Shown here: in pieces, positions 1 to 64,000 of the stretch
Layout: each line of letters starts with the position of its first letter
How positions within the stretch are numbered: position 1 is the stretch's first letter
From: Bdellovibrio sp. ZAP7
Lineage (GTDB): Bacteria > Bdellovibrionota > Bdellovibrionia > Bdellovibrionales > Bdellovibrionaceae
Assembly (NCBI RefSeq): GCF_006874645.1
Contig: NZ_CP030082.1
Span: 3,596,001-3,660,000 of the forward strand
DNA length: 64,000 nt
Direction of reading: 5' to 3'
The notes under the pieces: generated by a model
Database searches by the model: none
What the model was told of the DNA's origin: nothing
Seen by the model: the letters and a program-made list of their open reading frames with translations, nothing else
Made by a program: the position numbers and the translations under genes

Positions 1-191
1 TGTGGGCCTAACTTATTGATTTTTAGTGGTTATTTTCAATTCTCATAGTGAAACTCTAGAAGTTCGACATGTGAGTTTTTATAGGACACCGATCTCAACA
101 TGAGAATAGGCAAGATATTCGCGAGGTTATGTGTGCCAGCTCAGGGACCCTAAGTTGGCGCGCACTTCGCTTTACCTTCTAGTAGGAAAAA

Positions 192-220
192 GGGTCTGGA
201 AGACCCATTAACTAGGAGGA
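192..220 (+). promoter_or_regulatory. Leader hairpin with GGA loop next to the Shine-Dalgarno
   Basis: A perfect 6-bp stem (GGGTCT at 192-197, AGACCC at 201-206) closes on the three-base loop GGA. A strong Shine-Dalgarno, AGGAGGA (214-220), follows and sits 4 nt before the ATG at 225. A GGA in a hairpin loop plus a second GGA in the Shine-Dalgarno is the arrangement that CsrA/RsmA proteins bind. No csrA gene is in the window, so CsrA control is inference. The first 190 bases hold no gene that I can support. Confidence 0.4.
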
Positions 221-224
221 CTTT

Positions 225-1724
225 ATGAAATTCAACGATACACAAAAGAAATGGGCCATGACCGGTGTTCTATTAGCCGTGCTTGGATTTAATATCTCAC
301 CACCAAAATCTGTGAGAGGTTTCTCATTAACAGAGATGGCATCCACTGAAGACGTGAAGATCGACGAGATCACTCGCGAAGACGGTGTCTATGAAGCCAA
401 ATACTCTAAATTCAATGATAACCAAACCCTCGTTGAATATCGTAAAATCCTGACCGAATCCGGCGCCGAAGTAAACTGCGATACTTGTATGGAAAAAATG
501 GTTCTAGATAAACCATTCGCAACACGCGTAGACGTCCTTAATATGAATCTAATGAAAGCGCTTTCAGCGGTAGAACCAAAAGTAGTTGCGGCATCCGCAT
601 CACGCGGCGAAGCTCGCAAACGTTCCGTAAGAGGCGTTAAGGAAGAACAAGCCGTTAAAGAAACTAAAAGAGCGCCTAAGGAAGAAGAAGAGGAAATGGA
701 TACAGAAGAAGAATCTTCAGCATTCTCCTCATCTCTAGCTTCCCTTGCGGAAACTTGTAAGGCGAAGAAAAAAGGCATGAAGCAACTAGAGTGCCTGTCT
801 AACGGTCTTTCTAGACTCATGGAAAAGACTGAATCTGAAGAAATCGAAGATGCAGCAGTTAAGTCATTTATCCAACGCAAAGTTCTTCCACTTCAGGCAG
901 ACTTGGTTTTGAAAAACAGAAAAGCTCAGTACGAATATGCTTTGAACGGCGGAGAAGAACCAGCTGAGACAACTTTGTCTATCCTTAAACCAATGGAAGA
1001 TATCATCGCAAGCATCCCGGAAGACCATGCAGCACTTCAATCAGCATTGGTTAAATCAACAGCTGCAGTAAAAGCATCTGAATTGAAATTTATCTCCAAC
1101 TTGAACGCTCGTGCACAAAACAGTGAAGGTATCGAGAAAACAGAGTTGTTGAATGAATCTAACTGGAGAATGAACTCTTCAAGAACTATCGATAACGATT
1201 TGCAAAAAATGATTTCTCAAGCACTTTATGTGTCTGATGGAATGTCTCAAGCAAATAAATTGTCTTCAGCTCTTCAAGGTCAGTTGAACCAAGTTTGGGT
1301 AGACTACAGCAACGGCCGCCTAGGCTCTTCTGAAACTTTCCAAATTGGTGACGGCGTATACACTCGCGTAGGTACAGTAAATAACCGCGGTGGTGTAACT
1401 CCAACTCAAATCAACACAACAGGTGTGATCGTACCGAACACACAATTCACTCAAACGAATTTGATGCCGATCCAAGTTCCAACGAACAATGGCGCAGCAG
1501 CAGTGCCAGGACAACAGCAAATGTTCGCTCAGCCGCAACAACAAGTTCAGTTTGTGAACCAACAACCACAACAACAGTTTGTCGGTCAGCCACAGCAGTT
1601 CGCTCCGCAACAGCAATTCGCAGTACCGCAAACTCAAGCAGGTGTTGTGAATATGGGAACTTTCAGAACAGGTGGCGTACCAGCAACAGTTGGTAACGGC
1701 ATCCAGGTAGTTCCTCGCCAATAA
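225..1724 (+). CDS. Secreted protein with charged middle and Gln-rich C-terminus
   Basis: I do not recognise the family. The 499-residue product has a hydrophobic segment at about residues 11-25, after a short charged start, consistent with a signal peptide or membrane anchor. A Lys/Glu-rich low-complexity stretch lies near 125-165, a CxxC pair (CDTC) near 85, and two further Cys near 180-195. Residues 420-475 are rich in Gln, Pro and Phe with repeated QQQF/QPQQ motifs, typical of an extended surface or periplasmic linker. The start is fixed by the AGGAGGA site 4 nt upstream. The gene appears to stand alone, with a hairpin after it. Function unknown. Confidence 0.8.
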   Translation: MKFNDTQKKWAMTGVLLAVLGFNISPPKSVRGFSLTEMASTEDVKIDEITREDGVYEAKYSKFNDNQTLVEYRKILTESGAEVNCDTCMEKMVLDKPFATRVDVLNMNLMKALSAVEPKVVAASASRGEARKRSVRGVKEEQAVKETKRAPKEEEEEMDTEEESSAFSSSLASLAETCKAKKKGMKQLECLSNGLSRLMEKTESEEIEDAAVKSFIQRKVLPLQADLVLKNRKAQYEYALNGGEEPAETTLSILKPMEDIIASIPEDHAALQSALVKSTAAVKASELKFISNLNARAQNSEGIEKTELLNESNWRMNSSRTIDNDLQKMISQALYVSDGMSQANKLSSALQGQLNQVWVDYSNGRLGSSETFQIGDGVYTRVGTVNNRGGVTPTQINTTGVIVPNTQFTQTNLMPIQVPTNNGAAAVPGQQQMFAQPQQQVQFVNQQPQQQFVGQPQQFAPQQQFAVPQTQAGVVNMGTFRTGGVPATVGNGIQVVPRQ

Positions 1725-1756
1725 TCTGACGAGAAACCACAATAACAGAATCCTCC

Positions 1757-1779
1757 AACGGGTCCATGACGGGCCCGTT
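1757..1779 (+). terminator. Hairpin after the Gln-rich protein gene
   Basis: A 9-bp stem, AACGGGTCC / GGGCCCGTT with one G-U pair, closes on the loop ATGAC. Only a weak T run follows (TTTCCT). It is probably an intrinsic terminator of the upstream gene, though the poor U-tract makes this less certain. Confidence 0.5.
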
Positions 1780-1806
1780 TCCTACCAAGAGAAGAAAGGA
1801 GATCAC

Positions 1807-2802
1807 ATGAAAAAAAACATCATTGCTTCAATGGTAATGCTTTCTTTTTTGATAGGATGCTCCTTTTCAAAAGATAGCAACAAAGTAAAAACTCAACAAA
1901 TCACCAGTCCGCCACCAGAAGATATTTTCAGCATTGTAAAACGCGGAAGCATTGATGACCTGATTGAAGAACTAAAGAAATATACTCCATATGATTTAAC
2001 ATATGCATCCAAAGATGGACGCTCATTACTGCAAGTATCAGTCGATCGTGGAAGCACAGAGGTCGCAAGCATTTTGTTAAATGCGGGGGCATCTCCATAT
2101 TACCCGAATTCTAATGGAAAAAGCTTTTATAGTTCCTTCGAAGACTCAAATGTAATCGGAATTTCCATTGAAGCACACATTGCCAAAGGTTCGACATCTT
2201 ACCTCGCAAAAGAATTTTCCTATTCGCGCCCTGACAAAATTCAATACTTAATCCGACAAGTTAATCAGTATCTTTTGCCTTGTGATCAAACGTTAGTACA
2301 ACTTTTGAATAGCAGTGAAGGCCACGCGAACATATCTCTATTCTTAAGTGAAGTGAAGAACTGTGAACAAACGACAATTAGGAAAAACGTAAAATACATC
2401 TTTGAATCAGCCACAAAGAATTTCTTAGTTAAGGACAACATCTCCGGGCCAGACTATCTAAAAATTTTGAACACCATACCTGAATCGTTCAAATATGATC
2501 TAATTAATGTCAAATCCATCTCTAAATCATCTTCTTGGGAAATTGGTGTCCATCCAGAAGTGGTATTGAATATATTAAGAAAATATTATCCCAACAAAAT
2601 CGATCCTATTTTAGCGGAACTCCAGAAGAAAAGAACAAACAACGAAGCAGCATTTGCGCTGGTTTCAAGCGAGGAAAAGTATACTCCGATGGCAAACTTA
2701 GGTGAATACTTTCGTTCACCAAACCAATATTCTTTAATTGAGGAATCTATAATTCAAAAAATTAATCCGGTACTATTAGAAGATGACGAGGATATACTAT
2801 GA
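1807..2802 (+). CDS. Lipoprotein with an ankyrin-like repeat
   Basis: The product is 331 residues. It begins with a lipoprotein signal (hydrophobic run, then IGCSF, lipobox Cys18), so it should be anchored in the inner or outer membrane. Residues about 70-105 fit one ankyrin repeat (DGRSLLQVSVDRGSTEVASI then LLNAGA), suggesting a protein-binding module. The remainder is unrecognised. AAAGGAG sits just upstream of the ATG. The stop overlaps the start of the next lipoprotein by 4 nt (ATGA), so the two are probably translated together. The DNA is clearly AT-rich: bases 2701-2760 contain 17 G+C out of 60. Function unknown. Confidence 0.75.
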   Translation: MKKNIIASMVMLSFLIGCSFSKDSNKVKTQQITSPPPEDIFSIVKRGSIDDLIEELKKYTPYDLTYASKDGRSLLQVSVDRGSTEVASILLNAGASPYYPNSNGKSFYSSFEDSNVIGISIEAHIAKGSTSYLAKEFSYSRPDKIQYLIRQVNQYLLPCDQTLVQLLNSSEGHANISLFLSEVKNCEQTTIRKNVKYIFESATKNFLVKDNISGPDYLKILNTIPESFKYDLINVKSISKSSSWEIGVHPEVVLNILRKYYPNKIDPILAELQKKRTNNEAAFALVSSEEKYTPMANLGEYFRSPNQYSLIEESIIQKINPVLLEDDEDIL

Positions 2803-3779
2803 AGTACTTCATCTTTTTTATTTTAGTTATGGCGGGTTGTTCATTCAAAAAGAATTCATACTCAGATGGCAAAATTTTATCCGAAATGAATCGAGCATTG
2901 AGCAAAGAAGCCATCCGTACTATACAAGAGGATCCGGCTGAAGCTGCCATTAAGTATTTGGAATCGATTCCGTCAGAATCAATTTTGAATACTTCGCTCG
3001 AAAGTGAGATCGTTAGTAGCGCATTAATTCGTGGTGAAACTAAGCTAATCTCATACGTCACAAAAAGATTCTCTATATATATCGACGCAGGAAAACATCG
3101 TAACTACCTGCTCAATCCAGCATTTGCCTCAAATACTTTCGGCATGGTAACCACAATTAATGCACAACTGCTTGATGATTTGCAAAAAGTAGAAGAGAAA
3201 AGTATCAGTACATTTCTCAAGAAAAATAGAATTCCATGTATTGCATTATTTGACCTTACTCAAGAAGTTCGCCTTAGAATGGCCGCAATAAATATAAATC
3301 CAAACTTCGATAATTTTAACTACTACTTCCAGAATTCTGAAGAATGCAATCTTGCCAATTCAAAGTATAAATCGGAATGGATGGACAAAGGAGTAGCAGC
3401 ACAGTTTGCGTCCAACGTCTACGAGACAAAAAACTTTCTTCTTCTCACAAGTTTATTTAATAACCATGAATACAAATCTGATCTTGGAAAATTTATTCCA
3501 AGATCATCCTTCGGTGAAATTGATTTAATTGGCTACATAAATCGAAAATATGGATCTGAACTACCGGAAGCTGGCCACTGCCTAGAAGAAATAACAAGAA
3601 TCTCGAATAATTACTATAGCCAATTGGATCACGATTTATCGAAAATTGAAGACGACAAGCAAAAAGAAAAGTTTTTGAATAACATTGACTCTCAATTAAT
3701 GACCTACCGACAACTTTCTCGAACAGCTATTCAAAGAACAGACTTAGCTTTGACAACTCCAAGTCGTGTTTTTCCTTGA
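2799..3779 (+). CDS. Lipoprotein of unknown function, second of an AT-rich pair
   Basis: The product is 326 residues with a clear lipoprotein signal peptide (MKYFIFFILVMAGCSFKKN, lipobox AGC, Cys14). The mature part is predicted mostly helical with scattered charged residues, and I see no known domain. Its ATG lies inside the stop region of the preceding lipoprotein gene (ATGA), indicating translational coupling. Both genes share the GCSF start and the low G+C, so they may be an acquired or fast-evolving pair. The gene meets the oppositely oriented neighbour end to end at 3779/3780. Confidence 0.72.
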   Translation: MKYFIFFILVMAGCSFKKNSYSDGKILSEMNRALSKEAIRTIQEDPAEAAIKYLESIPSESILNTSLESEIVSSALIRGETKLISYVTKRFSIYIDAGKHRNYLLNPAFASNTFGMVTTINAQLLDDLQKVEEKSISTFLKKNRIPCIALFDLTQEVRLRMAAININPNFDNFNYYFQNSEECNLANSKYKSEWMDKGVAAQFASNVYETKNFLLLTSLFNNHEYKSDLGKFIPRSSFGEIDLIGYINRKYGSELPEAGHCLEEITRISNNYYSQLDHDLSKIEDDKQKEKFLNNIDSQLMTYRQLSRTAIQRTDLALTTPSRVFP

Positions 3780-4148
3780 TTAACGAAGATAGATTTGGAT
3801 TTGGGCTGGGATGTTGCGATCGAGATTGATCACGTTCATGCGGATGTCGCGTACGGAATCTGCCAGGAAGTTTGCGCTGGCATCGCGAGGGCCGCGGTAA
3901 TCACCTTGAATTGTGAATGCGGAAACTTGGCCTTTGTTTTTAAGCCAGATCATTGGATTTTGAATGCGCACAGTGCCACGATTTACTCGAACCAGGATTT
4001 GCGAATAAACTTCTTTGGAATTCACGGGATAAATTTTCATTTGTGGTGCATTGGGGAAGATATTTTCAGTCGCTACCAATTTCCAATTACCTGCAAAAGC
4101 TGAAGCTGACATCATCAAAGTCACAAACATCGCGAAGAACTTTTTCAT
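3780..4148 (-). CDS. Small secreted protein
   Basis: The product is 122 residues with a textbook Sec signal peptide (MKKFFAMFVTLMMSASAFAG, cleavage after AFA). The mature part of about 100 residues looks beta-rich (VRVNRGTVRIQN, SAFTIQGDYRG). No family is recognised. A ribosome site AAGGAG (4150-4155 as read on the minus strand) precedes the ATG. It lies 9 nt after the lipoprotein gene transcribed from 4847 and is probably in the same transcript. Periplasmic or outer-membrane location is inferred from the signal only. Confidence 0.75.
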   Translation of the reverse strand: MKKFFAMFVTLMMSASAFAGNWKLVATENIFPNAPQMKIYPVNSKEVYSQILVRVNRGTVRIQNPMIWLKNKGQVSAFTIQGDYRGPRDASANFLADSVRDIRMNVINLDRNIPAQIQIYLR

Positions 4149-4157
4149 ACAAACTCC

Positions 4158-4847
4158 TTACAAGACTTGAAATGCAAACGAGTGAACTCGAACTTCGGCG
4201 TCTTCAGAATAAAGACCCAAAGCCCCCGCCTGATCGTACAACGCTTCAGGCATCTGGCTACCGTGGTAGTCCATAATCTGAACCCCGTCACGAAAAACAC
4301 GGAAACGTTGGCCCTGCTTGGCAAAATAGTACGTCACTCTCGCGCCGACCTCTTGTTTTGATTGCTCGGATGTCATTAAAAACTTCTGTCCCTTGTCTTC
4401 AAAGAATCTTCCCAGCTCCACTCCGGAATTAGGTTTCTGAATAAAGTAATTCGCAGTTTTAATCAGATGCGGATCTTTGCGGTAGTTGCTGATGAACCAA
4501 AAAACTTCCCAATCGTTGGGAGTTGAGGAACGCAATTGACGAATGGTTGTGACTTCCATTTTCACAACATAGTTATTTACGGGGGAATTCATCGTGTTCT
4601 TTAGCAACAAAAGGCTGGCAAACGTTTGCAGAGAGGTCTTAGCCGTTTGGGGATAAAAAACCAAATCACCCGTGCCGTCGACGTTAAACTTAACCTCACC
4701 GCCACCATCAAACGCCACCATCCAATATTTTGCCGTCAAAGGAACATTGATCAAACGATTGTACTTAGGAAGATCCATAGGCCGTGGAGCTTTCTGCGCA
4801 CAGGCACTAAGAATTAAAAAGAAAGAGAGGCAAAGGACGGCTTTCAT
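4158..4847 (-). CDS. Lipoprotein with a jelly-roll-like (DUF1080-like) fold
   Basis: I start at the ATG at 4847 because it begins a clean lipoprotein signal (MKAVLCLSFFLILSACAQKA, lipobox SAC). The longer frame to 4925 runs through a terminator hairpin. The mature protein of about 210 residues ends with GALGLYSEDAEVRVHSFAFQ, the closing strand pattern of concanavalin-like or DUF1080-type sandwich domains that bind or cleave glycans. No catalytic residues can be assigned, so an enzymatic role is only a possibility. It is probably co-transcribed with the small secreted protein downstream. Confidence 0.7.
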   Translation of the reverse strand: MKAVLCLSFFLILSACAQKAPRPMDLPKYNRLINVPLTAKYWMVAFDGGGEVKFNVDGTGDLVFYPQTAKTSLQTFASLLLLKNTMNSPVNNYVVKMEVTTIRQLRSSTPNDWEVFWFISNYRKDPHLIKTANYFIQKPNSGVELGRFFEDKGQKFLMTSEQSKQEVGARVTYYFAKQGQRFRVFRDGVQIMDYHGSQMPEALYDQAGALGLYSEDAEVRVHSFAFQVL

Positions 4848-4880
4848 CGAAACATCATAGGACGAACTGAGAAAAAGGCA

Positions 4881-4910
4881 AAAAAAATCCCCGGGGGTTT
4901 CCCCCCGGGG
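4881..4910 (-). terminator. Strong intrinsic terminator after the porin-like gene
   Basis: Read on the minus strand, a very GC-rich stem (CCCCGGGGG / CCCCCGGGG around a short A/T loop) is followed at once by seven T. It lies about 70 nt beyond the stop of the porin-like gene and just upstream of the lipoprotein start at 4847, so it separates the two transcripts. The spacer 4911-4980 holds short repeated ATCAAG(C/T)TG words and nothing else that I recognise. Confidence 0.85.
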
Positions 4911-4980
4911 CCTGCTCACCACCAAACAAGATGTAAAATTATGTCATCAAGCTGTCGTACAAGTTGCTATCAAGTTGTTA

Positions 4981-6408
4981 TCAAAAGCTGATGGCGGCTT
5001 TAGAAACGAATCCAAATGTAAAGTCATTACCCTTATTCCCACCGGCGCCTGTACCGTTCTTCCAAGCTTCACCAGGGAAAAGTAGACCAAGCTGATTCAC
5101 CCATTGAACACGTTCAATTGGTTTGTAAACTAGCTCGATATCCCATTCTAGGCCTAAATCTTTTTTCGCATCAACAGAATTTTGAAGCGTGTTCATCAAT
5201 TGTGCATAAACCACGGTGTTGCGAAGAGAGAAACGCTCGTTGATTGTGTAATTCACTGAAGGAGCCAAGTAGAAAGCGTTTCCAACACTTTCATCGTCTG
5301 CCGAGTTACCATTATCCAAAACATTCGATGCTTGTCCCGTCGGAATATAAGTCGGTTTCACTGCGTTCGTGTTAAAGAAGTCAGCACCACCCAAACGGTG
5401 ATTGAACATCAACATCGCAACATCATAGTTTTTATTGAATGCGAATCCGCTGAAGTTCGTTGCCGCTGTATCGCCAGTTGCCATACCCGTTTTGAAAGAC
5501 CAGTCCCATTTAGATTCTCTTGCCGGGAAATAGAATTCCGCAGCCAATCCGTACCCGTCCAACGCTACGTTTTCGGAACCGTTTTTGATCCCTGTTTCGC
5601 CAGATTGGAAAGCACCTTCGATTTTATAACCGAAAGAGTCCCAAGCGCGACCCAAGATGAAGCTAGTTGTGTTGATGCTCATGTCACCACCCACAGTTCC
5701 AGTACCGCCACCTGTGTACGCAGCCAATTGATCAGCTGTGTAGTTCAAAGTCGTGCGTGCACCTTTTTTCTGTTCAACGTAAACGCCGATCACAGATTTC
5801 GCTTCAATGTTTTCGTATTGAAGTTGAGCACCCCAGAAAGTTTGGTTGTTACCTTGACCGAAGTCATTAGCAACAATACGGCCCATCATCGGCATCAAGA
5901 ACCAGTCGCCCACGATGATTTTGTAAGCGGCCATATCACGAGTGTTATACCAGTGATCAAACTGACCTTTACCCGCAGAGTACATCATGCCCATACCGAA
6001 ATCGAATGGCACACGACCCACCATCAACGAACCGAACTCTTGGTTCACGTTCAAGTATAACTGGCTTGCAGTCACAGATGCCGGACCTTGATTACCAGAA
6101 GTCGTTTGGTTGTCAGAAGTGTTCATCCCCCAGATAGTTCCCAATTGAGAACCTGGATAGATACTGCTGTTAAAGATATCCACGCGAGAAATGATGTTTA
6201 CACCGTCCGCTGCGATGATTTTTGGAGTTAGATACAGGTAATTCAAACCATATGCTTTACGCTCAGTCGGAGATGTTAAAGAAGGTTTATCAACCTCTGT
6301 CCATTCCGCACGGTATCCACCTGACCAGTCCAAAGACATTGCGTGAGCCGCCGTTGACGACAAAGCAATGGAAAGACCCAATACTTTTAGAAAATGTGCT
6401 TTCAACAT
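4981..6408 (-). CDS. Outer-membrane beta-barrel, porin-like
   Basis: The product is 475 residues. A Sec signal peptide ends at AAHAMS (about residue 24). The body has alternating hydrophobic/polar strands with many aromatic and Gly residues (WSGGYRAEW, LYLNVNQEFGSLMVGRVPF). The C-terminus is Phe (KAAISF), the usual recognition signal for insertion by the BAM complex. Length and pattern fit a porin or alginate-export-like barrel; the substrate cannot be told. An AAAGGA site lies 6-7 nt before the ATG. The gene starts 10 nt after the GroES-like gene, so the two probably share a transcript ending at the hairpin at 4881-4910. Confidence 0.8.
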   Translation of the reverse strand: MLKAHFLKVLGLSIALSSTAAHAMSLDWSGGYRAEWTEVDKPSLTSPTERKAYGLNYLYLTPKIIAADGVNIISRVDIFNSSIYPGSQLGTIWGMNTSDNQTTSGNQGPASVTASQLYLNVNQEFGSLMVGRVPFDFGMGMMYSAGKGQFDHWYNTRDMAAYKIIVGDWFLMPMMGRIVANDFGQGNNQTFWGAQLQYENIEAKSVIGVYVEQKKGARTTLNYTADQLAAYTGGGTGTVGGDMSINTTSFILGRAWDSFGYKIEGAFQSGETGIKNGSENVALDGYGLAAEFYFPARESKWDWSFKTGMATGDTAATNFSGFAFNKNYDVAMLMFNHRLGGADFFNTNAVKPTYIPTGQASNVLDNGNSADDESVGNAFYLAPSVNYTINERFSLRNTVVYAQLMNTLQNSVDAKKDLGLEWDIELVYKPIERVQWVNQLGLLFPGEAWKNGTGAGGNKGNDFTFGFVSKAAISF

Positions 6409-6418
6409 TTGTATTCCT

Positions 6419-7066
6419 TTACTTTTCTACCACGCCCATCACTTCAGTTTCGCGAAGGATGACGAGGTCTTCATTTTTTAATTTAATTTTTGAACCGGAG
6501 TATTGCGAGAACACAACTTTGTCCCCGACTTTCAACTCCATAGGCGTCAAGTGACCTTTTTTGTTCACATGACCACGGCCCACAGAAACCACTGTGCCAT
6601 GCAGATTGCCGGAAACATCAGCCACGGTGTCTGGAATGTACAGTAAACCGCTTGCCGACATACGATCCGAACCAGAAGTTTGCACAATCAAACGATCATC
6701 CAGTGGCGTGACAAAATCACTGAGGTCCACCAACTTTTTCGCTGCTGGCTTCACCAAATGAGCCATAGCTGGCGCTTTGGTCTTCGCAACAGACGCTTGC
6801 GTTTTCACTGCGGATGATTTTTTCACAGAAGACGGAGCGGATTTCTTAAAAACTGCTTTTTTAGGTGCTGTTTTCTTGGCTACCGTTTTTTTAGCGGCTT
6901 TCGGAGCTGCTTTCGCTGCGGCTTTTTTTACTGGAGCTTTTTTTGCGACCTTGCCTGCAGACTTTTTTGCAGGTGATTTTTTAGAAACTTGTTTTGCGAC
7001 TTTTTTAACGACCTTTTTTGCGGTCTTTTTTACGGCTTTCTTAGCAGAAGATTTCTTCTTAGCCAC
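6419..7066 (-). CDS. GroES (Cpn10) domain with histone-H1-like Lys/Ala N-terminal extension
   Basis: The product is 215 residues. Residues 1-112 are almost entirely Lys, Ala, Val, Ser and Pro in AKK/KKA/PAKK repeats, like the tails of histone H1, AlgP or chlamydial Hc2, which bind DNA or RNA by charge. Residues 118-214 form a full GroES domain: PLDDRLIVQ at the start, a mobile loop with a hydrophobic GLLYIP motif, GTVVSVGRGH, KVGDKVVFSQYSG and the closing strand LVILRETEVMGVVE. Normal GroES is about 95 residues without such a tail. No groEL is nearby. It may be a nucleoid- or RNA-associated co-chaperonin, or a GroES paralogue with a new role. The porin-like gene follows after 10 nt. Confidence 0.85.
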   Translation of the reverse strand: MAKKKSSAKKAVKKTAKKVVKKVAKQVSKKSPAKKSAGKVAKKAPVKKAAAKAAPKAAKKTVAKKTAPKKAVFKKSAPSSVKKSSAVKTQASVAKTKAPAMAHLVKPAAKKLVDLSDFVTPLDDRLIVQTSGSDRMSASGLLYIPDTVADVSGNLHGTVVSVGRGHVNKKGHLTPMELKVGDKVVFSQYSGSKIKLKNEDLVILRETEVMGVVEK

Positions 7067-7123
7067 AACTTATCCCTTTCACGAAAAAACACTTCTACAG
7101 TGTCTATATTTCGTACTACTCTT

Positions 7124-9439
7124 ATGTGCATGTTGCGACCAAGATTAAAGACCATTTTAATTCGTTTTACAATCCTCGTGACGCTTGCAATCATCGTGGG
7201 CCTTGGGATTGGTGTCTATTCCTATTTTTCTCTCGAAAAAGAGATGTCACAAAAGCTTGAGTCCAAGCGCTTCATTGTACCTACGGAGTACTACGCAGGG
7301 CCGCGAGTTTTCAGTGTGCGCAACAGCGCCGACGCCAACACTGTGGAAGGCCTATTTAAGAATCAAAACTTCCGTCGTCGGGACTATGATCAGCGTTTGT
7401 TGCAGGGCGATTACTTTCTGGCAGACAGAGAGCAGTGCAGCGCTCGCCTGCAATTGCCTTTGGATGAAAATCAGGTCGCTTGCTTTGCCTGGGTGAACAA
7501 AGATGTCGCAACCGACAAAGTTGATTCCAGCATGCAGGTTTTGGTCTTTCAAAATGATGGGACTATCTCGAAAATCTTACTGGGAGCGCCTTTCCAGGAG
7601 TCTCAAACTGCTTACGGCGAAGCCCCGCTTTTGGCACAGTACATCGGTAACGAACCTTTAATGCAAAAAACCGTGACATTGGGTGAAGTACCTCCCACTT
7701 GTTCAAACGCCATCATGGCAATCGAAGACGCGCAGTTTCTGGAACACGGCGGAGTCAGCATCAAAGGCATCATGCGTGCCGTGGTCAAAAATATCACAAC
7801 CGGTCGCAAAGAAGGTGGCAGCACCATCACGCAACAGTTGGTGAAAAACTATTTCCTGACCAGCGAAAGAACTTTCAAAAGAAAGTACAACGAATTCATC
7901 ATGTCGATCTTGCTAGAGTCTCGCTTTAACAAAGACGAAATTCTAGAGACTTACCTGAATGTCATCTATATGGGCCAAAATGGTTCGTTCCAGGTGCGGG
8001 GTTACGGAGCAGCGGCTCGTTACTACTTCAACAAAGAGGTTTCTGATTTAGATCTGTCAGAGTGTTCTTTGTTAGCTGCCATTGTGAACAGCCCGGGCCT
8101 TTACAATCCGTTCAAAAAGCCTGCGAATGCAGAACGCCGTCGCCACTTGGTTTTGGATAAAATGAAAGGCTTGGATTTTATCACCGAAGCCCAAATGACA
8201 GCCGCAGATCACATGCCTTTGCCAAGTGCTCCGATCACTCTGGCAACTGAAACAGCTCCGTACTATCTGGATGCCGTTCGCAAACAATTGGACTCGTTAA
8301 AAATTCCAGTTGAGGGACTGCGTATCTACACAGCTCTGGATCTGGAAGCCCAACAAGCGGCTCAGGAATCTTTGCGCAATCATCTGGATGGCCTTGAAAA
8401 AACCAACAAACACATCAAAGGCCTGAAAGAAAAGGGCAACAGCCTGGAAGGCATTGTTCTAGTCGGAGACAACCGCAGCGGCCTAGTAAATGTTGTTGTG
8501 GGTGGTCGCAATTATCGCATGACTCAGTTCAATCGCGCGATCGATGGACATCGTCAAGTTGGTTCGACAATGAAGCCGTTCGTTTATTTGACGGCGTTGA
8601 TGAATGAAACTCCGGAGGGAAAACCTTACTCCCCGATCACGCTGCTCAATGATGAAAAGCAGCAGATTAAGTACGAAGGACAAACGTGGGCGCCGGAAAA
8701 TTACGGCAAAAAATATTACGGCCAAGTTCCAATGTTCTATGCTTTGAAAAACTCGATGAATGCGGCAACCGCCAATCTTGGCATGCAAGTGGGCCTTGGC
8801 AACATCGTCGATATCGCTCATAAATTCGGAATCGACTCCGAACTAAAAGCTTTCCCGTCACTGACTCTGGGAGCTTTTGAAATGTATCCCCGCGAAGTTT
8901 TACAAAGCTATATGACGATCGCCAACATGGGACTTCGTCGCGATATTTCCTTTGTTCGCAAAGCTGTAAATGCGGAAGGCAACGAAGTTTACACTTTCGA
9001 TCCGCATGAAAGGCAAGTGGAGGATCCTGCCACGGTCGCAAGCCTTATCAGCATGATGAAACAAGTGATCGTATCGGGTTCTGCTCGCGCGATTCCTTTG
9101 AATGGATTTACGAATCCTGCGGCAGGAAAAACCGGAACCACTAATGACAATAAAGACGCCTGGTTCAGCGGTTTCACACCTTATCTGACGACGATTGTTT
9201 GGGTGGGATACGACAACAACCTACAACACAAATTGACGGGTTCAAGTGGTGGCGTTCCGGTGTGGACAGACTTTATGAAAAAAATTGGCAGCCGTTATCC
9301 CGCTGACGACTTCGCTTGGCCAGAAGGCACCGTGAAAGTGACTTTGGATGAAGAAACACTAAAGGCCTTGAACGCTGTTCAAGCTCCATTCGATCCGACT
9401 TCAGTTGAATTGATTTTCAGAAAAGGGACGGAGCCATAG
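7124..9439 (+). CDS. Bifunctional penicillin-binding protein, PBP1B-like
   Basis: This is a class A peptidoglycan synthase at the inner membrane. It has a short basic N-terminus, one membrane helix, and a UB2H-like region (FSVRNSADANTVEGLFKNQN) as in PBP1B. The glycosyltransferase-51 domain follows (EDAQFLEHGGVSIKG with the catalytic Glu, then EGGSTITQQLVKN). The transpeptidase domain has all three penicillin-binding motifs: STMK (nucleophile Ser), SMN and KTGTT. I place the start at 7124 (or ATG 7130), since the frame upstream covers the divergent GroES-like gene. There is no clear Shine-Dalgarno. It makes and cross-links glycan strands. A perfect 27-bp inverted repeat follows the stop. Confidence 0.9.
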   Translation: MCMLRPRLKTILIRFTILVTLAIIVGLGIGVYSYFSLEKEMSQKLESKRFIVPTEYYAGPRVFSVRNSADANTVEGLFKNQNFRRRDYDQRLLQGDYFLADREQCSARLQLPLDENQVACFAWVNKDVATDKVDSSMQVLVFQNDGTISKILLGAPFQESQTAYGEAPLLAQYIGNEPLMQKTVTLGEVPPTCSNAIMAIEDAQFLEHGGVSIKGIMRAVVKNITTGRKEGGSTITQQLVKNYFLTSERTFKRKYNEFIMSILLESRFNKDEILETYLNVIYMGQNGSFQVRGYGAAARYYFNKEVSDLDLSECSLLAAIVNSPGLYNPFKKPANAERRRHLVLDKMKGLDFITEAQMTAADHMPLPSAPITLATETAPYYLDAVRKQLDSLKIPVEGLRIYTALDLEAQQAAQESLRNHLDGLEKTNKHIKGLKEKGNSLEGIVLVGDNRSGLVNVVVGGRNYRMTQFNRAIDGHRQVGSTMKPFVYLTALMNETPEGKPYSPITLLNDEKQQIKYEGQTWAPENYGKKYYGQVPMFYALKNSMNAATANLGMQVGLGNIVDIAHKFGIDSELKAFPSLTLGAFEMYPREVLQSYMTIANMGLRRDISFVRKAVNAEGNEVYTFDPHERQVEDPATVASLISMMKQVIVSGSARAIPLNGFTNPAAGKTGTTNDNKDAWFSGFTPYLTTIVWVGYDNNLQHKLTGSSGGVPVWTDFMKKIGSRYPADDFAWPEGTVKVTLDEETLKALNAVQAPFDPTSVELIFRKGTEP

Positions 9440-9444
9440 GCTCC

Positions 9445-9501
9445 TAGGTAACAGTTCCCTTTTAGGAATGCAGCGCATTCCTAAAAGGGAACTGTTACCT
9501 A
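9445..9501. repeat. Perfect 27-bp inverted repeat with 3-nt loop between convergent genes
   Basis: Arms 9445-9471 and 9475-9501 are perfectly complementary over 27 bp (TAGGTAACAGTTCCC...), separated only by AGC. The element fills the gap between the penicillin-binding protein gene and the convergent hydrolase gene, and contains the hydrolase stop codon (9499-9501). No T run follows on either strand. It could act as a bidirectional terminator or mRNA 3-prime stabiliser, or be a copy of a dispersed palindromic repeat. Confidence 0.9.
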
Positions 9502-10479
9502 TAAAACGACTTCCAGGCCTTCGTGGGCGAAATCCCAAGAGACATTCGGAAGGATCTCATTGTTCGCGGCCGACGCGCGAGCCACAGCTTCATAGTATTC
9601 CCGAGTTTGACGACGCAATTCCAAAACATGATCCGTGCGAGCGCCCGGGTCATGATGTGCAAATAGAACTCGCTTGATGCCCTCACGGAAAGCAATTTCC
9701 AATCCCACTTGGGCGGCACTGTGCCCCCAGTTAGCTTTTTCTGCCAACTCCGGCAACGTGTACTGCGCATCGAAATACATCAAATCGATATTCTGATACA
9801 AAGGCAAATCCGCACCCAACTCTTCTTGAGTCACGCGCGTGCCTTCTGTATCCACACAATGCGCATAAGATTTACCATTCGCTTGAACTTTGAAACCCCA
9901 ACAAGGATCTGGATGGTCGAGCTGATAAGGTGTCACTTTGAATTCGCCGACTTGAATCATTTTGCGTGGCTCTAAAACATGGAAATGAATTTTCGCCTGC
10001 AAGGCTTCAAACGGTACCGGGAAGTAAGGCTTTTTAAACAAACCACGAATCAAAGATTCCAGTTCCGGTTGCACAGCATAATAGTGAATTTCTTCGCCAG
10101 GAATAAAATGCGGAACAAAGAATGGCAAACCGATCACATGATCCCAGTGAAAATGAGTCATGAAGATATGATAAGGACCTTTTTTGCGATTCGCTGTGCC
10201 TTTAAGAATTCTTTCGCTGATCGAACGAATGCCACTACCACCATCAATGATAATTTGATCATTGCCATAGTTCAGCTCCACACAGGTAGTTGCTGATCCG
10301 TAACCACCTACAACAGGCTCTTCCATCCCCCGAATGTACATGGAGACCTGATCGGCACTGCGATGACCGGCAGTGAAAAAGTTCTGAAGAACTCCCTCAA
10401 TGTGCTGTGCCCAAACTGATGGTGGTGGAGACGATGGCAAAGAGCCACGAACGCCCCAAAATTTTATGGAGAATGACAT
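9499..10479 (-). CDS. Metallo-beta-lactamase-fold hydrolase (phosphodiesterase-like)
   Basis: The metal-binding motif THFHWDHVIGLPFF (HxHxDH) is clear. It is preceded by IIIDGGSGIRS and followed by further ligand candidates in YAHCVDTEG and VLFAHHDPG. This arrangement fits the lactamase_B_2/class II cyclic-nucleotide phosphodiesterase-like group, cytosolic with two zinc or iron ions. Substrate is unknown. I start at ATG 10479 (MSFSIKFWGVRGSLPS, the typical family start, AGAAGG just upstream), giving 326 residues; the longer frame to 10683 lacks family character. It is divergent from the radical SAM operon, and its stop codon lies in a long inverted repeat. Confidence 0.85.
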   Translation of the reverse strand: MSFSIKFWGVRGSLPSSPPPSVWAQHIEGVLQNFFTAGHRSADQVSMYIRGMEEPVVGGYGSATTCVELNYGNDQIIIDGGSGIRSISERILKGTANRKKGPYHIFMTHFHWDHVIGLPFFVPHFIPGEEIHYYAVQPELESLIRGLFKKPYFPVPFEALQAKIHFHVLEPRKMIQVGEFKVTPYQLDHPDPCWGFKVQANGKSYAHCVDTEGTRVTQEELGADLPLYQNIDLMYFDAQYTLPELAEKANWGHSAAQVGLEIAFREGIKRVLFAHHDPGARTDHVLELRRQTREYYEAVARASAANNEILPNVSWDFAHEGLEVVL

Positions 10480-10637
10480 ACCTTCTAAGGATGCCTCAGA
10501 ATAAACACGAAACAAATTAATATTTTGTCCTGGGACCGACCTAGGTAGGTGACCCTCACAAAATTGGAATAAATTCCGGCAATAACAGAAGTTCGACTTA
10601 AATATCGCAACCGCTCTAACGGTGTCACCACGCCCCC

Positions 10638-10656
10638 TCGAGTAAGGATTACTCGA
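10638..10656. promoter_or_regulatory. Palindromic site, candidate upstream activator site
   Basis: TCGAGTAAGGATTACTCGA has 8-bp perfect arms around GGA. It lies about 130 bp before the transcription start predicted from the -24/-12 element, a normal distance for binding of an NtrC-type activator. A weaker dyad (TAAGT...ACTTA, 10711-10730) lies between. The spacer 10480-10787 holds no gene. Binding by the activator encoded at 14093 is inference. Confidence 0.45.
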
Positions 10657-10758
10657 ATGGCGGTTCCTTTTGCACCCACCCATTATACGTCGCAGCCAAA
10701 AGATGCATCGTAAGTGACTGAAATTACTTAAATAATTTTATAACTCCGGGGCCTTAAA

Positions 10759-10775
10759 TTGGTACGCCTATTGCT
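10759..10775 (+). promoter_or_regulatory. Sigma-54 (-24/-12) promoter of the radical SAM operon
   Basis: TTGGTACGCCTATTGCT matches the consensus YTGGCACG-N4-TTGCW at every fixed position except one (C to T). The diagnostic GG and GC pairs are exactly 10 nt apart. Transcription should start near 10786, only about 2 nt before the annotated ATG at 10788. Either the mRNA is almost leaderless, or translation starts at a later codon. Confidence 0.72.
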
Positions 10776-10787
10776 TACTTCTGCAGT

Positions 10788-12095
10788 ATGGAAATTCGGA
10801 GACAAAATGACATCATTGCTTTTCGTGCGCCGGGGGAAACCCCAGTGGCTTTTCATGCGCGAAATCTAGAGGTGGCAGACATCTCCGAAGAGCTTTGGGG
10901 GGAGATGACCCAAGCCTCCAACGACTCCCTTCGGTCCGTGTTGACTGACTGGAACAACGAAATCAATCCACAAACAACAACGACAGTTCCGGGTAAAGAA
11001 ATCCGCGCGCTGACCATCAACGTTACGCAAATTTGCAATTTGAAATGCACATACTGCGCAGCTGGTGGCGACGGCACATACGGTGCCGCTCAAACTAAAA
11101 TCTCAGTTGAAAAAACTTTGCCACAGCTAAAATACTTCCTGGAGAAGGTTGCTGATTCAGGAACTTTCCGTATCGGCTTTATCGGCGGCGAACCCCTGCT
11201 ATATCCAGATGGCATTCGTGCTATCGCAAATTATGTGAAATTGATGACGGCTGGAAGAAACATTCGCGCGCAGTTTTCTATTGTGACGAATGGGACTTTG
11301 CTGACGGATGAAAACATCGCTTTGCTTGAAGAAATCAAATGCAATATCTCGGTGAGCATTGATGGCGAAGCTAAGTATAACGATGCCGCTCGCCCTATGA
11401 AAAACGGTCAAGGCAGCACGGCTGTTGTCGTTGAGGGACTTAAAAAACTTTTTGCTCGCAAAGAAAATTTTGGTTCCATCACTTTGCATGGTGTCTTTAC
11501 AGCTGAAAACATGCACGTGGCAGAAGCTTATGAGTTTTATCGCCAATTCCCAGCGGATGCTTACGAATTCACTTACAGCGTTTCTGATTTGAATCAGGAA
11601 GCCAGTGATACTTTCACACGCGAGATGCGCTTGATCGCAGCGATGGCTTACGCTGAAGGTGGCGAGACTGCACTTCGTAAGATCAGCTTTTTTAATCGCA
11701 TTTTCTCGGCGTTGGATGAACAACGTCGTACTGAAAACTTCTGTGGCGCCGGGAAATCCTTTCTGGTCGTAGATGCCCGCAACAACCTCTTTACCTGCCC
11801 TTGGGACGTTGGCAACGACGCCATGAAAGTGGGTCAAGGCACAGAGGTTTTCGAGGGCGCACTAGAAGAATACTCAAGTCCCCTGATTGAACAAAACAAC
11901 TGCCAAAGCTGCTGGGCCAGATTCCTTTGCGGCGGCGGCTGTATGTATGTTCACAAGGAAGCTACGGGTTCAAAACATCAGAAAAACGGTCAATTCTGCG
12001 AAAGAACGCGCAGCTTGGTCGGAACAGCCATTTTATACTTTAAAAAAAGTCGTCAGACTGATATTCAAGAGGACAGTGACTATGGAAAACACTAA
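10788..12095 (+). CDS. Radical SAM/SPASM peptide maturase
   Basis: The 435-residue product has the radical SAM cluster motif CNLKCTYC (Cys83, 87, 90), the GGEP S-adenosylmethionine motif (133-136), and a complete seven-Cys SPASM domain: Cys319, 337, 372, 375, 381, 385 and 404, with CQSCW and CGGGC spacing. SPASM proteins carry auxiliary iron-sulfur clusters and usually modify small ribosomal peptides, forming thioether, C-C or similar links. The first 60 residues precede the barrel and may be a substrate-recognition region. No Shine-Dalgarno precedes ATG 10788; ATG at residue 40 (GGGGGGAG upstream) is an alternative start that spares all motifs. A 34-residue peptide gene overlaps its end by 14 nt, and the sensor kinase and activator follow. 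Confidence 0.88.
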   Translation: MEIRRQNDIIAFRAPGETPVAFHARNLEVADISEELWGEMTQASNDSLRSVLTDWNNEINPQTTTTVPGKEIRALTINVTQICNLKCTYCAAGGDGTYGAAQTKISVEKTLPQLKYFLEKVADSGTFRIGFIGGEPLLYPDGIRAIANYVKLMTAGRNIRAQFSIVTNGTLLTDENIALLEEIKCNISVSIDGEAKYNDAARPMKNGQGSTAVVVEGLKKLFARKENFGSITLHGVFTAENMHVAEAYEFYRQFPADAYEFTYSVSDLNQEASDTFTREMRLIAAMAYAEGGETALRKISFFNRIFSALDEQRRTENFCGAGKSFLVVDARNNLFTCPWDVGNDAMKVGQGTEVFEGALEEYSSPLIEQNNCQSCWARFLCGGGCMYVHKEATGSKHQKNGQFCERTRSLVGTAILYFKKSRQTDIQEDSDYGKH

Positions 12096-12186
12096 AAAAA
12101 CTACGACACACATCAAGAAAGTAAAGCCTCGCGGCAACGTGCTTTCTGCCGTACCCACAGCCAGCGAATGCATCCCAGTTAAGTAA
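12082..12186 (+). CDS. Putative RiPP precursor peptide (34 aa) of the radical SAM maturase
   Basis: This is a small reading frame that standard gene callers may skip. It starts at ATG 12082, 14 nt before the end of the maturase gene, with a good Shine-Dalgarno (AGAGGA, about 8 nt upstream). The N-terminal half is polar and strongly basic (MENTKKTTTHIKKVKPR), as expected of a leader. Residues 18-34 (GNVLSAVPTASECIPVK) form a short core with one Cys (Cys30) and several small residues, which would allow one thioether or similar cross-link. There is no Trp or Tyr. It has no known homologue that I recognise. The precursor role is inferred from size, coupling and the SPASM neighbour. Confidence 0.65.
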   Translation: MENTKKTTTHIKKVKPRGNVLSAVPTASECIPVK

Positions 12187-12219
12187 TCAGCTAAATAACC
12201 TGGAGCTATTTAAAACAAT

Positions 12220-14100
12220 ATGAAACTGCCAAGTCCATTCGAGGAAACAACGAACTCCTCGAAACCAGTGCAATACCGCGTTTACGCGATCAGAGCTGTA
12301 TTAGCTATGATCATGGCGTTCCTTATTGCGCAAATCAATTTGGACTATGTGGAGTCATGGCTTTATGACTTCCGCATCCGCTCGCAGCTCTTCCAAAGAA
12401 CTTCTGAAAAAATTGAACTGGTTTACATCAAACCCTCAACAGTTCAGGCTTTCAAAGGTCAACCGAACGCCAAGGACCAGACAGCGATTCTTTATAACCT
12501 TTTGGCCGCTCACCCGCGTGCTGTGGTTTATGATTTTGCGATCGACGACGCCCAAGGCAGTGAAGAAGACAAAGCGGAATGGGCGAACCTTATCGTTCAA
12601 AGCACCAATGTCTATGTGGCAACTCCTGACACCCCACTAAAGGGCGAGGAGCGCAGCCTCTATTTACCTCTGCCGTTTGATCATGTGCGCATGGTTTCGG
12701 CTCCAAAAACTTCTGATACTATTAACTTTGCCAAAGACCGCGTCACTCGCCGCATGCTTTTGTCCTATCAGGATTCAATGATGCTTCCTGTGACTTTGGC
12801 GGGCTTCTATAATCCTGATGTTTTAGATTTTAGAAAAATCCGCGGTTACTTTGATTTCTATGATACCAAGCAATCCTTTATTGACTACCGTCGACCTGGC
12901 TCCTTCCCGTCGACCGTGTTCGACGATCTGGCCAATGGCAAAGTGGATTGGACTAAATTCGAAGATAAAATCGTTATCATCGGGACTGATTTAAATATCA
13001 GCGAGTCAGACTATATTCTGACTCCTTATAGCCGTATTCCTTCGGCTATGACCCGCATTGAAATGCAGGCAAATATCATCGATACCCTGATCCGTAACTC
13101 CAGCCCGGTCAGAATGCCAACCTATGTGAACTGGATCCTGCTGACTTTGATTTCCATCCTGGCAATTCAAATCGTCCTGAGCATGAGCCCGGCAATGGGT
13201 TTGGTGATTTTAGTTGGAACACTGACAGGATTTTCGGTTATTTCGTTCACTTTGTTCTGGTTATTCGGCTGGTGGATCACCATGGCGGCTCCGTTGTTGG
13301 CGGGTTTCCTGGTTTACTATTTCTTTATCCCTTACCGTCTGATCATCGAAAACCGTCGCAGCTGGGAATACTATCAAAAGAATAAACTTTTGAGTCAGGT
13401 CGAAGAGCTTAAGACGAATTTTATCTCGATGATGTCCCACGATTTGAAGACACCGATTGCGCGGATTCAAGGGATGACGGATGTGATCTTGGCTGATCAG
13501 GTGCAATTGAGCACGCAACAGCGCGAAGCCGTGGATACGATCAAGCATTCCTCTGACGATCTGTTGAAATTTATCAGCTCGATTTTGAATTACGGAAAAA
13601 TTCAAAGCGAAGGCGTGGAACTGCACATGCAAACCAAGGACATCAACAATGTCCTTCAGGAAGTAATCCGTAAGCATGAGTTCCTGGCGAAAGTAAAACG
13701 CATCCAGATCGTGTCAGAGCTTGAACCGCTGTTCCCTATTCGTATGGATCCGGATTTGATGCGCCAAGTGCTTTCAAATCTGGTGGAAAACGCGATCAAG
13801 TACAGCCCGGATGACACGAAAATCCTGGTCACCAGTGAGGAAAGGGATGAACGAGTTGTCATTCAGGTTTCTGACCAGGGACCGGGAATTCCCGAGGACG
13901 AACTGAATAATATTTTCATGAAGTTCTTTAGAAGCAAAAACGTAAAGAGCACGCAGATAAAAGGCTCGGGGCTGGGCCTTTACTTGGCTAAATATTTTAC
14001 AGAACTACACAAGGGACGCATCTTTGTGGAGTCGAAAGATGGAAAAGGTTCCACATTTACGGTAGAACTGCCGATGGAACAAGGGGGCGTAAATGCTTAA
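12220..14100 (+). CDS. CHASE2-domain sensor histidine kinase
   Basis: The product is 626 residues. One membrane helix (about 22-40) is followed by an extracytoplasmic CHASE2 domain (about 45-295). Three further helices follow (about 303-322, 325-349, 352-371), the standard CHASE2 topology. The dimerisation H-box is SHDLKTPIARI with His407. The ATPase domain has the N-box NLVENAIKYS, DQGPGIP and GSGLGLYLAKYF, so all catalytic motifs are intact. It should sense a periplasmic signal and phosphorylate the activator encoded next, whose start overlaps by 8 nt. Being downstream of the maturase and peptide suggests that it senses the peptide or a condition tied to it; this is inference. Confidence 0.9.
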   Translation: MKLPSPFEETTNSSKPVQYRVYAIRAVLAMIMAFLIAQINLDYVESWLYDFRIRSQLFQRTSEKIELVYIKPSTVQAFKGQPNAKDQTAILYNLLAAHPRAVVYDFAIDDAQGSEEDKAEWANLIVQSTNVYVATPDTPLKGEERSLYLPLPFDHVRMVSAPKTSDTINFAKDRVTRRMLLSYQDSMMLPVTLAGFYNPDVLDFRKIRGYFDFYDTKQSFIDYRRPGSFPSTVFDDLANGKVDWTKFEDKIVIIGTDLNISESDYILTPYSRIPSAMTRIEMQANIIDTLIRNSSPVRMPTYVNWILLTLISILAIQIVLSMSPAMGLVILVGTLTGFSVISFTLFWLFGWWITMAAPLLAGFLVYYFFIPYRLIIENRRSWEYYQKNKLLSQVEELKTNFISMMSHDLKTPIARIQGMTDVILADQVQLSTQQREAVDTIKHSSDDLLKFISSILNYGKIQSEGVELHMQTKDINNVLQEVIRKHEFLAKVKRIQIVSELEPLFPIRMDPDLMRQVLSNLVENAIKYSPDDTKILVTSEERDERVVIQVSDQGPGIPEDELNNIFMKFFRSKNVKSTQIKGSGLGLYLAKYFTELHKGRIFVESKDGKGSTFTVELPMEQGGVNA

Positions 14101-15616
14101 GGTTTTGGTAGTAGACGACGATCAAGGGTTGAGACTTTCAGTTAAGACAGCCCTTACATCCAACCAACGTTTTGACGTCGACGAAGCATTCGATGGCATC
14201 AACGCCATGGAAAAAATTAAAGCCGGTACGACTAAGTACGACCTTGTTATTCTTGACGTCGACATGCCTCGCTTAAACGGCCTGGAAACTCTTCGCGCTA
14301 TCAAAGAATACGACTCTGGTATCATCGTGATGGTGATGACCGCGCATGCCACTTTGAACGATGCTGTTCAAGCCGTTAAAGACGGTGCTTACAATTATCT
14401 TTCCAAACCAGTTGCGGGTGATGAACTATTAGCTTTGATCGATAAAGCCGTGAACGCTCACAACTTGATTTCCAATATCGCATTCTCTGCCCCTGTGATG
14501 GTTGAAGAAGGTCGCAAGATCATCGGTCACACATCCCAAATGCAGAAAGTATTTAACATCATCCACCGCCTTGCCAAAGTGGACACTCCGGTTTTGATCC
14601 GTGGTGCCTCCGGTACAGGTAAAGAGTTGGTCGCAAAAGCGATCCATTTCAACTCGGCTCGCAAAGACGAAAAGTTCGTGGCGATCAACTGTTCTGCAAT
14701 TCCAGAGAACTTGTTTGAATCTGAATTATTTGGTCACGAAAAAGGCTCGTTCACTGGCGCTGATCAACGTAAAATCGGTAAATTCCAATTCGCTGAGGGT
14801 GGCACTTTGTTCTTGGACGAAGTCGGTGACATGCCTCAATTGATGCAAGTTAAAATCTTGCGCGTTCTTCAGGAAAAACTATTCACTCCTGTGGGCTCGA
14901 ACCGCGAATTCGCCAGCAACGTACGTATCATTGCTGCGACAAACCGTCCTTTGGAGGACATGATCAAAGCCGGAACTTTCCGTGAAGACTTGTTCTATCG
15001 CCTGAACGTCGTACCTATATTCTTGCCAGCTCTTCAAGAGCGTAAAGATGATCTTGAGCACATGATCAACATCTTCATCAAGAAGTTCAATCAAGCTCAA
15101 GGCAAACGCATCAATGGTATTACTCCGGATGCGATGGCGGTTCTTAAAAAACATTCTTGGCCAGGAAACATCCGTGAGCTTGAGAACGTGATTGAACATG
15201 CTTTCGTTCTGGAAACGAGCAACTTGATCACTTTGGCATCTTTGCCAGAGGCTTTGTTGATCGCAACAGGTACTAACTTGATCGATCTTTCACCGTTTGA
15301 AACGGCTCAGAACGTGGCTTCTGCTGGCATCGTTAAAGCAGCAAAAGCGCATGTGAGTTTGGGTGAAGACGATGAAAATGCTGGAAGTGATATCGACTCT
15401 GAAGACCTTGAAGGTGAAGAGATTGTTCCTTACTCTGGCGAGAATCTTGATTTCAACGCGCAAAAAGAAGCGTTCGAAAAAGAGTTTATCATCAAGGCAC
15501 TAAAAACTTTCCGTGGTCGCATCAATCAAACAGCGCTTCACGCGAACATTCCGAAAAAAACTTTGCTACGCAAAATTGAAAAATACGGAATTATCGCCAA
15601 AGACTACGCAAACTAA
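14093..15616 (+). CDS. NtrC-family sigma-54 response regulator
   Basis: The product is 507 residues. The receiver domain has the acidic pocket DDD (8-10), phospho-acceptor Asp55, Thr83 and Lys105. The AAA+ domain has Walker A GASGTGKE (171-178), a GSFTGA loop (218-223, canonical GAFTGA, which contacts sigma-54), Walker B FLDE and the WPGNIREL sensor. An acidic linker (about 425-450) leads to a Fis-type helix-turn-helix near the end (RINQTALHANIPKKTLLRKI). It is fully equipped to activate sigma-54 promoters, and one such promoter stands at the head of this gene run, at 10759. A terminator follows. Confidence 0.93.
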   Translation: MLKVLVVDDDQGLRLSVKTALTSNQRFDVDEAFDGINAMEKIKAGTTKYDLVILDVDMPRLNGLETLRAIKEYDSGIIVMVMTAHATLNDAVQAVKDGAYNYLSKPVAGDELLALIDKAVNAHNLISNIAFSAPVMVEEGRKIIGHTSQMQKVFNIIHRLAKVDTPVLIRGASGTGKELVAKAIHFNSARKDEKFVAINCSAIPENLFESELFGHEKGSFTGADQRKIGKFQFAEGGTLFLDEVGDMPQLMQVKILRVLQEKLFTPVGSNREFASNVRIIAATNRPLEDMIKAGTFREDLFYRLNVVPIFLPALQERKDDLEHMINIFIKKFNQAQGKRINGITPDAMAVLKKHSWPGNIRELENVIEHAFVLETSNLITLASLPEALLIATGTNLIDLSPFETAQNVASAGIVKAAKAHVSLGEDDENAGSDIDSEDLEGEEIVPYSGENLDFNAQKEAFEKEFIIKALKTFRGRINQTALHANIPKKTLLRKIEKYGIIAKDYAN

Positions 15617-15638
15617 TTTCATTCTTTTCAGCTCCAGC

Positions 15639-15668
15639 AAGGCCTTCCATTCCCGGAAGGCCTTTTTT
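15639..15668 (+). terminator. Intrinsic terminator of the maturase-kinase-activator operon
   Basis: A 10-bp stem, AAGGCCTTCC / GGAAGGCCTT, closes on ATTCCC and runs into six T. It lies 23 nt after the stop of the sigma-54 activator gene and closes the operon. Confidence 0.9.
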
Positions 15669-15854
15669 ATTTCCGGCCGATACGCGATAAAAATAGGTGC
15701 CTAACTAAAAGTGCCGGCCTGAATGCAAGTGAAAGTTATCAATAAAAAATCGGTTTCTGCATCGCCTCTAGTTATTTAATCCAAAAACAATCACCAGATC
15801 TAGTGTTGCACGTTTTTTAAGCACAATTTGTTTAAGAATCATGTCGACGATACA

Positions 15855-15883
15855 TTGACTCGATGTTGTGAAATTTGTAACGT
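15855..15883 (+). promoter_or_regulatory. Candidate sigma-70 promoter for the unknown gene and lspA
   Basis: TTGACT and TAACGT are spaced 17 nt apart, giving a start near 15890, 25 nt before the next ATG. The rest of the spacer 15669-15854 shows no gene; it contains an AT-rich stretch and a degenerate GTGTTGCAC...GCACAAT dyad. Confidence 0.45.
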
Positions 15884-15914
15884 CAGCCCCTCGACCCCGG
15901 AGAAATTCTAAGAC

Positions 15915-16511
15915 ATGACCATGAATCCCTTGCCACCGCAGGCTTACACAAAAGAGACGCTGCTGAAAGCCTACCAATGGCTGATGTCGCAAAACTCTAA
16001 TATCAAGGAGATCGCAACAACTCCTGATATGCTGGTAAGTCTTTACCTAAAATCGGTGCGTGATGGTGAAAGCGCTTTGGAGCGCCCAAGTATCAAGAAT
16101 TTCAAATCCGAATTGAAAAGCTTATCAGCAATGATGGGCGAGCTGGATCGTCCCAACCAAAATCATGGAACCGGTGCGACTTATCATCAGCAAGCTTCGC
16201 AACAACAACCCGTTCAGCAACAACAGCACATTCCGCAACAACCCGTTCAACAGGTTTTGCAAGCTCAGCCGATTGCGCAACCACAAGTGGTTCACGTGGC
16301 GCCAACGATGGTTCCTCAAACTCAAGTCTCTTACACAGAGAAAACCCTGACGGCGACAACTCAAGATTCCGATGTGATGGTCCTTTTTGATTGCGGGACT
16401 AAATCAATGATTCAGGAAGTCAAAGACGAGTTCAATTTGAGTTCTGAACTAGAAGCCTTGCGCATGCTCGTAAAAATCGGTTATGTGAAGTCTAAAGGCA
16501 TGCTAAAATAG
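15915..16511 (+). CDS. Unknown cytosolic protein with Gln-rich linker
   Basis: The product is 198 residues with no signal peptide. An N-terminal helical part (about 10-80: YTKETLLKAYQWLMSQNSNI...) is joined by a Gln/Pro/His-rich linker (about 90-138, with repeated QQPVQQ) to a C-terminal helical part (about 148-198). The C-terminal part (DEFNLSSELEALRMLVKIGY) resembles a ribbon-helix-helix-like or short regulatory segment, but I cannot name it. CGGAG precedes the ATG. lspA follows 16 nt later, so the two are probably co-transcribed. Confidence 0.7.
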   Translation: MTMNPLPPQAYTKETLLKAYQWLMSQNSNIKEIATTPDMLVSLYLKSVRDGESALERPSIKNFKSELKSLSAMMGELDRPNQNHGTGATYHQQASQQQPVQQQQHIPQQPVQQVLQAQPIAQPQVVHVAPTMVPQTQVSYTEKTLTATTQDSDVMVLFDCGTKSMIQEVKDEFNLSSELEALRMLVKIGYVKSKGMLK

Positions 16512-16527
16512 TTTAAGAGGCCCACAC

Positions 16528-17034
16528 ATGAACAAAAAATACATCTGGCTGGCAGCGATTGCAGGCTTTTTGGTCGCCTTAGACCAAGTAACGAAACTCT
16601 ATATTCACACACACTTTCACCTGGGTGAATCTGTTGTTGTGATCCCAAACTTCTTTAATTTTACTTACGTTAGAAACTTTGGTGCGGCGTTTGGATTTTT
16701 GGCAGAAAGCCATCCTTCCTTCCGCGAGTTGTTCTTTCTAAGTATGCCACCTATCGCATTGATCATCATCATGGGTATCTTGCGCGGGGTGAAAAACGAA
16801 GACACGAAACAAATCGTCGCTCTTTCCAGCATCTTTGGTGGTGCGATCGGGAATTATATCGACCGCATCCGCTTCCGCTATGTGATCGACTTCCTGGACT
16901 TCCATATCTATGGAAAGTGGAGCTGGCCTGCGTTCAATATCGCTGACATGGCGATCGTGGGCGGAGTGGGACTCCTACTTCTGTTAATGTTCCTGGAAAA
17001 CAGCAAAAAGAAAGAATCAGAAAAAGGCGCTTAA
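16528..17034 (+). CDS. lspA: Lipoprotein signal peptidase (signal peptidase II)
   Basis: The product is 168 residues with four membrane helices. The family motifs are present: ALDQVTK near the start, NFTYVRNFGAAFG, and the two catalytic Asp regions NYIDRIRFRYVIDFLDF and FNIADMAI. It is the inner-membrane aspartic protease that removes the signal peptide from prolipoproteins after lipidation. The window encodes several lipoproteins and also Lgt (25445-26191), the preceding enzyme in the pathway. Its last codons overlap the intrinsic terminator. Confidence 0.96.
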   Translation: MNKKYIWLAAIAGFLVALDQVTKLYIHTHFHLGESVVVIPNFFNFTYVRNFGAAFGFLAESHPSFRELFFLSMPPIALIIIMGILRGVKNEDTKQIVALSSIFGGAIGNYIDRIRFRYVIDFLDFHIYGKWSWPAFNIADMAIVGGVGLLLLLMFLENSKKKESEKGA

Positions 17035-17049
17035 AGGCGCCTTTTTTTT
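17021..17049 (+). terminator. Terminator overlapping the lspA stop (first copy)
   Basis: AAAGGCGC-TTAA-AGGCGCCTTT with eight T. The stem begins within the last codons of lspA. Bases 17013-17045 are identical to 18616-18648, so this terminator with its upstream flank exists as a 33-bp direct repeat. Confidence 0.88.
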
Positions 17050-17136
17050 GACCGTAAACTTTATGGATTCGGTATTTGGCAAACAGGACTAGCCCTGGAC
17101 CTAGACATATTTCCGTTCACCGCCGAAAATTTATCT

Positions 17137-18168
17137 ATGAAAAAAAGTCGTTTTTTCGTAGCGCTCGTTTCATTGATTTCTCTTATTTGTATCGCCTATG
17201 AAGTGGATAACTACACCCTTCGCTATCAATCTTTGCCCGACTCTCGGGATGCGATGAACGACGAAGTGAATCGCATGCTTCGAGAGGCTCAAGCAAAACT
17301 AGAAGGCAAAGGCTGCAATCCAGACAAACTGGTCACAGCAGTTCACGACACCTTGGGCGGTTGGGTCGTGGGGAAACTGGAAGAATTTGCTTCGGATTCG
17401 GATACAGTGAAAAAGCATAAATCTCCGTCTGATAACATTTATTCCAAGCGAAGTGCCAAATCCAAATTGTCAGGCTTCATGATGACGTTTGCGGGTCTTA
17501 ATGATTCCGTAAATTTAAATGGCCAATATGTGGGCGCAGATAAATTTGGTCATTTTATCGATCAGGGTTGGGAATACTATAAAGAATATGAAAGCCGACA
17601 ATCACCTAGTGAAGGTACGGCGGCGGCCTTGAAATATGGCGTCGGCCTGGAGGAAGGCGGATTCGGCCTAAGAGCGACGGGAGTCAAATCCCACGGCGAC
17701 CTTGCTGCGAACTATTCTGGATTTCGTTTTTGGCTGAATCTGCATAAAGGTGATGTACCGTACTTTAAATGTGAGAACGATAAATGGACGCAAGTTCGCC
17801 AATTTGATTTTATTGATTACGTAAATCCTGCTTGGGACGAAGCGATCAACTGCAGTGACTTTAAATCTGATGACATGGCGACTTCCGTTGTCGAGCGCGC
17901 CACAGAACTGGAAGAAACAGCTTTGAAAAATGGTAAAACTCAGCGCTATGTCTGTCCGGTTTCACCGAACGACTGTGTGAAAATGAAAAAGTACTATGGC
18001 GATAAGGCTCCTATGATTCTTTCTGAGAAATGCCTGAACGCCAAACCCGAGGCCGATAACACTCGTCACTCGGCACAAATTTCTGCTCAAGAACTTGGGA
18101 CTTCCAAATATAGCAAACGCGCACCTAAAACGACTGAAACGCCTCAACCTACACAGGGGACACGATGA
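17137..18168 (+). CDS. Unknown membrane-anchored or secreted protein
   Basis: The product is 343 residues. A hydrophobic segment at residues 5-20 (FFVALVSLISLICIAY) gives a signal anchor or signal peptide. The mature part contains several Cys (GKGCNPDK, FKCEND, INCSDF, YVCPVSPNDC, EKCLN), suggesting disulfides in the periplasm, and a distinctive motif GADKFGHFIDQGWEYYKEYE with clustered His and aromatic residues. I do not recognise the family. The C-terminus is Thr/Pro-rich. Its stop overlaps the next ATG by 4 nt, so the two products are probably made together. Confidence 0.75.
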   Translation: MKKSRFFVALVSLISLICIAYEVDNYTLRYQSLPDSRDAMNDEVNRMLREAQAKLEGKGCNPDKLVTAVHDTLGGWVVGKLEEFASDSDTVKKHKSPSDNIYSKRSAKSKLSGFMMTFAGLNDSVNLNGQYVGADKFGHFIDQGWEYYKEYESRQSPSEGTAAALKYGVGLEEGGFGLRATGVKSHGDLAANYSGFRFWLNLHKGDVPYFKCENDKWTQVRQFDFIDYVNPAWDEAINCSDFKSDDMATSVVERATELEETALKNGKTQRYVCPVSPNDCVKMKKYYGDKAPMILSEKCLNAKPEADNTRHSAQISAQELGTSKYSKRAPKTTETPQPTQGTR

Positions 18169-18617
18169 AATACGTAATTCTTATCTCTCTTTTGATTAGC
18201 CAAATGTCTTTCGCGGTGACGATGAAACCAGCGACAAAGATAGCTCCGACTAAAAACAGAATGACTGCAAACACGGAATATTCTGCGGAAATTAAAGTCC
18301 TTTCGTCTTTGATTGGCTGTGTGAAATCAGGGACAAGCCCAGACGCCATCCGCGCCTGCAGCAAAGACTTGCTTTCTGAATCTTTGAAACAGAAACACCG
18401 TGATCTGGTTTTGACTTGGTTTGAACAACAAGTGGAAATCAGCTATCCGGCAGCTTGCCCCGCATCTGATTTGGAATTCATCGATAAAGCAGTTTTAGCG
18501 AAATCCAAAGCGACTTTGTGCTCGAGCTTTGCTCGTGGTGATCAGACCAGACAAGTCATGTTCTTTATGAGCGAAGAAAAAGGCCAATCGCGCCTTTTGA
18601 ATCTTAAAGAAAGATAG
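18165..18617 (+). CDS. Small secreted protein coupled to the preceding gene
   Basis: The product is 150 residues with a Sec signal peptide (MKYVILISLLISQMSFAVTM, cleavage near SFA). The mature part has four Cys (IGCVKSG, RACSKD, AACPAS, TLCSSF), fitting two disulfide bonds in the periplasm. It begins within the stop of the upstream gene (ATGA), indicating coupled translation. No known domain. A terminator follows directly. Confidence 0.75.
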   Translation: MKYVILISLLISQMSFAVTMKPATKIAPTKNRMTANTEYSAEIKVLSSLIGCVKSGTSPDAIRACSKDLLSESLKQKHRDLVLTWFEQQVEISYPAACPASDLEFIDKAVLAKSKATLCSSFARGDQTRQVMFFMSEEKGQSRLLNLKER

Positions 18618-18623
18618 AATCAG

Positions 18624-18652
18624 AAAAAGGCGCTTAAAGGCGCCTTTTCTTA
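18624..18652. terminator. Terminator between convergent genes (second copy of 33-bp repeat)
   Basis: The same AAAGGCGC-TTAA-AGGCGCCTTT stem as after lspA, with T runs usable for the plus-strand gene and A/T-rich flanks on the other side. It lies between the small secreted protein and the response regulator, which ends at 18650 on the opposite strand. Confidence 0.8.
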
Positions 18653-19177
18653 TTTATTGGGAATGTTCTTGCGGAGCTTGCGTTGCAGGCTCTGCCTGTG
18701 AAGTCCCAATTTTTTTGCGGCCTGAGTGATATTTCCATTCGAAGTATTCAAAACGTAATCAATATACTCCCGCTCCATACGCGCCAAAGAGATCTCGGAT
18801 TCATCTTTAGGAGCCTCAGAAACCTGCTCCTCGGTAAAAGCACGAACAATCATATCTGGTGTCACAGGTTTTGCCAGAAAGTTTTCGGCCCCCAGCTGCA
18901 TGGATTTTACCGCAGAAGCCACCGATCCAAAGCCACTCATCATCACGATGCGAGCGCCAGGAAATTTTGCCGTTAGCAGCTTAATAAAATCTAAACCATT
19001 GTCATTACCAACACGCAGATCCAGCAAAACTCCATCCGGTGGATTCACGCGGTCCAAGTTAGGAAGTTCTGCAAAACTTTGCACGACGAAATCGCGCTCT
19101 TCCAGCTCCTGATGCAGAACATCTCTTAAGCGAGAGTCGTCTTCGATCAGTAAAAGATTTTGAACGCTTTTTTTCAT
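18650..19177 (-). CDS. RegA/PrrA/ActR-type response regulator
   Basis: The product is 175 residues, matching the compact RegA family. The receiver has the acidic pocket EDD (12-14), phospho-acceptor Asp53 and Lys103 (AKPV). A short linker leads to a Fis-type helix-turn-helix (about 150-173, GNITQAAKKLGLHRQSLQRK), close to the RegA/ActR DNA-binding helix. RegA proteins control redox-dependent respiration and carbon/nitrogen genes in proteobacteria; the targets here are unknown. The gene overlaps the upstream kinase gene by 4 nt, so the two form one operon. Confidence 0.9.
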   Translation of the reverse strand: MKKSVQNLLLIEDDSRLRDVLHQELEERDFVVQSFAELPNLDRVNPPDGVLLDLRVGNDNGLDFIKLLTAKFPGARIVMMSGFGSVASAVKSMQLGAENFLAKPVTPDMIVRAFTEEQVSEAPKDESEISLARMEREYIDYVLNTSNGNITQAAKKLGLHRQSLQRKLRKNIPNK

Positions 19178-20469
19178 TTCGACTCCTCGTAAGGAATCGA
19201 CAGACGTGCCGTCGCTCCTTTGCCGGGATTGTTATTACGAAGGCTAAATTCGCCGCCCATGGACTGCGCCGTCATCATGGCCGAGTAAACCCCCAAGCCG
19301 TTACCGTTTTGTTTGTTTGTATTAAACGGCTCACCCAAGCGTTCGATAATTTCTGAAGCCACACCGGAGCCTGCATCGACCACTTCGATCACGATCTCCC
19401 CGGCATTTTGATATACACGCAAGGAAATTTCCGAGGCCGACACCGAAGCTTCTTTAGCATTATCCAAAAGATCGAAGACTGTTTGGGCGAAGGATAGCGG
19501 CTGAAGACGGCAAAATAGTTCCCCCGGAGCCCATTCTTTTTTCAAAGTGATTTTATTATCGGCTTCCCAGGACTGAACGATGTCTTGCAATACAGAATGA
19601 ACATTGAGCTTTTGCAAATCACCATCAGCGGATGTGGCAAAGACGCCCACCATTTTTTGAAAGATTGAAATACACTCATCCAATGACAACTGGGCTTGTT
19701 GAATTTCAGCGTGGGCTGCGACGGGATCACCCAGCTTGCGAACGCCACGATCAAGGCGAAGTTTCAGGGAATTCAGCGGTGTCGCCATTTCGTGGGAGAA
19801 CCCTGCTGCCAAAGCTCCCAAAGATTTCAGACGATCGGCGCGGTGTTGGCGGTTTTGCAAACTGCGAATGCGCTCTTCCTGTTTTTCCAATAAAACGGAA
19901 AACAAACGCGCGACAAACCAAGCACCAACCACAACGACCCATTGAAAAAGAAAATGGAAAGCCATTTCTTTGCGATCCACATTCAACGTCACAGCAAGGT
20001 CTTTGTTCGTCTCGCTTTGCAAGATTGCCAGTAGGCCCAAAAGAATCACGGCAAATAAAAGACTGCGCTTATTTCTAAGAAGCATCCCTCCCAAAAAAGC
20101 GTGCAAAGTCAGAACAGCGATAAATGGATTCGCCGCAGATCCACTGACAAATAAAAGTCCCGCCACTGCGAGCAAATCCACCAACAGCTGAACAAATAAT
20201 AACGACTGCTCTTTCGCGGCGGAAGTTTTGCTCCAGATACCTTGAGTCAGACCATTGAAAACCGCGAGCAATGCCACCACGGCCATAAAATAAAAGAGCT
20301 GCTCTTTTAATAAGTATCCAGACTCCAAAAGAGGAACGGTGCCGACCATCATGAAAATGATCGCGATCCATCGGAAACGCACGATTCCCTGAATCAAGGA
20401 TGTGTCGGGCCAAAATGATTTAACGACAGAGGATAACATGGGCTTTTCATAGTCCAGAGAGGGAGACAC
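19174..20469 (-). CDS. RegB/PrrB-type redox sensor histidine kinase
   Basis: The product is 431 residues. Six membrane helices occupy about residues 34-190. A periplasm-facing GSAANPF (110-116) corresponds to the GGxxNPF quinone-binding motif of RegB. The H-box SHEMATPLNSLKLRL has His226. The ATPase domain has LLDNAKEAS, VDAGSGV and GNGLGVYSAMM. It is expected to read the quinone-pool redox state and phosphorylate the RegA-like regulator encoded next. The start is 20469, or ATG 20439 (MLSSVV). It is divergent from a metal-uptake operon. Confidence 0.88.
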   Translation of the reverse strand: MSPSLDYEKPMLSSVVKSFWPDTSLIQGIVRFRWIAIIFMMVGTVPLLESGYLLKEQLFYFMAVVALLAVFNGLTQGIWSKTSAAKEQSLLFVQLLVDLLAVAGLLFVSGSAANPFIAVLTLHAFLGGMLLRNKRSLLFAVILLGLLAILQSETNKDLAVTLNVDRKEMAFHFLFQWVVVVGAWFVARLFSVLLEKQEERIRSLQNRQHRADRLKSLGALAAGFSHEMATPLNSLKLRLDRGVRKLGDPVAAHAEIQQAQLSLDECISIFQKMVGVFATSADGDLQKLNVHSVLQDIVQSWEADNKITLKKEWAPGELFCRLQPLSFAQTVFDLLDNAKEASVSASEISLRVYQNAGEIVIEVVDAGSGVASEIIERLGEPFNTNKQNGNGLGVYSAMMTAQSMGGEFSLRNNNPGKGATARLSIPYEESK

Positions 20470-20528
20470 AGCAAGCTCTTGCGTATTTCCGCAACTATCC
20501 GCTGCACTGACGCACCCGCGAATATCAT

Positions 20529-20545
20529 TTGGGTTTCTAATTGCA
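20529..20545 (+). promoter_or_regulatory. Possible sigma-54 promoter of the metal-uptake operon
   Basis: TTGGGTTTCTAATTGCA has the exact GG-N10-GC spacing with TTGG and TTGCA, but the CACG part of the -24 box is absent. It would start transcription near 20556, 54 nt before the ATG at 20610. A chance match is quite possible. Confidence 0.3.
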
Positions 20546-20609
20546 AATTACTTGCGTTTAAGAATGGTCCACGTTAAACGCTAATTCTGACAGACCCTGG
20601 AGGATTTGA

Positions 20610-21671
20610 ATGAAGAGATACTTATTGCCTTTAGCATTGTGCCTAGCAAGCACTGGGGGTTATGCCCAAACGGCCTCACCTTTGGTGCAAAATTTAAATT
20701 TTTCTGCGGCGATCGATGCCACCGCGCCAGTTAATTTTGATGATTCTTCGGAAAACCAATTGGGAATTCGTTCCGCAGAGCTGATGCTTTACGCCCCTGT
20801 GGATCCAACGTTTGATGCCCTGATCAATTTTGCAGCCCACAACGAAGATGGCGAATACCATGCTGAACTTCATGAAGGTTATATCTCTTCTTCGAAATTG
20901 ATTCCGAATTTGCGTTTTAAAGTCGGGATGTTTTTCCTGGGCGTGGGACGACTGAATCAATTCCATCAACATGATTGGGCCTTTATCTCGGCACCGAAAG
21001 TACAATCTGAATTCTTTGCCGATGAAGGCGTTCACGATACGGGAGCAGAAGCGACTTACATTCTGCCAACAGATCACTATTTTGATGTCACAGTGGGTGT
21101 GACCGATGGTTACAAATGGCATGAGGACGATACTCCGGAAAGACCCAAGGCGCCGGTTCATTATATCCGTCCTTCAACATTCTTTAATATCGGTGACAAT
21201 GGCGGTCTGCAAATCGGTTTAAACTATTTGGGTCGCACCGATGCCACGGGATTGCAAACGCAACTAACGGGCCTTGATTTGGTCTTTAAGCAAAAAGAAG
21301 GCAAATTCAATCGCTGGTATTTCCAATCAGAAATTTGGAATCAGGTGCAAAACAGTGATCTGACAGATCGTTCGAATAAAATGGGCGCTTACTTTTATCC
21401 AGAGTATGGTTTCAATGAACGTTGGTTCCTGGGTCTTCGCCTGGATGCATTTACCGACATGAGTTTAAAATACGACGACGGAGATCACCGCGACAACTTG
21501 GATTATGCGTTTGTACCAACAGTGACTTTCAGAAACTCGGAATTTGTGACTTGGCGTTTGGCGTATACGCACGAAGTAAACCATATCGCTCTGGAATCAG
21601 ACCAAACAAACCGCGTTCTTGAATTGCAATTCATTGCGATCCTTGGCGCCCACCCGGCTCACGCATTTTAG
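20610..21671 (+). CDS. Outer-membrane beta-barrel linked to metal import
   Basis: The product is 353 residues with a signal peptide ending at GGYAQ. The body has repeated amphipathic strands and many loop residues able to bind metal (HNEDGEYHAELHEG, NQFHQHDW, DGDHRDN, THEVNHIA). It ends in Phe (AHPAHAF), the BAM recognition residue. GGAGG precedes the ATG. It is followed after a few bases by a ZnuABC-type importer, so I infer that it is the outer-membrane channel for the same divalent metal, probably zinc or manganese. No TonB box is seen. Confidence 0.78.
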   Translation: MKRYLLPLALCLASTGGYAQTASPLVQNLNFSAAIDATAPVNFDDSSENQLGIRSAELMLYAPVDPTFDALINFAAHNEDGEYHAELHEGYISSSKLIPNLRFKVGMFFLGVGRLNQFHQHDWAFISAPKVQSEFFADEGVHDTGAEATYILPTDHYFDVTVGVTDGYKWHEDDTPERPKAPVHYIRPSTFFNIGDNGGLQIGLNYLGRTDATGLQTQLTGLDLVFKQKEGKFNRWYFQSEIWNQVQNSDLTDRSNKMGAYFYPEYGFNERWFLGLRLDAFTDMSLKYDDGDHRDNLDYAFVPTVTFRNSEFVTWRLAYTHEVNHIALESDQTNRVLELQFIAILGAHPAHAF

Positions 21672-21679
21672 AGGTGATT

Positions 21680-22555
21680 ATGAATAAGTTGATTTCTATT
21701 CTTCTGCTTTTCGTTTCCGTGAATGCCTTTGCAAAAATCAAAGTCGTGGCCACTTTGCCTGATGTCGCCGAAATTGTGAAAGCGATTGGACAGGATAATG
21801 TCGAGGTTTCGTCTTTGCTTTCCGGTGGGACAGATCCGCACTTTGCAGATGCTCGCCCGGATTATATTTTGAAAGTAAATCGCGCGGATGTGGTTTGCTC
21901 CGTGGGCCTTGATTTAGAAATCGGTTGGTTGCCAAAAGTTTTAGAAAAAGCCGCCAATGCCAAAGTTCAATCTGGTGGCGCGGGCTTTTGTGAACTGGGG
22001 AATGCAATCAAGCCTTTGGAAATTCCCACGGGCGTGATCAATCGTTCGTTAGGCGACGTACACCCACACGGAAATCCGCATTTCACTTTGGATCCGCTGA
22101 AAGTCGCAGAATCCGGCGCTGAAGTGGTCCGCGTGCTTTCCGCGGTCGACGCAGCAAATGCAGCTGTCTATCAGAAAAATTATGATGCATTCAAAAAGCA
22201 AATGGAGACTTTGCACTCTCAGCTGAAAGCGAAAGTTAAAAAAGTAAAAGTGATGGAGTACCACAAGGAATTTACGTACTTCTTTAATTCCTATGGTTTG
22301 GATTCGGCTGGTTCTTTGGAGGAAAAACCTGGAATGCCGCCTTCCGCGACTCGCATTGCTCAGGTGGCCCAAGCTGCCAAAACGAACAAAGTCCAAGTTT
22401 TGTTCGCGACAGCTTCTGCTCCCCATCAAACATTGGAGCGTTTCACGGAGCTTTCAGGAATTCCTGTTGTTACTGTGCCTTCCTATGTTCAATCATCAGG
22501 TGACGCAAAGACCATTGAGGCTTTGCAAAACTTGTTGGTAAAATCTATTCCATGA
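21680..22555 (+). CDS. Metal ABC transporter substrate-binding protein (ZnuA/TroA-like)
   Basis: A periplasmic cluster A-I binding protein with a signal peptide (MNKLISILLLFVSVNAFAK). Metal-ligand motifs are in place: GTDPHFADARP (first His), DVHPHGNPHF (second His, within a short His-rich stretch), EYHKEFTYF (third candidate) and a C-terminal acidic residue region. Zinc versus manganese cannot be decided by reading. I prefer ATG 21680 (GAGG 5 nt upstream) over GTG 21674. Its end overlaps the ATPase gene by 4 nt. Confidence 0.88.
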   Translation: MNKLISILLLFVSVNAFAKIKVVATLPDVAEIVKAIGQDNVEVSSLLSGGTDPHFADARPDYILKVNRADVVCSVGLDLEIGWLPKVLEKAANAKVQSGGAGFCELGNAIKPLEIPTGVINRSLGDVHPHGNPHFTLDPLKVAESGAEVVRVLSAVDAANAAVYQKNYDAFKKQMETLHSQLKAKVKKVKVMEYHKEFTYFFNSYGLDSAGSLEEKPGMPPSATRIAQVAQAAKTNKVQVLFATASAPHQTLERFTELSGIPVVTVPSYVQSSGDAKTIEALQNLLVKSIP

Positions 22556-23118
22556 AAAAGCTTTTAAGCGTTTCTAATCTCTGCGCCTTAAGTAAATCAG
22601 GCACGAAACTTTCCCCTGCGGTGAATTTTGAACTTCACGCGGGGGATATTCTTTTCCTGCGCGGTGAAAATGGCGCCGGAAAAAGCACGATTTTGAAAAC
22701 GCTGTTAAAGCTGCATGCTTATTATTCCGGCAAATTTGATTTTGCCGTTAAGAATGAAGAAATCGAATACCTGCCACAGCTGGGAAATTTAAATTTCCAT
22801 CTACCTCTTACTTTGGCGGACATGCTGGGCGAAGCGACGTCGTCTCCCTTGCTGGCCGGCCTTGATCTGAATAAAAAATGGAACACAGCCAGTGGTGGTG
22901 AACGTCAGAAGATATTGTTTTCTGCGGCTTTGGCGAAAAAGCCCAAGGTTCTGATTTTGGATGAGCCCTTTAATCACGTCGATAAAGATGCAGGCCTTTT
23001 ACTGGAACAAGGACTGCTGCAATTCTTAAACGAAAATCCGGAAAGTGCACTGATCCTGGTGTCTCACCGTTCATTGACTCAAAACCACGCTCGCATGCGC
23101 TTCCTGGAGATTCAATGA
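22552..23118 (+). CDS. Metal ABC transporter ATPase (ZnuC-like), compact
   Basis: The product is 188 residues, shorter than the usual 220-260 of ZnuC-type ATPases. All core motifs remain: Walker A GENGAGKST, signature ASGGERQK, Walker B VLILDEPF and the switch His (LVSHRS). The shortening appears to be in the helical region and the C-terminus. It should power import with the neighbouring permease. The start overlaps the binding-protein gene and the stop overlaps the permease gene, each by 4 nt. Confidence 0.88.
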   Translation: MKKLLSVSNLCALSKSGTKLSPAVNFELHAGDILFLRGENGAGKSTILKTLLKLHAYYSGKFDFAVKNEEIEYLPQLGNLNFHLPLTLADMLGEATSSPLLAGLDLNKKWNTASGGERQKILFSAALAKKPKVLILDEPFNHVDKDAGLLLEQGLLQFLNENPESALILVSHRSLTQNHARMRFLEIQ

Positions 23119-23927
23119 CAGAGTTTTTGTCTTTATTAGGAATCTACAAGTGGTCACTTCCCGCCAGCACTTTGATGGCGGGAACACTGTGCCTGATTGG
23201 TGCCCAGTGGACCGCGCGCGAAAAAAGCTCGCAGATCTTCGTTTTGGGACAAGGTTCTTCCCTGGGTATCGTATTAGGATTAGTTTTAAATATTTTGTTG
23301 GGAACTGATTTTCACTGGCTAAGCCTTGCTGGTGGCTTGGGAGTCGGCGCCCTGACTTTGGTTCTTTCCGATCTTTTGATTCAAAGAAAGTCCGACCGCA
23401 ATCACGTGTACTTAACCTTATTTGTTTTGTTCCTGTCTTTGACGTATCTGATGTCGTCCCTGACTCCGTCACTGGAAAGCCATATGGCGGCCGCTTACTT
23501 TGGTGATTTGGCCGTTATGAGTGACAATGCGGCGGCGATTGCGATGTTAGCGGCAGTTCTATTCATGGTTTTTATTTTGATGAATTGGCGAAATCTGACT
23601 CAAATCAGTTTTCAATTGGTGAATCAAAGCTTGATTCACCGTCATTGGAAAAATCGCCTCTTTGATGTGGGAACGCTGGTTATCACGACAGTTGCCATTC
23701 AAAGCATGGGCTATTTGTTCACGATGGGCTCACTGTTTATTGCGACAAGCTTTGCTTCGCAACGAAGCCGTAATTTGAAAAATTACACTCAAAGAGTTTT
23801 GGTGATTTCAATTGTGGGATGCTTATTAGGATTCTTGATTTCCCTATTATCTACCAATCTGCCCACAGTTCCTTGTGTGATGCTGGGACAGATTGTAGTG
23901 GGTATTCTGACTTACATGAAGAAGTAA
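23115..23927 (+). CDS. Metal ABC transporter permease (ZnuB-like)
   Basis: The product is 270 residues with about eight membrane helices. It contains the ABC-3 family pattern, including the DVGTLVITTVAIQSMGYLFTMG stretch near the ATPase contact region. It completes the ABC importer encoded by the preceding genes. Its final 16 nt overlap the end of the convergent cNMP-binding/HATPase gene, so the operon has no separate terminator region here. Confidence 0.85.
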   Translation: MTEFLSLLGIYKWSLPASTLMAGTLCLIGAQWTAREKSSQIFVLGQGSSLGIVLGLVLNILLGTDFHWLSLAGGLGVGALTLVLSDLLIQRKSDRNHVYLTLFVLFLSLTYLMSSLTPSLESHMAAAYFGDLAVMSDNAAAIAMLAAVLFMVFILMNWRNLTQISFQLVNQSLIHRHWKNRLFDVGTLVITTVAIQSMGYLFTMGSLFIATSFASQRSRNLKNYTQRVLVISIVGCLLGFLISLLSTNLPTVPCVMLGQIVVGILTYMKK

Positions 23928-25342
23928 TGGAAAGACGGTTGAGCCAAGCGCTTTTGACCGTCCAAATTGAACAGACAAATCACTTCTGTGCGCACACCTT
24001 GTTTGACGTTGAAAATCGTCAAATCTGAATTCTCGATGATCTGATGAAGTCCGCGGCCTGCCCCACCTTTAGTGGTATTCAAGCTGCCCGCTGTGCCATT
24101 GTAACAAGTTTGCAGATAATCGATGATCACGTCTCTTTGAAGAGCACCAAATGGATCGACGACCGCCACTGCTGCCATCACACCATCCGTCGCATATCTA
24201 AAGACAGATTGTTGGTGAGTTTCCAACTGAACTTCTTGTTTGCGGCTGACGTGATTAAAGATGGCTTTGCCATGGGAATCCACGGGAGCATCATAAATCG
24301 CATTCATCAGCATTTCCTCAGCAACCGTATTCACGCGATCAATAACCGACGTACGCACACCTGCTTTTTTCAGGTAAGAACACATATCGTCGCGCAACTG
24401 TTCACGCTGGCCTGAATGAGTGACCACTCTTTTTTGAATATCCACACCCCAAGTAAGGTACTTGTCGATACCAAATAGATCTTTATTCAAAAGCTTACCC
24501 AGTGCCGTCAAGACAAAGCGAATGGTCGCATTTTTGTCTTCAGCATCACGGGAGATAATGTTTTTGATAAAGCGATTCGGAACCAAAATCCCCAGGTTGC
24601 CCTGAACATCGTGGCTGGTTAAGAGAATCACATTTGGACTTAGTTTTTGCTCTTCAACTTTACGAAGCACATCAACGCAGCTGTCTTCACCGACAACCAC
24701 ATCGTATTTGCCACCTTTTAAAAGCTCCTCAGCTTGAGCCGCATCGCTCGCGATATCCAAATGAACACCCGTACTACCTAAGGCCATACGAAGTGGCATT
24801 TGCTGCTTTTTATCTGGCTCGATCAAAAGAACACGGCCGCCTGCGCCACGTTGCAAAGCATTCTGGGCTTCATGCAATTCGCGGTTCAGGATTTCAAACA
24901 ACCGAGCCTTTTCGTTCGTTTTAATCAGGCGCTCGGTCAAAATCATGCAATAGATTTGATATAGCAATGCTTGAAAACGGTCTTTGTCCTTAGGATGAAC
25001 GTGGGCAAAGTCTTCGTCTTTGATCACATAGCATGTTACTTCAGTGACCGCGCGAACCGACGTGGAAGCAGGGTTTGAGGTGATAACACTCATCTCGCCC
25101 CAAACTTCACCGGGAGTATCAAAAGAAGCCAGCACTTCACCGGCCAAAGAAATTTCCAATTTTCCAGATCTTAGAAAATACAAATTGCGATTGGTTTGGC
25201 CTTCTTTAAGCACCACTGTCCCAGCAGGGAACACTTCATTGTGCATCATCGCTGCTACTTGCAGTAACAGGTCTGTGCTAAATGATTTGAAAAAGGAGTA
25301 GCCCTTAATTTCCTGAACTATATCTGCTGGGTGCATTTTCAT
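23912..25342 (-). CDS. cNMP-binding, receiver-like and HATPase three-domain protein
   Basis: The product is 476 residues with no membrane helix. Residues about 12-125 form a cyclic-nucleotide-binding domain (FPAGTVVLKEGQTNRNLYFL, GEVWGEMSVITSNPASTSVRA). Residues about 168-275 look like a receiver domain (GRVLLIEPDKKQ, YDVVVGED), but the acidic pocket is incomplete, so phosphorylation is doubtful. The C-terminal part has an N-box (VAEEMLMNAIYDA) and a Gly-rich lid (TTKGGAGRGLHQI), resembling RsbW/SpoIIAB anti-sigma kinases rather than a histidine kinase; no H-box is present. It may couple cyclic nucleotide to a partner-switch or anti-sigma output. It is convergent with the metal permease gene. 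Confidence 0.78.
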   Translation of the reverse strand: MKMHPADIVQEIKGYSFFKSFSTDLLLQVAAMMHNEVFPAGTVVLKEGQTNRNLYFLRSGKLEISLAGEVLASFDTPGEVWGEMSVITSNPASTSVRAVTEVTCYVIKDEDFAHVHPKDKDRFQALLYQIYCMILTERLIKTNEKARLFEILNRELHEAQNALQRGAGGRVLLIEPDKKQQMPLRMALGSTGVHLDIASDAAQAEELLKGGKYDVVVGEDSCVDVLRKVEEQKLSPNVILLTSHDVQGNLGILVPNRFIKNIISRDAEDKNATIRFVLTALGKLLNKDLFGIDKYLTWGVDIQKRVVTHSGQREQLRDDMCSYLKKAGVRTSVIDRVNTVAEEMLMNAIYDAPVDSHGKAIFNHVSRKQEVQLETHQQSVFRYATDGVMAAVAVVDPFGALQRDVIIDYLQTCYNGTAGSLNTTKGGAGRGLHQIIENSDLTIFNVKQGVRTEVICLFNLDGQKRLAQPSFHYFFM

Positions 25343-25444
25343 ATGCTACAATTATGTAGTCAGACATCTGTATATGGGTAGTTTCGCTTGAAAATTCTTC
25401 GGAATTTTTTAAAAATTAAGTCTATCGTCGGTGTCAGGAGTACT

Positions 25445-26191
25445 GTGTTTCCAACGATCGAAATCTCATCTGAAATCCACGTTCCCACATATTATCTTGT
25501 AATATGTATTGTGGTCGCAATTTGCCTTATCTGGGTCACACGACGGAGTCAGCAACAGAAGCTTTCTGTCCAACATACACTCGACCTAAGTCTTCTAATC
25601 ATGGTGTTTGGTTTCATTGGTGGACGCCTGTTTCACGTGTTTTATGAAAGTTTCAGCTATTATCAAAACAATCTGATGCGCATCCTTTATTTCTGGGATG
25701 GTGGTTTCGTGTTTTACGGAGGTGCTTTGCTGGCGGCCTTTGCGGGAATCACATACCTGTATTTCAAAGAGCAAGATCTGATGGAAAATTACCTGGATTT
25801 GCTGGCCCCAGTATTAGCCTTGGGTTATGGCCTGGGTCGTATTGCCTGTTTTCTAGCGGGTTGCTGCTATGGGCGCGCCTGCGACCTTCCTTGGGCCGTT
25901 GCAGGCAAACATCCTTCGCAGCTTTATGCCGTTATGTGGGAATTGGGCGTGGTCATGGTCCTCCTCGGCCTGGAAAAATCCCGCCCGAAATGGAAGTTCT
26001 TTAAGACTCCGGGAACACTCTTTTATGTATGGATGATTCTTCATGGAAGTGGTCGCCTTATTATGGAGTCCTTCCGCGATGATTTCCGCGGTCCTAATGT
26101 GGGCTTCTCTATCTCCAGCTGGATTAGCTGGGGGATCATTATTCTTGGTTTAACACTGCTTCTAAAAAAGCCCGTGGATTCCAAGGTTTAA
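25445..26191 (+). CDS. lgt: Prolipoprotein diacylglyceryl transferase
   Basis: The inner-membrane enzyme that transfers diacylglyceryl to the lipobox Cys, the first step of lipoprotein maturation. Motifs: GGRLFHVFYE, GYGLGRIACFLAGCCYG (the conserved Arg/Gly region), HPSQLYA and GRLIMESFR. About seven helices. I choose GTG 25445: CAGGAG lies 4 nt upstream, and the product then starts FPTIEISSEIHVPTYY, the usual Lgt N-terminus. The TTG at 25388 would add 19 unusual residues. The second Cys-rich stretch (GCCYGRACDLPW) differs from enterobacterial Lgt. Confidence 0.88.
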   Translation: MFPTIEISSEIHVPTYYLVICIVVAICLIWVTRRSQQQKLSVQHTLDLSLLIMVFGFIGGRLFHVFYESFSYYQNNLMRILYFWDGGFVFYGGALLAAFAGITYLYFKEQDLMENYLDLLAPVLALGYGLGRIACFLAGCCYGRACDLPWAVAGKHPSQLYAVMWELGVVMVLLGLEKSRPKWKFFKTPGTLFYVWMILHGSGRLIMESFRDDFRGPNVGFSISSWISWGIIILGLTLLLKKPVDSKV

Positions 26192-26194
26192 AGT

Positions 26195-26249
26195 GTCTCA
26201 TGTTGAGACTTTAGACAAAAGGTGACACAAATTGGCGAAGTGTCTAAAG
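26195..26249. promoter_or_regulatory. Two nested dyads upstream of a lipoprotein gene
   Basis: GTCTCA-TGT-TGAGAC (26195-26209) overlaps a second dyad, CTTTAGACA (26209-26217) / TGTCTAAAG (26241-26249), with a 23-nt spacer. They lie just after lgt and about 120 nt before the next gene. They could be operators or an mRNA 3-prime structure. There is no T run. Confidence 0.35.
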
Positions 26250-26368
26250 AGTTCAACACCACCACCCCTCTCAAATCGCAAATAACAAATCTCTGCGCAT
26301 AGTTGGCAGTGGCACGTCCCGTGTATTGCATCTGTAGTGAAGAAGCTTATTTAATGAGAGAGGTATTT

Positions 26369-27109
26369 ATGAAAAAGCTCATCCTACTATTAGTAACGAC
26401 GGCATCAATGCTGACGTTTGTTGGTTGCGGCAACAATGACAGTGGCGGTGGTGGCGGCGCAGCTGCAATCCCGACATGTAACTACGGCTCTACATGGAAC
26501 GGCCAATACTGTGTTACTTCAAACGGTAACATCGTAAGCCCTGGTGTTACGACAATGCGTTTTGGTGACTATAAATATTGGTTCCAAATCGATTACTACA
26601 CACGCATGCCGGTGCAAGTCGTAACTCAGGAAACAGGTAATCTGCAAATCACGAATACAACTGTGTATGCAAAATTCCTTAAAGAAGCGATGGCAGTATG
26701 TGATCGCACGATTTGGGGTTGGAACACAGGTTATGCGAATTGCAGCTCATGGACGACGGGTTCTTTGATGGTGCAACTTGATATGAGCAACAGCTTGAAA
26801 CCATCTTTGTACTTCACGGCGATTCCATCTCAGCAGTACTTCAGCTTTAACATTGGTATCAATGGTGGCGGTATGGCATACAACCCATTGGCTTTGGTTC
26901 AAAATACGACTTACAACTTGATCAACCAAAACAAAGGATTTGAAATCCGCACAAATGGTTCTTCGATGAATGGTGGTGGTTTGCACTTGATCCAACTTCA
27001 AGTACCAAACGGCTCCATCAACGACAGCCAGGTTTCTTACCAACTTGCTTATCCAGATGCTAACGGCAAAGGCACTGTGTTCGCGACAGGCGTACTTAAA
27101 AAGTACTAA
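26369..27109 (+). CDS. Lipoprotein of unknown function
   Basis: I start at ATG 26369 (GAGAGAGG 5 nt upstream), which begins a lipoprotein signal (MKKLILLLVTTASMLTFVGC, lipobox VGC). A flexible Gly-rich stretch (NNDSGGGGGAAA) follows the Cys. The remaining 210 or so residues look beta-rich with many aromatic residues, and three to four Cys (PTCNYGSTWNGQYC, AVCDRTIWGWNTGYANCSSW) that could form disulfides. No family recognised. Probably surface or periplasmic. It is transcribed alone, with a composite hairpin after it. Confidence 0.75.
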   Translation: MKKLILLLVTTASMLTFVGCGNNDSGGGGGAAAIPTCNYGSTWNGQYCVTSNGNIVSPGVTTMRFGDYKYWFQIDYYTRMPVQVVTQETGNLQITNTTVYAKFLKEAMAVCDRTIWGWNTGYANCSSWTTGSLMVQLDMSNSLKPSLYFTAIPSQQYFSFNIGINGGGMAYNPLALVQNTTYNLINQNKGFEIRTNGSSMNGGGLHLIQLQVPNGSINDSQVSYQLAYPDANGKGTVFATGVLKKY

Positions 27110-27132
27110 TAGTTAATGAACTGAATTTAAAA

Positions 27133-27185
27133 CAACCGATTGGAGTAACTTCGCAAGTCTCATGGCGAAGGTGCACAATCGGTTG
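27133..27185 (+). terminator. Composite hairpin after the lipoprotein gene
   Basis: The outer stem CAACCGATTG / CAATCGGTTG (10 bp, perfect) encloses an inner stem CTTCGC / GCGAAG around AAGTCTCATG. No T run follows. It is probably a transcript end or a structured spacer, rather than a classical terminator. It ends about 30 nt before yacG. Confidence 0.5.
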
Positions 27186-27217
27186 ATCTCGTTTCAACTC
27201 TGCGCAAATATCCTACC

Positions 27218-27463
27218 ATGAGTGAATCTGAAAAACCCCAAGGTAAAATGGTAAAGTGTCCACAGTGTGGCAAGCCTGCTTTGTACTCACCTGAAAATCC
27301 TGCGCGCCCTTTTTGCTCTGAACGCTGCCGCCTGATTGACCTTGGTGAGTGGGCCTCTGAGGGATATCGCATTCCCGTGAGCAATCAATCTTCAAGTGAT
27401 TCTTTAACTTCCATCGACGACGCGTACGATGATGAAGATGGTAGCAACGATCCACGACACTGA
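27218..27463 (+). CDS. yacG: DNA gyrase inhibitor YacG, zinc-finger protein
   Basis: The product is 81 residues. Zinc ligands CPQCGK and [21 protein letters not shown] give the family pattern CxxC-x(n)-CxxxC followed by the conserved LGxWAxExYRIP segment. YacG proteins bind GyrB and inhibit gyrase. The acidic C-terminal tail ([12 protein letters not shown]) is a natural variation of this family. It stands between a lipoprotein gene and the HU gene, with its own spacing on both sides. Confidence 0.92.
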
Positions 27464-27524
27464 TCCTTACACCAAAAAGAGATTTCGTGAAAATGGCTGT
27501 ACGAGCCTTTTTCGTAAATAGCCG

Positions 27525-27553
27525 TTGACGAAGCAGAGTTTTTAATTTGTTAT
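27525..27553 (+). promoter_or_regulatory. Sigma-70 promoter of the HU gene
   Basis: TTGACG and TGTTAT are separated by 17 nt, a near-consensus promoter, with a start expected near 27560. The leader of about 78 nt contains the small hairpin GACACA-CACA-TGTGTC (27605-27620) just before the AAAGAGGAG Shine-Dalgarno. Confidence 0.65.
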
Positions 27554-27637
27554 TTGAAAGTCATCGGAAGACGAGAATTTATCATCAGGATTTTAAACAA
27601 CTGAGACACACACATGTGTCACTAAAGAGGAGTTCAA

Positions 27638-27910
27638 ATGAACAAGGCTCAATTGATCGAAAAAATCGCTGGCGAAACTAAAGTTTCTAAAGCTCAAGCT
27701 GAAGCAATCCTTGACTGCGCAGTAGAAAACATCAAAAAAGCAGTTAAAAAAGGCGACGACGTTAAACTTGTTGGCTTCGGTACTTTCACAAAAGCTAAAC
27801 GCAAAGCTCGCACTGGTCGCAACCCACAAACTGGTAAAGCAATCAAAATTCCAGCTGCATGGGCTCCAAAATTCCGCGCTGGCGCTGAATTCAAATCAAT
27901 GGTTAAGTAA
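27638..27910 (+). CDS. hup: HU-family DNA-binding protein
   Basis: The product is 90 residues, the exact HU length. It contains the whole family pattern: MNKAQLIEKIAGETKVSKAQ, VKLVGFGTFTKAKRKARTGR, NPQTGKAIKIPA (the DNA-intercalating arm with its Pro) and a C-terminal helix with FKSMVK. It bends and packages DNA as a dimer. A strong sigma-70 promoter, an AAAGAGGAG ribosome site and a sharp terminator point to high expression as a single gene. Confidence 0.96.
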   Translation: MNKAQLIEKIAGETKVSKAQAEAILDCAVENIKKAVKKGDDVKLVGFGTFTKAKRKARTGRNPQTGKAIKIPAAWAPKFRAGAEFKSMVK

Positions 27911-27936
27911 TTAGTTTTACAACTAATCACTGATTT

Positions 27937-27967
27937 AAAAAGGCGTTCGCAAGAACGCCTTTTTTTT
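27937..27967 (+). terminator. Intrinsic terminator of the HU gene
   Basis: AAAAAGGCGTTC-GCAA-GAACGCCTTTTTTT: a 12-bp stem ending in a run of T. A second small dyad, ATTAGTT-TTAC-AACTAAT (27910-27927), directly follows the stop codon. Confidence 0.92.
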
Positions 27968-28142
27968 ATTCCCAAAATCACACTCTCCCACTCACCCACT
28001 CACCCAAAAACTTCTTGTTCCCACAAGACTCCAAAAAACGTACTCACCCCGTGCACTCCACAGGATCTACCACCAACGCAGGAAACAACACCCCGCTCCA
28101 TATCCATTTATTAATCTCCATCGAAGAGTTTAGCACTGAAGA

Positions 28143-28357
28143 GGAAATTTCAAAGGGAATCCCCTGTGGAGCGTGAGTGCAGCGACCTCCGGTGGCGCCC
28201 GGACAAAAATAGCAGGATGCTATTTTTGCGCGTTAGCCCGTAGGGACAAGGGCAGGAGCCCTTGTCATCCGCGAACTCGCCGAAGGCGAGCACCGGTTGA
28301 GCCACGATGGCGTGTCGCGGAACACACGCTCCACAGGGGATTCCCTTTGAAATTTCC
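28143..28357. other. 215-bp structured element with 33-bp perfect terminal inverted repeats
   Basis: The ends, 28143-28175 and 28325-28357, are perfect inverted repeats of 33 bp. The interior folds further: CAAAAATAGCA/TGCTATTTTTG around GGA (28204-28228), GACAAGGGC/GCCCTTGTC around AGGA (28245-28266), and CCGCGA/TCGCGG (28269-28274, 28315-28320) enclosing CTCGCC-GAA-GGCGAG (28276-28290) and a 4-bp CACG/CGTG hairpin. No tRNA, riboswitch or IS match is recognised, and no clear target duplication flanks it. It fills most of the gap between the HU terminator and pfkA. It may be a structured RNA, a MITE-like element or a cruciform-forming repeat. The remaining spacer 27968-28142 shows nothing. 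Confidence 0.85.
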
Positions 28358-28382
28358 GGCGCCCAGAGCTAATCTTCCCTTC

Positions 28383-29372
28383 ATGGCAACTTTCAATAAA
28401 AAGATCAAAAGACTAGGTGTGTATACAAGTGGTGGCGATGCGCCGGGAATGAACGCAGCTCTGAGAGCCGTAGTTCGTGCAGGTATCGCAAACAAACTCG
28501 AAGTTTTTGCAGTCATGCAAGGCTATGTTGGAATGATCGAAAATCACATCGAATCGATCGACCAACGTTATGTTGCCAACATCATTCAGCGTGGTGGGAC
28601 TGTTATTAAAACAGGGCGCTCGACTGAATTTACCAAACCTGAAGGTCGCACGAAAGCTGTCGCAAATTTGAAAGCTCATGGCATTGATGCTTTGGTTTGT
28701 ATTGGTGGCGATGGTTCCTTCCGCGGTGCTCATGCTCTTTGGGAAGAACATCAAATTCCTATCGTCGGTGTACCGGGTACCATTGACAATGACGTTTACG
28801 GTTCTGATAAAACGATTGGTTTCGATACTGCTGTTAATACGGCGCTGGAAGCCATCGACAGAATTCGGGACACAGCGGCTTCTCATGACCGTTTGTTCAT
28901 CGTTGAGGTGATGGGTCGCAACTCCGGCTTTATCGCTTCTGCTGTGGGTCTTGCCGGCGGTGCGGAAGAAATTTTCGCACCGGAATCTTTGACGACTGTT
29001 GATAAAGCTGTGGACCGCATCAAAGACGGTATTGCTCGTGGCAAAACGAGTTCTATTCTTGTGACAGCGGAAGGCCAAAAACCAGGCCGCGCTTATGATT
29101 TAGCGGATGCTATTCGTAAGAAAACGGGCTGGGATGCAAAAGTTTGCATCCTAGGACATCAACAACGTGGTGGCTCGCCGACTGCTGCTGACCGCATTCT
29201 TGCAAGCCGCATGGGTGCTGCCGCTGTGGATTCATTGCTGCGAGGTCATTGCGACATCATGATCGGCACTGAAGGCGAAAAATTGATTGAAGTTCCTCTC
29301 GATATTGTAACAAAGAATGAAAGAAAAGCGCATCTTGACTTGATCAGTCTTGCAAGTGTTTTAGCGACCTAA
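28383..29372 (+). CDS. pfkA: 6-phosphofructokinase
   Basis: The product is 329 residues, the normal length for ATP-dependent PfkA. Motifs: LGVYTSGGDAPGMNAALRAV (nucleotide site), CIGGDGSFRGAH, GVPGTIDNDVYGSDKTIGFDTA with the catalytic Asp, and EVMGRNSGFIA. It phosphorylates fructose-6-phosphate in glycolysis. I start at ATG 28383, since the longer frame from 28173 only translates the structured element upstream. The gene lies 25 nt after the 33-bp inverted repeat, so its mRNA leader may include that structure. Confidence 0.96.
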   Translation: MATFNKKIKRLGVYTSGGDAPGMNAALRAVVRAGIANKLEVFAVMQGYVGMIENHIESIDQRYVANIIQRGGTVIKTGRSTEFTKPEGRTKAVANLKAHGIDALVCIGGDGSFRGAHALWEEHQIPIVGVPGTIDNDVYGSDKTIGFDTAVNTALEAIDRIRDTAASHDRLFIVEVMGRNSGFIASAVGLAGGAEEIFAPESLTTVDKAVDRIKDGIARGKTSSILVTAEGQKPGRAYDLADAIRKKTGWDAKVCILGHQQRGGSPTAADRILASRMGAAAVDSLLRGHCDIMIGTEGEKLIEVPLDIVTKNERKAHLDLISLASVLAT

Positions 29373-29380
29373 AAACTCTT

Positions 29381-29443
29381 GACCTCTTTTGTAGATACTT
29401 GAATTCTAAACGCTATTCAGGTTTTAGAATTACAAAAGAGGTC
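29381..29443 (+). promoter_or_regulatory. Long imperfect hairpin covering the ribosome site of the Liv operon
   Basis: Bases 29381-29393 pair perfectly (13 bp) with 29431-29443, and 29403-29410 pair (8 bp) with 29423-29430. A 9-nt bulge lies on the left side only. The right arm contains the AGAGG Shine-Dalgarno directly before ATG 29447, so the fold would hide it. TTGACC at 29380-29385 could also be a -35 box, without a convincing -10. Candidate translational switch or operator. Confidence 0.5.
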
Positions 29444-29446
29444 AAT

Positions 29447-30568
29447 ATGAAACGTCTGGTACTTTCCCTATTGCTAGTACTTCCTTTACTGGCGAGCTGT
29501 ACAAAAAAAGAAAATGAAATTGTGATCGGTGAATACGACTCCTTGTCTGGAAGCGATGCCACTTTTGGCTTGAGCTCTAACAAAGGTGTTCGTTTGGCTT
29601 TTGATGAAATCAACGCTGCTGGCGGTATCAAAGGTAAAAAAATTGAATTAAAAACGATGGACGATCAAGGTAAGAACGAGGAAGCCGCTGCTGCGACAAC
29701 TCGCTTGATCACACAAAACAAAGTCGTTGCAGTTATCGGTGGCGTGGCCAGCGGTCGCTCTAAAGCTGCTGCTCCGATTGCACAGGCAAAAGGTATCCCT
29801 TTTGTTTCCCCAGCTTCCACAAATCCTGATGTGACTAAAATCGGTGACTATGTTTTCCGTATTTGTTTCATCGATCCATTCCAAGGTTCTGTGATGGCAA
29901 AATTCGCCAGCGAAAATCTTAAAATCAAAAAAGTTGCTATCCTTCGCGACGTTAAAAATGACTACTCTGTTGGTTTAGCTGACGCCTTCCTGACTGATTT
30001 CAAAAAACGTGGTGGCGAGATCGTAGCTGACGTTTCTTACCAAGCCGGCGATATCGATTTCAAAGCGCAATTGACTCAAATCCGCTCTAAAAACCCTGAA
30101 GCACTTTATGTTCCCGGTTATTACACTGAAGTGGGTTTGATTGCACAACAAGCGCGTCAATTGGGCATCAAAGCTCCATTGATGGGTGGCGACGGCTGGG
30201 ATTCCGATAAACTTCATGAAATCGGAAAAGAAGCTATCAACGGTAACTACTACTCCAATCACTACACGGTTGAGTCAACAGATCCTGCAGTGACTGAGTT
30301 CATCAAAAAATTTAAAGCGAAATACAACGAAACTCCGGACGCATTGGCGGCTTTGGGTTACGATGCCGCAAAAATCTTGGCTGGCGCAATTGAGCGTTCT
30401 GCAGACTTGTCAGGCAAATCGATTCGTGATGAACTGGCTAAAACTAAAGACTTCCCAGGCGTGACTGGTAAGATCTCCTTGAATGAAAATCGCGATGCAG
30501 TGAAAAGCGCTGTGGTGATTCAAGTGGACGGACCAAATCGCAAGTACATCACGACAGTGACGCCGTAA
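29447..30568 (+). CDS. livK: Branched-chain amino-acid ABC transporter binding protein (lipoprotein)
   Basis: I start at ATG 29447, which gives a lipoprotein signal (MKRLVLSLLLVLPLLASCTK, lipobox ASC). The mature 350 residues follow the LivJ/LivK type I fold: VIGEYDSLSGSDATFGLSSN, GVRLAFDEINAAGGIKGKKI, VIGGVASGRSKAAAPIAQ and a late LAALGYDAAKIL. It binds Leu/Ile/Val or related amino acids in the periplasm and delivers them to the permease encoded next. First gene of a five-gene operon. Its ribosome site can be buried in a hairpin. Confidence 0.93.
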   Translation: MKRLVLSLLLVLPLLASCTKKENEIVIGEYDSLSGSDATFGLSSNKGVRLAFDEINAAGGIKGKKIELKTMDDQGKNEEAAAATTRLITQNKVVAVIGGVASGRSKAAAPIAQAKGIPFVSPASTNPDVTKIGDYVFRICFIDPFQGSVMAKFASENLKIKKVAILRDVKNDYSVGLADAFLTDFKKRGGEIVADVSYQAGDIDFKAQLTQIRSKNPEALYVPGYYTEVGLIAQQARQLGIKAPLMGGDGWDSDKLHEIGKEAINGNYYSNHYTVESTDPAVTEFIKKFKAKYNETPDALAALGYDAAKILAGAIERSADLSGKSIRDELAKTKDFPGVTGKISLNENRDAVKSAVVIQVDGPNRKYITTVTP

Positions 30569-30590
30569 AGGCCACTAACGAAGGACAGAC

Positions 30591-31493
30591 ATGCAGGATT
30601 TCGTACAACATTTGATTAATGGTATCAGCCTTGGCTCCATCTACGCATTGATCGCCCTTGGCTACACCATGGTGTACGGAATCCTGAAAATGATTAACTT
30701 CGCCCACTCGGATGTTTACATGGTGGGCGCCTTCGGGGCTTTCTACGTTGCCCGTGCCTTTGGAATTGAAGCAAATCCTGGCATCGGCTCTCTCGCTATC
30801 CTTCTTATTTCCTCCATGCTTGTATGTAGTATCTTGGGTCTTTTGATTGAAAGACTGGCGTACCGCCCTCTTCGTAATGCACCAAAACTAAATATCCTGA
30901 TCACAGCCATCGGCGTGAGTTTATTTTTAGAATATGGTGGCCAAGCTTTATTCGGAGCCAATCCCAGAGTTTTTCCTGAAGTCATGAAAGATTTTGTGAT
31001 TTTCTCCTTCGGCAACGTTGAGTTGAAATCCTTCGACATCACAGTTCTAGTCGTCAGCGTTCTGGCGATGCTGGGACTGCAATATCTGATCTATAAAACC
31101 AAACTTGGAAAAGCGATGCGCGCTGTAAGTGCCAACGCCTCCGTTGCAAGTCTTTTAGGTGTAAATCCAGATAAAATTATCGCTTTCACTTTCATCGTCG
31201 GCTCCGCATTGGCTGGTGTCGGCAGCGTTTTGGTGGGTATGAAATATCCTAAGATTGATCCTTTGATGGGGATGATGATTGGAATGAAAGCTTTCGTTGC
31301 CGCAGTTCTAGGTGGTATCGGAAATGTTCGTGGCGCGGTACTGGGCGCACTTATCATGGGCCTTTCAGAAGAAATGGTCGTGGCTTATTTATCTTCTACA
31401 TACCGTGATGCTTTGGCCTTCGGTATTTTAATTGCGATTTTGATCTTTAAACCTGCCGGATTGCTGGGCAAATACTCTGTGGAGAAAGTCTAA
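30591..31493 (+). CDS. livH: Branched-chain amino-acid ABC transporter permease LivH
   Basis: The product is 300 residues with about eight membrane helices. The N-terminus LINGISLGSIYALIALGYTMVYGI and the cytoplasmic-loop region GKAMRAVSANASVASLLGVN are typical of LivH. One of two permease halves for branched-chain amino acids. It begins 22 nt after livK. The last base of its stop codon is the first base of the livM start. Confidence 0.95.
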   Translation: MQDFVQHLINGISLGSIYALIALGYTMVYGILKMINFAHSDVYMVGAFGAFYVARAFGIEANPGIGSLAILLISSMLVCSILGLLIERLAYRPLRNAPKLNILITAIGVSLFLEYGGQALFGANPRVFPEVMKDFVIFSFGNVELKSFDITVLVVSVLAMLGLQYLIYKTKLGKAMRAVSANASVASLLGVNPDKIIAFTFIVGSALAGVGSVLVGMKYPKIDPLMGMMIGMKAFVAAVLGGIGNVRGAVLGALIMGLSEEMVVAYLSSTYRDALAFGILIAILIFKPAGLLGKYSVEKV

Positions 31494-32473
31494 TGATTCG
31501 CGCGTTCAAGAATCCTCTTTTATCTTTGCTTGGTGTTTTAGCGGTTGGTGCGATCTTCCAATTTGCTTTCGATGAATACATTCAGCTGATGGTTTTGTTC
31601 ATTACGGTGAACTGCCTGATGGCGATGAGCTTGAATCTGGTAAATGGCTACACTGGTCAGTTTTCATTGGGTCACGCAGGCTTCATGGCAATCGGTGCTT
31701 ACTTTACGGCTTATGCTTCCACTCATTGGAATTTTCTTCCAGCAGAACTACAAGGCGTGTCTTTCTTTATCTTTGCCATCGGAAGCGGTCTTGCGGCGGC
31801 TTTGGCGGGTTTCCTGGTCGGGCTTCCTTCGTTGCGATTGAAAGGTGACTATCTGGCCATCGTGACTTTGGGTTTTGGTGAGATTATTCGCGTGTCGTTG
31901 CTAAATATGGATGTTCTGGGTGGCCCTCGTGGTTTCGCAAACATTCCTGGGTTCTCTAATTTCTATATGTCTTATTCGTTCGCTGTTTTGTGGATTTTGA
32001 TCTGCTTCTTTACGATCTGGCGTGTGATGAAATCTTCTTGGGGCCGAGGCTTCTTAAGTGTTCGCGAAGACGAGATCGCTGCAGAATCGACGGGCGTTAA
32101 TACGACTGGCATGAAAGTACGTGCTTTCGTGCTTTCCAGCTTTTTCGCCGGTGTCGCGGGAGCTTTATTTGCGCACTTTACGAACTTCATCAATCCTTCC
32201 TCGTTCACGTTCTTGCAAAGTGTGAACGCCGTGATCATGGTTGTTTTAGGTGGTATGGGTTCGATGACCGGTTCAATCATCGCGGCTATTTTCGTAACAT
32301 CCCTGCCTGAAGCACTTCGTCCGCTGCAAGAATGGACTGGCGTGGATTTGCGTATGGTTATTTATTCTTTGTCCCTGATTCTTGTGATGATCCTTCGTCC
32401 TAAAGGAATCATGGGTGAACTTGAGATCACTGACTTGTGGAGAAAATATGTCCGACGTTCTGCTAGAAGCTAA
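31493..32473 (+). CDS. livM: Branched-chain amino-acid ABC transporter permease LivM
   Basis: The product is 326 residues and polytopic. It carries the LivM pattern LVNGYTGQFSLGHAGFMAIGAY and the coupling-loop region SSWGRGFLSVREDEIAAESTG. It pairs with LivH in the inner membrane. It starts on the last base of the livH stop and overlaps the livG start by 26 nt, so expression of the four cytoplasmic and membrane parts is closely linked. Confidence 0.95.
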   Translation: MIRAFKNPLLSLLGVLAVGAIFQFAFDEYIQLMVLFITVNCLMAMSLNLVNGYTGQFSLGHAGFMAIGAYFTAYASTHWNFLPAELQGVSFFIFAIGSGLAAALAGFLVGLPSLRLKGDYLAIVTLGFGEIIRVSLLNMDVLGGPRGFANIPGFSNFYMSYSFAVLWILICFFTIWRVMKSSWGRGFLSVREDEIAAESTGVNTTGMKVRAFVLSSFFAGVAGALFAHFTNFINPSSFTFLQSVNAVIMVVLGGMGSMTGSIIAAIFVTSLPEALRPLQEWTGVDLRMVIYSLSLILVMILRPKGIMGELEITDLWRKYVRRSARS

Positions 32474-33224
32474 AGGTATCACTATGCAGTTCGGCGGATT
32501 AAAAGCCGTCGATAACTTGTCCTTTCAAGTTAAAAAAGGTCAGCTTGCAGGTTTAATCGGTCCCAACGGTGCGGGCAAAACGACAGCCTTCAATATGCTG
32601 ACGGGTGTATACCAACCCACAATGGGTGAAGTATGCTTGGATGGTCAATCCGTGCATGGTTTAAAACCTTGGCAAATCTCTCAAAAAGGCATCGCACGTA
32701 CTTTTCAAAATATCCGTCTCTTTAAAAACCTGACGGTATTGGAAAACGTTTTGATCGCGACTCATCAACACGTGGAATACGGTTTGATGGATGCTCTTTT
32801 TCAAACCAAACGTTTTCTAAAATCCGAAAAAGACATGACCGATAAAGCAATGGCATTGTTGGAAGTATTCTCCCTGCAATCCAAAGCCAATGAAATTTCC
32901 AGCAGTCTTCCTTACGGTCAACAGCGCAAACTTGAGATCGTTCGTGCTTTGGCGACGGATCCTAAGATTATTCTTCTGGATGAGCCGGCTGCGGGCATGA
33001 ATCACTCGGAAACTCATCAATTGATGGAAACGATTGCTGAAATCCGGGCGAAGTTTAATCTGACGGTTCTGTTGATTGAACATGACATGAAACTGGTGAT
33101 GGGTATCTGCGAAAACATAGTGGTTCTGGATCACGGCGTGAAAATCGAAGAAGGCACCCCTAAGCACGTACAAAATTCCAAAAAAGTGATCGAAGCTTAT
33201 TTGGGTGTTGAGGAAATTCACTAA
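32448..33224 (+). CDS. livG: Branched-chain amino-acid ABC transporter ATPase LivG
   Basis: The product is 258 residues. Walker A is GPNGAGKTTAFNMLTG, the LivG-type signature region is SLPYGQQRKLEIVRALA, and Walker B ILLDEPAAGMNHSE is followed by the switch His in LLIEHDM. I take ATG 32448 rather than the frame start at 32415, because MSDVLLEAKGITMQFGG is the standard family start. It overlaps livM and touches livF through TAATG. Confidence 0.95.
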   Translation: MSDVLLEAKGITMQFGGLKAVDNLSFQVKKGQLAGLIGPNGAGKTTAFNMLTGVYQPTMGEVCLDGQSVHGLKPWQISQKGIARTFQNIRLFKNLTVLENVLIATHQHVEYGLMDALFQTKRFLKSEKDMTDKAMALLEVFSLQSKANEISSSLPYGQQRKLEIVRALATDPKIILLDEPAAGMNHSETHQLMETIAEIRAKFNLTVLLIEHDMKLVMGICENIVVLDHGVKIEEGTPKHVQNSKKVIEAYLGVEEIH

Positions 33225-33937
33225 TGAGCACTCCGATTATCTCTGCTGAAAACCTGAATGTTTATTACGGATCTATTCAAGCTTTGAAAGGCATCACCTT
33301 TCATGTGAACAAGGGCGAGATCGTAAGCCTTATCGGTGCCAATGGTGCTGGTAAAACGACGACTCTGCGTGCTTTGTCGGGCTTGGTGCCCGCCCAAGGT
33401 AAAATTGAACTCCATGGGAAAGATCTGACGACAGTTCCAACTCACCAACGTGTAACACTGGGTATCGCCCAGTCTCCAGAAGGTCGCGGCGTCTTCCCGC
33501 AAATGAGCGTTCAAGAAAACTTGGAAATGGGCGCATATCACCGCTCTGACAAGGCCGAAATTAAAAAAGATTATGACATGTGCCTGGGACTTTTCCCGCG
33601 CATCAAAGAACGCCTGTGGCAAATGGCCGGCACCTTATCCGGTGGAGAGCAGCAAATGCTTGCGATCTGCCGTGCTTTGATGTGTAAACCGGAAATTTTG
33701 CTTTTGGATGAGCCTTCGTTGGGCTTGGCACCTTTGATTGTGAATCAGATTTTTGAGATCGTCACAAAGTTGAATCAAGACGGTATGACAATTCTTTTGG
33801 TAGAGCAAAATGCCCGTTTGGCCTTAAGAATTTCCCACCGCGCCTATGTTTTAGAAACAGGTCGCGTGGTCATGCAGGACACAGGTATCAATTTGCTGAA
33901 CAACGACGAAGTTCGCAAAGCTTATCTTGGTGTCTAA
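33224..33937 (+). CDS. livF: Branched-chain amino-acid ABC transporter ATPase LivF
   Basis: The product is 237 residues. Walker A is GANGAGKTTTLRALSG, the Q-loop SPEGRGVFPQMSVQENL, the signature LSGGEQQMLAICRAL and Walker B LLLDEPSLGLAP. It pairs with LivG. It is the last gene of the operon, starting within the livG stop, and is followed by two hairpins ending in T-rich DNA. Confidence 0.95.
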   Translation: MSTPIISAENLNVYYGSIQALKGITFHVNKGEIVSLIGANGAGKTTTLRALSGLVPAQGKIELHGKDLTTVPTHQRVTLGIAQSPEGRGVFPQMSVQENLEMGAYHRSDKAEIKKDYDMCLGLFPRIKERLWQMAGTLSGGEQQMLAICRALMCKPEILLLDEPSLGLAPLIVNQIFEIVTKLNQDGMTILLVEQNARLALRISHRAYVLETGRVVMQDTGINLLNNDEVRKAYLGV

Positions 33938-33966
33938 CTAAGGCAGAACAAATCCCGGAAACAATA

Positions 33967-34031
33967 ACGACGAGGCTCGAAAAGCGACCTCGTCGTAAAA
34001 AAAGGTCCGTCGGGGGACAGGCCTTTTTTAT
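33967..34031 (+). terminator. Double hairpin terminator of the Liv operon
   Basis: The first stem is ACGACGAGG (33967-33975) / CCTCGTCGT (33988-33996). The second is an A-rich/T-rich stem (AAAAAAAGG...CCTTTTTT) with a GGACAGG core, ending in TTTTTTATTTT. On the opposite strand it may also end the HExxH protein gene, which stops at 34033. Confidence 0.8.
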
Positions 34032-34032
34032 T

Positions 34033-34992
34033 TTAGTGAATTTCTACTTTGAATCCGTTGGATGCAGAAAACAATCCCAACGATTCATGAATATCTTGTT
34101 CGATCGCGATGGTGTTACTGATTAAGAAGCTCTCGTCAGCATAAGTCGCTGGACTCTTGGTCATATTATTATAGCAGCGCTTAGCAAAGAGCGACATCAT
34201 TGAGGTCCAATTATCGTATTTAAGGCCCGCTTCCACTCCCAAAAGACTCCAAGAACCACCCATCATGAACTCTGTATCAGGAAGATAAATTTCCTGCATA
34301 ACCTGACACTTTTTCTCTGGAGCCGCCGCCACGTAGGCTTTCATTTGTGGGATGACTACCTTCTGGAAGTAAATAAGATTACGCCCCAATGCTGCAGGCA
34401 CGTTGGTAATTTTATTTTCAAATGGCGGAATTTCCCTAGCGTTCGACAAGGTTACCATTTGCATTATCCGACGCTGAAACTCATACGCGGCATTTTCATC
34501 GAAACCAAAGCTGTGAGAAACTTCGTGAAGAATAAGAGCTGCGACTTGATTGCGCACTTCAGATCTCTCTACAAATCTGGCGATATCGCCAGCAGAAAGA
34601 CAAATAATGTCAGGCTTACGCGCATCCCAAGCGCCAGTACGTGCATTTCCATCCACATCAATACAAGGGCGGTCCGTCAGAATCTGAATCGTCATGCCAC
34701 TGATTCTTTGTTCCAATTGATTCTTAACTTTGAAAAGCGCTTTAGCTTGATCGGAATACTGCTCCGGAAAAAGCTGCATGCGCACACCCGCCATGCGTGC
34801 TACCGCAATAACTTGATCTTTGGAGTTTTGGATCATTTGCGCAACTTCAGCTGGAGTTGCAAACCCGGAAGTCAGTGTGTTACCGCCACCACCAGTAACT
34901 CCCCCTTGAACGTCTAAACCTGCTGCCGAAGCAACGGTCGACACACCTAAAAGCACACTGCAAATAACTTTCGCGAACATATTTGTTTTCAT
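34033..34992 (-). CDS. Secreted HExxH protein, putative zinc metallopeptidase
   Basis: I start at ATG 34992, giving a signal peptide (MKTNMFAKVICSVLLGVSTVASAAG) and about 319 residues. A Gly-rich stretch (GGVTGGGGNTL) follows the cleavage site. The motif ALILHEVSHSFGFDENAAYE contains HExxH followed by an acidic residue seven positions on, as in gluzincin-like or related zinc peptidases; activity is not proven. Other Cys (DRPCIDVDG, PDIICLSAG, KKCQVM, AKRCYNN) may form disulfides. It is divergent from a TIGR02147 regulator, which could control it. Confidence 0.72.
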   Translation of the reverse strand: MKTNMFAKVICSVLLGVSTVASAAGLDVQGGVTGGGGNTLTSGFATPAEVAQMIQNSKDQVIAVARMAGVRMQLFPEQYSDQAKALFKVKNQLEQRISGMTIQILTDRPCIDVDGNARTGAWDARKPDIICLSAGDIARFVERSEVRNQVAALILHEVSHSFGFDENAAYEFQRRIMQMVTLSNAREIPPFENKITNVPAALGRNLIYFQKVVIPQMKAYVAAAPEKKCQVMQEIYLPDTEFMMGGSWSLLGVEAGLKYDNWTSMMSLFAKRCYNNMTKSPATYADESFLISNTIAIEQDIHESLGLFSASNGFKVEIH

Positions 34993-35158
34993 ATAGACCC
35001 TTCTACCAGAGACCGTCTCTGATTTCGAAAGTAGAAGTATTTGATAGCCGCTCATTTGAAAATAATATGTTGCTATAGAATATACATGTTCGTTTATTTT
35101 TATACAACATTGAGCCCGAATGAGGTATTTTTATTTAAATATTTCAATGGGTTGGCTT

Positions 35159-35968
35159 ATGAACACATCTGTATTTATGTTTAAAGATTTTCGCAAATTT
35201 TTACTCGATATCGTGAAGTCTCCAGCAACAGGCCGAGGCATTCAAGCTCGTTGGGCGGCGGCAACTCTATGTCAACCCGCCTATATTTCCCATGTTTTAA
35301 AAGGCCGCGCGGAGTTCAGTCTTGAGCAAGCAGAAGCCCTTAGCAATTATTTGAATTTAAAGCCCAAGGAAAAAGAATACTTTTTAAATCTGATTCAATA
35401 TTCGCGAGCAGGAACGAGTTCATTGAAATCATATTTGAAAAGCAAGCTCGATGCCCAGAAAGCGGAGTTCGATAATTTAAAACAGCGAATCAACATCGAA
35501 TCTAAAATGAATCTTGAGGATCAAATCCTTTATTATTCGCGGTGGCAGTATAGCGCAGTTCATATGTGCGTGATGCTTCCAGAAATGAGCACTGTTCAAA
35601 AAATTTCGCAGCGCCTGTCCATCTCAACCCAAGAAGCAGAAGAAGCCCTGGAAATTTTGTTGCGTCTGGGTTTGATTGCAAAGACTTCGTCCGGTTGGAA
35701 AGTGACAAACACGGCAATGCATCTTGAAAACAATTCGCCACTGCTTAAAAGTCTCCATACACAATGGCGACTAAAATCAATTGATGCGATATCTTTGTTG
35801 AGGACGAAACAGGATTTGCGTTATTCCGGTTGCGTGGCATTGGCCAGAACGGATCTAGAGCAGATCAAAGAAATCCTGACTCAAGCCATTGAGAAATCAA
35901 TTGCCCAGGTTCTTCCTTCTCCTGAAGAAACCTTGGCCGTTATGAATGTAGATTTTTTTGAGATTTAG
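35159..35968 (+). CDS. TIGR02147-family protein, probable transcription regulator
   Basis: The product is about 269 residues from ATG 35159; ATG 35120 or 35147 are possible earlier starts, and none has a strong ribosome site. The family is common in Bdellovibrio and Fibrobacter. The N-terminal half has a helix-turn-helix-like stretch (ARWAAATLCQPAYISHVLKG then LEQAEALSNYL). The middle has the family-typical YYSRWQYSAVHMCVML segment. A second winged-helix-like part is ISQRLSISTQEAEEALEILL. Its divergent arrangement with the HExxH protein suggests that it acts on the 166-bp spacer between them; this is inference. Confidence 0.85.
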   Translation: MNTSVFMFKDFRKFLLDIVKSPATGRGIQARWAAATLCQPAYISHVLKGRAEFSLEQAEALSNYLNLKPKEKEYFLNLIQYSRAGTSSLKSYLKSKLDAQKAEFDNLKQRINIESKMNLEDQILYYSRWQYSAVHMCVMLPEMSTVQKISQRLSISTQEAEEALEILLRLGLIAKTSSGWKVTNTAMHLENNSPLLKSLHTQWRLKSIDAISLLRTKQDLRYSGCVALARTDLEQIKEILTQAIEKSIAQVLPSPEETLAVMNVDFFEI

Positions 35969-35971
35969 ATT

Positions 35972-37342
35972 TTAATGTTCGTGGTGCCACTGTTCCAAAT
36001 AGTTGGTGGAAGTCTTGTTCTCTGGGAACTCATGATACTCTTTATAAAGCTGCAGAACTTCGCGGTGGAAGTTTGATTTATACGAATGAACCCGGCTGCC
36101 CAAGGCTCCAAAAGTATCAAACATGCAGAACACGACGAACACGCTCGCAAAAATCCACTGAAACCGTTTCGCCGGCATTTTATCGCGCAATTTATGGAAG
36201 GCGATGGTGATCAGCACCGTCACGATCGGGAATGCCAAAATCAAGTGCCAGTGGTTGAATTCAACTGGGGAAAGCCCTGTCGCAATCACCATCGCAAAGA
36301 AAAAGTAAAAGGCATAAAGGTAAATCCCCTGCTCGCCACGAATCACTGTGCGATCTTCGCCACGTCGGAACGGGTGGCCTTGCTTCCAAATATCACGGAA
36401 GATGCGCCATTGAACCACGGCACTGAAAACCACACTAACCGCCGTAAAGACATATTTCATTGAATGAAACGCGCCACTCACGACCTTTTGGACCGTCATG
36501 TCCTGAATCCATAAGAAATTGATTTCGCTAAAGATATGTCGTCCATAAGAAACTGCACCGTAACGGACCCAATAAGAAATACCTTTTAAAACCGGATACA
36601 CCAAAACAAAGTTTTTACCAATGAACGTACCGGATTCTTTACTGACCGCCACGGCCAGTTCCCTGTGAGCCAGGTAAGCCATAAACCAAGGCAGCAAACT
36701 TAAACCGACGACGGCACTTCCCGCAACGAAACCCCACCAGTTCACTTTGAGGTATCTGAATCCCCAAAGACCCAACGATAAAATTCCCAACATCAAAACG
36801 GAAAAGTGAACCTGAACGCAAAAACCAATCGTCAGCACGTGAAAGAACGTCATCCAGAAGTTTTTCTTGTTCATATGATAGGCGGTATAGAAATGAACTG
36901 CCGAAAACAAAAACAGGTACGCTGGATTATAAAGTTCGGTCTGCTCCACACGCCAAGGGCTTAACCAGTACAGCAAAAGGAAATCGACCAGAATCAGCGA
37001 TTTGAAATTTTCTTTTAGAACACTGGCAAAAAGAAGGTACGAAATCACATGGAATAAAAGGATCACGACCAGTGCGGAATACGGAGAAAAATAAATCTGC
37101 ATCGGAACCGCAGACACTGCCGTCAGAAAACTTCCCGGCAAAAATCCCATCCCTGTCGTGGCATTCCCAAAGTGCGACCACTGGCCTTCGTCGACCACCC
37201 GGAAAACTTTGAGCAACATCTGCACATGATCGTTATGCATCGTCAGTTTTGTAAAAAACAAAATGCTAAAGAAAAGTCCCAAGGAAAAAAGGACGACTTT
37301 ACTCACTCGTTGGCACACTACATTTTGATTGTTCTCAGACAT
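35972..37342 (-). CDS. Polytopic membrane protein, possible GT-C glycosyltransferase
   Basis: The product is 456 residues with about nine to eleven membrane helices. After the first helix comes a loop with MHNDHVQM and ATTGMGFLPGSF, the kind of acidic first loop seen in GT-C enzymes such as ArnT/PMT-like proteins. The C-terminal third is another membrane block with a short soluble tail. No firm family match, so the transferase role is tentative. It follows the EnvZ-like kinase gene by 27 nt in the same direction and may belong to its transcript. Confidence 0.65.
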   Translation of the reverse strand: MSENNQNVVCQRVSKVVLFSLGLFFSILFFTKLTMHNDHVQMLLKVFRVVDEGQWSHFGNATTGMGFLPGSFLTAVSAVPMQIYFSPYSALVVILLFHVISYLLFASVLKENFKSLILVDFLLLYWLSPWRVEQTELYNPAYLFLFSAVHFYTAYHMNKKNFWMTFFHVLTIGFCVQVHFSVLMLGILSLGLWGFRYLKVNWWGFVAGSAVVGLSLLPWFMAYLAHRELAVAVSKESGTFIGKNFVLVYPVLKGISYWVRYGAVSYGRHIFSEINFLWIQDMTVQKVVSGAFHSMKYVFTAVSVVFSAVVQWRIFRDIWKQGHPFRRGEDRTVIRGEQGIYLYAFYFFFAMVIATGLSPVEFNHWHLILAFPIVTVLITIAFHKLRDKMPAKRFQWIFASVFVVFCMFDTFGALGSRVHSYKSNFHREVLQLYKEYHEFPENKTSTNYLEQWHHEH

Positions 37343-37369
37343 GGGCTTACTTTGTCACAAAAGATGGCC

Positions 37370-38782
37370 TTATGCCATCTTTTGTAGAGTGATTTCCATC
37401 TCGGTTCCGCGGCCGTCTTTAACCGGGCTTTTGATATTCACTTTGCCATCGTGGGCTTCCACGACTGCCTTTACGAACGTCAACCCCAAGCCCATCCCGT
37501 ATTCAGAGCGGCTTTTGTCACTGCGGTAAAGCTTTTGCCAGATCAGGCCATGCTCTTCCGGAGCAATCCCCGGCCCCGAATCTGTGACTTTTAAAATCAC
37601 GCTTTCAGTTTGATTGATGGTCTCAATAATCACCTCACCACCTGGTGGCGTGTATTTATGGGCATTATCTAAAAGATTCGCGATAACCCGACTGATTAGA
37701 CGAGGATCCACCATCGCCCAATCGTGAGAATCCAATTTCTGCGTGATAGTGATGTTCTTTTCCTCGAACGCCATCTCATACAGATCCATGATTTCACGAA
37801 CCAGATCACTGATGAATTTCTTTTCAATCTTAAGCTTCTTACTGCGGTTTTCAGCCTCGGTAATATCCGTCAGAACCTGCAGGAAACTTAGAATTTTATC
37901 TGAATTTTCAAAACAGCTTTGCAAAGCCTCACGGTATGATTCCAAATCACCTTCGCTGGTCAAAGCGATTTCCGCACGACCACGCAAACGAGTCACCGGT
38001 GTACGAATATCATGAGCCAAATGGTCAAAGGCTTCTTTCAATCCATTCACCAGATTTTCAATTTTATCCAAAGCCTTGTTGAACAGAAGCTTCAGTTCTT
38101 CCAGTTCGTCGTCACTGCCACCGATCGGCACACGTGTAGATAAGGATCCACGCTCGATCTTTTTCATCGAGTTGATCAAGTCACGCACCGGACTCAATGT
38201 AGAATTGGATAAGAATAAACCACCCAAGAATCCAATCAACGCCACAGGAAGCAGGGACCACCAGAAAAGTTTTTGCAGATAACGGAGTTGCTTACCCATG
38301 CCGGCCGTGCTTTTTGCGATAATCAAACGCTCGCCGCCTTTTAAGTTACGCCCCAAAACCAAAACTGCCTCTGTGGAGGAAACTTCTGGCAAGGAAAACT
38401 CAAAGGACGTCTCGCCATGACGATTCAACTCGTTCAGCAATAGGTCTTTATTAATATCAAAAGCTGGCGTGGGATTATGCGCGAACAGCAATTCACTGCG
38501 ACCGCTATAAATTTCCACCAATAAGGAGGCATCACGATCGTAATTGCGCAGCAATTCAAAGTACTGCTTAAAGTCGGCCATACCGTTCACTTCAATACGA
38601 TTCGCAAATTCTTCGGTTTTTGATTCAAGAATAGCTCGCTCCTGATTTTGGAGCGAGTGAGTGATCTGAAAGTATAGAAAACTAAAGATCAGTGTCGAGC
38701 TAAGAATCAGTACCATGGAGTACGCGAGCGTAAGCTTGGTACTGATTCGGAATAGCGTGGGTTTAAGTCCCTTTAAGAACAT
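37370..38782 (-). CDS. HAMP-domain sensor histidine kinase
   Basis: The product is 470 residues. Two membrane helices (about 16-38 and 176-195) flank a periplasmic sensing domain of about 135 residues. A HAMP linker follows (STLSPVRDLINSMKKIERGS). The H-box is HLAHDIRTPVTRLRGRAEI, and the ATPase domain has NLLDNAHKYTP, VTDSGPGIAP and GMGLGLTFVKA. It phosphorylates the OmpR-type regulator whose gene overlaps its start by 20 nt. The signal is unknown; the architecture fits envelope or metal sensing. Confidence 0.93.
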   Translation of the reverse strand: MFLKGLKPTLFRISTKLTLAYSMVLILSSTLIFSFLYFQITHSLQNQERAILESKTEEFANRIEVNGMADFKQYFELLRNYDRDASLLVEIYSGRSELLFAHNPTPAFDINKDLLLNELNRHGETSFEFSLPEVSSTEAVLVLGRNLKGGERLIIAKSTAGMGKQLRYLQKLFWWSLLPVALIGFLGGLFLSNSTLSPVRDLINSMKKIERGSLSTRVPIGGSDDELEELKLLFNKALDKIENLVNGLKEAFDHLAHDIRTPVTRLRGRAEIALTSEGDLESYREALQSCFENSDKILSFLQVLTDITEAENRSKKLKIEKKFISDLVREIMDLYEMAFEEKNITITQKLDSHDWAMVDPRLISRVIANLLDNAHKYTPPGGEVIIETINQTESVILKVTDSGPGIAPEEHGLIWQKLYRSDKSRSEYGMGLGLTFVKAVVEAHDGKVNIKSPVKDGRGTEMEITLQKMA

Positions 38783-39437
38783 AACCTACACCTCTGACTG
38801 TATAAATAAGTCGTGTAGGAAAATCTTTTTCTAATTTGTTTCTTAGGCGGCATACCAATACGTCTACCACATTCGTTTGTGGATCGAAATCATAATTCCA
38901 AACTTCCTTGAGGATCGTTTGTTTACCGATGATTTTATTGGGATTGCTCATGAATAGATCCAAAAGAACGAACTCGCGCTCTTGAAGATCCAATTTGCGA
39001 CCGGCGCGAACCACATCACGGTTCAGACGGTTCAATTTCAAATCCTGGAATACCAGCTGCGTCACTTCAGAAGCTTTTTGAGCGCGCTTCAAAAGGTTTT
39101 TCACGCGGATTTGCAGCTCAGCCATTGCGAATGGTTTCGTAAGATAATCATCACCACCCATGCTAAGACCCTTCAGACGGTCATCAAGCTCGCGCAAAGC
39201 GCTCAAAATAAGAATGGGTGTGTTGATTTCTTTTTCGCGCAAAGATTTCGCGAAAGTGTAACCATCCATTTCTGGAAGCATCAAATCCAGAACGATGATA
39301 TCATAATGATTCGTCAAAGCTCTTTCGTAGGCACGTCTACCGTTGGATTCAACTTCGACTTCACCTTCAAGCTCTCCTAAACCTTGCTTTACTATTGTTG
39401 CGATCTCGTTGTCGTCTTCAACTACTAAGCATCTCAT
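38763..39437 (-). CDS. OmpR/PhoB-type response regulator
   Basis: The product is 224 residues. The receiver has EDDN, phospho-acceptor Asp in IVLDLMLPEMDG, and KPFA. The winged helix ends with VDVLVCRLRNKLEKDF and RGVGYVLKGT, the hallmark of OmpR/PhoB proteins. The order is regulator first, kinase second, on the minus strand, with overlap. The 260 bp between its start and flgE contain the flagellar terminator but no further gene. Confidence 0.95.
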   Translation of the reverse strand: MRCLVVEDDNEIATIVKQGLGELEGEVEVESNGRRAYERALTNHYDIIVLDLMLPEMDGYTFAKSLREKEINTPILILSALRELDDRLKGLSMGGDDYLTKPFAMAELQIRVKNLLKRAQKASEVTQLVFQDLKLNRLNRDVVRAGRKLDLQEREFVLLDLFMSNPNKIIGKQTILKEVWNYDFDPQTNVVDVLVCRLRNKLEKDFPTRLIYTVRGVGYVLKGT

Positions 39438-39636
39438 GTACTAAACCCCTCAGGACTGATGATTAAAACTTGCGCCAGTGTATATCAGGTTTGTTTCTAA
39501 ACAAAAGGAGCAATTTTAATAAACATTGCTAAAAAGCCCATTATTACACACATTTAATCGCTGTTTTTGGGGCATATTGCCCAAGATTGCGAGCTTTTAA
39601 AACTTCTGTGGGGCATTTAGGGTTGACCCGGAAAAA

Positions 39637-39666
39637 ATAAAAACAGGCCCGGGGTCACGGGCCTGT
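39637..39666 (-). terminator. Terminator of the flagellar operon
   Basis: Read on the minus strand: ACAGGCCCG-loop-CGGGCCTGT, a 9-bp stem followed by TTTTTATTTTTT. It lies 30 nt after the flgE stop and ends the flagellar transcript. Confidence 0.9.
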
Positions 39667-39696
39667 TAGACATGGATTATTTGTTAGTTAGGGGGA

Positions 39697-40980
39697 TTAA
39701 CGTTTCAACTGGATCACTTCATTCAGAAGCTCATCCGTCGTCGTAATCGTCTTTGCATTGGCTTGGAAGCCACGTTGATTTTGGATCATGTTTACGAACT
39801 CAGTTGCTAGATCCACTGTAGATCTCTCAAGAGATTTCGCGAACAATTTACCGCGACCAGCTGCGCCCGGGCCACCCACTGAAGCTGTTCCTGAATCTCT
39901 GGATTCTTTCAAACGGTTGTTACCAACTTTGAAAAGAGCTTCTGGATTTTCGAACTTAGCTAGAGCGATTTGCGCCAAGTCTTGCGCCTGACCGTTAGAG
40001 TAAACTGCAGTCAAGATACCATCATCATTGAAGGACAAGCTGTTGATTGTACCAGCAGCCGCACCGTCTTGATGCCAAGAGATAAGGTCAGAGTTTTTAC
40101 CGTACTGTTTAGTACCGTCCAAACCTTTACCACCGTCTTTGATAGCATCACCGAAGTTCATTTTGATTTCTTGACCTTGAAGAGCACCACCTTTGAAGTT
40201 GAAGCTCGAAGAAGTCATTGTTTGGCTGTCAAGTTTACCGTCTACTGTAAACTCAAGTTTACCAGCTACCACTTCAGAAAGTTTACCTTCTTCGCCGCCA
40301 GTCACTTCTTTACCGTCAACCAAGCCTTTGTATTCCCATTGTCTGTCAGCCACTTTATTGAAGAACATGCTCAACAAGTGCTTATTACCTTGAGAATCGT
40401 ACATCTCAACACCTGTAGAGTAGTGAGAAGTGGAGTATGGGTCCTTCACATCAAACTTTTTAGTTGGTTCCATACGAGAATCCAAGTTCAGGTCCAACTT
40501 AACTTCTTTAGTTGCTTTCGCTGGAACTAGAGCGCGAGGGAATTTGATGTCAGTCATTTTGTTCAGGATGTTACCTTTTTCGTCAGTACCGAAACCTTGA
40601 ACTTTTTGATTGTCGTTTGTTACCAGGTAACCTTCGCGGTCAAAGTGGAAAGAACCGTCACGAGTGTAAGACTCGCCATCAGAACCTTTAACTTTGAAGT
40701 AACCGTCACCAGAGATAGCAAGGTCAGTTACTTTTTCAGTAGCGTCTACGTTACCTTGAGTAAGGATTGGATTTACGGCACCGATCTTCACACCACGACC
40801 GATTTGGTTACCACCAAGAACGCCTTTTAAGCTTTTAGAAATGATATCTTGGAATTCAGCGCGAGATGCTTTGAAACCGACAGTGTTCGCATTTGCGATA
40901 TTGTCACCGATAACGCCAAGGGCTTCGCCCTGTGCAGTCATACCAGACACACCCGTGTACAATGAAGAAAGAATACCCAT
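39697..40980 (-). CDS. flgE: Flagellar hook protein FlgE
   Basis: The product is 427 residues. The N-terminal rod/hook motif is SLYTGVSGMTAQGEALGVIGDNIANANTVGFKA, and the C-terminal coiled motif is ERSTVDLATEFVNMIQNQRGFQANAKTITT. The central part is the variable hook surface. It polymerises into the hook outside the cell, with FlgD as cap and FliK as length gauge, both encoded upstream in the same operon. GGAGG precedes the ATG. A 170-bp spacer separates it from the preceding gene, which could house its own promoter. Confidence 0.96.
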   Translation of the reverse strand: MGILSSLYTGVSGMTAQGEALGVIGDNIANANTVGFKASRAEFQDIISKSLKGVLGGNQIGRGVKIGAVNPILTQGNVDATEKVTDLAISGDGYFKVKGSDGESYTRDGSFHFDREGYLVTNDNQKVQGFGTDEKGNILNKMTDIKFPRALVPAKATKEVKLDLNLDSRMEPTKKFDVKDPYSTSHYSTGVEMYDSQGNKHLLSMFFNKVADRQWEYKGLVDGKEVTGGEEGKLSEVVAGKLEFTVDGKLDSQTMTSSSFNFKGGALQGQEIKMNFGDAIKDGGKGLDGTKQYGKNSDLISWHQDGAAAGTINSLSFNDDGILTAVYSNGQAQDLAQIALAKFENPEALFKVGNNRLKESRDSGTASVGGPGAAGRGKLFAKSLERSTVDLATEFVNMIQNQRGFQANAKTITTTDELLNEVIQLKR

Positions 40981-41150
40981 GTGACCTCCATGTCGTTGGC
41001 AGTTCTATTCGAGAACCACCGTTTGGAGGGCCTCCTCTACGAGGACCAGCCCTAATATTTAGTTTTTAAAACCAACCTTGAACACATTCTATGTTCTCGG
41101 TTCTTTGTACTTTATCTGTCTCTTCAGGACAGCTTCGGTACGTTTTGCGG

Positions 41151-41588
41151 TTAAATAACCACTGTGGAATCGATGTTCGTGAACACATTTTCTTTCAATG
41201 CGGTCTTGTCCATCACTGTTACCACAGTATTATTCTTCACGCTGACAATCAGTGCCGAGTCATTCATCAAAATCAATGAATCCTTGGAACCTTTCGCCGC
41301 TGCTCTCGAAACTGCATCATTCAGCTTAGTGATATCGTCGGGGCTGTAATTAATCCCGCGAGTACTCATTCGCTCAATCGCATGATTCGAAAACTTCACT
41401 CCTTCAACAGGCTTGGTAAAGCCCTGAGGATTCACTTGTTTCGCTACCGGGGTCGCAATCGGCCCGCCGAGCTTATCAAGGGTGTCCTTGAAGGAAGGAC
41501 CCGTTCCAGCGCCAACTTCAGGTTGAACCTTCGGTTGCGTCTTGGGGACGAGTTGTTCGAATGTCTGTATCTTCTTTAAGTCTACCAT
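41151..41588 (-). CDS. Flagellar operon protein (TIGR02530 family)
   Basis: The product is 145 residues. After a Pro-rich N-terminal half comes the conserved block FSNHAIERMSTRGINYSPDD, continuing to an endpiece with NTVVTVMDKTALKENVFTNI that matches the small protein found between flgD and flgE in many flagellar operons. Exact role unknown; possibly linked to hook assembly. It starts at 41588, just after the flgD stop. Confidence 0.9.
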   Translation of the reverse strand: MVDLKKIQTFEQLVPKTQPKVQPEVGAGTGPSFKDTLDKLGGPIATPVAKQVNPQGFTKPVEGVKFSNHAIERMSTRGINYSPDDITKLNDAVSRAAAKGSKDSLILMNDSALIVSVKNNTVVTVMDKTALKENVFTNIDSTVVI

Positions 41589-41589
41589 T

Positions 41590-42600
41590 TTACTTCGCCA
41601 TCTCCTTCGCGATCTTATCCATCATGTCGCGAGATAAACCCACCGTATCCATGATCTTAGATTTACCCATAGGAGCTGGCTCAGTAGTAGAACTTTGTTG
41701 AACTACATTCGCCTCTTTCTTAGTTTGTCCTGTGGCATCATCTTTTTTCAAGTCTAGGTTGGTGACATCATTTACATTCTGGTCGTTTCTCATAAGACGT
41801 GGGTCTGTGATCTTCTTCACGTCTCTGAAGCGGATTGCCTGATTTCCTACGTTAAGAACCGGGCCTTCAGCAGAGTAACTTACACCAGTGATCAAACCAT
41901 CAAAGTCAGTTTTGATTCCCAATTTTTTTCCGTCAGCAGTTTTTGCTTCTGCGATGAATTGATATTCACCCACAGCTGCTTTCATACCCTTTTCGTCTTC
42001 ACCATTCCAAGTGAGTTTGTTGTCTCCTTGTTTCAGACCTTTCAAGTTGTATGTTCTTACCACAGCGCCATCCGCATCGCGAACTTTCACTGTGACTTCC
42101 TCTGCTGCCATCGGAAGATTAAATTTGAAATCGTGTTCTTTATCATTCAAGCCGCGCACGATTTTAGATGAATCACCCGCCACTGCTTTACCGATCAAGT
42201 TCAACGCCTGGAAATTTTCAGAAGGCTTTTGGGCATTCTTCAACTCCTCAAGTGTTTTGTTCATGTTCTGCATTTGCTCGAGTGACGAGAAGTTCGCCAA
42301 TTGAGCCGCCATTTCATGGGACTTCATCGGATTCGTTGGATCTTGATTTTTCATCTGGGCAAGCATCAATTTGAAGAAAGCATCTTTATCCAAATTGGGA
42401 TTACCTGTCGTACGAACTTTTTTAGTGGGATCCGTCCAATTCGGGTCAGCAAGTTTATTGGCAACGGCGCCAAGATCCTCTTCGCCAACTTTCGCTTTGT
42501 CTTGAACGCTGAGGTTAGTTGGAGTGCCAACAGTACTTGTCGGTTTGTCTTGTGTCGCACCGAAAGCATTCACTCCTAATTTCGCATTAACCATTGTCAT
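41590..42600 (-). CDS. flgD: Flagellar hook assembly protein FlgD
   Basis: The product is 336 residues, longer than the usual 230. The N-terminal motif DKDAFFKLMLAQMKNQDPTNPMKSHEMAAQLANFSSLEQM is diagnostic. The central part holds the FlgD Ig-like/tudor-like region (TWNGEDEKGMKAAVGEYQFI). The extra C-terminal 80 or so residues are charged and disordered-looking. FlgD caps the growing hook. GGGAG lies 7 nt before ATG 42600, supporting that start. Confidence 0.95.
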   Translation of the reverse strand: MTMVNAKLGVNAFGATQDKPTSTVGTPTNLSVQDKAKVGEEDLGAVANKLADPNWTDPTKKVRTTGNPNLDKDAFFKLMLAQMKNQDPTNPMKSHEMAAQLANFSSLEQMQNMNKTLEELKNAQKPSENFQALNLIGKAVAGDSSKIVRGLNDKEHDFKFNLPMAAEEVTVKVRDADGAVVRTYNLKGLKQGDNKLTWNGEDEKGMKAAVGEYQFIAEAKTADGKKLGIKTDFDGLITGVSYSAEGPVLNVGNQAIRFRDVKKITDPRLMRNDQNVNDVTNLDLKKDDATGQTKKEANVVQQSSTTEPAPMGKSKIMDTVGLSRDMMDKIAKEMAK

Positions 42601-42627
42601 TCAAATTCTCCCTTAAAAAATTTAAGC

Positions 42628-44478
42628 CTACGCTACCAGGTTAAGTCCGCTGCCTTTGCCTTCTACTGCGCGCGGAGCTGCTTTCACAGATGCGCTGTCA
42701 ATAGGCTGCAATGGATCACGACGTTTACCAGCATAACCACGAAGCGGTTGCATCTCAGTAAAGGATTCACGGCGGCCTTGGTTACCAAAGCTTTCGTTGA
42801 AGTTATTCCAGAACTGACGCGCATCACGCTGACCACCTTGGCCATTCGTATTATTATTTTGGTTTTGTGTCGCAGTATCTGCGGAAGTCGTGTTCACAAC
42901 ATCCACTTTAACATTTTCCACAGACAATTTGTGAGCAGCAAGACTGTTCTTCAAATCAACTAGACTAGACTCGATCGACTTCTTCGCCTCTTGAGAGTCC
43001 GCTTGCATTTGAAGATTTACTTTTCCGTCCTGAAGCATAACTTTCAAGTGGATCGTTCCCATGCCCTCTGGGGTCATTTGAACTTTCACTTCACCGCCAC
43101 CTTGTTTAATCAGGTATTGGGCTTGATTCATCAATTGCTTCACGTTGGCTTCGTTTTGCGCCTCTGTTGCCGGAGCTTTCGGAGCCATCGCTGCCATTGC
43201 CGGGTCAAACTTCAATGTTTCACCTTTCAACGGTTGCGTTTGCAAACCTTCAAGTCCCGTCATCTCTGCTTTGAATTCTGCAGCTTTTGTCGTCAGCTTT
43301 TCTTTCGCCGCATCTTTGCCATGAGCGCCACCTTGCTGCATGAACTCATTTGCTGAATCCTGCATCATGGATTGCTCTTGGCCTTGCTGTTGTTGGAAGA
43401 AAGATTCTGGAGTGACTTTGCCGGCCACCGCTTTGTTCATCATATCTGCTTGCTGTGGCTTCTCTCCACGAGGAGCCTCCAGAGCTTTAGTGAACTCGTT
43501 CGTCAATTCAGACGAAGAATCTTCTGTCACAGTACCTTCAGCTTTTTGAGCTGCTGCAGCGGCTTGTTTCGCTGCCAAGGCTGCCAACAATGCTGGAGAC
43601 ATTGTCTCTTTCATTTGACCTTGCAAATGAGGAGGCAACTTGTCCAACAGGCTTTGCTGATTCATAGCTTCTGGAGCAGGAGTTTCCATTCCTGGCATTT
43701 CTGCCAATGGAGTTTCCGCCAAAGCGCTATCATCCATCATCATGCGTGATGCAAGATCACCCTTTAGATCCGGCATAGCTGTCGTTTTCATCGCAGCATC
43801 CGGCTTCATCCAGAATTTTTTATTAACGCTATCTGCAGCAGCACCCAATTGGGACTGCTTTTCCTGAGCGGCTGCCACACGCATCTGCATGCTCTGTTGA
43901 GACATACCAGCGCCCACAGACATTTCTGTCATTTCTTTAGGCGTTTGCTGTTGTGGCATCTGTTGCAATTGCGCCAGCAAACCTGCATACATGGCCGCGG
44001 CTTTTTCTGCCTGGTCATCGTCCAAGTTCAATTGGTCAATCACAGCATTCGCTGTTACTTCCGGGGATTGTTTGAGCTGGCTGTCATCCAGTTCGGCCAT
44101 CGCTTCCACAAGTCGTGTGGGAGGGATTTCAAATTCACTCTCGAATGAGTCCATGAATTCTTTGATTGCCTGCTGTCTGTTCGCCGCCCGCTTTTCTTTC
44201 CCATCGTCAGTGCGAACCTTGCGTTCTGGTTTTGCTTCCTTCGCTGGAGCTTTGTCGTCTCTTGTCTCTTTCGAGTCGTTAGAGTCTTTGGCTCTGGCTT
44301 CTTGCCTTTGCGATTCTTTGGCTTCTTTCGGGCTTTTAAGACTAATTTTGTCCTGAAGAGCTTTATTGAAACCGGAATCTGCACCGGAACCCTTGAAGTC
44401 TTTCTCCTGAAGTTTATCAGAAGCTTTAGGCTTCAATTCGGTCGCACCCACCATTGGGGGGCCGACTATATTTAACAA
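42628..44478 (-). CDS. fliK: Flagellar hook-length control protein FliK
   Basis: The product is 616 residues. The first 450 are low complexity (Lys/Glu, then Gln/Met/Ala), as expected of the secreted ruler part. The C-terminal Flg_hook domain (about 455-545) contains GGGEVKVQMTPEGMGTIHLKV and LAAHKLSVENVKVDV. FliK measures hook length and switches the export apparatus to filament substrates. It sits between the MotE-like gene and flgD. The very Gln/Met-rich central portion could be lineage specific. Confidence 0.93.
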   Translation of the reverse strand: MLNIVGPPMVGATELKPKASDKLQEKDFKGSGADSGFNKALQDKISLKSPKEAKESQRQEARAKDSNDSKETRDDKAPAKEAKPERKVRTDDGKEKRAANRQQAIKEFMDSFESEFEIPPTRLVEAMAELDDSQLKQSPEVTANAVIDQLNLDDDQAEKAAAMYAGLLAQLQQMPQQQTPKEMTEMSVGAGMSQQSMQMRVAAAQEKQSQLGAAADSVNKKFWMKPDAAMKTTAMPDLKGDLASRMMMDDSALAETPLAEMPGMETPAPEAMNQQSLLDKLPPHLQGQMKETMSPALLAALAAKQAAAAAQKAEGTVTEDSSSELTNEFTKALEAPRGEKPQQADMMNKAVAGKVTPESFFQQQQGQEQSMMQDSANEFMQQGGAHGKDAAKEKLTTKAAEFKAEMTGLEGLQTQPLKGETLKFDPAMAAMAPKAPATEAQNEANVKQLMNQAQYLIKQGGGEVKVQMTPEGMGTIHLKVMLQDGKVNLQMQADSQEAKKSIESSLVDLKNSLAAHKLSVENVKVDVVNTTSADTATQNQNNNTNGQGGQRDARQFWNNFNESFGNQGRRESFTEMQPLRGYAGKRRDPLQPIDSASVKAAPRAVEGKGSGLNLVA

Positions 44479-44517
44479 AACGATCCTCCTTCCTTAGAGA
44501 ATTGCTGTTACTAACTT

Positions 44518-45351
44518 TTATTTTTCAGATGCTGGAGCACGTTTATAACCGGCGTACTTCTCAGAAATGATCTGAGCTTTCTCCGGTTTTAATAAATTCA
44601 TGATATCAGCAGCATTTTTCTTTTTCATACGACCAAGTATCTCAACCACCAAATCCTCGTCCATCGTCTCAAAGACTTTGGCCGCTTGTGGGGCTTTCAT
44701 GTTGGTGTACATCTGTACCAAGGTATCGACTTTCTGGTCGTCAGCCTTGACGCGAGTTTCCAGCATGTTGGAAATTTTCCCACGCATGTCTTCCAACTCT
44801 TTCAAGCGCTTATCAAGTTCTACCTTCTGCGCTTGCAACTCCACCTCTTGACGATTGAGTTCTTCTTCGCGCGCATCCAATTCTTTTTTTCTGTCATTCA
44901 ATTTTGTCAGATGATCGATTTCATCAGAAGACAAAGCCGCAGCTTTGGTTTCAGTTTCTGCAGCGGCTGCTTCTTCTTTTTTCTCAGTGGCTTTTGCTGC
45001 TGCCGGTTTTGCTGGAGCTGTTTCAGCCACAGCTTCACCCGTCATTGTGATTTCCACACGTTTAAGAATGTTATCGATCTCTTCGTGATTCTGGAATCCC
45101 ACCACTGCCAATACCAATCCCAAGAATGAAAAACCGGCCATTTTCCAATGGACGCCAGATTTTTTCTTTTTGGATTTTTTGGGAGCAGTCATTTTCATGC
45201 GACGACGCAACTGCTGTTCAACGTCTTCAGAGGACAGATCAAGATGCAAACGCGTTGCTGATGGATTCTTGGTGAACTTCACAGGTGCTCCACCGTTTTC
45301 ATCAGCGACTTTGCGAGCATTCTTAAAGAACTGATCGTATCCTGTTTTCAT
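44518..45351 (-). CDS. MotE-like flagellar protein
   Basis: The product is 277 residues. A basic N-terminal region precedes one membrane helix (about 105-123, WKMAGFSFLGLVLAVVGF). An Ala/Glu-rich stretch follows, then a long coiled coil (about 165-205), and finally an MgtE-N-like helical domain (VDTLVQMYTNMKAPQAAKVFETMDEDLVVEILGRMKK). That layout matches MotE, a periplasmic chaperone for the stator-linked protein MotC in rhizobia. The role in this organism is inferred from similarity and position between fliJ and fliK. Confidence 0.82.
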   Translation of the reverse strand: MKTGYDQFFKNARKVADENGGAPVKFTKNPSATRLHLDLSSEDVEQQLRRRMKMTAPKKSKKKKSGVHWKMAGFSFLGLVLAVVGFQNHEEIDNILKRVEITMTGEAVAETAPAKPAAAKATEKKEEAAAAETETKAAALSSDEIDHLTKLNDRKKELDAREEELNRQEVELQAQKVELDKRLKELEDMRGKISNMLETRVKADDQKVDTLVQMYTNMKAPQAAKVFETMDEDLVVEILGRMKKKNAADIMNLLKPEKAQIISEKYAGYKRAPASEK

Positions 45352-45385
45352 CTATTCCTTCATCCTTGAAGAGCGCTGAATATCC

Positions 45386-45424
45386 TATTCAGCTGTTTTC
45401 TTAAAGCGGTAGATGGCCTGCTCA
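45386..45424 (-). repeat. Diverged duplicate of the 3-prime end of fliJ
   Basis: Read on the minus strand, this stretch encodes EQAIYRFKKTAE followed by TAG, in a frame shifted from fliJ. The real end of fliJ encodes EQAILRFKKNS and then TGA. The two DNA copies share TGAGCAGGC at the start and differ mostly at third codon positions, plus one 1-nt indel. It looks like a left-over allele end or an old tandem duplication. Confidence 0.8.
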
Positions 45425-45865
45425 ACTGTTCTTTTTGAACCGCAGAATAGCCTGCTCATCGTTCTCTTTTTGATCTTGGATCTTACGTTCGGCTTTATAT
45501 TCCTCGAACTTGTTTTCCCGGACCTTCTCCATAATTTTATATTCTAGAGCCGCTTGTCGCAAAATTTCTCTCTTGTACTCGACTATTTTCTCGATCTCTT
45601 GAATTTTTTGCTCTTGCTGGAGAATGCGAATCTTTTGACCTTTAAGAAACTCATGAATTTGCGACAGGGCTGGACCTTGGGCGCCCCCGGCCTGAAGCAG
45701 GCTGCCCGTACGGGCTTGGGCTTCCAGAATCTCTTGATTCATTTTATCTAATTTTTCTTGGAATTCATTCAGAACCGCGACAGCGTCTTGAAAGTCTTTC
45801 TGGGCAAGGTTTTCCACAACCTTGCGATGCTCAAGAACCTTTTGCATGGGGAATTTAAATCTCAT
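45422..45865 (-). CDS. fliJ: Flagellar export chaperone FliJ
   Basis: The product is 147 residues, almost entirely a coiled coil with the FliJ start MRFKFPMQKVLEHRKVVENLAQKDF. It docks in the centre of the FliI hexamer as the stalk of the export ATPase. It lies directly after fliI (14 nt). Immediately after its TGA is a second, out-of-frame copy of its own last dozen codons (45386-45424). Confidence 0.9.
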   Translation of the reverse strand: MRFKFPMQKVLEHRKVVENLAQKDFQDAVAVLNEFQEKLDKMNQEILEAQARTGSLLQAGGAQGPALSQIHEFLKGQKIRILQQEQKIQEIEKIVEYKREILRQAALEYKIMEKVRENKFEEYKAERKIQDQKENDEQAILRFKKNS

Positions 45866-45879
45866 GACTCTCCCCTAGG

Positions 45880-47211
45880 TTATGCGTTCATCAGGATCTG
45901 TTGGAGCATACGAACTGTGTTATTGAAGTTCGTGGGGTCCTCGACTCTTTGCTTTAAGAAGTCGTTTACTTGATCGATTACTTTCACAGCCTTATCAATC
46001 TTCGGATTGGAACCTGGCTTGTATGCACCGATATTGATCAAGTCTTCTGCGTCTTTATAAACGGCCAATACTTCTTTCAGTTTTTGCGCCAGTCTCACGT
46101 GTTCTGATGAGGCCACGGCTTTCATAACACGCGATGCACTTTGCATCACATCGATCGCAGGATAGTGACCACGTGCTGCCAAGGCACGGGAAAGCACGAT
46201 ATGTCCGTCCACGATTGAACGAACAGAGTCCCCGATCGGGTCATTCATGTCATCACCCTCTACGAGAGTGGTATAGAAACCAGTGATACTGCCTTCGCCT
46301 TCAAAGTTTCCGGCGCGCTCCAAAAGTTTTGGAAGAGTCGCAAACACGGAAGGCGTATAACCTTTTTGAGAAGGTGGCTCGCCGGTCGACAAACCGATTT
46401 CACGTTGAGCCATGGCAAAACGTGTCACTGAATCCATCATCAATAGAACATTCTTACCTTGAGCACTGAAGTATTCTGCCATTGCTGTTGCCACATAGGC
46501 GCCACGCATACGCAAAAGAGGAGATTGATCACTCGTAACACAAACGACTACAGAGCGAGCCATGCCTTCAGGTCCCAAATCGTGCTCGATAAACTCACGC
46601 ACCTCACGACCCCGCTCACCGATCATGGCGATTACGTTCACGTCGGCACTGGTGTTACGAGCCATCATCCCTAACAGAACGGACTTACCCACACCCGAAC
46701 CGGCCATAATAGCGACACGCTGGCCTTGGCCTGCGGTTAATGCGCCATTGATTGCACGGATACCCACATCCAGGGGCTCACGAATCGGTTGTCTATCCAA
46801 AGGGTTACGAATTTCACTGTACAAAGGAACTTCACGGAAGTTTTCGATCTCGCCTTTGTTATCCAAAGGACGACCCAATCCATCCACCACGCGGCCCAAA
46901 AGCTCATCGCCGGCGCGAACAGTGGCAATTTGACGGGAAAGAATAATCTTGGAACCTAAAGCGACGCCTCTCATATCATTAAGAGCCATCATCAGAACGT
47001 GTTTGTCTTTAAAGCCCACCACTTCAGCAAGGAAAGAGCGCTCCAAACCTGTCGGATTGATTTGCACGATACTGCCAACGCTGGCGCCAGGGAGATATCC
47101 CTTGATCAGCATTCCGTTCACCTCAGTCACTTTACCGCTATCGCGAGTCAAGTGGATCGAGTTGACCAGGTCAGAATACTTATCCAGATCAAGAGACATT
47201 TCATCGTTCAT
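45880..47211 (-). CDS. fliI: Flagellar export ATPase FliI
   Basis: The product is 443 residues of F1-beta-like sequence. Walker A is GSGVGKSVLLGMM, Walker B ...VLLMMDSVTRFA, the family signature is GEPPSQKGYTPSVFATLPKL, and SITGFYTTLVEGDDMNDPI follows. It energises export of flagellar subunits at the cytoplasmic face of the basal body with FliH and FliJ, encoded on either side. Its start overlaps the fliH stop. Confidence 0.97.
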   Translation of the reverse strand: MNDEMSLDLDKYSDLVNSIHLTRDSGKVTEVNGMLIKGYLPGASVGSIVQINPTGLERSFLAEVVGFKDKHVLMMALNDMRGVALGSKIILSRQIATVRAGDELLGRVVDGLGRPLDNKGEIENFREVPLYSEIRNPLDRQPIREPLDVGIRAINGALTAGQGQRVAIMAGSGVGKSVLLGMMARNTSADVNVIAMIGERGREVREFIEHDLGPEGMARSVVVCVTSDQSPLLRMRGAYVATAMAEYFSAQGKNVLLMMDSVTRFAMAQREIGLSTGEPPSQKGYTPSVFATLPKLLERAGNFEGEGSITGFYTTLVEGDDMNDPIGDSVRSIVDGHIVLSRALAARGHYPAIDVMQSASRVMKAVASSEHVRLAQKLKEVLAVYKDAEDLINIGAYKPGSNPKIDKAVKVIDQVNDFLKQRVEDPTNFNNTVRMLQQILMNA

Positions 47212-48011
47212 TAACTAGCAACCTTGTCTTTTACTTTAGGCATGTTTTCGGAAAGAACAGACCACAGCTGTTCCAGGCGTTGCTCGACACGAGCATCCAC
47301 TTCGCCATAATTTGTTTCCACGATGCAACCGCCAGCCATAATTTCTGTGCTCGGTTCAAAGCGGATCTTTTTCGTGAATTCGAGATCACGGCCGGTTTCT
47401 TTTTTTAACTCTTCCAAGAATTCGAATTGTTCTTGAGAAACATGCACCGTAATTTGCTCTTCGTCTTGCGCCAGGCTGACAGCATCACGCAATATCTGAA
47501 TCATAGCGTCGTTATTCGTCTGCAACTCAGCCTTCGCCAGGCGACCCGCCATTTTATAAGCCAAAGTCACCAGATGGTTTTCATTGAAAGCCGCAAGATC
47601 CTTTTTCAATTCTTTCACACCCAGCAAAAGCTCATCCAAACCCTGCATTCGAGCTTGGATTTCAGCAGAAACTTTTTCGAAGGCTTCTTTACGACCTTCT
47701 TCCAGGCCCAGATTGTAAGCTTCCTGATAAGCCTGCTCCTGAATCTCTTTTAGTTTTTCCAGGGCCGCTGCTTCAATTTTTTCTTCTTCGTCAATGCGTT
47801 CCACTTGATCCACACCCGTTTGAATACGGATGGCATCATTCATGCGGAAATCAGAACCGCGTTGTTTTTGAAGCAAATACTCATGGGCTTGAGCGGGAGT
47901 TCCCAGCTCAAATTTAGCTGGGACAAACTCCAGAACAGTCTTTTCAGCGACGTCCTTTTTAAGAACTGCTTTTGTATGGGCGCCCACGCCCTGTTTACTA
48001 GACCATTGCAT
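47211..48011 (-). CDS. fliH: Flagellar export stator-like protein FliH
   Basis: The product is 266 residues from ATG 48011 (GTG 48023 is possible). A coiled coil at about 85-145 contains the YQEAYNLGLEEGRKEAFEKV segment, with AxxxG-type spacing seen in FliH. A vacuolar-ATPase-E-like C-terminal domain includes LAEGGCIVETNYGEVDARVEQRL-type residues (actual text AGGCIVETNYGEVDAR). It anchors and restrains FliI. It overlaps the fliG end by 14 nt. Confidence 0.93.
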   Translation of the reverse strand: MQWSSKQGVGAHTKAVLKKDVAEKTVLEFVPAKFELGTPAQAHEYLLQKQRGSDFRMNDAIRIQTGVDQVERIDEEEKIEAAALEKLKEIQEQAYQEAYNLGLEEGRKEAFEKVSAEIQARMQGLDELLLGVKELKKDLAAFNENHLVTLAYKMAGRLAKAELQTNNDAMIQILRDAVSLAQDEEQITVHVSQEQFEFLEELKKETGRDLEFTKKIRFEPSTEIMAGGCIVETNYGEVDARVEQRLEQLWSVLSENMPKVKDKVAS

Positions 48012-49032
48012 CTTCTGAACCACCTCTTGCGATCATAATCTTGCCTTCCGCCTCTAGGCGGCGAGCAGCATTGACGATCTCTTGTTGTGCGCCCTCGACG
48101 TCTGACAAACGAGAAGGTCCCATGTTCGATAAGTCTTCGCGCAACATCTCGGCCGCACGGGCAGAAATATTTTTGAAGATTTTGACACGGATATCTTCGC
48201 TTGAAGTTTTGAGTGCCAAAAGAAGTTTGTCGTTCGGTACTTCTTTGAGAAGTGCCTGAATACCACGGTCGTCGATTTTGATGATGTCGTCGAAGACAAA
48301 CATAAGTTTGCGGATCTCTTCGGCAAGAAGAGGATCTTTTTCTTCCAAACGGGACATGATCGCCGTCTCTGTGTTTTTGTCCATAACGTTGAGCATTTCT
48401 GCCACCGGCTGAACACCACCCAAAGCCGCTTGTTCGACTGTCGCTGTGTTAGATAATTGATGTTTCAATACGCGGTCGATCTCGCCGATCAACTCTGGAT
48501 CGACGTGCTCTAGATTCGCCATACGCAGAACCACTTCGGCTTGAAGAGCTTCTGGAAGACGTTTTAGAACCTCACCTTTTTTCTCTGGCTCCAAGTGAGC
48601 CAAGATAACTGCAACAGTCTGTGGATGTTCATTCACTAGGAATGTCGCCAAAGACTTCGCATCGACCATCTCCAAAGATTCCAGTGAACGAGAGCCACCT
48701 GTCGTGATATTCAAACCACCCAGGATACCTCTGGCACGTTCTTCACCCAAAGCGTCCACGATAGTTTCCTTCGCAGAGATCGTTTCAGAGAAGATGTAAT
48801 CCTCAGTTTCAGAAATCATTTCATAGAACTCTTCAAGAACACGCTTTGTCACATGTACAGGAACCACACGCAATTTACTCATTTGATTAATAAGCTTGCG
48901 GATATCTGCATCGTCCATGCGACGCAAAAGAACCTTAACGGCGTCCTTACCAAGGTAATTGATAAGAATTGCTGCCTTGTCGAAACCTTTGAGCTGTTCG
49001 TACTCAATATGATCGGCTCTTTGCAGTTTCAT
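47998..49032 (-). CDS. fliG: Flagellar motor switch protein FliG
   Basis: The product is 344 residues from ATG 49032, with AAGGAAGGA 6 nt upstream. It shows armadillo-like repeats with the EHPQTVAVILAHLEPEKKGEVLKRLPE motif, and the C-terminal torque region VFDDIIKIDDRGIQALLKEV containing the charged residues that meet the stator. It binds FliF, encoded just upstream, and forms the C-ring switch. Its ATG overlaps the fliF stop (TAATG). Confidence 0.97.
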   Translation of the reverse strand: MKLQRADHIEYEQLKGFDKAAILINYLGKDAVKVLLRRMDDADIRKLINQMSKLRVVPVHVTKRVLEEFYEMISETEDYIFSETISAKETIVDALGEERARGILGGLNITTGGSRSLESLEMVDAKSLATFLVNEHPQTVAVILAHLEPEKKGEVLKRLPEALQAEVVLRMANLEHVDPELIGEIDRVLKHQLSNTATVEQAALGGVQPVAEMLNVMDKNTETAIMSRLEEKDPLLAEEIRKLMFVFDDIIKIDDRGIQALLKEVPNDKLLLALKTSSEDIRVKIFKNISARAAEMLREDLSNMGPSRLSDVEGAQQEIVNAARRLEAEGKIMIARGGSEDAMV

Positions 49033-50684
49033 TAAGAATCCTTCCTTACCAGCCACATACCAAAGGCATTAGCGGCTTTTTCTTCATCACGACCCATGGT
49101 CGCCATAATACGGTCTTTCAACAATTCAGATTCAGCTTTCTCAGGGTCAATAGATTCCTGCAAAACAGGAAGAGCGGTCGACATACCTGGAAGCGTGTTA
49201 TCCACGGATTGCAATTCTTCGAGTTCCTCGATCGTACGTGGCAGCATTTCCTCAACAGAGTCTTGGAAGCTGTCTGTGATCCATTGCATGAATGGACGAA
49301 CCACGATGAAGAAGAACAGAGCCAAAGAGAAACCAAGAAGAGCCCATTTGAACAATGCGTGGATCAACTTCTTACGCTCAAGCGTCGTCAGGATTTTTTC
49401 CGCCTCAGAGAAGTCTTCTGGTTGGAACTGGATCGTTTCAACTTTAACCGAGTCCCCACGAGCCGCATTGAAACCAACTGCACCCTTGATCAGGTCTTCG
49501 TACTTTTTCACTTCTTCAACAGAACGGGGCTGCCATTTAGTTTCAGATGTCCCGTCAGGGTTCTTTGTCGTAACGGCGACACCGTCAACCACAACCGCAA
49601 TGCTCAGGCGCTCAAGGTTACCCGCTGTTTCACGGATATTGCGCACTGTTTTTGGAACTTCGTAGTTAATCGTTTTAAGTTCTTTTTTAACGTCTTGTTT
49701 GAAACCCACCTGGCCGTTGTTGTCTTCGGCACCTGGGATATTGGAACGGGAACCTGGAACACCAGAAGGATTCGTACGCGCCCCATCTAAAGATTCCTCT
49801 TCAGATTGTTGGGAACGAATCGCTGTTTTATCCGGATCAACAAGTTCTTCCACAGAAGAAATCACACGGTGATTCAAAGTGGCATCAACTTTAGCCACGA
49901 CTTTGGCGTGACCCACAACTTTAGAAAGAATGTCTTCAATGCGATCTTCGAAATCTCTTTCAACTTTCGCTTTCAGGTCCAAGAGTTCATTGGAACCACC
50001 TGTGGAACCGTCTGAAGTACGAGTCAAAACTTTACCGCGCTCATCCAGAACCGCGACTTTATCTGCGTCCATACCTTCAACTGCGTTCGCAACCAGATAA
50101 CGGATACCTCGAACTTGATCAGGCGTAAGTTCTTTGCCTGAGTGAAGTTCAACGACAACGGAAGCCGATGGCGAGCCACCTTCTTCCAGGAAAGTTTTCT
50201 TATTTGGCAGAGCCAGGATCACTTTAGACTGCTTAACCGCTGTCAAAGTGTTGATAGCTCTCATCAACTCACCCTGAAGGGCACGCTGATAGTTAATTTT
50301 CTGAGCGTAAGAGTTCACACCGAAATCTTGCTTATCGAAAAGTTCAAGCCCGATATTCCCCATTTTCGGAGAACCGATTTCCGCCATCAACGTCATTTGC
50401 GTTGAGTGCAAAAGCTCTTTAGGGATCGCAACAGTTTTACCACCGTCACGCAATTGGAATGGGATATTTTTTTCGTTCAGTTTAGCTACGATCGACGAAA
50501 CTTGTTCAGTGGGAATGTTCGTGAATAGAGGAACATAGTCTTTACCAGACGCCATGAACATCATCGTCAATAAAGCCACCACCGCAATAAGAGTTACGGC
50601 AACAACTGAAAGTCTTTTGGTTGGACCCAGATTTTTAAAGAACTCGCGAAACTGGACAACCAATCCACCAAAAATTTTGTTCAA
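49032..50684 (-). CDS. fliF: Flagellar MS-ring protein FliF
   Basis: The product is 550 residues. Membrane helices lie near each end (LSVVAVTLIAVVALLTMMF and LFKWALLGFSLALFFFIVVRPFM), flanking the ring-building motifs (QRALQGELMRAINTLTAVKQSKVILALP, HPGKELTPDQ-like text reads LHSGKELTPDQVRGIRYLVANAVEG). The C-terminus, which binds FliG, is present. I choose the TTG start at 50684: GGAGGG lies 6 nt upstream and the product begins NKIFGGLVVQF, while the frame to 50726 adds 14 unlikely residues. Confidence 0.95.
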   Translation of the reverse strand: MNKIFGGLVVQFREFFKNLGPTKRLSVVAVTLIAVVALLTMMFMASGKDYVPLFTNIPTEQVSSIVAKLNEKNIPFQLRDGGKTVAIPKELLHSTQMTLMAEIGSPKMGNIGLELFDKQDFGVNSYAQKINYQRALQGELMRAINTLTAVKQSKVILALPNKKTFLEEGGSPSASVVVELHSGKELTPDQVRGIRYLVANAVEGMDADKVAVLDERGKVLTRTSDGSTGGSNELLDLKAKVERDFEDRIEDILSKVVGHAKVVAKVDATLNHRVISSVEELVDPDKTAIRSQQSEEESLDGARTNPSGVPGSRSNIPGAEDNNGQVGFKQDVKKELKTINYEVPKTVRNIRETAGNLERLSIAVVVDGVAVTTKNPDGTSETKWQPRSVEEVKKYEDLIKGAVGFNAARGDSVKVETIQFQPEDFSEAEKILTTLERKKLIHALFKWALLGFSLALFFFIVVRPFMQWITDSFQDSVEEMLPRTIEELEELQSVDNTLPGMSTALPVLQESIDPEKAESELLKDRIMATMGRDEEKAANAFGMWLVRKDS

Positions 50685-50768
50685 AGAATCCCTCCGGGGC
50701 TTTTCACTTTGGCTCCGCCAAAGCACACGATCTAACTAAACCTGTACCAGTGATTATAATCTAAAAAA

Positions 50769-51107
50769 CTAAACCTGCATCTTCATGACTTCTTGATACG
50801 CATCGATGATCTTGTTGCGCACCTGAACCATCACACGCAATGCGATGTCAGCTTTTTCTGCAGCAATCATGGCACCAGCGACGTCGTCCGTTTTTCCTGT
50901 TGCAACGTTTTGTGCAAATTTATCCGAAGACTTTTGCAACTCGTTCACAGAAGAAACGGCTTCTTTCAGAGTGTCAGCAAAGCTCTTACCGGATTCTGAT
51001 GTATTACTAAGTGGTGTCGTCTCGCCCGAGATAGACAGTGACTTTGAGTCACGCAGATTTCCAGATTCCAGAAATCTGTTTGCATTTGATACTGTAAAAC
51101 CCTCCAT
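50769..51107 (-). CDS. fliE: Flagellar hook-basal body adapter FliE
   Basis: The product is 112 residues. The second half carries the FliE pattern SFADTLKEAVSSVNELQKSSDKFAQNVATGKTDD and ADIALRVMVQVRNKIIDAYQEVMKMQV. It links the MS ring to the rod. The order flgB-flgC-fliE-fliF is conserved in many bacteria and is kept here. Confidence 0.95.
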   Translation of the reverse strand: MEGFTVSNANRFLESGNLRDSKSLSISGETTPLSNTSESGKSFADTLKEAVSSVNELQKSSDKFAQNVATGKTDDVAGAMIAAEKADIALRVMVQVRNKIIDAYQEVMKMQV

Positions 51108-51187
51108 GGCTTCACTTCTCCTTATACTCTCTAAAAGTGTATTCTAAACGTTCTTAAATTTCCTGCTTTTTCAACCTAGTCTAGGAA

Positions 51188-51631
51188 CTATCTTCCTATC
51201 TCGAGAGCACTCATGGCCATATCTTTTGACGCCTGCATCGCCGATACGTTGGCCTCGTAGGAACGCGACGATTGTATCATATTGGTCATTTCTTCCATGA
51301 GATTGATATTCGGATAAGCGACGTAACCCTCTGGATTTGCATCAGGATGATCCGGCTCATATTTCATCAAAGGAGCTTTTCGATCCGAGACAACGTCAGT
51401 CACCTGGACCCGTTGCATATTCCCCATAGGGTCTGTGCCTGTCACGATTTCGCCGAAGTTCTTAGCATCGGGCATCGACTCGAAAACCACGTCCTTACGG
51501 CGATACGGACCACCCTCGGGGGTCTGGGTTGTATTGATGTTAGCGATGTTGCTGGCAATAGTATTCATGCGCATTCTTTGCGCCGCCATACCACTGCTAC
51601 TAATTCTCATACCCGTTAAAAAATCAGCCAT
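51188..51631 (-). CDS. flgC: Flagellar proximal rod protein FlgC
   Basis: The product is 147 residues. The N-terminal rod motif is MRISSSGMAAQRMRMNTIASNIANINTTQTPEGGPYRRKDVVFES, and the C-terminal NLMEEMTNMIQSSRSYEANVSAMQASKDM is diagnostic. It assembles into the proximal rod in the periplasm. It follows flgB by about 60 nt. Confidence 0.96.
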   Translation of the reverse strand: MADFLTGMRISSSGMAAQRMRMNTIASNIANINTTQTPEGGPYRRKDVVFESMPDAKNFGEIVTGTDPMGNMQRVQVTDVVSDRKAPLMKYEPDHPDANPEGYVAYPNINLMEEMTNMIQSSRSYEANVSAMQASKDMAMSALEIGR

Positions 51632-51694
51632 GACTTACTCCTGAACATCCAGTTCTGGATTAATTAATTACTCCGACGGAGTCGGAGTGCAGAC

Positions 51695-52105
51695 CTACCT
51701 GCCTTCGGAAGCCGCGTACTTCAGAGCCGCCATTTTTTTATTGATCAGCTGAAGAGCGGTTTTGTACATGATGGCATTCTCTGACAACGCCGACATTTCT
51801 TTTTCCAGATCCACAGTGTTGCCGTCATTGTTCACAGCACCCTCTGGATTTTCATAAATGTCTGGTCGAGTTTTCGCCACAGAAACACCACCGATCGCGA
51901 AATGCTCGCCACTGCTGGTGCTAAGGGCATTCATGCCATCCATGTTCAAGGAACGAGACAATGCCTCTTCGAAGTCCATCTTTTTTGCGTGATACCCTGG
52001 GGTCTCCGCATTGGCGATGTTGGAGGAGGTAACATTATTACGGAGCTGGCGCATACGCATCGACGTCGCCAGCGCGTTGGTTGTTTTATCGAAAATATCA
52101 CTCAT
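51695..52105 (-). CDS. flgB: Flagellar proximal rod protein FlgB
   Basis: The product is 136 residues. MRMRQLRNNVTSSNIANAETPGYHAKKMDFEEAL is the FlgB N-terminal signature, and NTVDLEKEMSALSENAIMYKTALQLINKKMAALKYA the C-terminal rod helix. It is the first structural gene of the basal body in this operon and overlaps the end of the regulator gene upstream by 4 nt. Confidence 0.96.
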   Translation of the reverse strand: MSDIFDKTTNALATSMRMRQLRNNVTSSNIANAETPGYHAKKMDFEEALSRSLNMDGMNALSTSSGEHFAIGGVSVAKTRPDIYENPEGAVNNDGNTVDLEKEMSALSENAIMYKTALQLINKKMAALKYAASEGR

Positions 52106-52944
52106 GCGACACCTTCTTCCCTGTACTCGTTAAGTTTGTTTCTTAATGTTCTGATACTGATTCCAAGCATTTGCGCCGCACGTGTGCGGTTCTGGGCCGT
52201 CAGTTCCAGGGTCTGAAGAATCAGACGCTTTTCAACCGCAGAAAGGGACATTCCCGGAGCAAAATCTGCTGCCGTGTCATCCTGGACGGACTCAAATTGA
52301 ATAGAACCGACTTCGATGGTTTGGGTCTTAGCCAGGACCACAGCGCGTTCTATAACATTTTCAAGTTCGCGGATATTTCCTGGCCAATTCCAGCTGGTCA
52401 GACGGGCATAGGCATCAGTTGAAAAATGCATGCCTGAACGGCCATGCATAATCTGGGTAACTTCCAGGATAAAACTCGCAATCGTATTGAAATCGTTGGT
52501 GCGATCTTCAAGACGTGGAACTTCCAAATGAATCACAGCAATTTTATAGAACAAATCCTGTCTGAATTGTTCTTGCTTCACCATCGCACGCAAATCACGA
52601 CGAGATGTGGAAATAAAACGTGGCTTTGTGCCATCCGTTCTTTCTGCAAGTTTCATCAATTCCGCTTGAACGTGAGATGACGCACAATCCAGATCTTCAA
52701 TAAGCAAAGTGCCACCATCAACTTTATCAAAGTTAAAGCCACCGGCATTTTTGCATTCCAAAACCTGAAGTTTCCCTGAACGGCTTTTAGAGTATATGTA
52801 ACGAGCCAGACTGGTTTTACCTACACCGGCTTCACCAAGCACTAAAAGACTTGCTTGTGTTGCCGCCAACTGCAATCCCAACTGCTTTGCTTCGTTCATT
52901 TTTCTGTCTTCGATGTTCAAAGCATCAAAATCAAAATACGACAT
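52102..52944 (-). CDS. Sigma-54 activator-like AAA+ regulator without GAFTGA
   Basis: The product is 280 residues and has no receiver domain. Walker A is GEAGVGKTS, Walker B is LLIEDLD, the arginine-finger region FRQDLFYKIAVIHLEVPRLEDR and WPGNIRELENVIERAVVL are clear, and a Fis-type HTH ends the protein (NRTRAAQMLGISIRTLRNKL). The stretch between the conserved Cys and GGTLL is 12 residues, against 35 in the activator at 14093, and the GAFTGA loop needed to contact sigma-54 is missing. It probably cannot open sigma-54 promoters and may repress, tune or use another polymerase contact. AGGAG lies 9 nt upstream of the ATG. Confidence 0.85.
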   Translation of the reverse strand: MSYFDFDALNIEDRKMNEAKQLGLQLAATQASLLVLGEAGVGKTSLARYIYSKSRSGKLQVLECKNAGGFNFDKVDGGTLLIEDLDCASSHVQAELMKLAERTDGTKPRFISTSRRDLRAMVKQEQFRQDLFYKIAVIHLEVPRLEDRTNDFNTIASFILEVTQIMHGRSGMHFSTDAYARLTSWNWPGNIRELENVIERAVVLAKTQTIEVGSIQFESVQDDTAADFAPGMSLSAVEKRLILQTLELTAQNRTRAAQMLGISIRTLRNKLNEYREEGVA

Positions 52945-52957
52945 CCTGTCTTTACTC

Positions 52958-55732
52958 CTACTTGCTTTCCTGCTTATCCGCTGCCATTGCGGGAATTCTT
53001 TGAATATACTTTTTATAACCGTCTCGCCATTCGGAGTTCTTCAATTGCTCTTGTGCGAGATTTTTCCAGAATCCACTTTTTTGACCCTTGAATTCGTTCC
53101 AGACCTCTGCAGCTTTTTGAACTTCGCCGCGATTAAAATAAATCTGTCCTAATTTGTATCTGATGGAAGAAAGAGGTCTGGTATCCTCGTACTGTTCCAA
53201 AAGATTTTTATATGCACCAATCGCTTTGTCTTTTTGACCGGCATCCATATAAACATTGCCCATCATTTCCAAAGCCTTGGCATGAACCACGGCTGGAACT
53301 TTTTGAGAATCTGTTTTCAATTTATCGATCATACCCAAGGCCTGAAGTGCTTCGTCTTTTTTCCCTTGTTTCAATTGCAACTCAGCGAGTTTCAAGTAGG
53401 GTTCCGCCACCAATTCCGGCTGACCTTTCCAGGTTCTTAGCAATTCTCCCAAATAACGAACGGCAGAGTCCGTGTCACCACGACGTTCAAGCAAACGGAC
53501 GGCAACTCCCACTCGCTCGATCTGATCATCTTCAGAAAGCTTCTCTGGATTTTTGATATTCTTAAGATATTCGTACGCTTGGTTGTATTTTTGTTCGTTC
53601 GAAGAAACCGCTGCCAGACGCAAATTCAATTCCTCGATAGAAGGAACTTCTTCTTTGACGCTGATCTCTTTGGCTTCCGGAGTTCCCTGCAAAGCGTACA
53701 CGCGATTCAAGACTTCTTTGTAATAGCGTTCAGACTCCGCCGGAGTTCCCGCCATTTCAAAAGCACGGCCCACATTAAATTTCGTATCCAGACGGTTCGA
53801 GTTTTTCAACCAGTTGTCAGCGTATTGACTGTGAGTTTTCAGGGCCCCAATAAAGTCGCCTTTTTCTACCTGATCGTCCAATTTGCTGTTGATGTTGCCG
53901 ATAATTCGACCCGTCAACAAAGGCGCATCGACCGAACCTGGATGCTCTTTATAGTACTTCGACAAAAGATTTACGGACTTATCAAACTCTCCCCGTTGAG
54001 AGTAACCATCCGCCACCATCACGGTCGCAAATTGCTCCATGTTTGGCAGGTCCACTTTTTTCGCGAGTTCCATGATCTCTTTAACTGCATTCGCTGTTTC
54101 TTTAGGTTTCATGCCCTTCATACGAGCACTTAAAAGACGCAGACGCGCAATCACCGCACTTGGTGTTTCGCCGTAACGGAAATAGGTTTCAAGATAAGCA
54201 CCCATCACTCGGGATTTATCAGCCCCCAAAATATCCAACAACTCACCCAAGCGAGTCATCGCATACGGAGCATGATCACTGGACGGAAATTTTTTAACGA
54301 ACTCACGATACATATCCAAACTTTGTGGATACATTTTCAAACCAAACATGGATTCCGCTTGGTTATAAAAAGCATTTGGATAAATATTCTGACCCTCTGG
54401 ATATTTCTTCAGGGAGTTTTTGTATTCGTCGACAGCTTTCGCATAATTTTTAGCACGAACCCAAACGTCACCACGGCGGTAAGCAGCTTCCACTTTCAAG
54501 TCGCGGTTTGTGGAATTCTTTTCAATCTCATTAAACTGTGCAACTGCATCATCCCATTTATTCAAACGCATGAAAGCCAAGCCCATACCCATGCGGGCCA
54601 GGTCTTTGGACAATGATTCTTTTCCACCGAAGTTTTTATTTTCGATGTGTTCTTTGAACAGACGAAGTGCCGCCAAGTTATCGCCACGATCCAAAGTCAA
54701 ATAGCCAACCTTCAATGACGTTCTTTCCGCCAAAGGAGATGTTGGGTATTTTTCAATCGCTTCTTTATATTTCTGAACGGCTTCGTCAAAGTACTCCATT
54801 TTTCCGCTTTGTTTGTACAAAGCAAGATTCACGTCGCCCGTCATGAAATCGATGATTTCATTGTATTCAGACTTTGGATATTTTTCGCGGAACCACTCAC
54901 GAGTTTTCAAATAGACGGCGTAACGTTCTTTTTCAAACAGAGTCAAAAGCAGACGCGCCTGTTTGTTTTCTTCAGTTCCTTTGGGAGTAATCTCGTAAAT
55001 AGTTGGAGTTATTTTCAATTTTTCCCATTGGGCAACGGGAGTTTCCAACATAGGAAAAGAGATATAATAGTTATCTTTGGCACGAATGATCGAATCTTCC
55101 TTAATATCATAAGGTTTGATCGAAAAACGTTCATAGTTGGGATCGCCACCATCGAAGATACCGGATTGAACCTGATCCGCTTGCGCCACCACAGTTCCCG
55201 CATCCTTGATTGCCAAAGCATCTGAAGTTGCTGGCTTGCGGTTTGTAGTTTTAACTTTCACAACTGTTTTTGAAGGCTTAGCTGCTGCTTCGGTCGTTAC
55301 TGTTTCATCTTTTTTAGCTGGAAGTTTTTTGGCTGCTTTAACCATATTAGGATTCAAATAGAAATCCATAATCAAGCGAGAAGGTTGGTCTGTCAGATAA
55401 TCAAAAGTGTCAATACTTTCACCAGCCAGCGTGAAAGAGATCACAGATTTGCCATCAGTGCCCTGAGCATCCACAGTTACTTTAGTAACCATGTCACTTT
55501 TAAATGTGTTGAGTGACTTGATCGTTGATTCATCAAGAGCTGGAACAGTCATACGGACGATGGTCTGGCCTTTTTCATCCAAACGCTTCACATCGTAGTC
55601 CCAATTTTGTTGGCCCAATAACTCCAAATGCACGGTATCGCCCTGGAAGTTAATGAAGCCATTTACTTTGTTATTTGCTGAATTGGCCACTAGACCAAAG
55701 CAAAGGCATCCTGCCAAAATTACGTTGCGCAA
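52958..55732 (-). CDS. Secreted AMIN-like/TPR protein heading the flagellar operon
   Basis: The product is about 924 residues. A signal peptide (MRNVILAGCLCFGLVANSAN) is followed by an AMIN-like beta domain (about 28-135, ending PSRLIMDFYL) and then many TPR units (for example AVQKYKEAIEKYPTSPLAER, AVDEYKNSLKKYPEGQNIYP, AIGAYKNLLEQYEDTRPLSS). AMIN domains bind peptidoglycan, so a periplasmic scaffold around the rod or ring is plausible. I prefer TTG 55732 (GAGGAG 7 nt upstream) over GTG 55741, whose ribosome site overlaps the start codon. A candidate sigma-54 promoter lies just upstream. Confidence 0.8.
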   Translation of the reverse strand: MRNVILAGCLCFGLVANSANNKVNGFINFQGDTVHLELLGQQNWDYDVKRLDEKGQTIVRMTVPALDESTIKSLNTFKSDMVTKVTVDAQGTDGKSVISFTLAGESIDTFDYLTDQPSRLIMDFYLNPNMVKAAKKLPAKKDETVTTEAAAKPSKTVVKVKTTNRKPATSDALAIKDAGTVVAQADQVQSGIFDGGDPNYERFSIKPYDIKEDSIIRAKDNYYISFPMLETPVAQWEKLKITPTIYEITPKGTEENKQARLLLTLFEKERYAVYLKTREWFREKYPKSEYNEIIDFMTGDVNLALYKQSGKMEYFDEAVQKYKEAIEKYPTSPLAERTSLKVGYLTLDRGDNLAALRLFKEHIENKNFGGKESLSKDLARMGMGLAFMRLNKWDDAVAQFNEIEKNSTNRDLKVEAAYRRGDVWVRAKNYAKAVDEYKNSLKKYPEGQNIYPNAFYNQAESMFGLKMYPQSLDMYREFVKKFPSSDHAPYAMTRLGELLDILGADKSRVMGAYLETYFRYGETPSAVIARLRLLSARMKGMKPKETANAVKEIMELAKKVDLPNMEQFATVMVADGYSQRGEFDKSVNLLSKYYKEHPGSVDAPLLTGRIIGNINSKLDDQVEKGDFIGALKTHSQYADNWLKNSNRLDTKFNVGRAFEMAGTPAESERYYKEVLNRVYALQGTPEAKEISVKEEVPSIEELNLRLAAVSSNEQKYNQAYEYLKNIKNPEKLSEDDQIERVGVAVRLLERRGDTDSAVRYLGELLRTWKGQPELVAEPYLKLAELQLKQGKKDEALQALGMIDKLKTDSQKVPAVVHAKALEMMGNVYMDAGQKDKAIGAYKNLLEQYEDTRPLSSIRYKLGQIYFNRGEVQKAAEVWNEFKGQKSGFWKNLAQEQLKNSEWRDGYKKYIQRIPAMAADKQESK

Positions 55733-55774
55733 AGTGTTCACTCCTCGAACCCCTTTTCCCCTGCGTTATGCATT

Positions 55775-55791
55775 TGCACATACGATGCCAG
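55775..55791 (-). promoter_or_regulatory. Candidate sigma-54 promoter of the flagellar operon
   Basis: On the minus strand CTGGCATCGTATGTGCA keeps the GG-N10-GC core, with three mismatches to YTGGCACG-N4-TTGCW. Transcription would start near 55764, leaving a 5-prime leader of about 32 nt that contains the GAGGAG ribosome site. The spacer 55742-55943 holds no gene. Confidence 0.5.
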
Positions 55792-55943
55792 CCTTGCAAA
55801 GGTCTATTGGCAAATATGTTCAAGATGGGCAAAATGTTTCATAGAATTATTGTCAGGCCTGACAAAGCGATGACAGCGACGTTGGTCTGGATTGAATTTG
55901 TATGACTGAATTTTCCCTCAGAAAATTCCGATAGATAGGCGAT

Positions 55944-56432
55944 ATGAAAAACCACTTTAAATACATCATCATGAGCTTACTTCTTGGCAGTTGCGTATCA
56001 GTGGAACTCCCTGGTGGCAAGGTAACCGCCGCTAAAGACGTGGAGTTTTCGGAGCCTGGCGGAGACTATTCCAAAATCAAATCCAAAGGTGCGGATCGCG
56101 CGTGGCAGAGTTCGAAAACAGGTAACACTATTTCCTATATCTCTGAGTGCGGTGGCAATACCGACGCGAGTTTGCAGACTTTGGAAACAGAATCCTTGAG
56201 TGCACTGAATAAATTGGAAGTCTTAAAAACCGAAGAAAAAATCTTCAACGGCCGCGCCTCTCGCCAAACAACCTCCGTGGGTTCTATTGACGGTGTACCT
56301 GTGGCGCTTTCTCTGGTGGTGTTCAAAAAGAACGGCTGCAACTATACACTCAGCTACGGTGGCGTTGAAAAACAGTTCAATTCGGAACTTCCCGTTTTTG
56401 AAAATTTCAAAGCAAACTTCAAGGCACCATAA
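55944..56432 (+). CDS. Lipoprotein of the Mla-like operon
   Basis: The product is 162 residues with a lipoprotein signal (MKNHFKYIIMSLLLGSCVSV, lipobox GSC). The mature part of about 145 residues has two to three Cys (ISECGGN, KNGCNYTLSYG) and looks like a small alpha/beta domain. No family is recognised. The next gene, mlaE, begins at the very next base after its stop, so it is part of the lipid-transport operon and could be its outer- or inner-membrane lipoprotein partner, in the place of MlaA/MlaC-type parts not seen here. Confidence 0.75.
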   Translation: MKNHFKYIIMSLLLGSCVSVELPGGKVTAAKDVEFSEPGGDYSKIKSKGADRAWQSSKTGNTISYISECGGNTDASLQTLETESLSALNKLEVLKTEEKIFNGRASRQTTSVGSIDGVPVALSLVVFKKNGCNYTLSYGGVEKQFNSELPVFENFKANFKAP

Positions 56433-57221
56433 ATGTTGCAAACCCTTTTACCTCTTACCAACTTCACGATCGAGATTTTCCACTTTCTGGGTGGTATCGG
56501 TCTTTTGACTCGTGATATTTTTCGCGAGCTGACGTCCAGCAAGCTTTACTGGCGTCTGCTCGGCGAGCAAATTTATCAAGTCGGTATTCGCTCGGCCCCC
56601 CTGATCGTGGTGACGGCGGTGACGATTGGTGCGGTAATGTCTTTGCAATTTGGTCTGGGTTTGGAAAAGTTCGGTGGTAAGATGTACGTCCCAAAACTTT
56701 TGGCCGTCACTATCTTACGCGAAATGGGACCAATGTTCACAAGCTTGATGCTCGCAGCCCGCGTGGGCGCAGGTATTGCCAGCGAAATCGGTTCCATGGT
56801 GGTCACCCAACAAGTGGACGCTATCCGCGCCCTGGGCACCTCCCCGATTCGTAAAATTGTTATTCCTCGCGTGTTAGCCTGCTTAATTACTTTACCCATT
56901 CTTTGCGCAGTCACCAACGTTGTGGCGAATGCAGGGGGCTTGTTCATCGGTGCTGTGGAATTGAATTTAGATCCAAGCTTTTATCTTTTGAAAGTTCTTT
57001 CCACTTCCTCTGTCGGCGACTATGTTTCTGGCTTCGGAAAAACGTTCTTCTTTTCCTTATTCATTTCGATCCCGGCTTGTTACTTTGGATTAAACGTTAA
57101 AAACGGCACGAAAGAAGTTGGTATCGCGACGACGAAAGCGGTCGTGGTTTCTTCAATTTTGATTCTGATTGGGGATTTCTTTCTTTCGAAACTATTCTGG
57201 ATTGTGGAGAAAATCTTATGA
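56433..57221 (+). CDS. mlaE: Mla-type ABC transporter permease
   Basis: The product is 262 residues of the MlaE/YrbE family. Five to six helices; conserved LAVTILREMGPMFTSLMLAARVGAGIASEIGSM and QVDAIRALGTSPIRKIVIPRV. It forms the inner-membrane part of a phospholipid transporter that maintains outer-membrane asymmetry in proteobacteria. It starts directly after the lipoprotein gene and overlaps the ATPase gene by 4 nt. Confidence 0.93.
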   Translation: MLQTLLPLTNFTIEIFHFLGGIGLLTRDIFRELTSSKLYWRLLGEQIYQVGIRSAPLIVVTAVTIGAVMSLQFGLGLEKFGGKMYVPKLLAVTILREMGPMFTSLMLAARVGAGIASEIGSMVVTQQVDAIRALGTSPIRKIVIPRVLACLITLPILCAVTNVVANAGGLFIGAVELNLDPSFYLLKVLSTSSVGDYVSGFGKTFFFSLFISIPACYFGLNVKNGTKEVGIATTKAVVVSSILILIGDFFLSKLFWIVEKIL

Positions 57222-57967
57222 ACGAAAAACCACAAGCCTTTATTGAAGTAATTGATTTCCATAAATCCTTTGAAGATAAGAAAGTCCACCAAGGTGTCAG
57301 CTTTTACGTTCGCAAAGGCGAATGCCTGGGCCTGATCGGTGGGTCTGGCACCGGCAAATCCGTCTTGCTACGCACATTGGTAGGGTTAGAAAAACCTGAC
57401 AAGGGTCAAGTCATCGTGGATGGCACTCCTATTCACGGTATGAACGAAGCTCAACTGGTCGATATTCGTAAAAAAGTGGCTTACGCATTTCAGGGTGGCG
57501 CCCTTTTTGACTCGATGACGGTATATGAAAACCTGGCATATCCTCTTCGCGAGCATTTCAATTTCTCGGAAAAAGAGGTTGAAGCACAAATCAAAGCTCA
57601 ATTGGAAGAGTTTGGTCTGGCTCCGGGAACTGAGAAGCTTTACCCAGGAAGTCTTTCCGGGGGTATGCAAAAACGCGTGGGCCTAGCCCGTGCGATGATG
57701 ATTCATCCTCAAGTGGTTTTGTACGATGAACCAACGGCAGGCCTGGATCCTTATAACACCAAGAAAATTCAGGAATCTATTTTGAAACTGAAATCCAAAG
57801 GGATGACTTCAATATTGGTCACCCATGATATGCCGACCGTGTATGCTGTTTGCGACAAAGTAGCTTTGCTGCAAAATGGTCGTATCAGCGAACAGTACAC
57901 GATTGATACTTTGAAAAAAGAGCCGAGCGGCGCGATGACAGAATTTATCAACGGAGAAAGCGCGTAA
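57218..57967 (+). CDS. mlaF: Mla-type ABC transporter ATPase
   Basis: The product is 249 residues. Walker A is GGSGTGKSVLLRTLVG, the Q-loop AFQGGALFDSMTVYENLAYP (typical MlaF), signature LSGGMQKRVGLARAM, Walker B VVLYDEPTAGLDP and switch His in LVTHDM. It powers lipid transport by the MlaE/MlaD complex. It overlaps both neighbours and is certainly within the same operon. Confidence 0.95.
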   Translation: MNEKPQAFIEVIDFHKSFEDKKVHQGVSFYVRKGECLGLIGGSGTGKSVLLRTLVGLEKPDKGQVIVDGTPIHGMNEAQLVDIRKKVAYAFQGGALFDSMTVYENLAYPLREHFNFSEKEVEAQIKAQLEEFGLAPGTEKLYPGSLSGGMQKRVGLARAMMIHPQVVLYDEPTAGLDPYNTKKIQESILKLKSKGMTSILVTHDMPTVYAVCDKVALLQNGRISEQYTIDTLKKEPSGAMTEFINGESA

Positions 57968-58776
57968 TGGAATCATCAAACAGTACCCAAGTTAAAGTCG
58001 GAATCTTCCTGGCGATCGGGATTGTGATCATCTTAGGATCGATCTTTTTCATCGGCGGTGAAAAATCCATCTTTAAATCCTATATCAACCTGCATGCGCA
58101 CTTTGAACAAGTTCAGGGTCTGGCAGAAGGCAGCGTGGTCTCCCTTTCCGGTATCACCATCGGGAACGTACAAAAGATCAATTTCCTTTCAGACAAAAAT
58201 TCTTTGGATGTGGTGATGAGGGTCGATAAAGAGTTCCTGCCGCGCATTCGCGAAGGCTCTCAGGTCGAGATTCGCACTCAGGGTGCCCTGGGTGACAAGT
58301 TTGTCTTTATCATTCCTGCAGATCCCCGCAATCCTGAAGTCAAAGACGGCACGATCCTGGAAGTGGCGAAAGCGACTGATTTGATCGGTGTGATTTCTGA
58401 ACGTGGCAACGAGGCTGGTAAGTTATTTGATATCATCGATGAAATGCACAAGATCGCGAAATCCATGAACGATGGCAACCGCCTGGGAAAAATCATGGCA
58501 AACTTTGAATCGACGTCTGCAAACTTAAGCAGAGTCAGCGGCGATGCTTCAAAAATGATGAGTCACTTAAGCGATGGCAACAGCGGTGAGAAATTGAAAA
58601 ATACTATCAACCGCCTGGATGCGATCGTGGCGAAAGTAGACCGCGGCGAAGGCACACTGGGTGCCTTGATCAACGACCCAAGCATTCACAATCAGTTGAA
58701 GGCACTTTTGGGCGGCACTCAACGTAAAAATAATGTTAAAAACCTTCTTCGCACATCCATCGAAAAAGAAGATTAA
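57967..58776 (+). CDS. mlaD: Mla-type MCE-domain protein
   Basis: The product is 269 residues. One N-terminal membrane helix (VGIFLAIGIVIILGSIFFIGG) is followed by the MCE domain (about 35-115: GLAEGSVVSLSGITIGNVQKI, VEIRTQGALGDKFVFI). The C-terminal 140 residues are helical and longer than in enterobacterial MlaD, possibly extending the periplasmic tunnel. It binds lipid between the membranes. Last gene of the operon; a terminator follows. Confidence 0.93.
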   Translation: MESSNSTQVKVGIFLAIGIVIILGSIFFIGGEKSIFKSYINLHAHFEQVQGLAEGSVVSLSGITIGNVQKINFLSDKNSLDVVMRVDKEFLPRIREGSQVEIRTQGALGDKFVFIIPADPRNPEVKDGTILEVAKATDLIGVISERGNEAGKLFDIIDEMHKIAKSMNDGNRLGKIMANFESTSANLSRVSGDASKMMSHLSDGNSGEKLKNTINRLDAIVAKVDRGEGTLGALINDPSIHNQLKALLGGTQRKNNVKNLLRTSIEKED

Positions 58777-58808
58777 TAACCTCCTATACATCTAAATAGT
58801 TAAATCCA

Positions 58809-58834
58809 AAGAGGGCTCAAGAAGCCCTCTTTTT
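58809..58834 (+). terminator. Terminator of the Mla operon
   Basis: AAGAGGGCT-CAAGA-AGCCCTCTT followed by T residues: a 9-bp stem 32 nt after the mlaD stop. Confidence 0.9.
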
Positions 58835-58880
58835 GCATTATTACTCCTTGTCGTGATCCAAAAGTTCCCAGGAGGAATAT

Positions 58881-59723
58881 ATGCCAGCTCAAAACTCGAC
58901 AGGCAGCGCCCGCCGTCATAGTGTCTTAAATTTAGACACGGGTCTGCGTTTGGCTATGGCTTTGATTATCCCCCTGGTGACGTCGCTGGCGGCCCAGGGC
59001 CAAGTGATTTCCTGTGGGCAGGTCTTTTCCACCACAGCTCGTGACGAACGCGCTCCGTACTATGAAGAGGCTTTTGAGCGCGCATTGACCAAATCCATCC
59101 GACTCTTTAGCGATAAAGAAGGCCTCTCTGCCAAGGACATCGAATTACTGGTGGAAAAAGTTTACGCCAAAGAAGATGGCCCCCTTTATAAAGCCAAAGA
59201 TTATCTGACTCTTTCCCCTCGCGAGCGCACCTTTAAAGCCCTGACTCGTCAGATGGCTGAAAAAGTCACACGCGATGGCTTGATCGCTTATTTCCGCGAG
59301 AACGGAATTTTACTGGATAGCTCAAACCTGCTGACGAAATTGATTTTTATCAATCGCGCCGGTATCACCAACGTCAGCTCCGCGGGACTTGCCGTCTATG
59401 GCTTAACCAAAGGCCGTCTGCCGATCCTGCTTCCCGATGTGTTTTCGAAAATTAAAACAGACGATATGAATGTGCTTTTATTGCGTGGCCTGGAATCCAA
59501 AGAAGGCCGCGAGATTTTGGAAAAGTATCAGTCTAAGCAGGAAATCCTGCGCGGCTACACGATCTTTAATCGCAACTATACGCGCATCGCTTTGGCCGTA
59601 GTCATCGCGGTGCTTTGGGATAAGGGCGACGATTTCTTTAAAGAAAAACATGACGATATTTTTAATGATCTTTGGGTGCGTATTTTGGAAGAACTAAAAT
59701 TGGTGAAAGGAAAATCAGCATGA
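58881..59723 (+). CDS. Unknown membrane-anchored protein coupled to a serine protease
   Basis: The product is 280 residues. A hydrophobic segment (about residues 23-40, RLAMALIIPLVTSLAAQGQ) may be a signal peptide, with cleavage near AQG, or an anchor. The mature part is mostly helical and charged with one Cys (VISCGQV), and a second hydrophobic stretch near 250 (IALAVVIAVLW). No family recognised. AGGAGG lies 6 nt before the ATG. The stop overlaps the ATG of the serine-protease lipoprotein gene by 4 nt, so the two proteins are probably partners. Confidence 0.72.
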   Translation: MPAQNSTGSARRHSVLNLDTGLRLAMALIIPLVTSLAAQGQVISCGQVFSTTARDERAPYYEEAFERALTKSIRLFSDKEGLSAKDIELLVEKVYAKEDGPLYKAKDYLTLSPRERTFKALTRQMAEKVTRDGLIAYFRENGILLDSSNLLTKLIFINRAGITNVSSAGLAVYGLTKGRLPILLPDVFSKIKTDDMNVLLLRGLESKEGREILEKYQSKQEILRGYTIFNRNYTRIALAVVIAVLWDKGDDFFKEKHDDIFNDLWVRILEELKLVKGKSA

Positions 59724-60637
59724 GAAAATTTCTTTTCCTTCTAAGTTTTTTGGCACTTGCGGCCTGCCAGGATGGTGGCTTTCACAACAACCAATCCGTG
59801 GCCCATCCCAATGTAAAATCCAATGTTGATGACACCATCATCGGAGGCCATGAAGCCAAATCCGGGAGCGAGATTTCTAAGCTTGTTTTTTCTTTTAAAT
59901 CCTTGGTGGAACCATTAGAGAGCCAAACTGGCAGTCATAAAGTAGCTGTCACACAATGCTCTGCCTCGGCTTTAACCCGTCGGGTGATTCTGACAGCCGC
60001 TCACTGTATTAATGGTGAAAACCCAAGCTATATTGAAATCATGCAAGGAGCAACGGCGACTACGATCCCGGTTGTTAAGACTGTTATCATCGATGACTAT
60101 AAAACAGATTCTTTCGCAGACCTGGCACTGGCCGTATTGAAAGAGGAACTTCCTGCAGACACGATGACGGTACAGATTCCTAATCCCAATATGGAAATCG
60201 ATTTGAAAAAATTGGATTTGATTTCTGCGGGCTATGGCAAGGATACGGAAACCACGGGCGAAGAAGTTAAAGACGGCTTGGGCGTGTTGCGTGTTGTTTT
60301 ACTAAAAATCTCTGGTTACGAATTTGCTGACAGTAAATTCCTGGTCGATCAATCCCAGGGCAAAGGTTTTTGCCAAGGCGACTCCGGTGGACCCGGCATG
60401 TTTCAAGTTGATGGCAAGTACTACGTCATGGGTGTTGCTTCAAAAACAGTTTTCCCAGAACAACAAAAAGACTCTGGAGAAACTCCCGTCTGCAGTTTCC
60501 GGGGTGCTTATGTAAATCTGGTGAAATTTAAAACTTGGATTGAAGGCACAACTAAAGAATTGATGGCTGAAATTGAAGCCATCGAAGCACCAATTGCATC
60601 CTCTGCCCCGAATGCTGATCAAACTGGAATCAACTAA
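59720..60637 (+). CDS. Trypsin-like (S1) serine protease, lipoprotein
   Basis: I start at ATG 59720, which gives a lipoprotein signal (MRKFLFLLSFLALAACQDG, lipobox AAC). The triad residues are clear: His in LTAAHCI, Asp in SFADLALAV and Ser in FCQGDSGGPG. The mature enzyme starts near IIGGHEAKSGSE, as in S1 proteases that are activated by cleavage before I-x-G-G. Cys pairs near the His and Ser fit disulfides. About 305 residues. Located in the envelope; could act on prey or self proteins. Coupled to the gene upstream. Confidence 0.9.
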   Translation: MRKFLFLLSFLALAACQDGGFHNNQSVAHPNVKSNVDDTIIGGHEAKSGSEISKLVFSFKSLVEPLESQTGSHKVAVTQCSASALTRRVILTAAHCINGENPSYIEIMQGATATTIPVVKTVIIDDYKTDSFADLALAVLKEELPADTMTVQIPNPNMEIDLKKLDLISAGYGKDTETTGEEVKDGLGVLRVVLLKISGYEFADSKFLVDQSQGKGFCQGDSGGPGMFQVDGKYYVMGVASKTVFPEQQKDSGETPVCSFRGAYVNLVKFKTWIEGTTKELMAEIEAIEAPIASSAPNADQTGIN

Positions 60638-61041
60638 TCTTCAGAATCCGGTGCGAGTCTTTGAATCATCTCTCGAATCCCCGTTTGATCGTCTTGAGGA
60701 ACCTCACGGCGATCCAGAGTGAACTTGATATAGCGAACAAAGTTATTCTCGAATTTCTCGTTTATGGTGTCGCGGATCTGATCCTTCAAAAAGATCATCT
60801 GCTGCATCCATGAGGAATTTCGGACCCAGACGTACAACACGCCTCTCTGGAATCCCACCGGCTCTGCATTTTTTGCAATGGTAGGACCCACGACCTCTTC
60901 CCATTTCGCCCATAATTTCCAGCGCATGAATTGTTCTGACAATGGCGACTTGCCATTTTCAAAAAGACTCTGTAGGACTTCGGATCCTAGAGTGAGCTTG
61001 CGCTTTTTATTTTTAGGGTGGCTTGGATCGTTTGAATTCAT
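60634..61041 (-). CDS. DciA-like (DUF721) protein
   Basis: I start at ATG 61041 rather than 61098, since the longer form runs into the divergent trmFO start. The product of about 135 residues has the DUF721 block FMRWKLWAKWEEVVGPTIAKNAEPVGFQRGVLYVWVRNSSWMQQM. DUF721/DciA proteins load the replicative helicase DnaB in bacteria without DnaC. A cytosolic role in replication is expected from the family. It is convergent with the protease gene, overlapping by 4 nt, and divergent from trmFO. Confidence 0.82.
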   Translation of the reverse strand: MNSNDPSHPKNKKRKLTLGSEVLQSLFENGKSPLSEQFMRWKLWAKWEEVVGPTIAKNAEPVGFQRGVLYVWVRNSSWMQQMIFLKDQIRDTINEKFENNFVRYIKFTLDRREVPQDDQTGIREMIQRLAPDSED

Positions 61042-61074
61042 TCGCCCCCAAGTTAGCAAAGGATTTCCCAAAAG

Positions 61075-62406
61075 ATGACCAATTTCATGCAAAATCAAAA
61101 AATTACTGTCGTTGGCGCGGGGCTCGCGGGCTCTGAGTGCGCATTACAGCTTGCTGATATGGGTTATAAGGTCGTTCTGTGCGAGATGCGCGATAAAACC
61201 ATGACACCAGCGCACAAAACCCACAAATTCGCGGAACTGGTTTGCTCCAACTCCTTTGGGACATTGAACGAAATATCGGCCCCAGGCCAATTGAAATGGG
61301 AAGCCGAATTGAATGGCTCCCACATCCTAAAAATCGCTAAAGAAGCCGCAGTTCCCGCAGGTCAGGCTTTGGGCATGGACCGCGAGGTTTTCTCCCAACT
61401 GGTGACTGATAAGGTAAAAAGCCATCCCAACATTGAAATTCGCAATGACGTGATCAAGTCTTTGAGCGACGTTCCCCGCCCCGCAGTTATTGCTACAGGT
61501 CCTTTGACTCACGATGAATTGGCAGAAGATCTGCGCAAGCATTTCGGTGATGAGTTCTTGTACTTCTTTGATGCCATCGCACCGATTATCGATGCGGAAT
61601 CCATCAACACCGAAATCGCCTGGAAAGCTGATCGTTGGGGCAAAGGCACCAACGATTACTACAATTGCCCGATGAACAAAGAAGAATACAATAACTTCAT
61701 CCAGGCAGTGACTGACGCTAAAAAAATTGAACCCAAAGACTTCGAAAAAACAGAATTCTTTGAAGGCTGCATGCCGATTGAGGTGATGGTCGAGCGCGGT
61801 CCTCAGACTTTACGCTTTGGTCCGATGAAACCAATCGGCTTGGATGATCCTCGCACAAACCGTTATCCCTGGGCCGTCGTACAACTTCGTCAGGACAATA
61901 AAGAGGGCACGGCCTACAACATGGTGGGCTTCCAGACTCGCATGGCTTACGCCGATCAAGTACGTGTGTTCCGTATGATCCCTGGTTTGGAAAATGCGGA
62001 GTTCTTGAAATTGGGTTCTATCCACAGAAACCTTTTCATTAACTCTCCAAAACGTCTGAACAAAGATCTTTCCAGCAAGAACGATCCTTGGTTGTTCTTT
62101 GCAGGACAAATCACTGGCGTGGAAGGTTATTTTGAATCCACTTGCGTGGGCTTGATGGTGTCTCGCTTCATCAATCAAAAACTGAAGGATCAGATATTCA
62201 ATCCTCCGCCAAGAGCCTCTGCGTTCGGTTCTCTGTTGGAAGCCATCACGGATGAATCCCGTGCAGAACACTTTCAGCCGACGAATATCAATTTCGCGCT
62301 GTTGCCACCATTGGCTGAAAAAGAACGCGACAAAGAGATCCGTAAAAAGAAACAAATCGAAATCGCTCGCAATGCAGCCAAAGAATGGGTTCAAGCTCAT
62401 TCCTAA
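61075..62406 (+). CDS. trmFO: Folate-dependent tRNA (uracil-54-C5) methyltransferase TrmFO
   Basis: The product is 443 residues. The FAD-binding Rossmann motif is VVGAGLAGSECALQLADMGYKV, followed by the family stretch KTHKFAELVCSNSFGTLNEISAPGQLKWE (with the catalytic Cys region) and GMDREVFSQL. Methylenetetrahydrofolate supplies the methyl group that makes ribothymidine at position 54 of tRNA. ATG 61075 has AAAGGA 10 nt upstream. A hairpin follows its stop. Confidence 0.96.
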   Translation: MTNFMQNQKITVVGAGLAGSECALQLADMGYKVVLCEMRDKTMTPAHKTHKFAELVCSNSFGTLNEISAPGQLKWEAELNGSHILKIAKEAAVPAGQALGMDREVFSQLVTDKVKSHPNIEIRNDVIKSLSDVPRPAVIATGPLTHDELAEDLRKHFGDEFLYFFDAIAPIIDAESINTEIAWKADRWGKGTNDYYNCPMNKEEYNNFIQAVTDAKKIEPKDFEKTEFFEGCMPIEVMVERGPQTLRFGPMKPIGLDDPRTNRYPWAVVQLRQDNKEGTAYNMVGFQTRMAYADQVRVFRMIPGLENAEFLKLGSIHRNLFINSPKRLNKDLSSKNDPWLFFAGQITGVEGYFESTCVGLMVSRFINQKLKDQIFNPPPRASAFGSLLEAITDESRAEHFQPTNINFALLPPLAEKERDKEIRKKKQIEIARNAAKEWVQAHS

Positions 62407-62429
62407 GCTGTTCCTCTTTGCCTAAAGAC

Positions 62430-62450
62430 AGCTGGGAGCCTGTCCCAGCT
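62430..62450 (+). terminator. Hairpin after trmFO
   Basis: AGCTGGGA-GCCTG-TCCCAGCT: a perfect 8-bp stem 23 nt after the trmFO stop, without a T run. A weak terminator or processing site. Confidence 0.4.
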
Positions 62451-62467
62451 CAGGGCAAAATATCTCC

Positions 62468-63244
62468 ATGACCTTTCTACCCGCTTTTCTTTCCTTCTAT
62501 TTATTGGCGCAACAGACGATGGCAATTCCGTGCCAGGGTTCCTATAGAGTTGCGGTTAACGAATCCGAGCCACTCTATTTTCAGGAGGGCAGCAGCAAAC
62601 GTTATACGGGCGTCAGTTTTGACACTGTGGAAGAATTGGCAAAACGCACGACGTGCAAGTTTACAGCGGTTCCGCTAAATCGCTCCCGATTGCTGTCTGA
62701 AATAAAGTCCTATCGAATCGACCTTGTGGTCGTGACAATTAAAAATCCGATTTTTGACGAGTACGCGCAGTTTATTCCCATTCAAAAAATCCATCGCGAA
62801 GCGCTACTCATAAATAAAGACAAACATAAGAGCTTTCGTGAGGTTCTAACTGACACCAAGATTCGTTTCATCATATTGCCTGCAGCCGCCTATTTCTTTA
62901 CACCTGATGAAGTTCAAATGTTAACGAAGGCCGAGCGATTCAAAACAGCCCCGTCATTACAGGCCGCCTATCAAATGTTGACCAGAACACCCAGGGCCGC
63001 AATTGTGCAGAATGCATTTGTACATGAATACTTTAAAAAGACAGTTCCACTATCCTCGGAATACACGCGAGTTCCCGACAGCGAATCATCATTTGAAATT
63101 GGGATTTATCATCGCACGAAAGATCGTGTGAGAGATATGGATGCCATCTCTGAGGCAATAAGTGACATGGTGAAAGACGGAACTTGGGAGCGAATCACAA
63201 ACACCTACGCGAATTATAAAAAACCCGCCCCCCGAATTCGTTAG
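62468..63244 (+). CDS. Periplasmic amino-acid-type solute-binding protein
   Basis: The product is 258 residues with a signal peptide (MTFLPAFLSFYLLAQQTMA, cleavage near MAI). The SBP_bac_3 fold is seen in YRVAVNESEPLYF, GVSFDTVEELAKRTTCKF and DLVVVTIKNPIFDEYAQFI, ending with ISDMVKDGTWERI. No transporter genes are next to it, so it could be a sensor input, an orphan binding protein or work with a distant ABC transporter. A paralogue starts at 63817. Confidence 0.85.
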   Translation: MTFLPAFLSFYLLAQQTMAIPCQGSYRVAVNESEPLYFQEGSSKRYTGVSFDTVEELAKRTTCKFTAVPLNRSRLLSEIKSYRIDLVVVTIKNPIFDEYAQFIPIQKIHREALLINKDKHKSFREVLTDTKIRFIILPAAAYFFTPDEVQMLTKAERFKTAPSLQAAYQMLTRTPRAAIVQNAFVHEYFKKTVPLSSEYTRVPDSESSFEIGIYHRTKDRVRDMDAISEAISDMVKDGTWERITNTYANYKKPAPRIR

Positions 63245-63247
63245 AAA

Positions 63248-63700
63248 TTATTTTTTGCAGAATTGATCCGGCTTGATATTCGTTCCTGGTACACACATAT
63301 CCAACCATTGATTATTCTTGTTAGTCGAATATCCGTAGAACCAGACAAGCTCATCACTTTGCGATGTGAAAGAAACCTTGTGTGGCATGGCCAATGGAAC
63401 TTTTCCATTCACTGAATAGCACCAGCCATATGCGCGCATCAAAGTATCAGAAACAACTTCAACGGCATCCAATCCCACCGGAGAATCATTCACCGAACTG
63501 ATGCCTTCTTCAACGCCGTAGTATTGAACTTTATTGGCATCAAAGATTTGAATCGTGTTAGCGCCCACGGATTTACCCAGGTCAGCCGTAGCTGTGCCTT
63601 GATAAAGTGGAGTTTCTGAGCAAGCTCCGATAACTTTCCAAGTGATTGCGTAAGATGACATAGGAGCTAAAACCAACAAAAGAATGAATATGTTTTTCAT
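63248..63700 (-). CDS. Small secreted protein of unknown function
   Basis: The product is 150 residues with a signal peptide (MKNIFILLLVLAPMSSYAI). The mature protein has four Cys (IGACSET, GWCYSV, LDMCVPG, DQFCKK) and is likely beta-rich. No known domain. It lies between two paralogous binding-protein genes on the opposite strand. Periplasmic location inferred. Confidence 0.75.
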   Translation of the reverse strand: MKNIFILLLVLAPMSSYAITWKVIGACSETPLYQGTATADLGKSVGANTIQIFDANKVQYYGVEEGISSVNDSPVGLDAVEVVSDTLMRAYGWCYSVNGKVPLAMPHKVSFTSQSDELVWFYGYSTNKNNQWLDMCVPGTNIKPDQFCKK

Positions 63701-63816
63701 AAGGACTGACTAAACCGGCAGCCCCTTGGATGCAAGGAATCTGTGTTCAAAGACACCCGACTTGCAAAAAATTGAACAAGAACCTGATTCCTCGCTACAA
63801 TAATTTCAGGTGGACC

Positions 63817-64000
63817 ATGACGGTAGGACTGCTTATTTCCATTCTATTATCGAACACCCCGGTCTGGGCCGAGCGCCCCGCCTGTGGTGTCAATTTTAGA
63901 ACATCTGTCAATGAGTCGCCGCCCCTGTACTTTCCACCCGAAGCTGGTGGAACACCGCGAGGAATTACCATCGATATTATAGAGGAACTTAAAAAACGCA
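63817..64000 (+). CDS. Periplasmic amino-acid-type binding protein, partial at window end
   Basis: Only the first 61 residues are inside the window. After a signal peptide (MTVGLLISILLSNTPVWAE) the text VNFRTSVNESPPLYFPPEAG then RGITIDIIEELKKR is closely parallel to the start of the protein encoded at 62468 (VAVNESEPLYFQEG, GVSFDTVEELAKR). It is therefore a paralogue of the SBP_bac_3 family. The rest, and any downstream genes, are outside the window. Confidence 0.75.
   Translation, partial: MTVGLLISILLSNTPVWAERPACGVNFRTSVNESPPLYFPPEAGGTPRGITIDIIEELKKR

Follow-up and report, generated by a model that had tools for sequence, protein, structure and literature searches.

The window, i.e. the complete stretch of DNA that was analysed, consists of 64,000 nucleotides of the Bdellovibrio sp. 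ZAP7 genome (NZ_CP030082.1, positions 3,596,001 to 3,660,000). It contains an operon with the order maturase, peptide, CHASE2 histidine kinase, NtrC-type regulator and terminator-like hairpin (Table 1). The maturase is a radical-SAM/SPASM protein, and the product of the peptide gene, MENTKKTTTHIKKVKPRGNVLSAVPTASECIPVK, has a single cysteine at residue 30. A first-pass annotation had described this single-Cys frame of 34 residues with a ribosome-binding site of its own, AGAGGA, and both can be read directly from the window sequence. It had also reported an overlap with the maturase gene. The maturase 3' end (12095) does reach 14 nt into the peptide gene in the window, but this is peculiar to the window's close relatives and not a general trait; the peptide start falls 3' of the maturase stop in many other relatives. 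The sigma-54 promoter, the kinase and the regulator did not figure in that annotation. The response regulator at the end of the operon scored below the cutoff of the NCBIfam ntrC model.

Table 1. Features of the operon and its upstream region (window coordinates)
Feature	Position	Strand	Basis
Conserved upstream element GGTTCCTTTTGCACCCA, candidate regulator site	10662-10678	+	alignment of 19 relatives; G000:C1:3606662-3606678 in genome search
Inverted repeat TAAGTGACTGAAATTACTT (imperfect), at which the operon's own response regulator may bind	10711-10729	+	conserved in relatives
Conserved sigma-54 promoter TTGGTACGCCTATTGCT	10759-10775	+	12/13 consensus positions
Radical-SAM/SPASM peptide maturase, 435 aa	10788-12095	+	Pfam Radical_SAM; invariant Cys; AlphaFold model; CteB match
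RRE-like N-terminal domain of the maturase, residues 1-57, presumed leader-binding	10788-10958	+	strands, then two helices
Ribosome-binding site of the peptide gene, AGAGGA	12068-12073	+	sequence; 8 nt 5' of ATG
Probable precursor peptide gene, 34 aa	12082-12186	+	found at each readable maturase locus; under purifying selection
Leader block HIKKVKP, residues 10-16	12109-12129	+	near-invariant H, I, K, K, P over 30 aligned members
Core block ASECIPVK, residues 27-34, with Cys30 (12169-12171) and Pro32	12160-12183	+	conservation
CHASE2 sensor histidine kinase, candidate recipient of a peptide signal	12220-14100	+	Pfam CHASE2, HisKA, HATPase_c
NtrC-type sigma-54-activating response regulator	14093-15616	+	Pfam Response_reg, Sigma54_activat, Fis-type HTH_8
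Terminator-like hairpin at operon end	15639-15664	+	10-bp stem, then T run

In the sigma-54 promoter, the -24 GG lies at 10761-10762 and the -12 GC at 10773-10774, 15 nt from the maturase ATG. This spacing is 15 to 19 nt in most of the window's own genus; with a -12 element so near the ATG, the maturase transcript would be nearly leaderless. Scores of at least 11 for a sigma-54 box were found upstream of the maturase in 33 of 68 relatives, compared to 0.24% of shuffled sequences. Before the kinase, 4 of 18 loci that lack the maturase reached the same score (0.17% of shuffles); since some maturase-less kinase loci thus have such a site, sigma-54 control is probably older than the maturase-peptide pair. 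Across genomes, the inverted repeat and the sigma-54 box recur together at this operon only, a restriction that would fit self-regulation. Further targets of an inverted-repeat regulon were searched for and rejected, as the remaining good sites lie in or near unrelated genes and have no recurring sigma-54 box. The most upstream element has a genus consensus of about GAAATAGTTTCCTTTTGCCCCCAG; in most of the genus this GTTTCCTTTTGCCCCCA-like block precedes the maturase by approximately 110 nt. We propose that the one sigma-54 promoter would drive maturase, peptide, kinase and regulator, presumably upon activation by the operon's own regulator.

Conservation of the peptide and its association with the maturase

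By itself, the 34-residue frame might be due to chance, because the same frame stays open for 99 amino acids further upstream in the window. This doubt is settled by conservation. The nearest relative, whose maturase is 98% identical, encodes an identical peptide, and all four nucleotide differences in the gene are synonymous. Pooled over nine close pairs, the pN/pS of the peptide gene is 0.21, with ~99 synonymous versus 67 non-synonymous changes. Such a pattern is typical of a translated peptide, and purifying selection on it is clear. A chance ORF, or an RNA element that accounts for the conserved stretch, is hardly conceivable in view of the dominance of synonymous changes and of a protein that is kept, at every locus read, while the DNA diverges.

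The locus set consisted of 72 distinct Bdellovibrionales loci with a maturase and enough downstream sequence to read. The peptide was present at all 72; a frameshift or loss of the frame next to a retained maturase, which the first-pass annotation had named as evidence against the gene, did not occur. A regular expression (leader-like tetrapeptide plus Cys-Pro tail) accepted 70 of these loci, and the other two (L080 and L093) were recognised by eye; when the same slots were shuffled with a first-order Markov model, 2.1% passed. A blind six-frame search with a peptide profile found the peptide in 49 of 61 family genomes at E <= 0.1, nearly always as a single match and beside the maturase. In one genome (G201, L049/L145) the peptide gene is present twice in tandem, both copies lying between maturase and kinase.

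The peptides have two conserved blocks, which correspond to the leader-like half and the compact Cys half predicted earlier. The basic leader has the family pattern [KT]-H-I-K-K-[VIL]-K-P, in which H, I, K and K are found in 53, 59, 60 and 57 of 68 distinct peptides, respectively. Behind it come a linker that varies between peptides and then, at the C-terminus, the C-x-P or C-P core. Alignment of the same position in relatives, as the first-pass annotation had suggested, revealed a conserved Cys30: all 68 distinct peptides contain a Cys, with a Pro at +1 or +2 from it, and C30 and P32 are the only invariant columns of the peptide alignment. Exactly one Cys is present in 66 of the 68; L081 and L085 are the sole two-Cys peptides in this tally. 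The Cys is followed by 3 to 12 residues (4 in about half of the peptides), and one clade (L037, L073, L075, L082, L084, L088) has C-P-E in place of C-x-P. Searches of NCBIfam and Pfam with the window peptide gave no family match, and assignment to a known family through stray weak matches of one or two other members was not convincing.

Of 60 relatives, 49 gave a maturase match when weak ones were counted; across the phylum, 82 of 369 genomes had one at E <= 1e-40. Most hosts of the pair are Bdellovibrio relatives. The CHASE2 kinase gene comes after the peptide gene in the readable maturase loci, but the kinase family is wider, with 301 of the 369 genomes. We fetched 20 kinase loci, nearly all from maturase-less genomes, of which 18 had readable upstream sequence (at L151 and L162 the locus stops at a contig edge). 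No peptide of this pattern was detected upstream of the kinase in any of the 18. One locus (L167) has only a distant radical-SAM gene that does not adjoin the kinase. In G008 and G031 the maturase seemed to have been lost, but the kinase sits at a contig end in both, and they are thus uninformative on this point.

One f4 lineage provides a comparison: in G046, a penicillin-binding protein region and the kinase enclose maturase and peptide, and in G263 the same flanks enclose neither (identities: penicillin-binding protein 62%, kinase 65%, regulator 73%). On a tree of 84 kinases, the presence of the pair requires 6 changes (4 forced) compared to 15.6 for shuffled labels; the pair thus appears to have been passed down by inheritance for the most part, with occasional loss or gain of both genes as one unit. 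Judged from these comparisons, related genomes gain or lose maturase and peptide together between the same flanks. Matches beyond Bdellovibrionales (L098-L120, <220 bits) were set aside, as they are without this kinase and without this type of peptide. One MAG contig labelled Streptomyces griseus (L060, CALQIT020000002.1) has a Bdellovibrionales maturase, peptide and kinase, and is probably a mislabelled bin.

A short gene-encoded precursor tied to a modifying enzyme is what defines a RiPP system, and the strict partnership seen here, with the peptide at 72 of 72 maturase loci and at none of the 18 readable maturase-less kinase loci, corresponds to it. The suggestion of a RiPP precursor in the first-pass annotation is thus strongly supported, and we consider it highly probable that the peptide is the dedicated RiPP-type substrate of the adjoining upstream maturase. 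The same distribution bears on the idea that the small protein stays unmodified and acts as a regulator of the kinase or as a subunit of the radical-SAM enzyme, whose true substrate would be another protein. Small proteins that regulate histidine kinases exist, but the peptide tracks the maturase and not the kinase, being absent from maturase-less kinase loci, and a variable linker that leads to an invariant Cys-x-Pro tail is the arrangement seen in leader-core substrates. This makes an unmodified protein very unlikely.

The maturase and the probable modification

The maturase has a CxxxCxYC motif (Cys at residues 83, 87 and 90) and SPASM cysteines at residues 319, 337, 372, 375, 381, 385 and 404. 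All ten, three radical-SAM and seven SPASM Cys, are invariant in 33 relatives. The best PDB match of its AlphaFold model (pLDDT 86.7) is CteB (5wgg), with a Z score of 36.9 and an rmsd of 3.0 over 399 residues; CteB was also found by Foldseek (E 5.6e-25) and by profile search (E 1.8e-46). The top NCBIfam models, on the other hand, are Nif11, PapB, QhpD and SCIFF, all far under their cutoffs. The maturase thus folds like the thioether-forming CteB yet reaches the cutoff of no curated family; in its way of working, the system would resemble RRE-SPASM RiPP systems.

The N-terminal 66 residues were also modelled alone (pLDDT 88.1). Their top matches are RREs, namely TbiB1 (Foldseek, E 0.12), the CteB N-terminus (Z 4.8) and the lasso B1 protein 6jx3 (Z 3.5), all of them weak. 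By the logic of such enzyme families, it is quite probable that this RRE-like N-terminus binds the HIKKVKP leader and would so bring the C-terminal Cys-x-Pro core to the active site.

Among known systems, CteB/SCIFF (TIGR03974; PDB 5wgg, 5why) is the closest solved relative in sequence and fold. Both have a radical-SAM/SPASM maturase, with a fused RRE in CteB and an RRE-like N-terminus here, and a short precursor beside it, and both are widely retained within one bacterial group. SCIFF peptides contain six Cys, however, compared to one in 66 of the 68 distinct peptides here; the maturase reaches 141.8 bits where the cutoff is 425, it comes from another phylum, and its operon includes a CHASE2 kinase and a sigma-54 activator. 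The Nif11-type radical-SAM maturase model (TIGR04064) gave the highest NCBIfam score (192.2 bits), which is under the cutoff of 518.7, and the window peptide matches no NCBIfam family. PapB (NF047865), a thioether-forming radical-SAM/SPASM enzyme, was second (180.6 bits), but its cutoff of 340 was not reached, and the peptides lack the CX3D motif of PapA and a conserved acidic acceptor. A lone Cys-Xn-Asp motif is accepted by PapB for n values between 0 and 6 (PMC9413430). An acidic residue within 8 positions before the Cys is found in only 45 of the 68 peptides, and we thus rejected a PapB-type Cys-Asp/Glu link as a general solution.

The enzyme class together with the invariant Cys argues for a modification at this residue, and Cys30 is likely to be cross-linked by the maturase. 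A single thioether (loss of 2 Da) would be the most plausible product, with about even chances of being the actual one. The first-pass annotation had concluded that the lone Cys limits the product to one thioether or a similar link. The part that concerns the Cys holds, since it is invariant and nearly always single, but a lone Cys is no proof of a thioether, because no potential acceptor residue besides Pro is conserved.

An invariant core this small could also mean that the peptide is consumed in the synthesis of a small cofactor or redox group with a function elsewhere in the cell, as PqqA is for PQQ and MftA for mycofactocin. The broad vertical conservation and the presence of mostly one peptide copy per genome resemble such precursors too. 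However, the maturase scores 62.5 bits with the mycofactocin model TIGR03962 (cutoff 265), neither a Tyr nor a Glu-Tyr pair is conserved in the precursor, and further processing enzymes are absent from the adjacent genes. A cofactor precursor is thus distinctly unlikely.

A possible signalling role

Since the peptide has long been kept beside one radical-SAM enzyme and a two-component pair in predatory bacteria and their relatives, the likeliest reading is that it feeds, in modified form, a signalling circuit. More specifically, the modified C-terminal piece might be the input or feedback signal of the CHASE2 kinase; gene order, the shared promoter and joint inheritance point in this direction, and we put this forward tentatively, at somewhat less than even chances. 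The sigma-54 promoter at the start of the operon and the sigma-54 activator at its end fit this reading. In its most complete version, a CHASE2 kinase would receive a radical-SAM-modified single-Cys peptide as its ligand or as feedback, and would switch on its own operon via sigma-54. Such a self-amplifying RiPP loop, with the first CHASE2 ligand, in a Gram-negative and largely predatory lineage, is an idea to which we give roughly one chance in three.

The operon genes include no exporter or protease, and no signal peptide was apparent when the peptide was inspected by eye for a hydrophobic stretch. This strains the signal reading, because the CHASE2 sensor should face the outside of the cytoplasm. 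The kinase family also cannot need a peptide in general, given that 301 genomes have the kinase and 82 the maturase. The pair might instead make an extracellular product, i.e. an antibacterial or predator-prey effector RiPP without a signalling function, in which case kinase and regulator would merely control production. Many sactipeptides and ranthipeptides are bioactive, the operon is regulated, and its hosts are mostly Bdellovibrio relatives. Against such a product, the operon lacks transporter, immunity and protease genes, and the core is near-invariant and vertically kept across families, unlike that of diversifying bacteriocins. We thus regard an extracellular product as unlikely.

The signalling reading resembles the RaS-RiPP/Rgg-SHP and other peptide-pheromone circuits in that a radical-SAM-modified peptide would be coupled to a regulator. 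Here, however, the host is Gram-negative, the partners would be a membrane histidine kinase and a sigma-54 activator, and there is neither an exporter nor an SHP. With regard to peptide-pheromone histidine kinase systems, the kinase is encoded beside the peptide here and may serve as its receptor. A part in quorum sensing has been reported for ranthipeptides derived from SCIFF (Chen et al. 2020, as cited in PMC8102284).

In open-licence papers, we did not find a description of this Bdellovibrio locus, with its radical-SAM peptide pair and CHASE2 kinase, and as far as we found the peptide family is previously undescribed. If our reading is correct, a RiPP-like module that is retained by vertical descent exists in most of the Bdellovibrio family; its peptide is not covered by curated models and would be a minimal radical-SAM substrate with one Cys, ~30 residues and no conserved acidic acceptor. 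For CHASE2 sensor domains, the ligands were stated to be unknown (PMC5192318), and the maturase-peptide pair offers a concrete, testable candidate. As the same kinase occurs naturally both with and without the pair upstream, the two states can readily be compared.

Further upstream, the window contains a gene for a class A penicillin-binding protein (6989-9439, + strand), relatives of which also precede the kinase in several pair-less genomes, hinting at a link of the two-component system to the cell envelope. The frame at 6419-7066 (- strand) encodes a GroES-like (Cpn10) protein whose N-terminal tail of ~118 residues is histone-like and rich in Lys and Ala.
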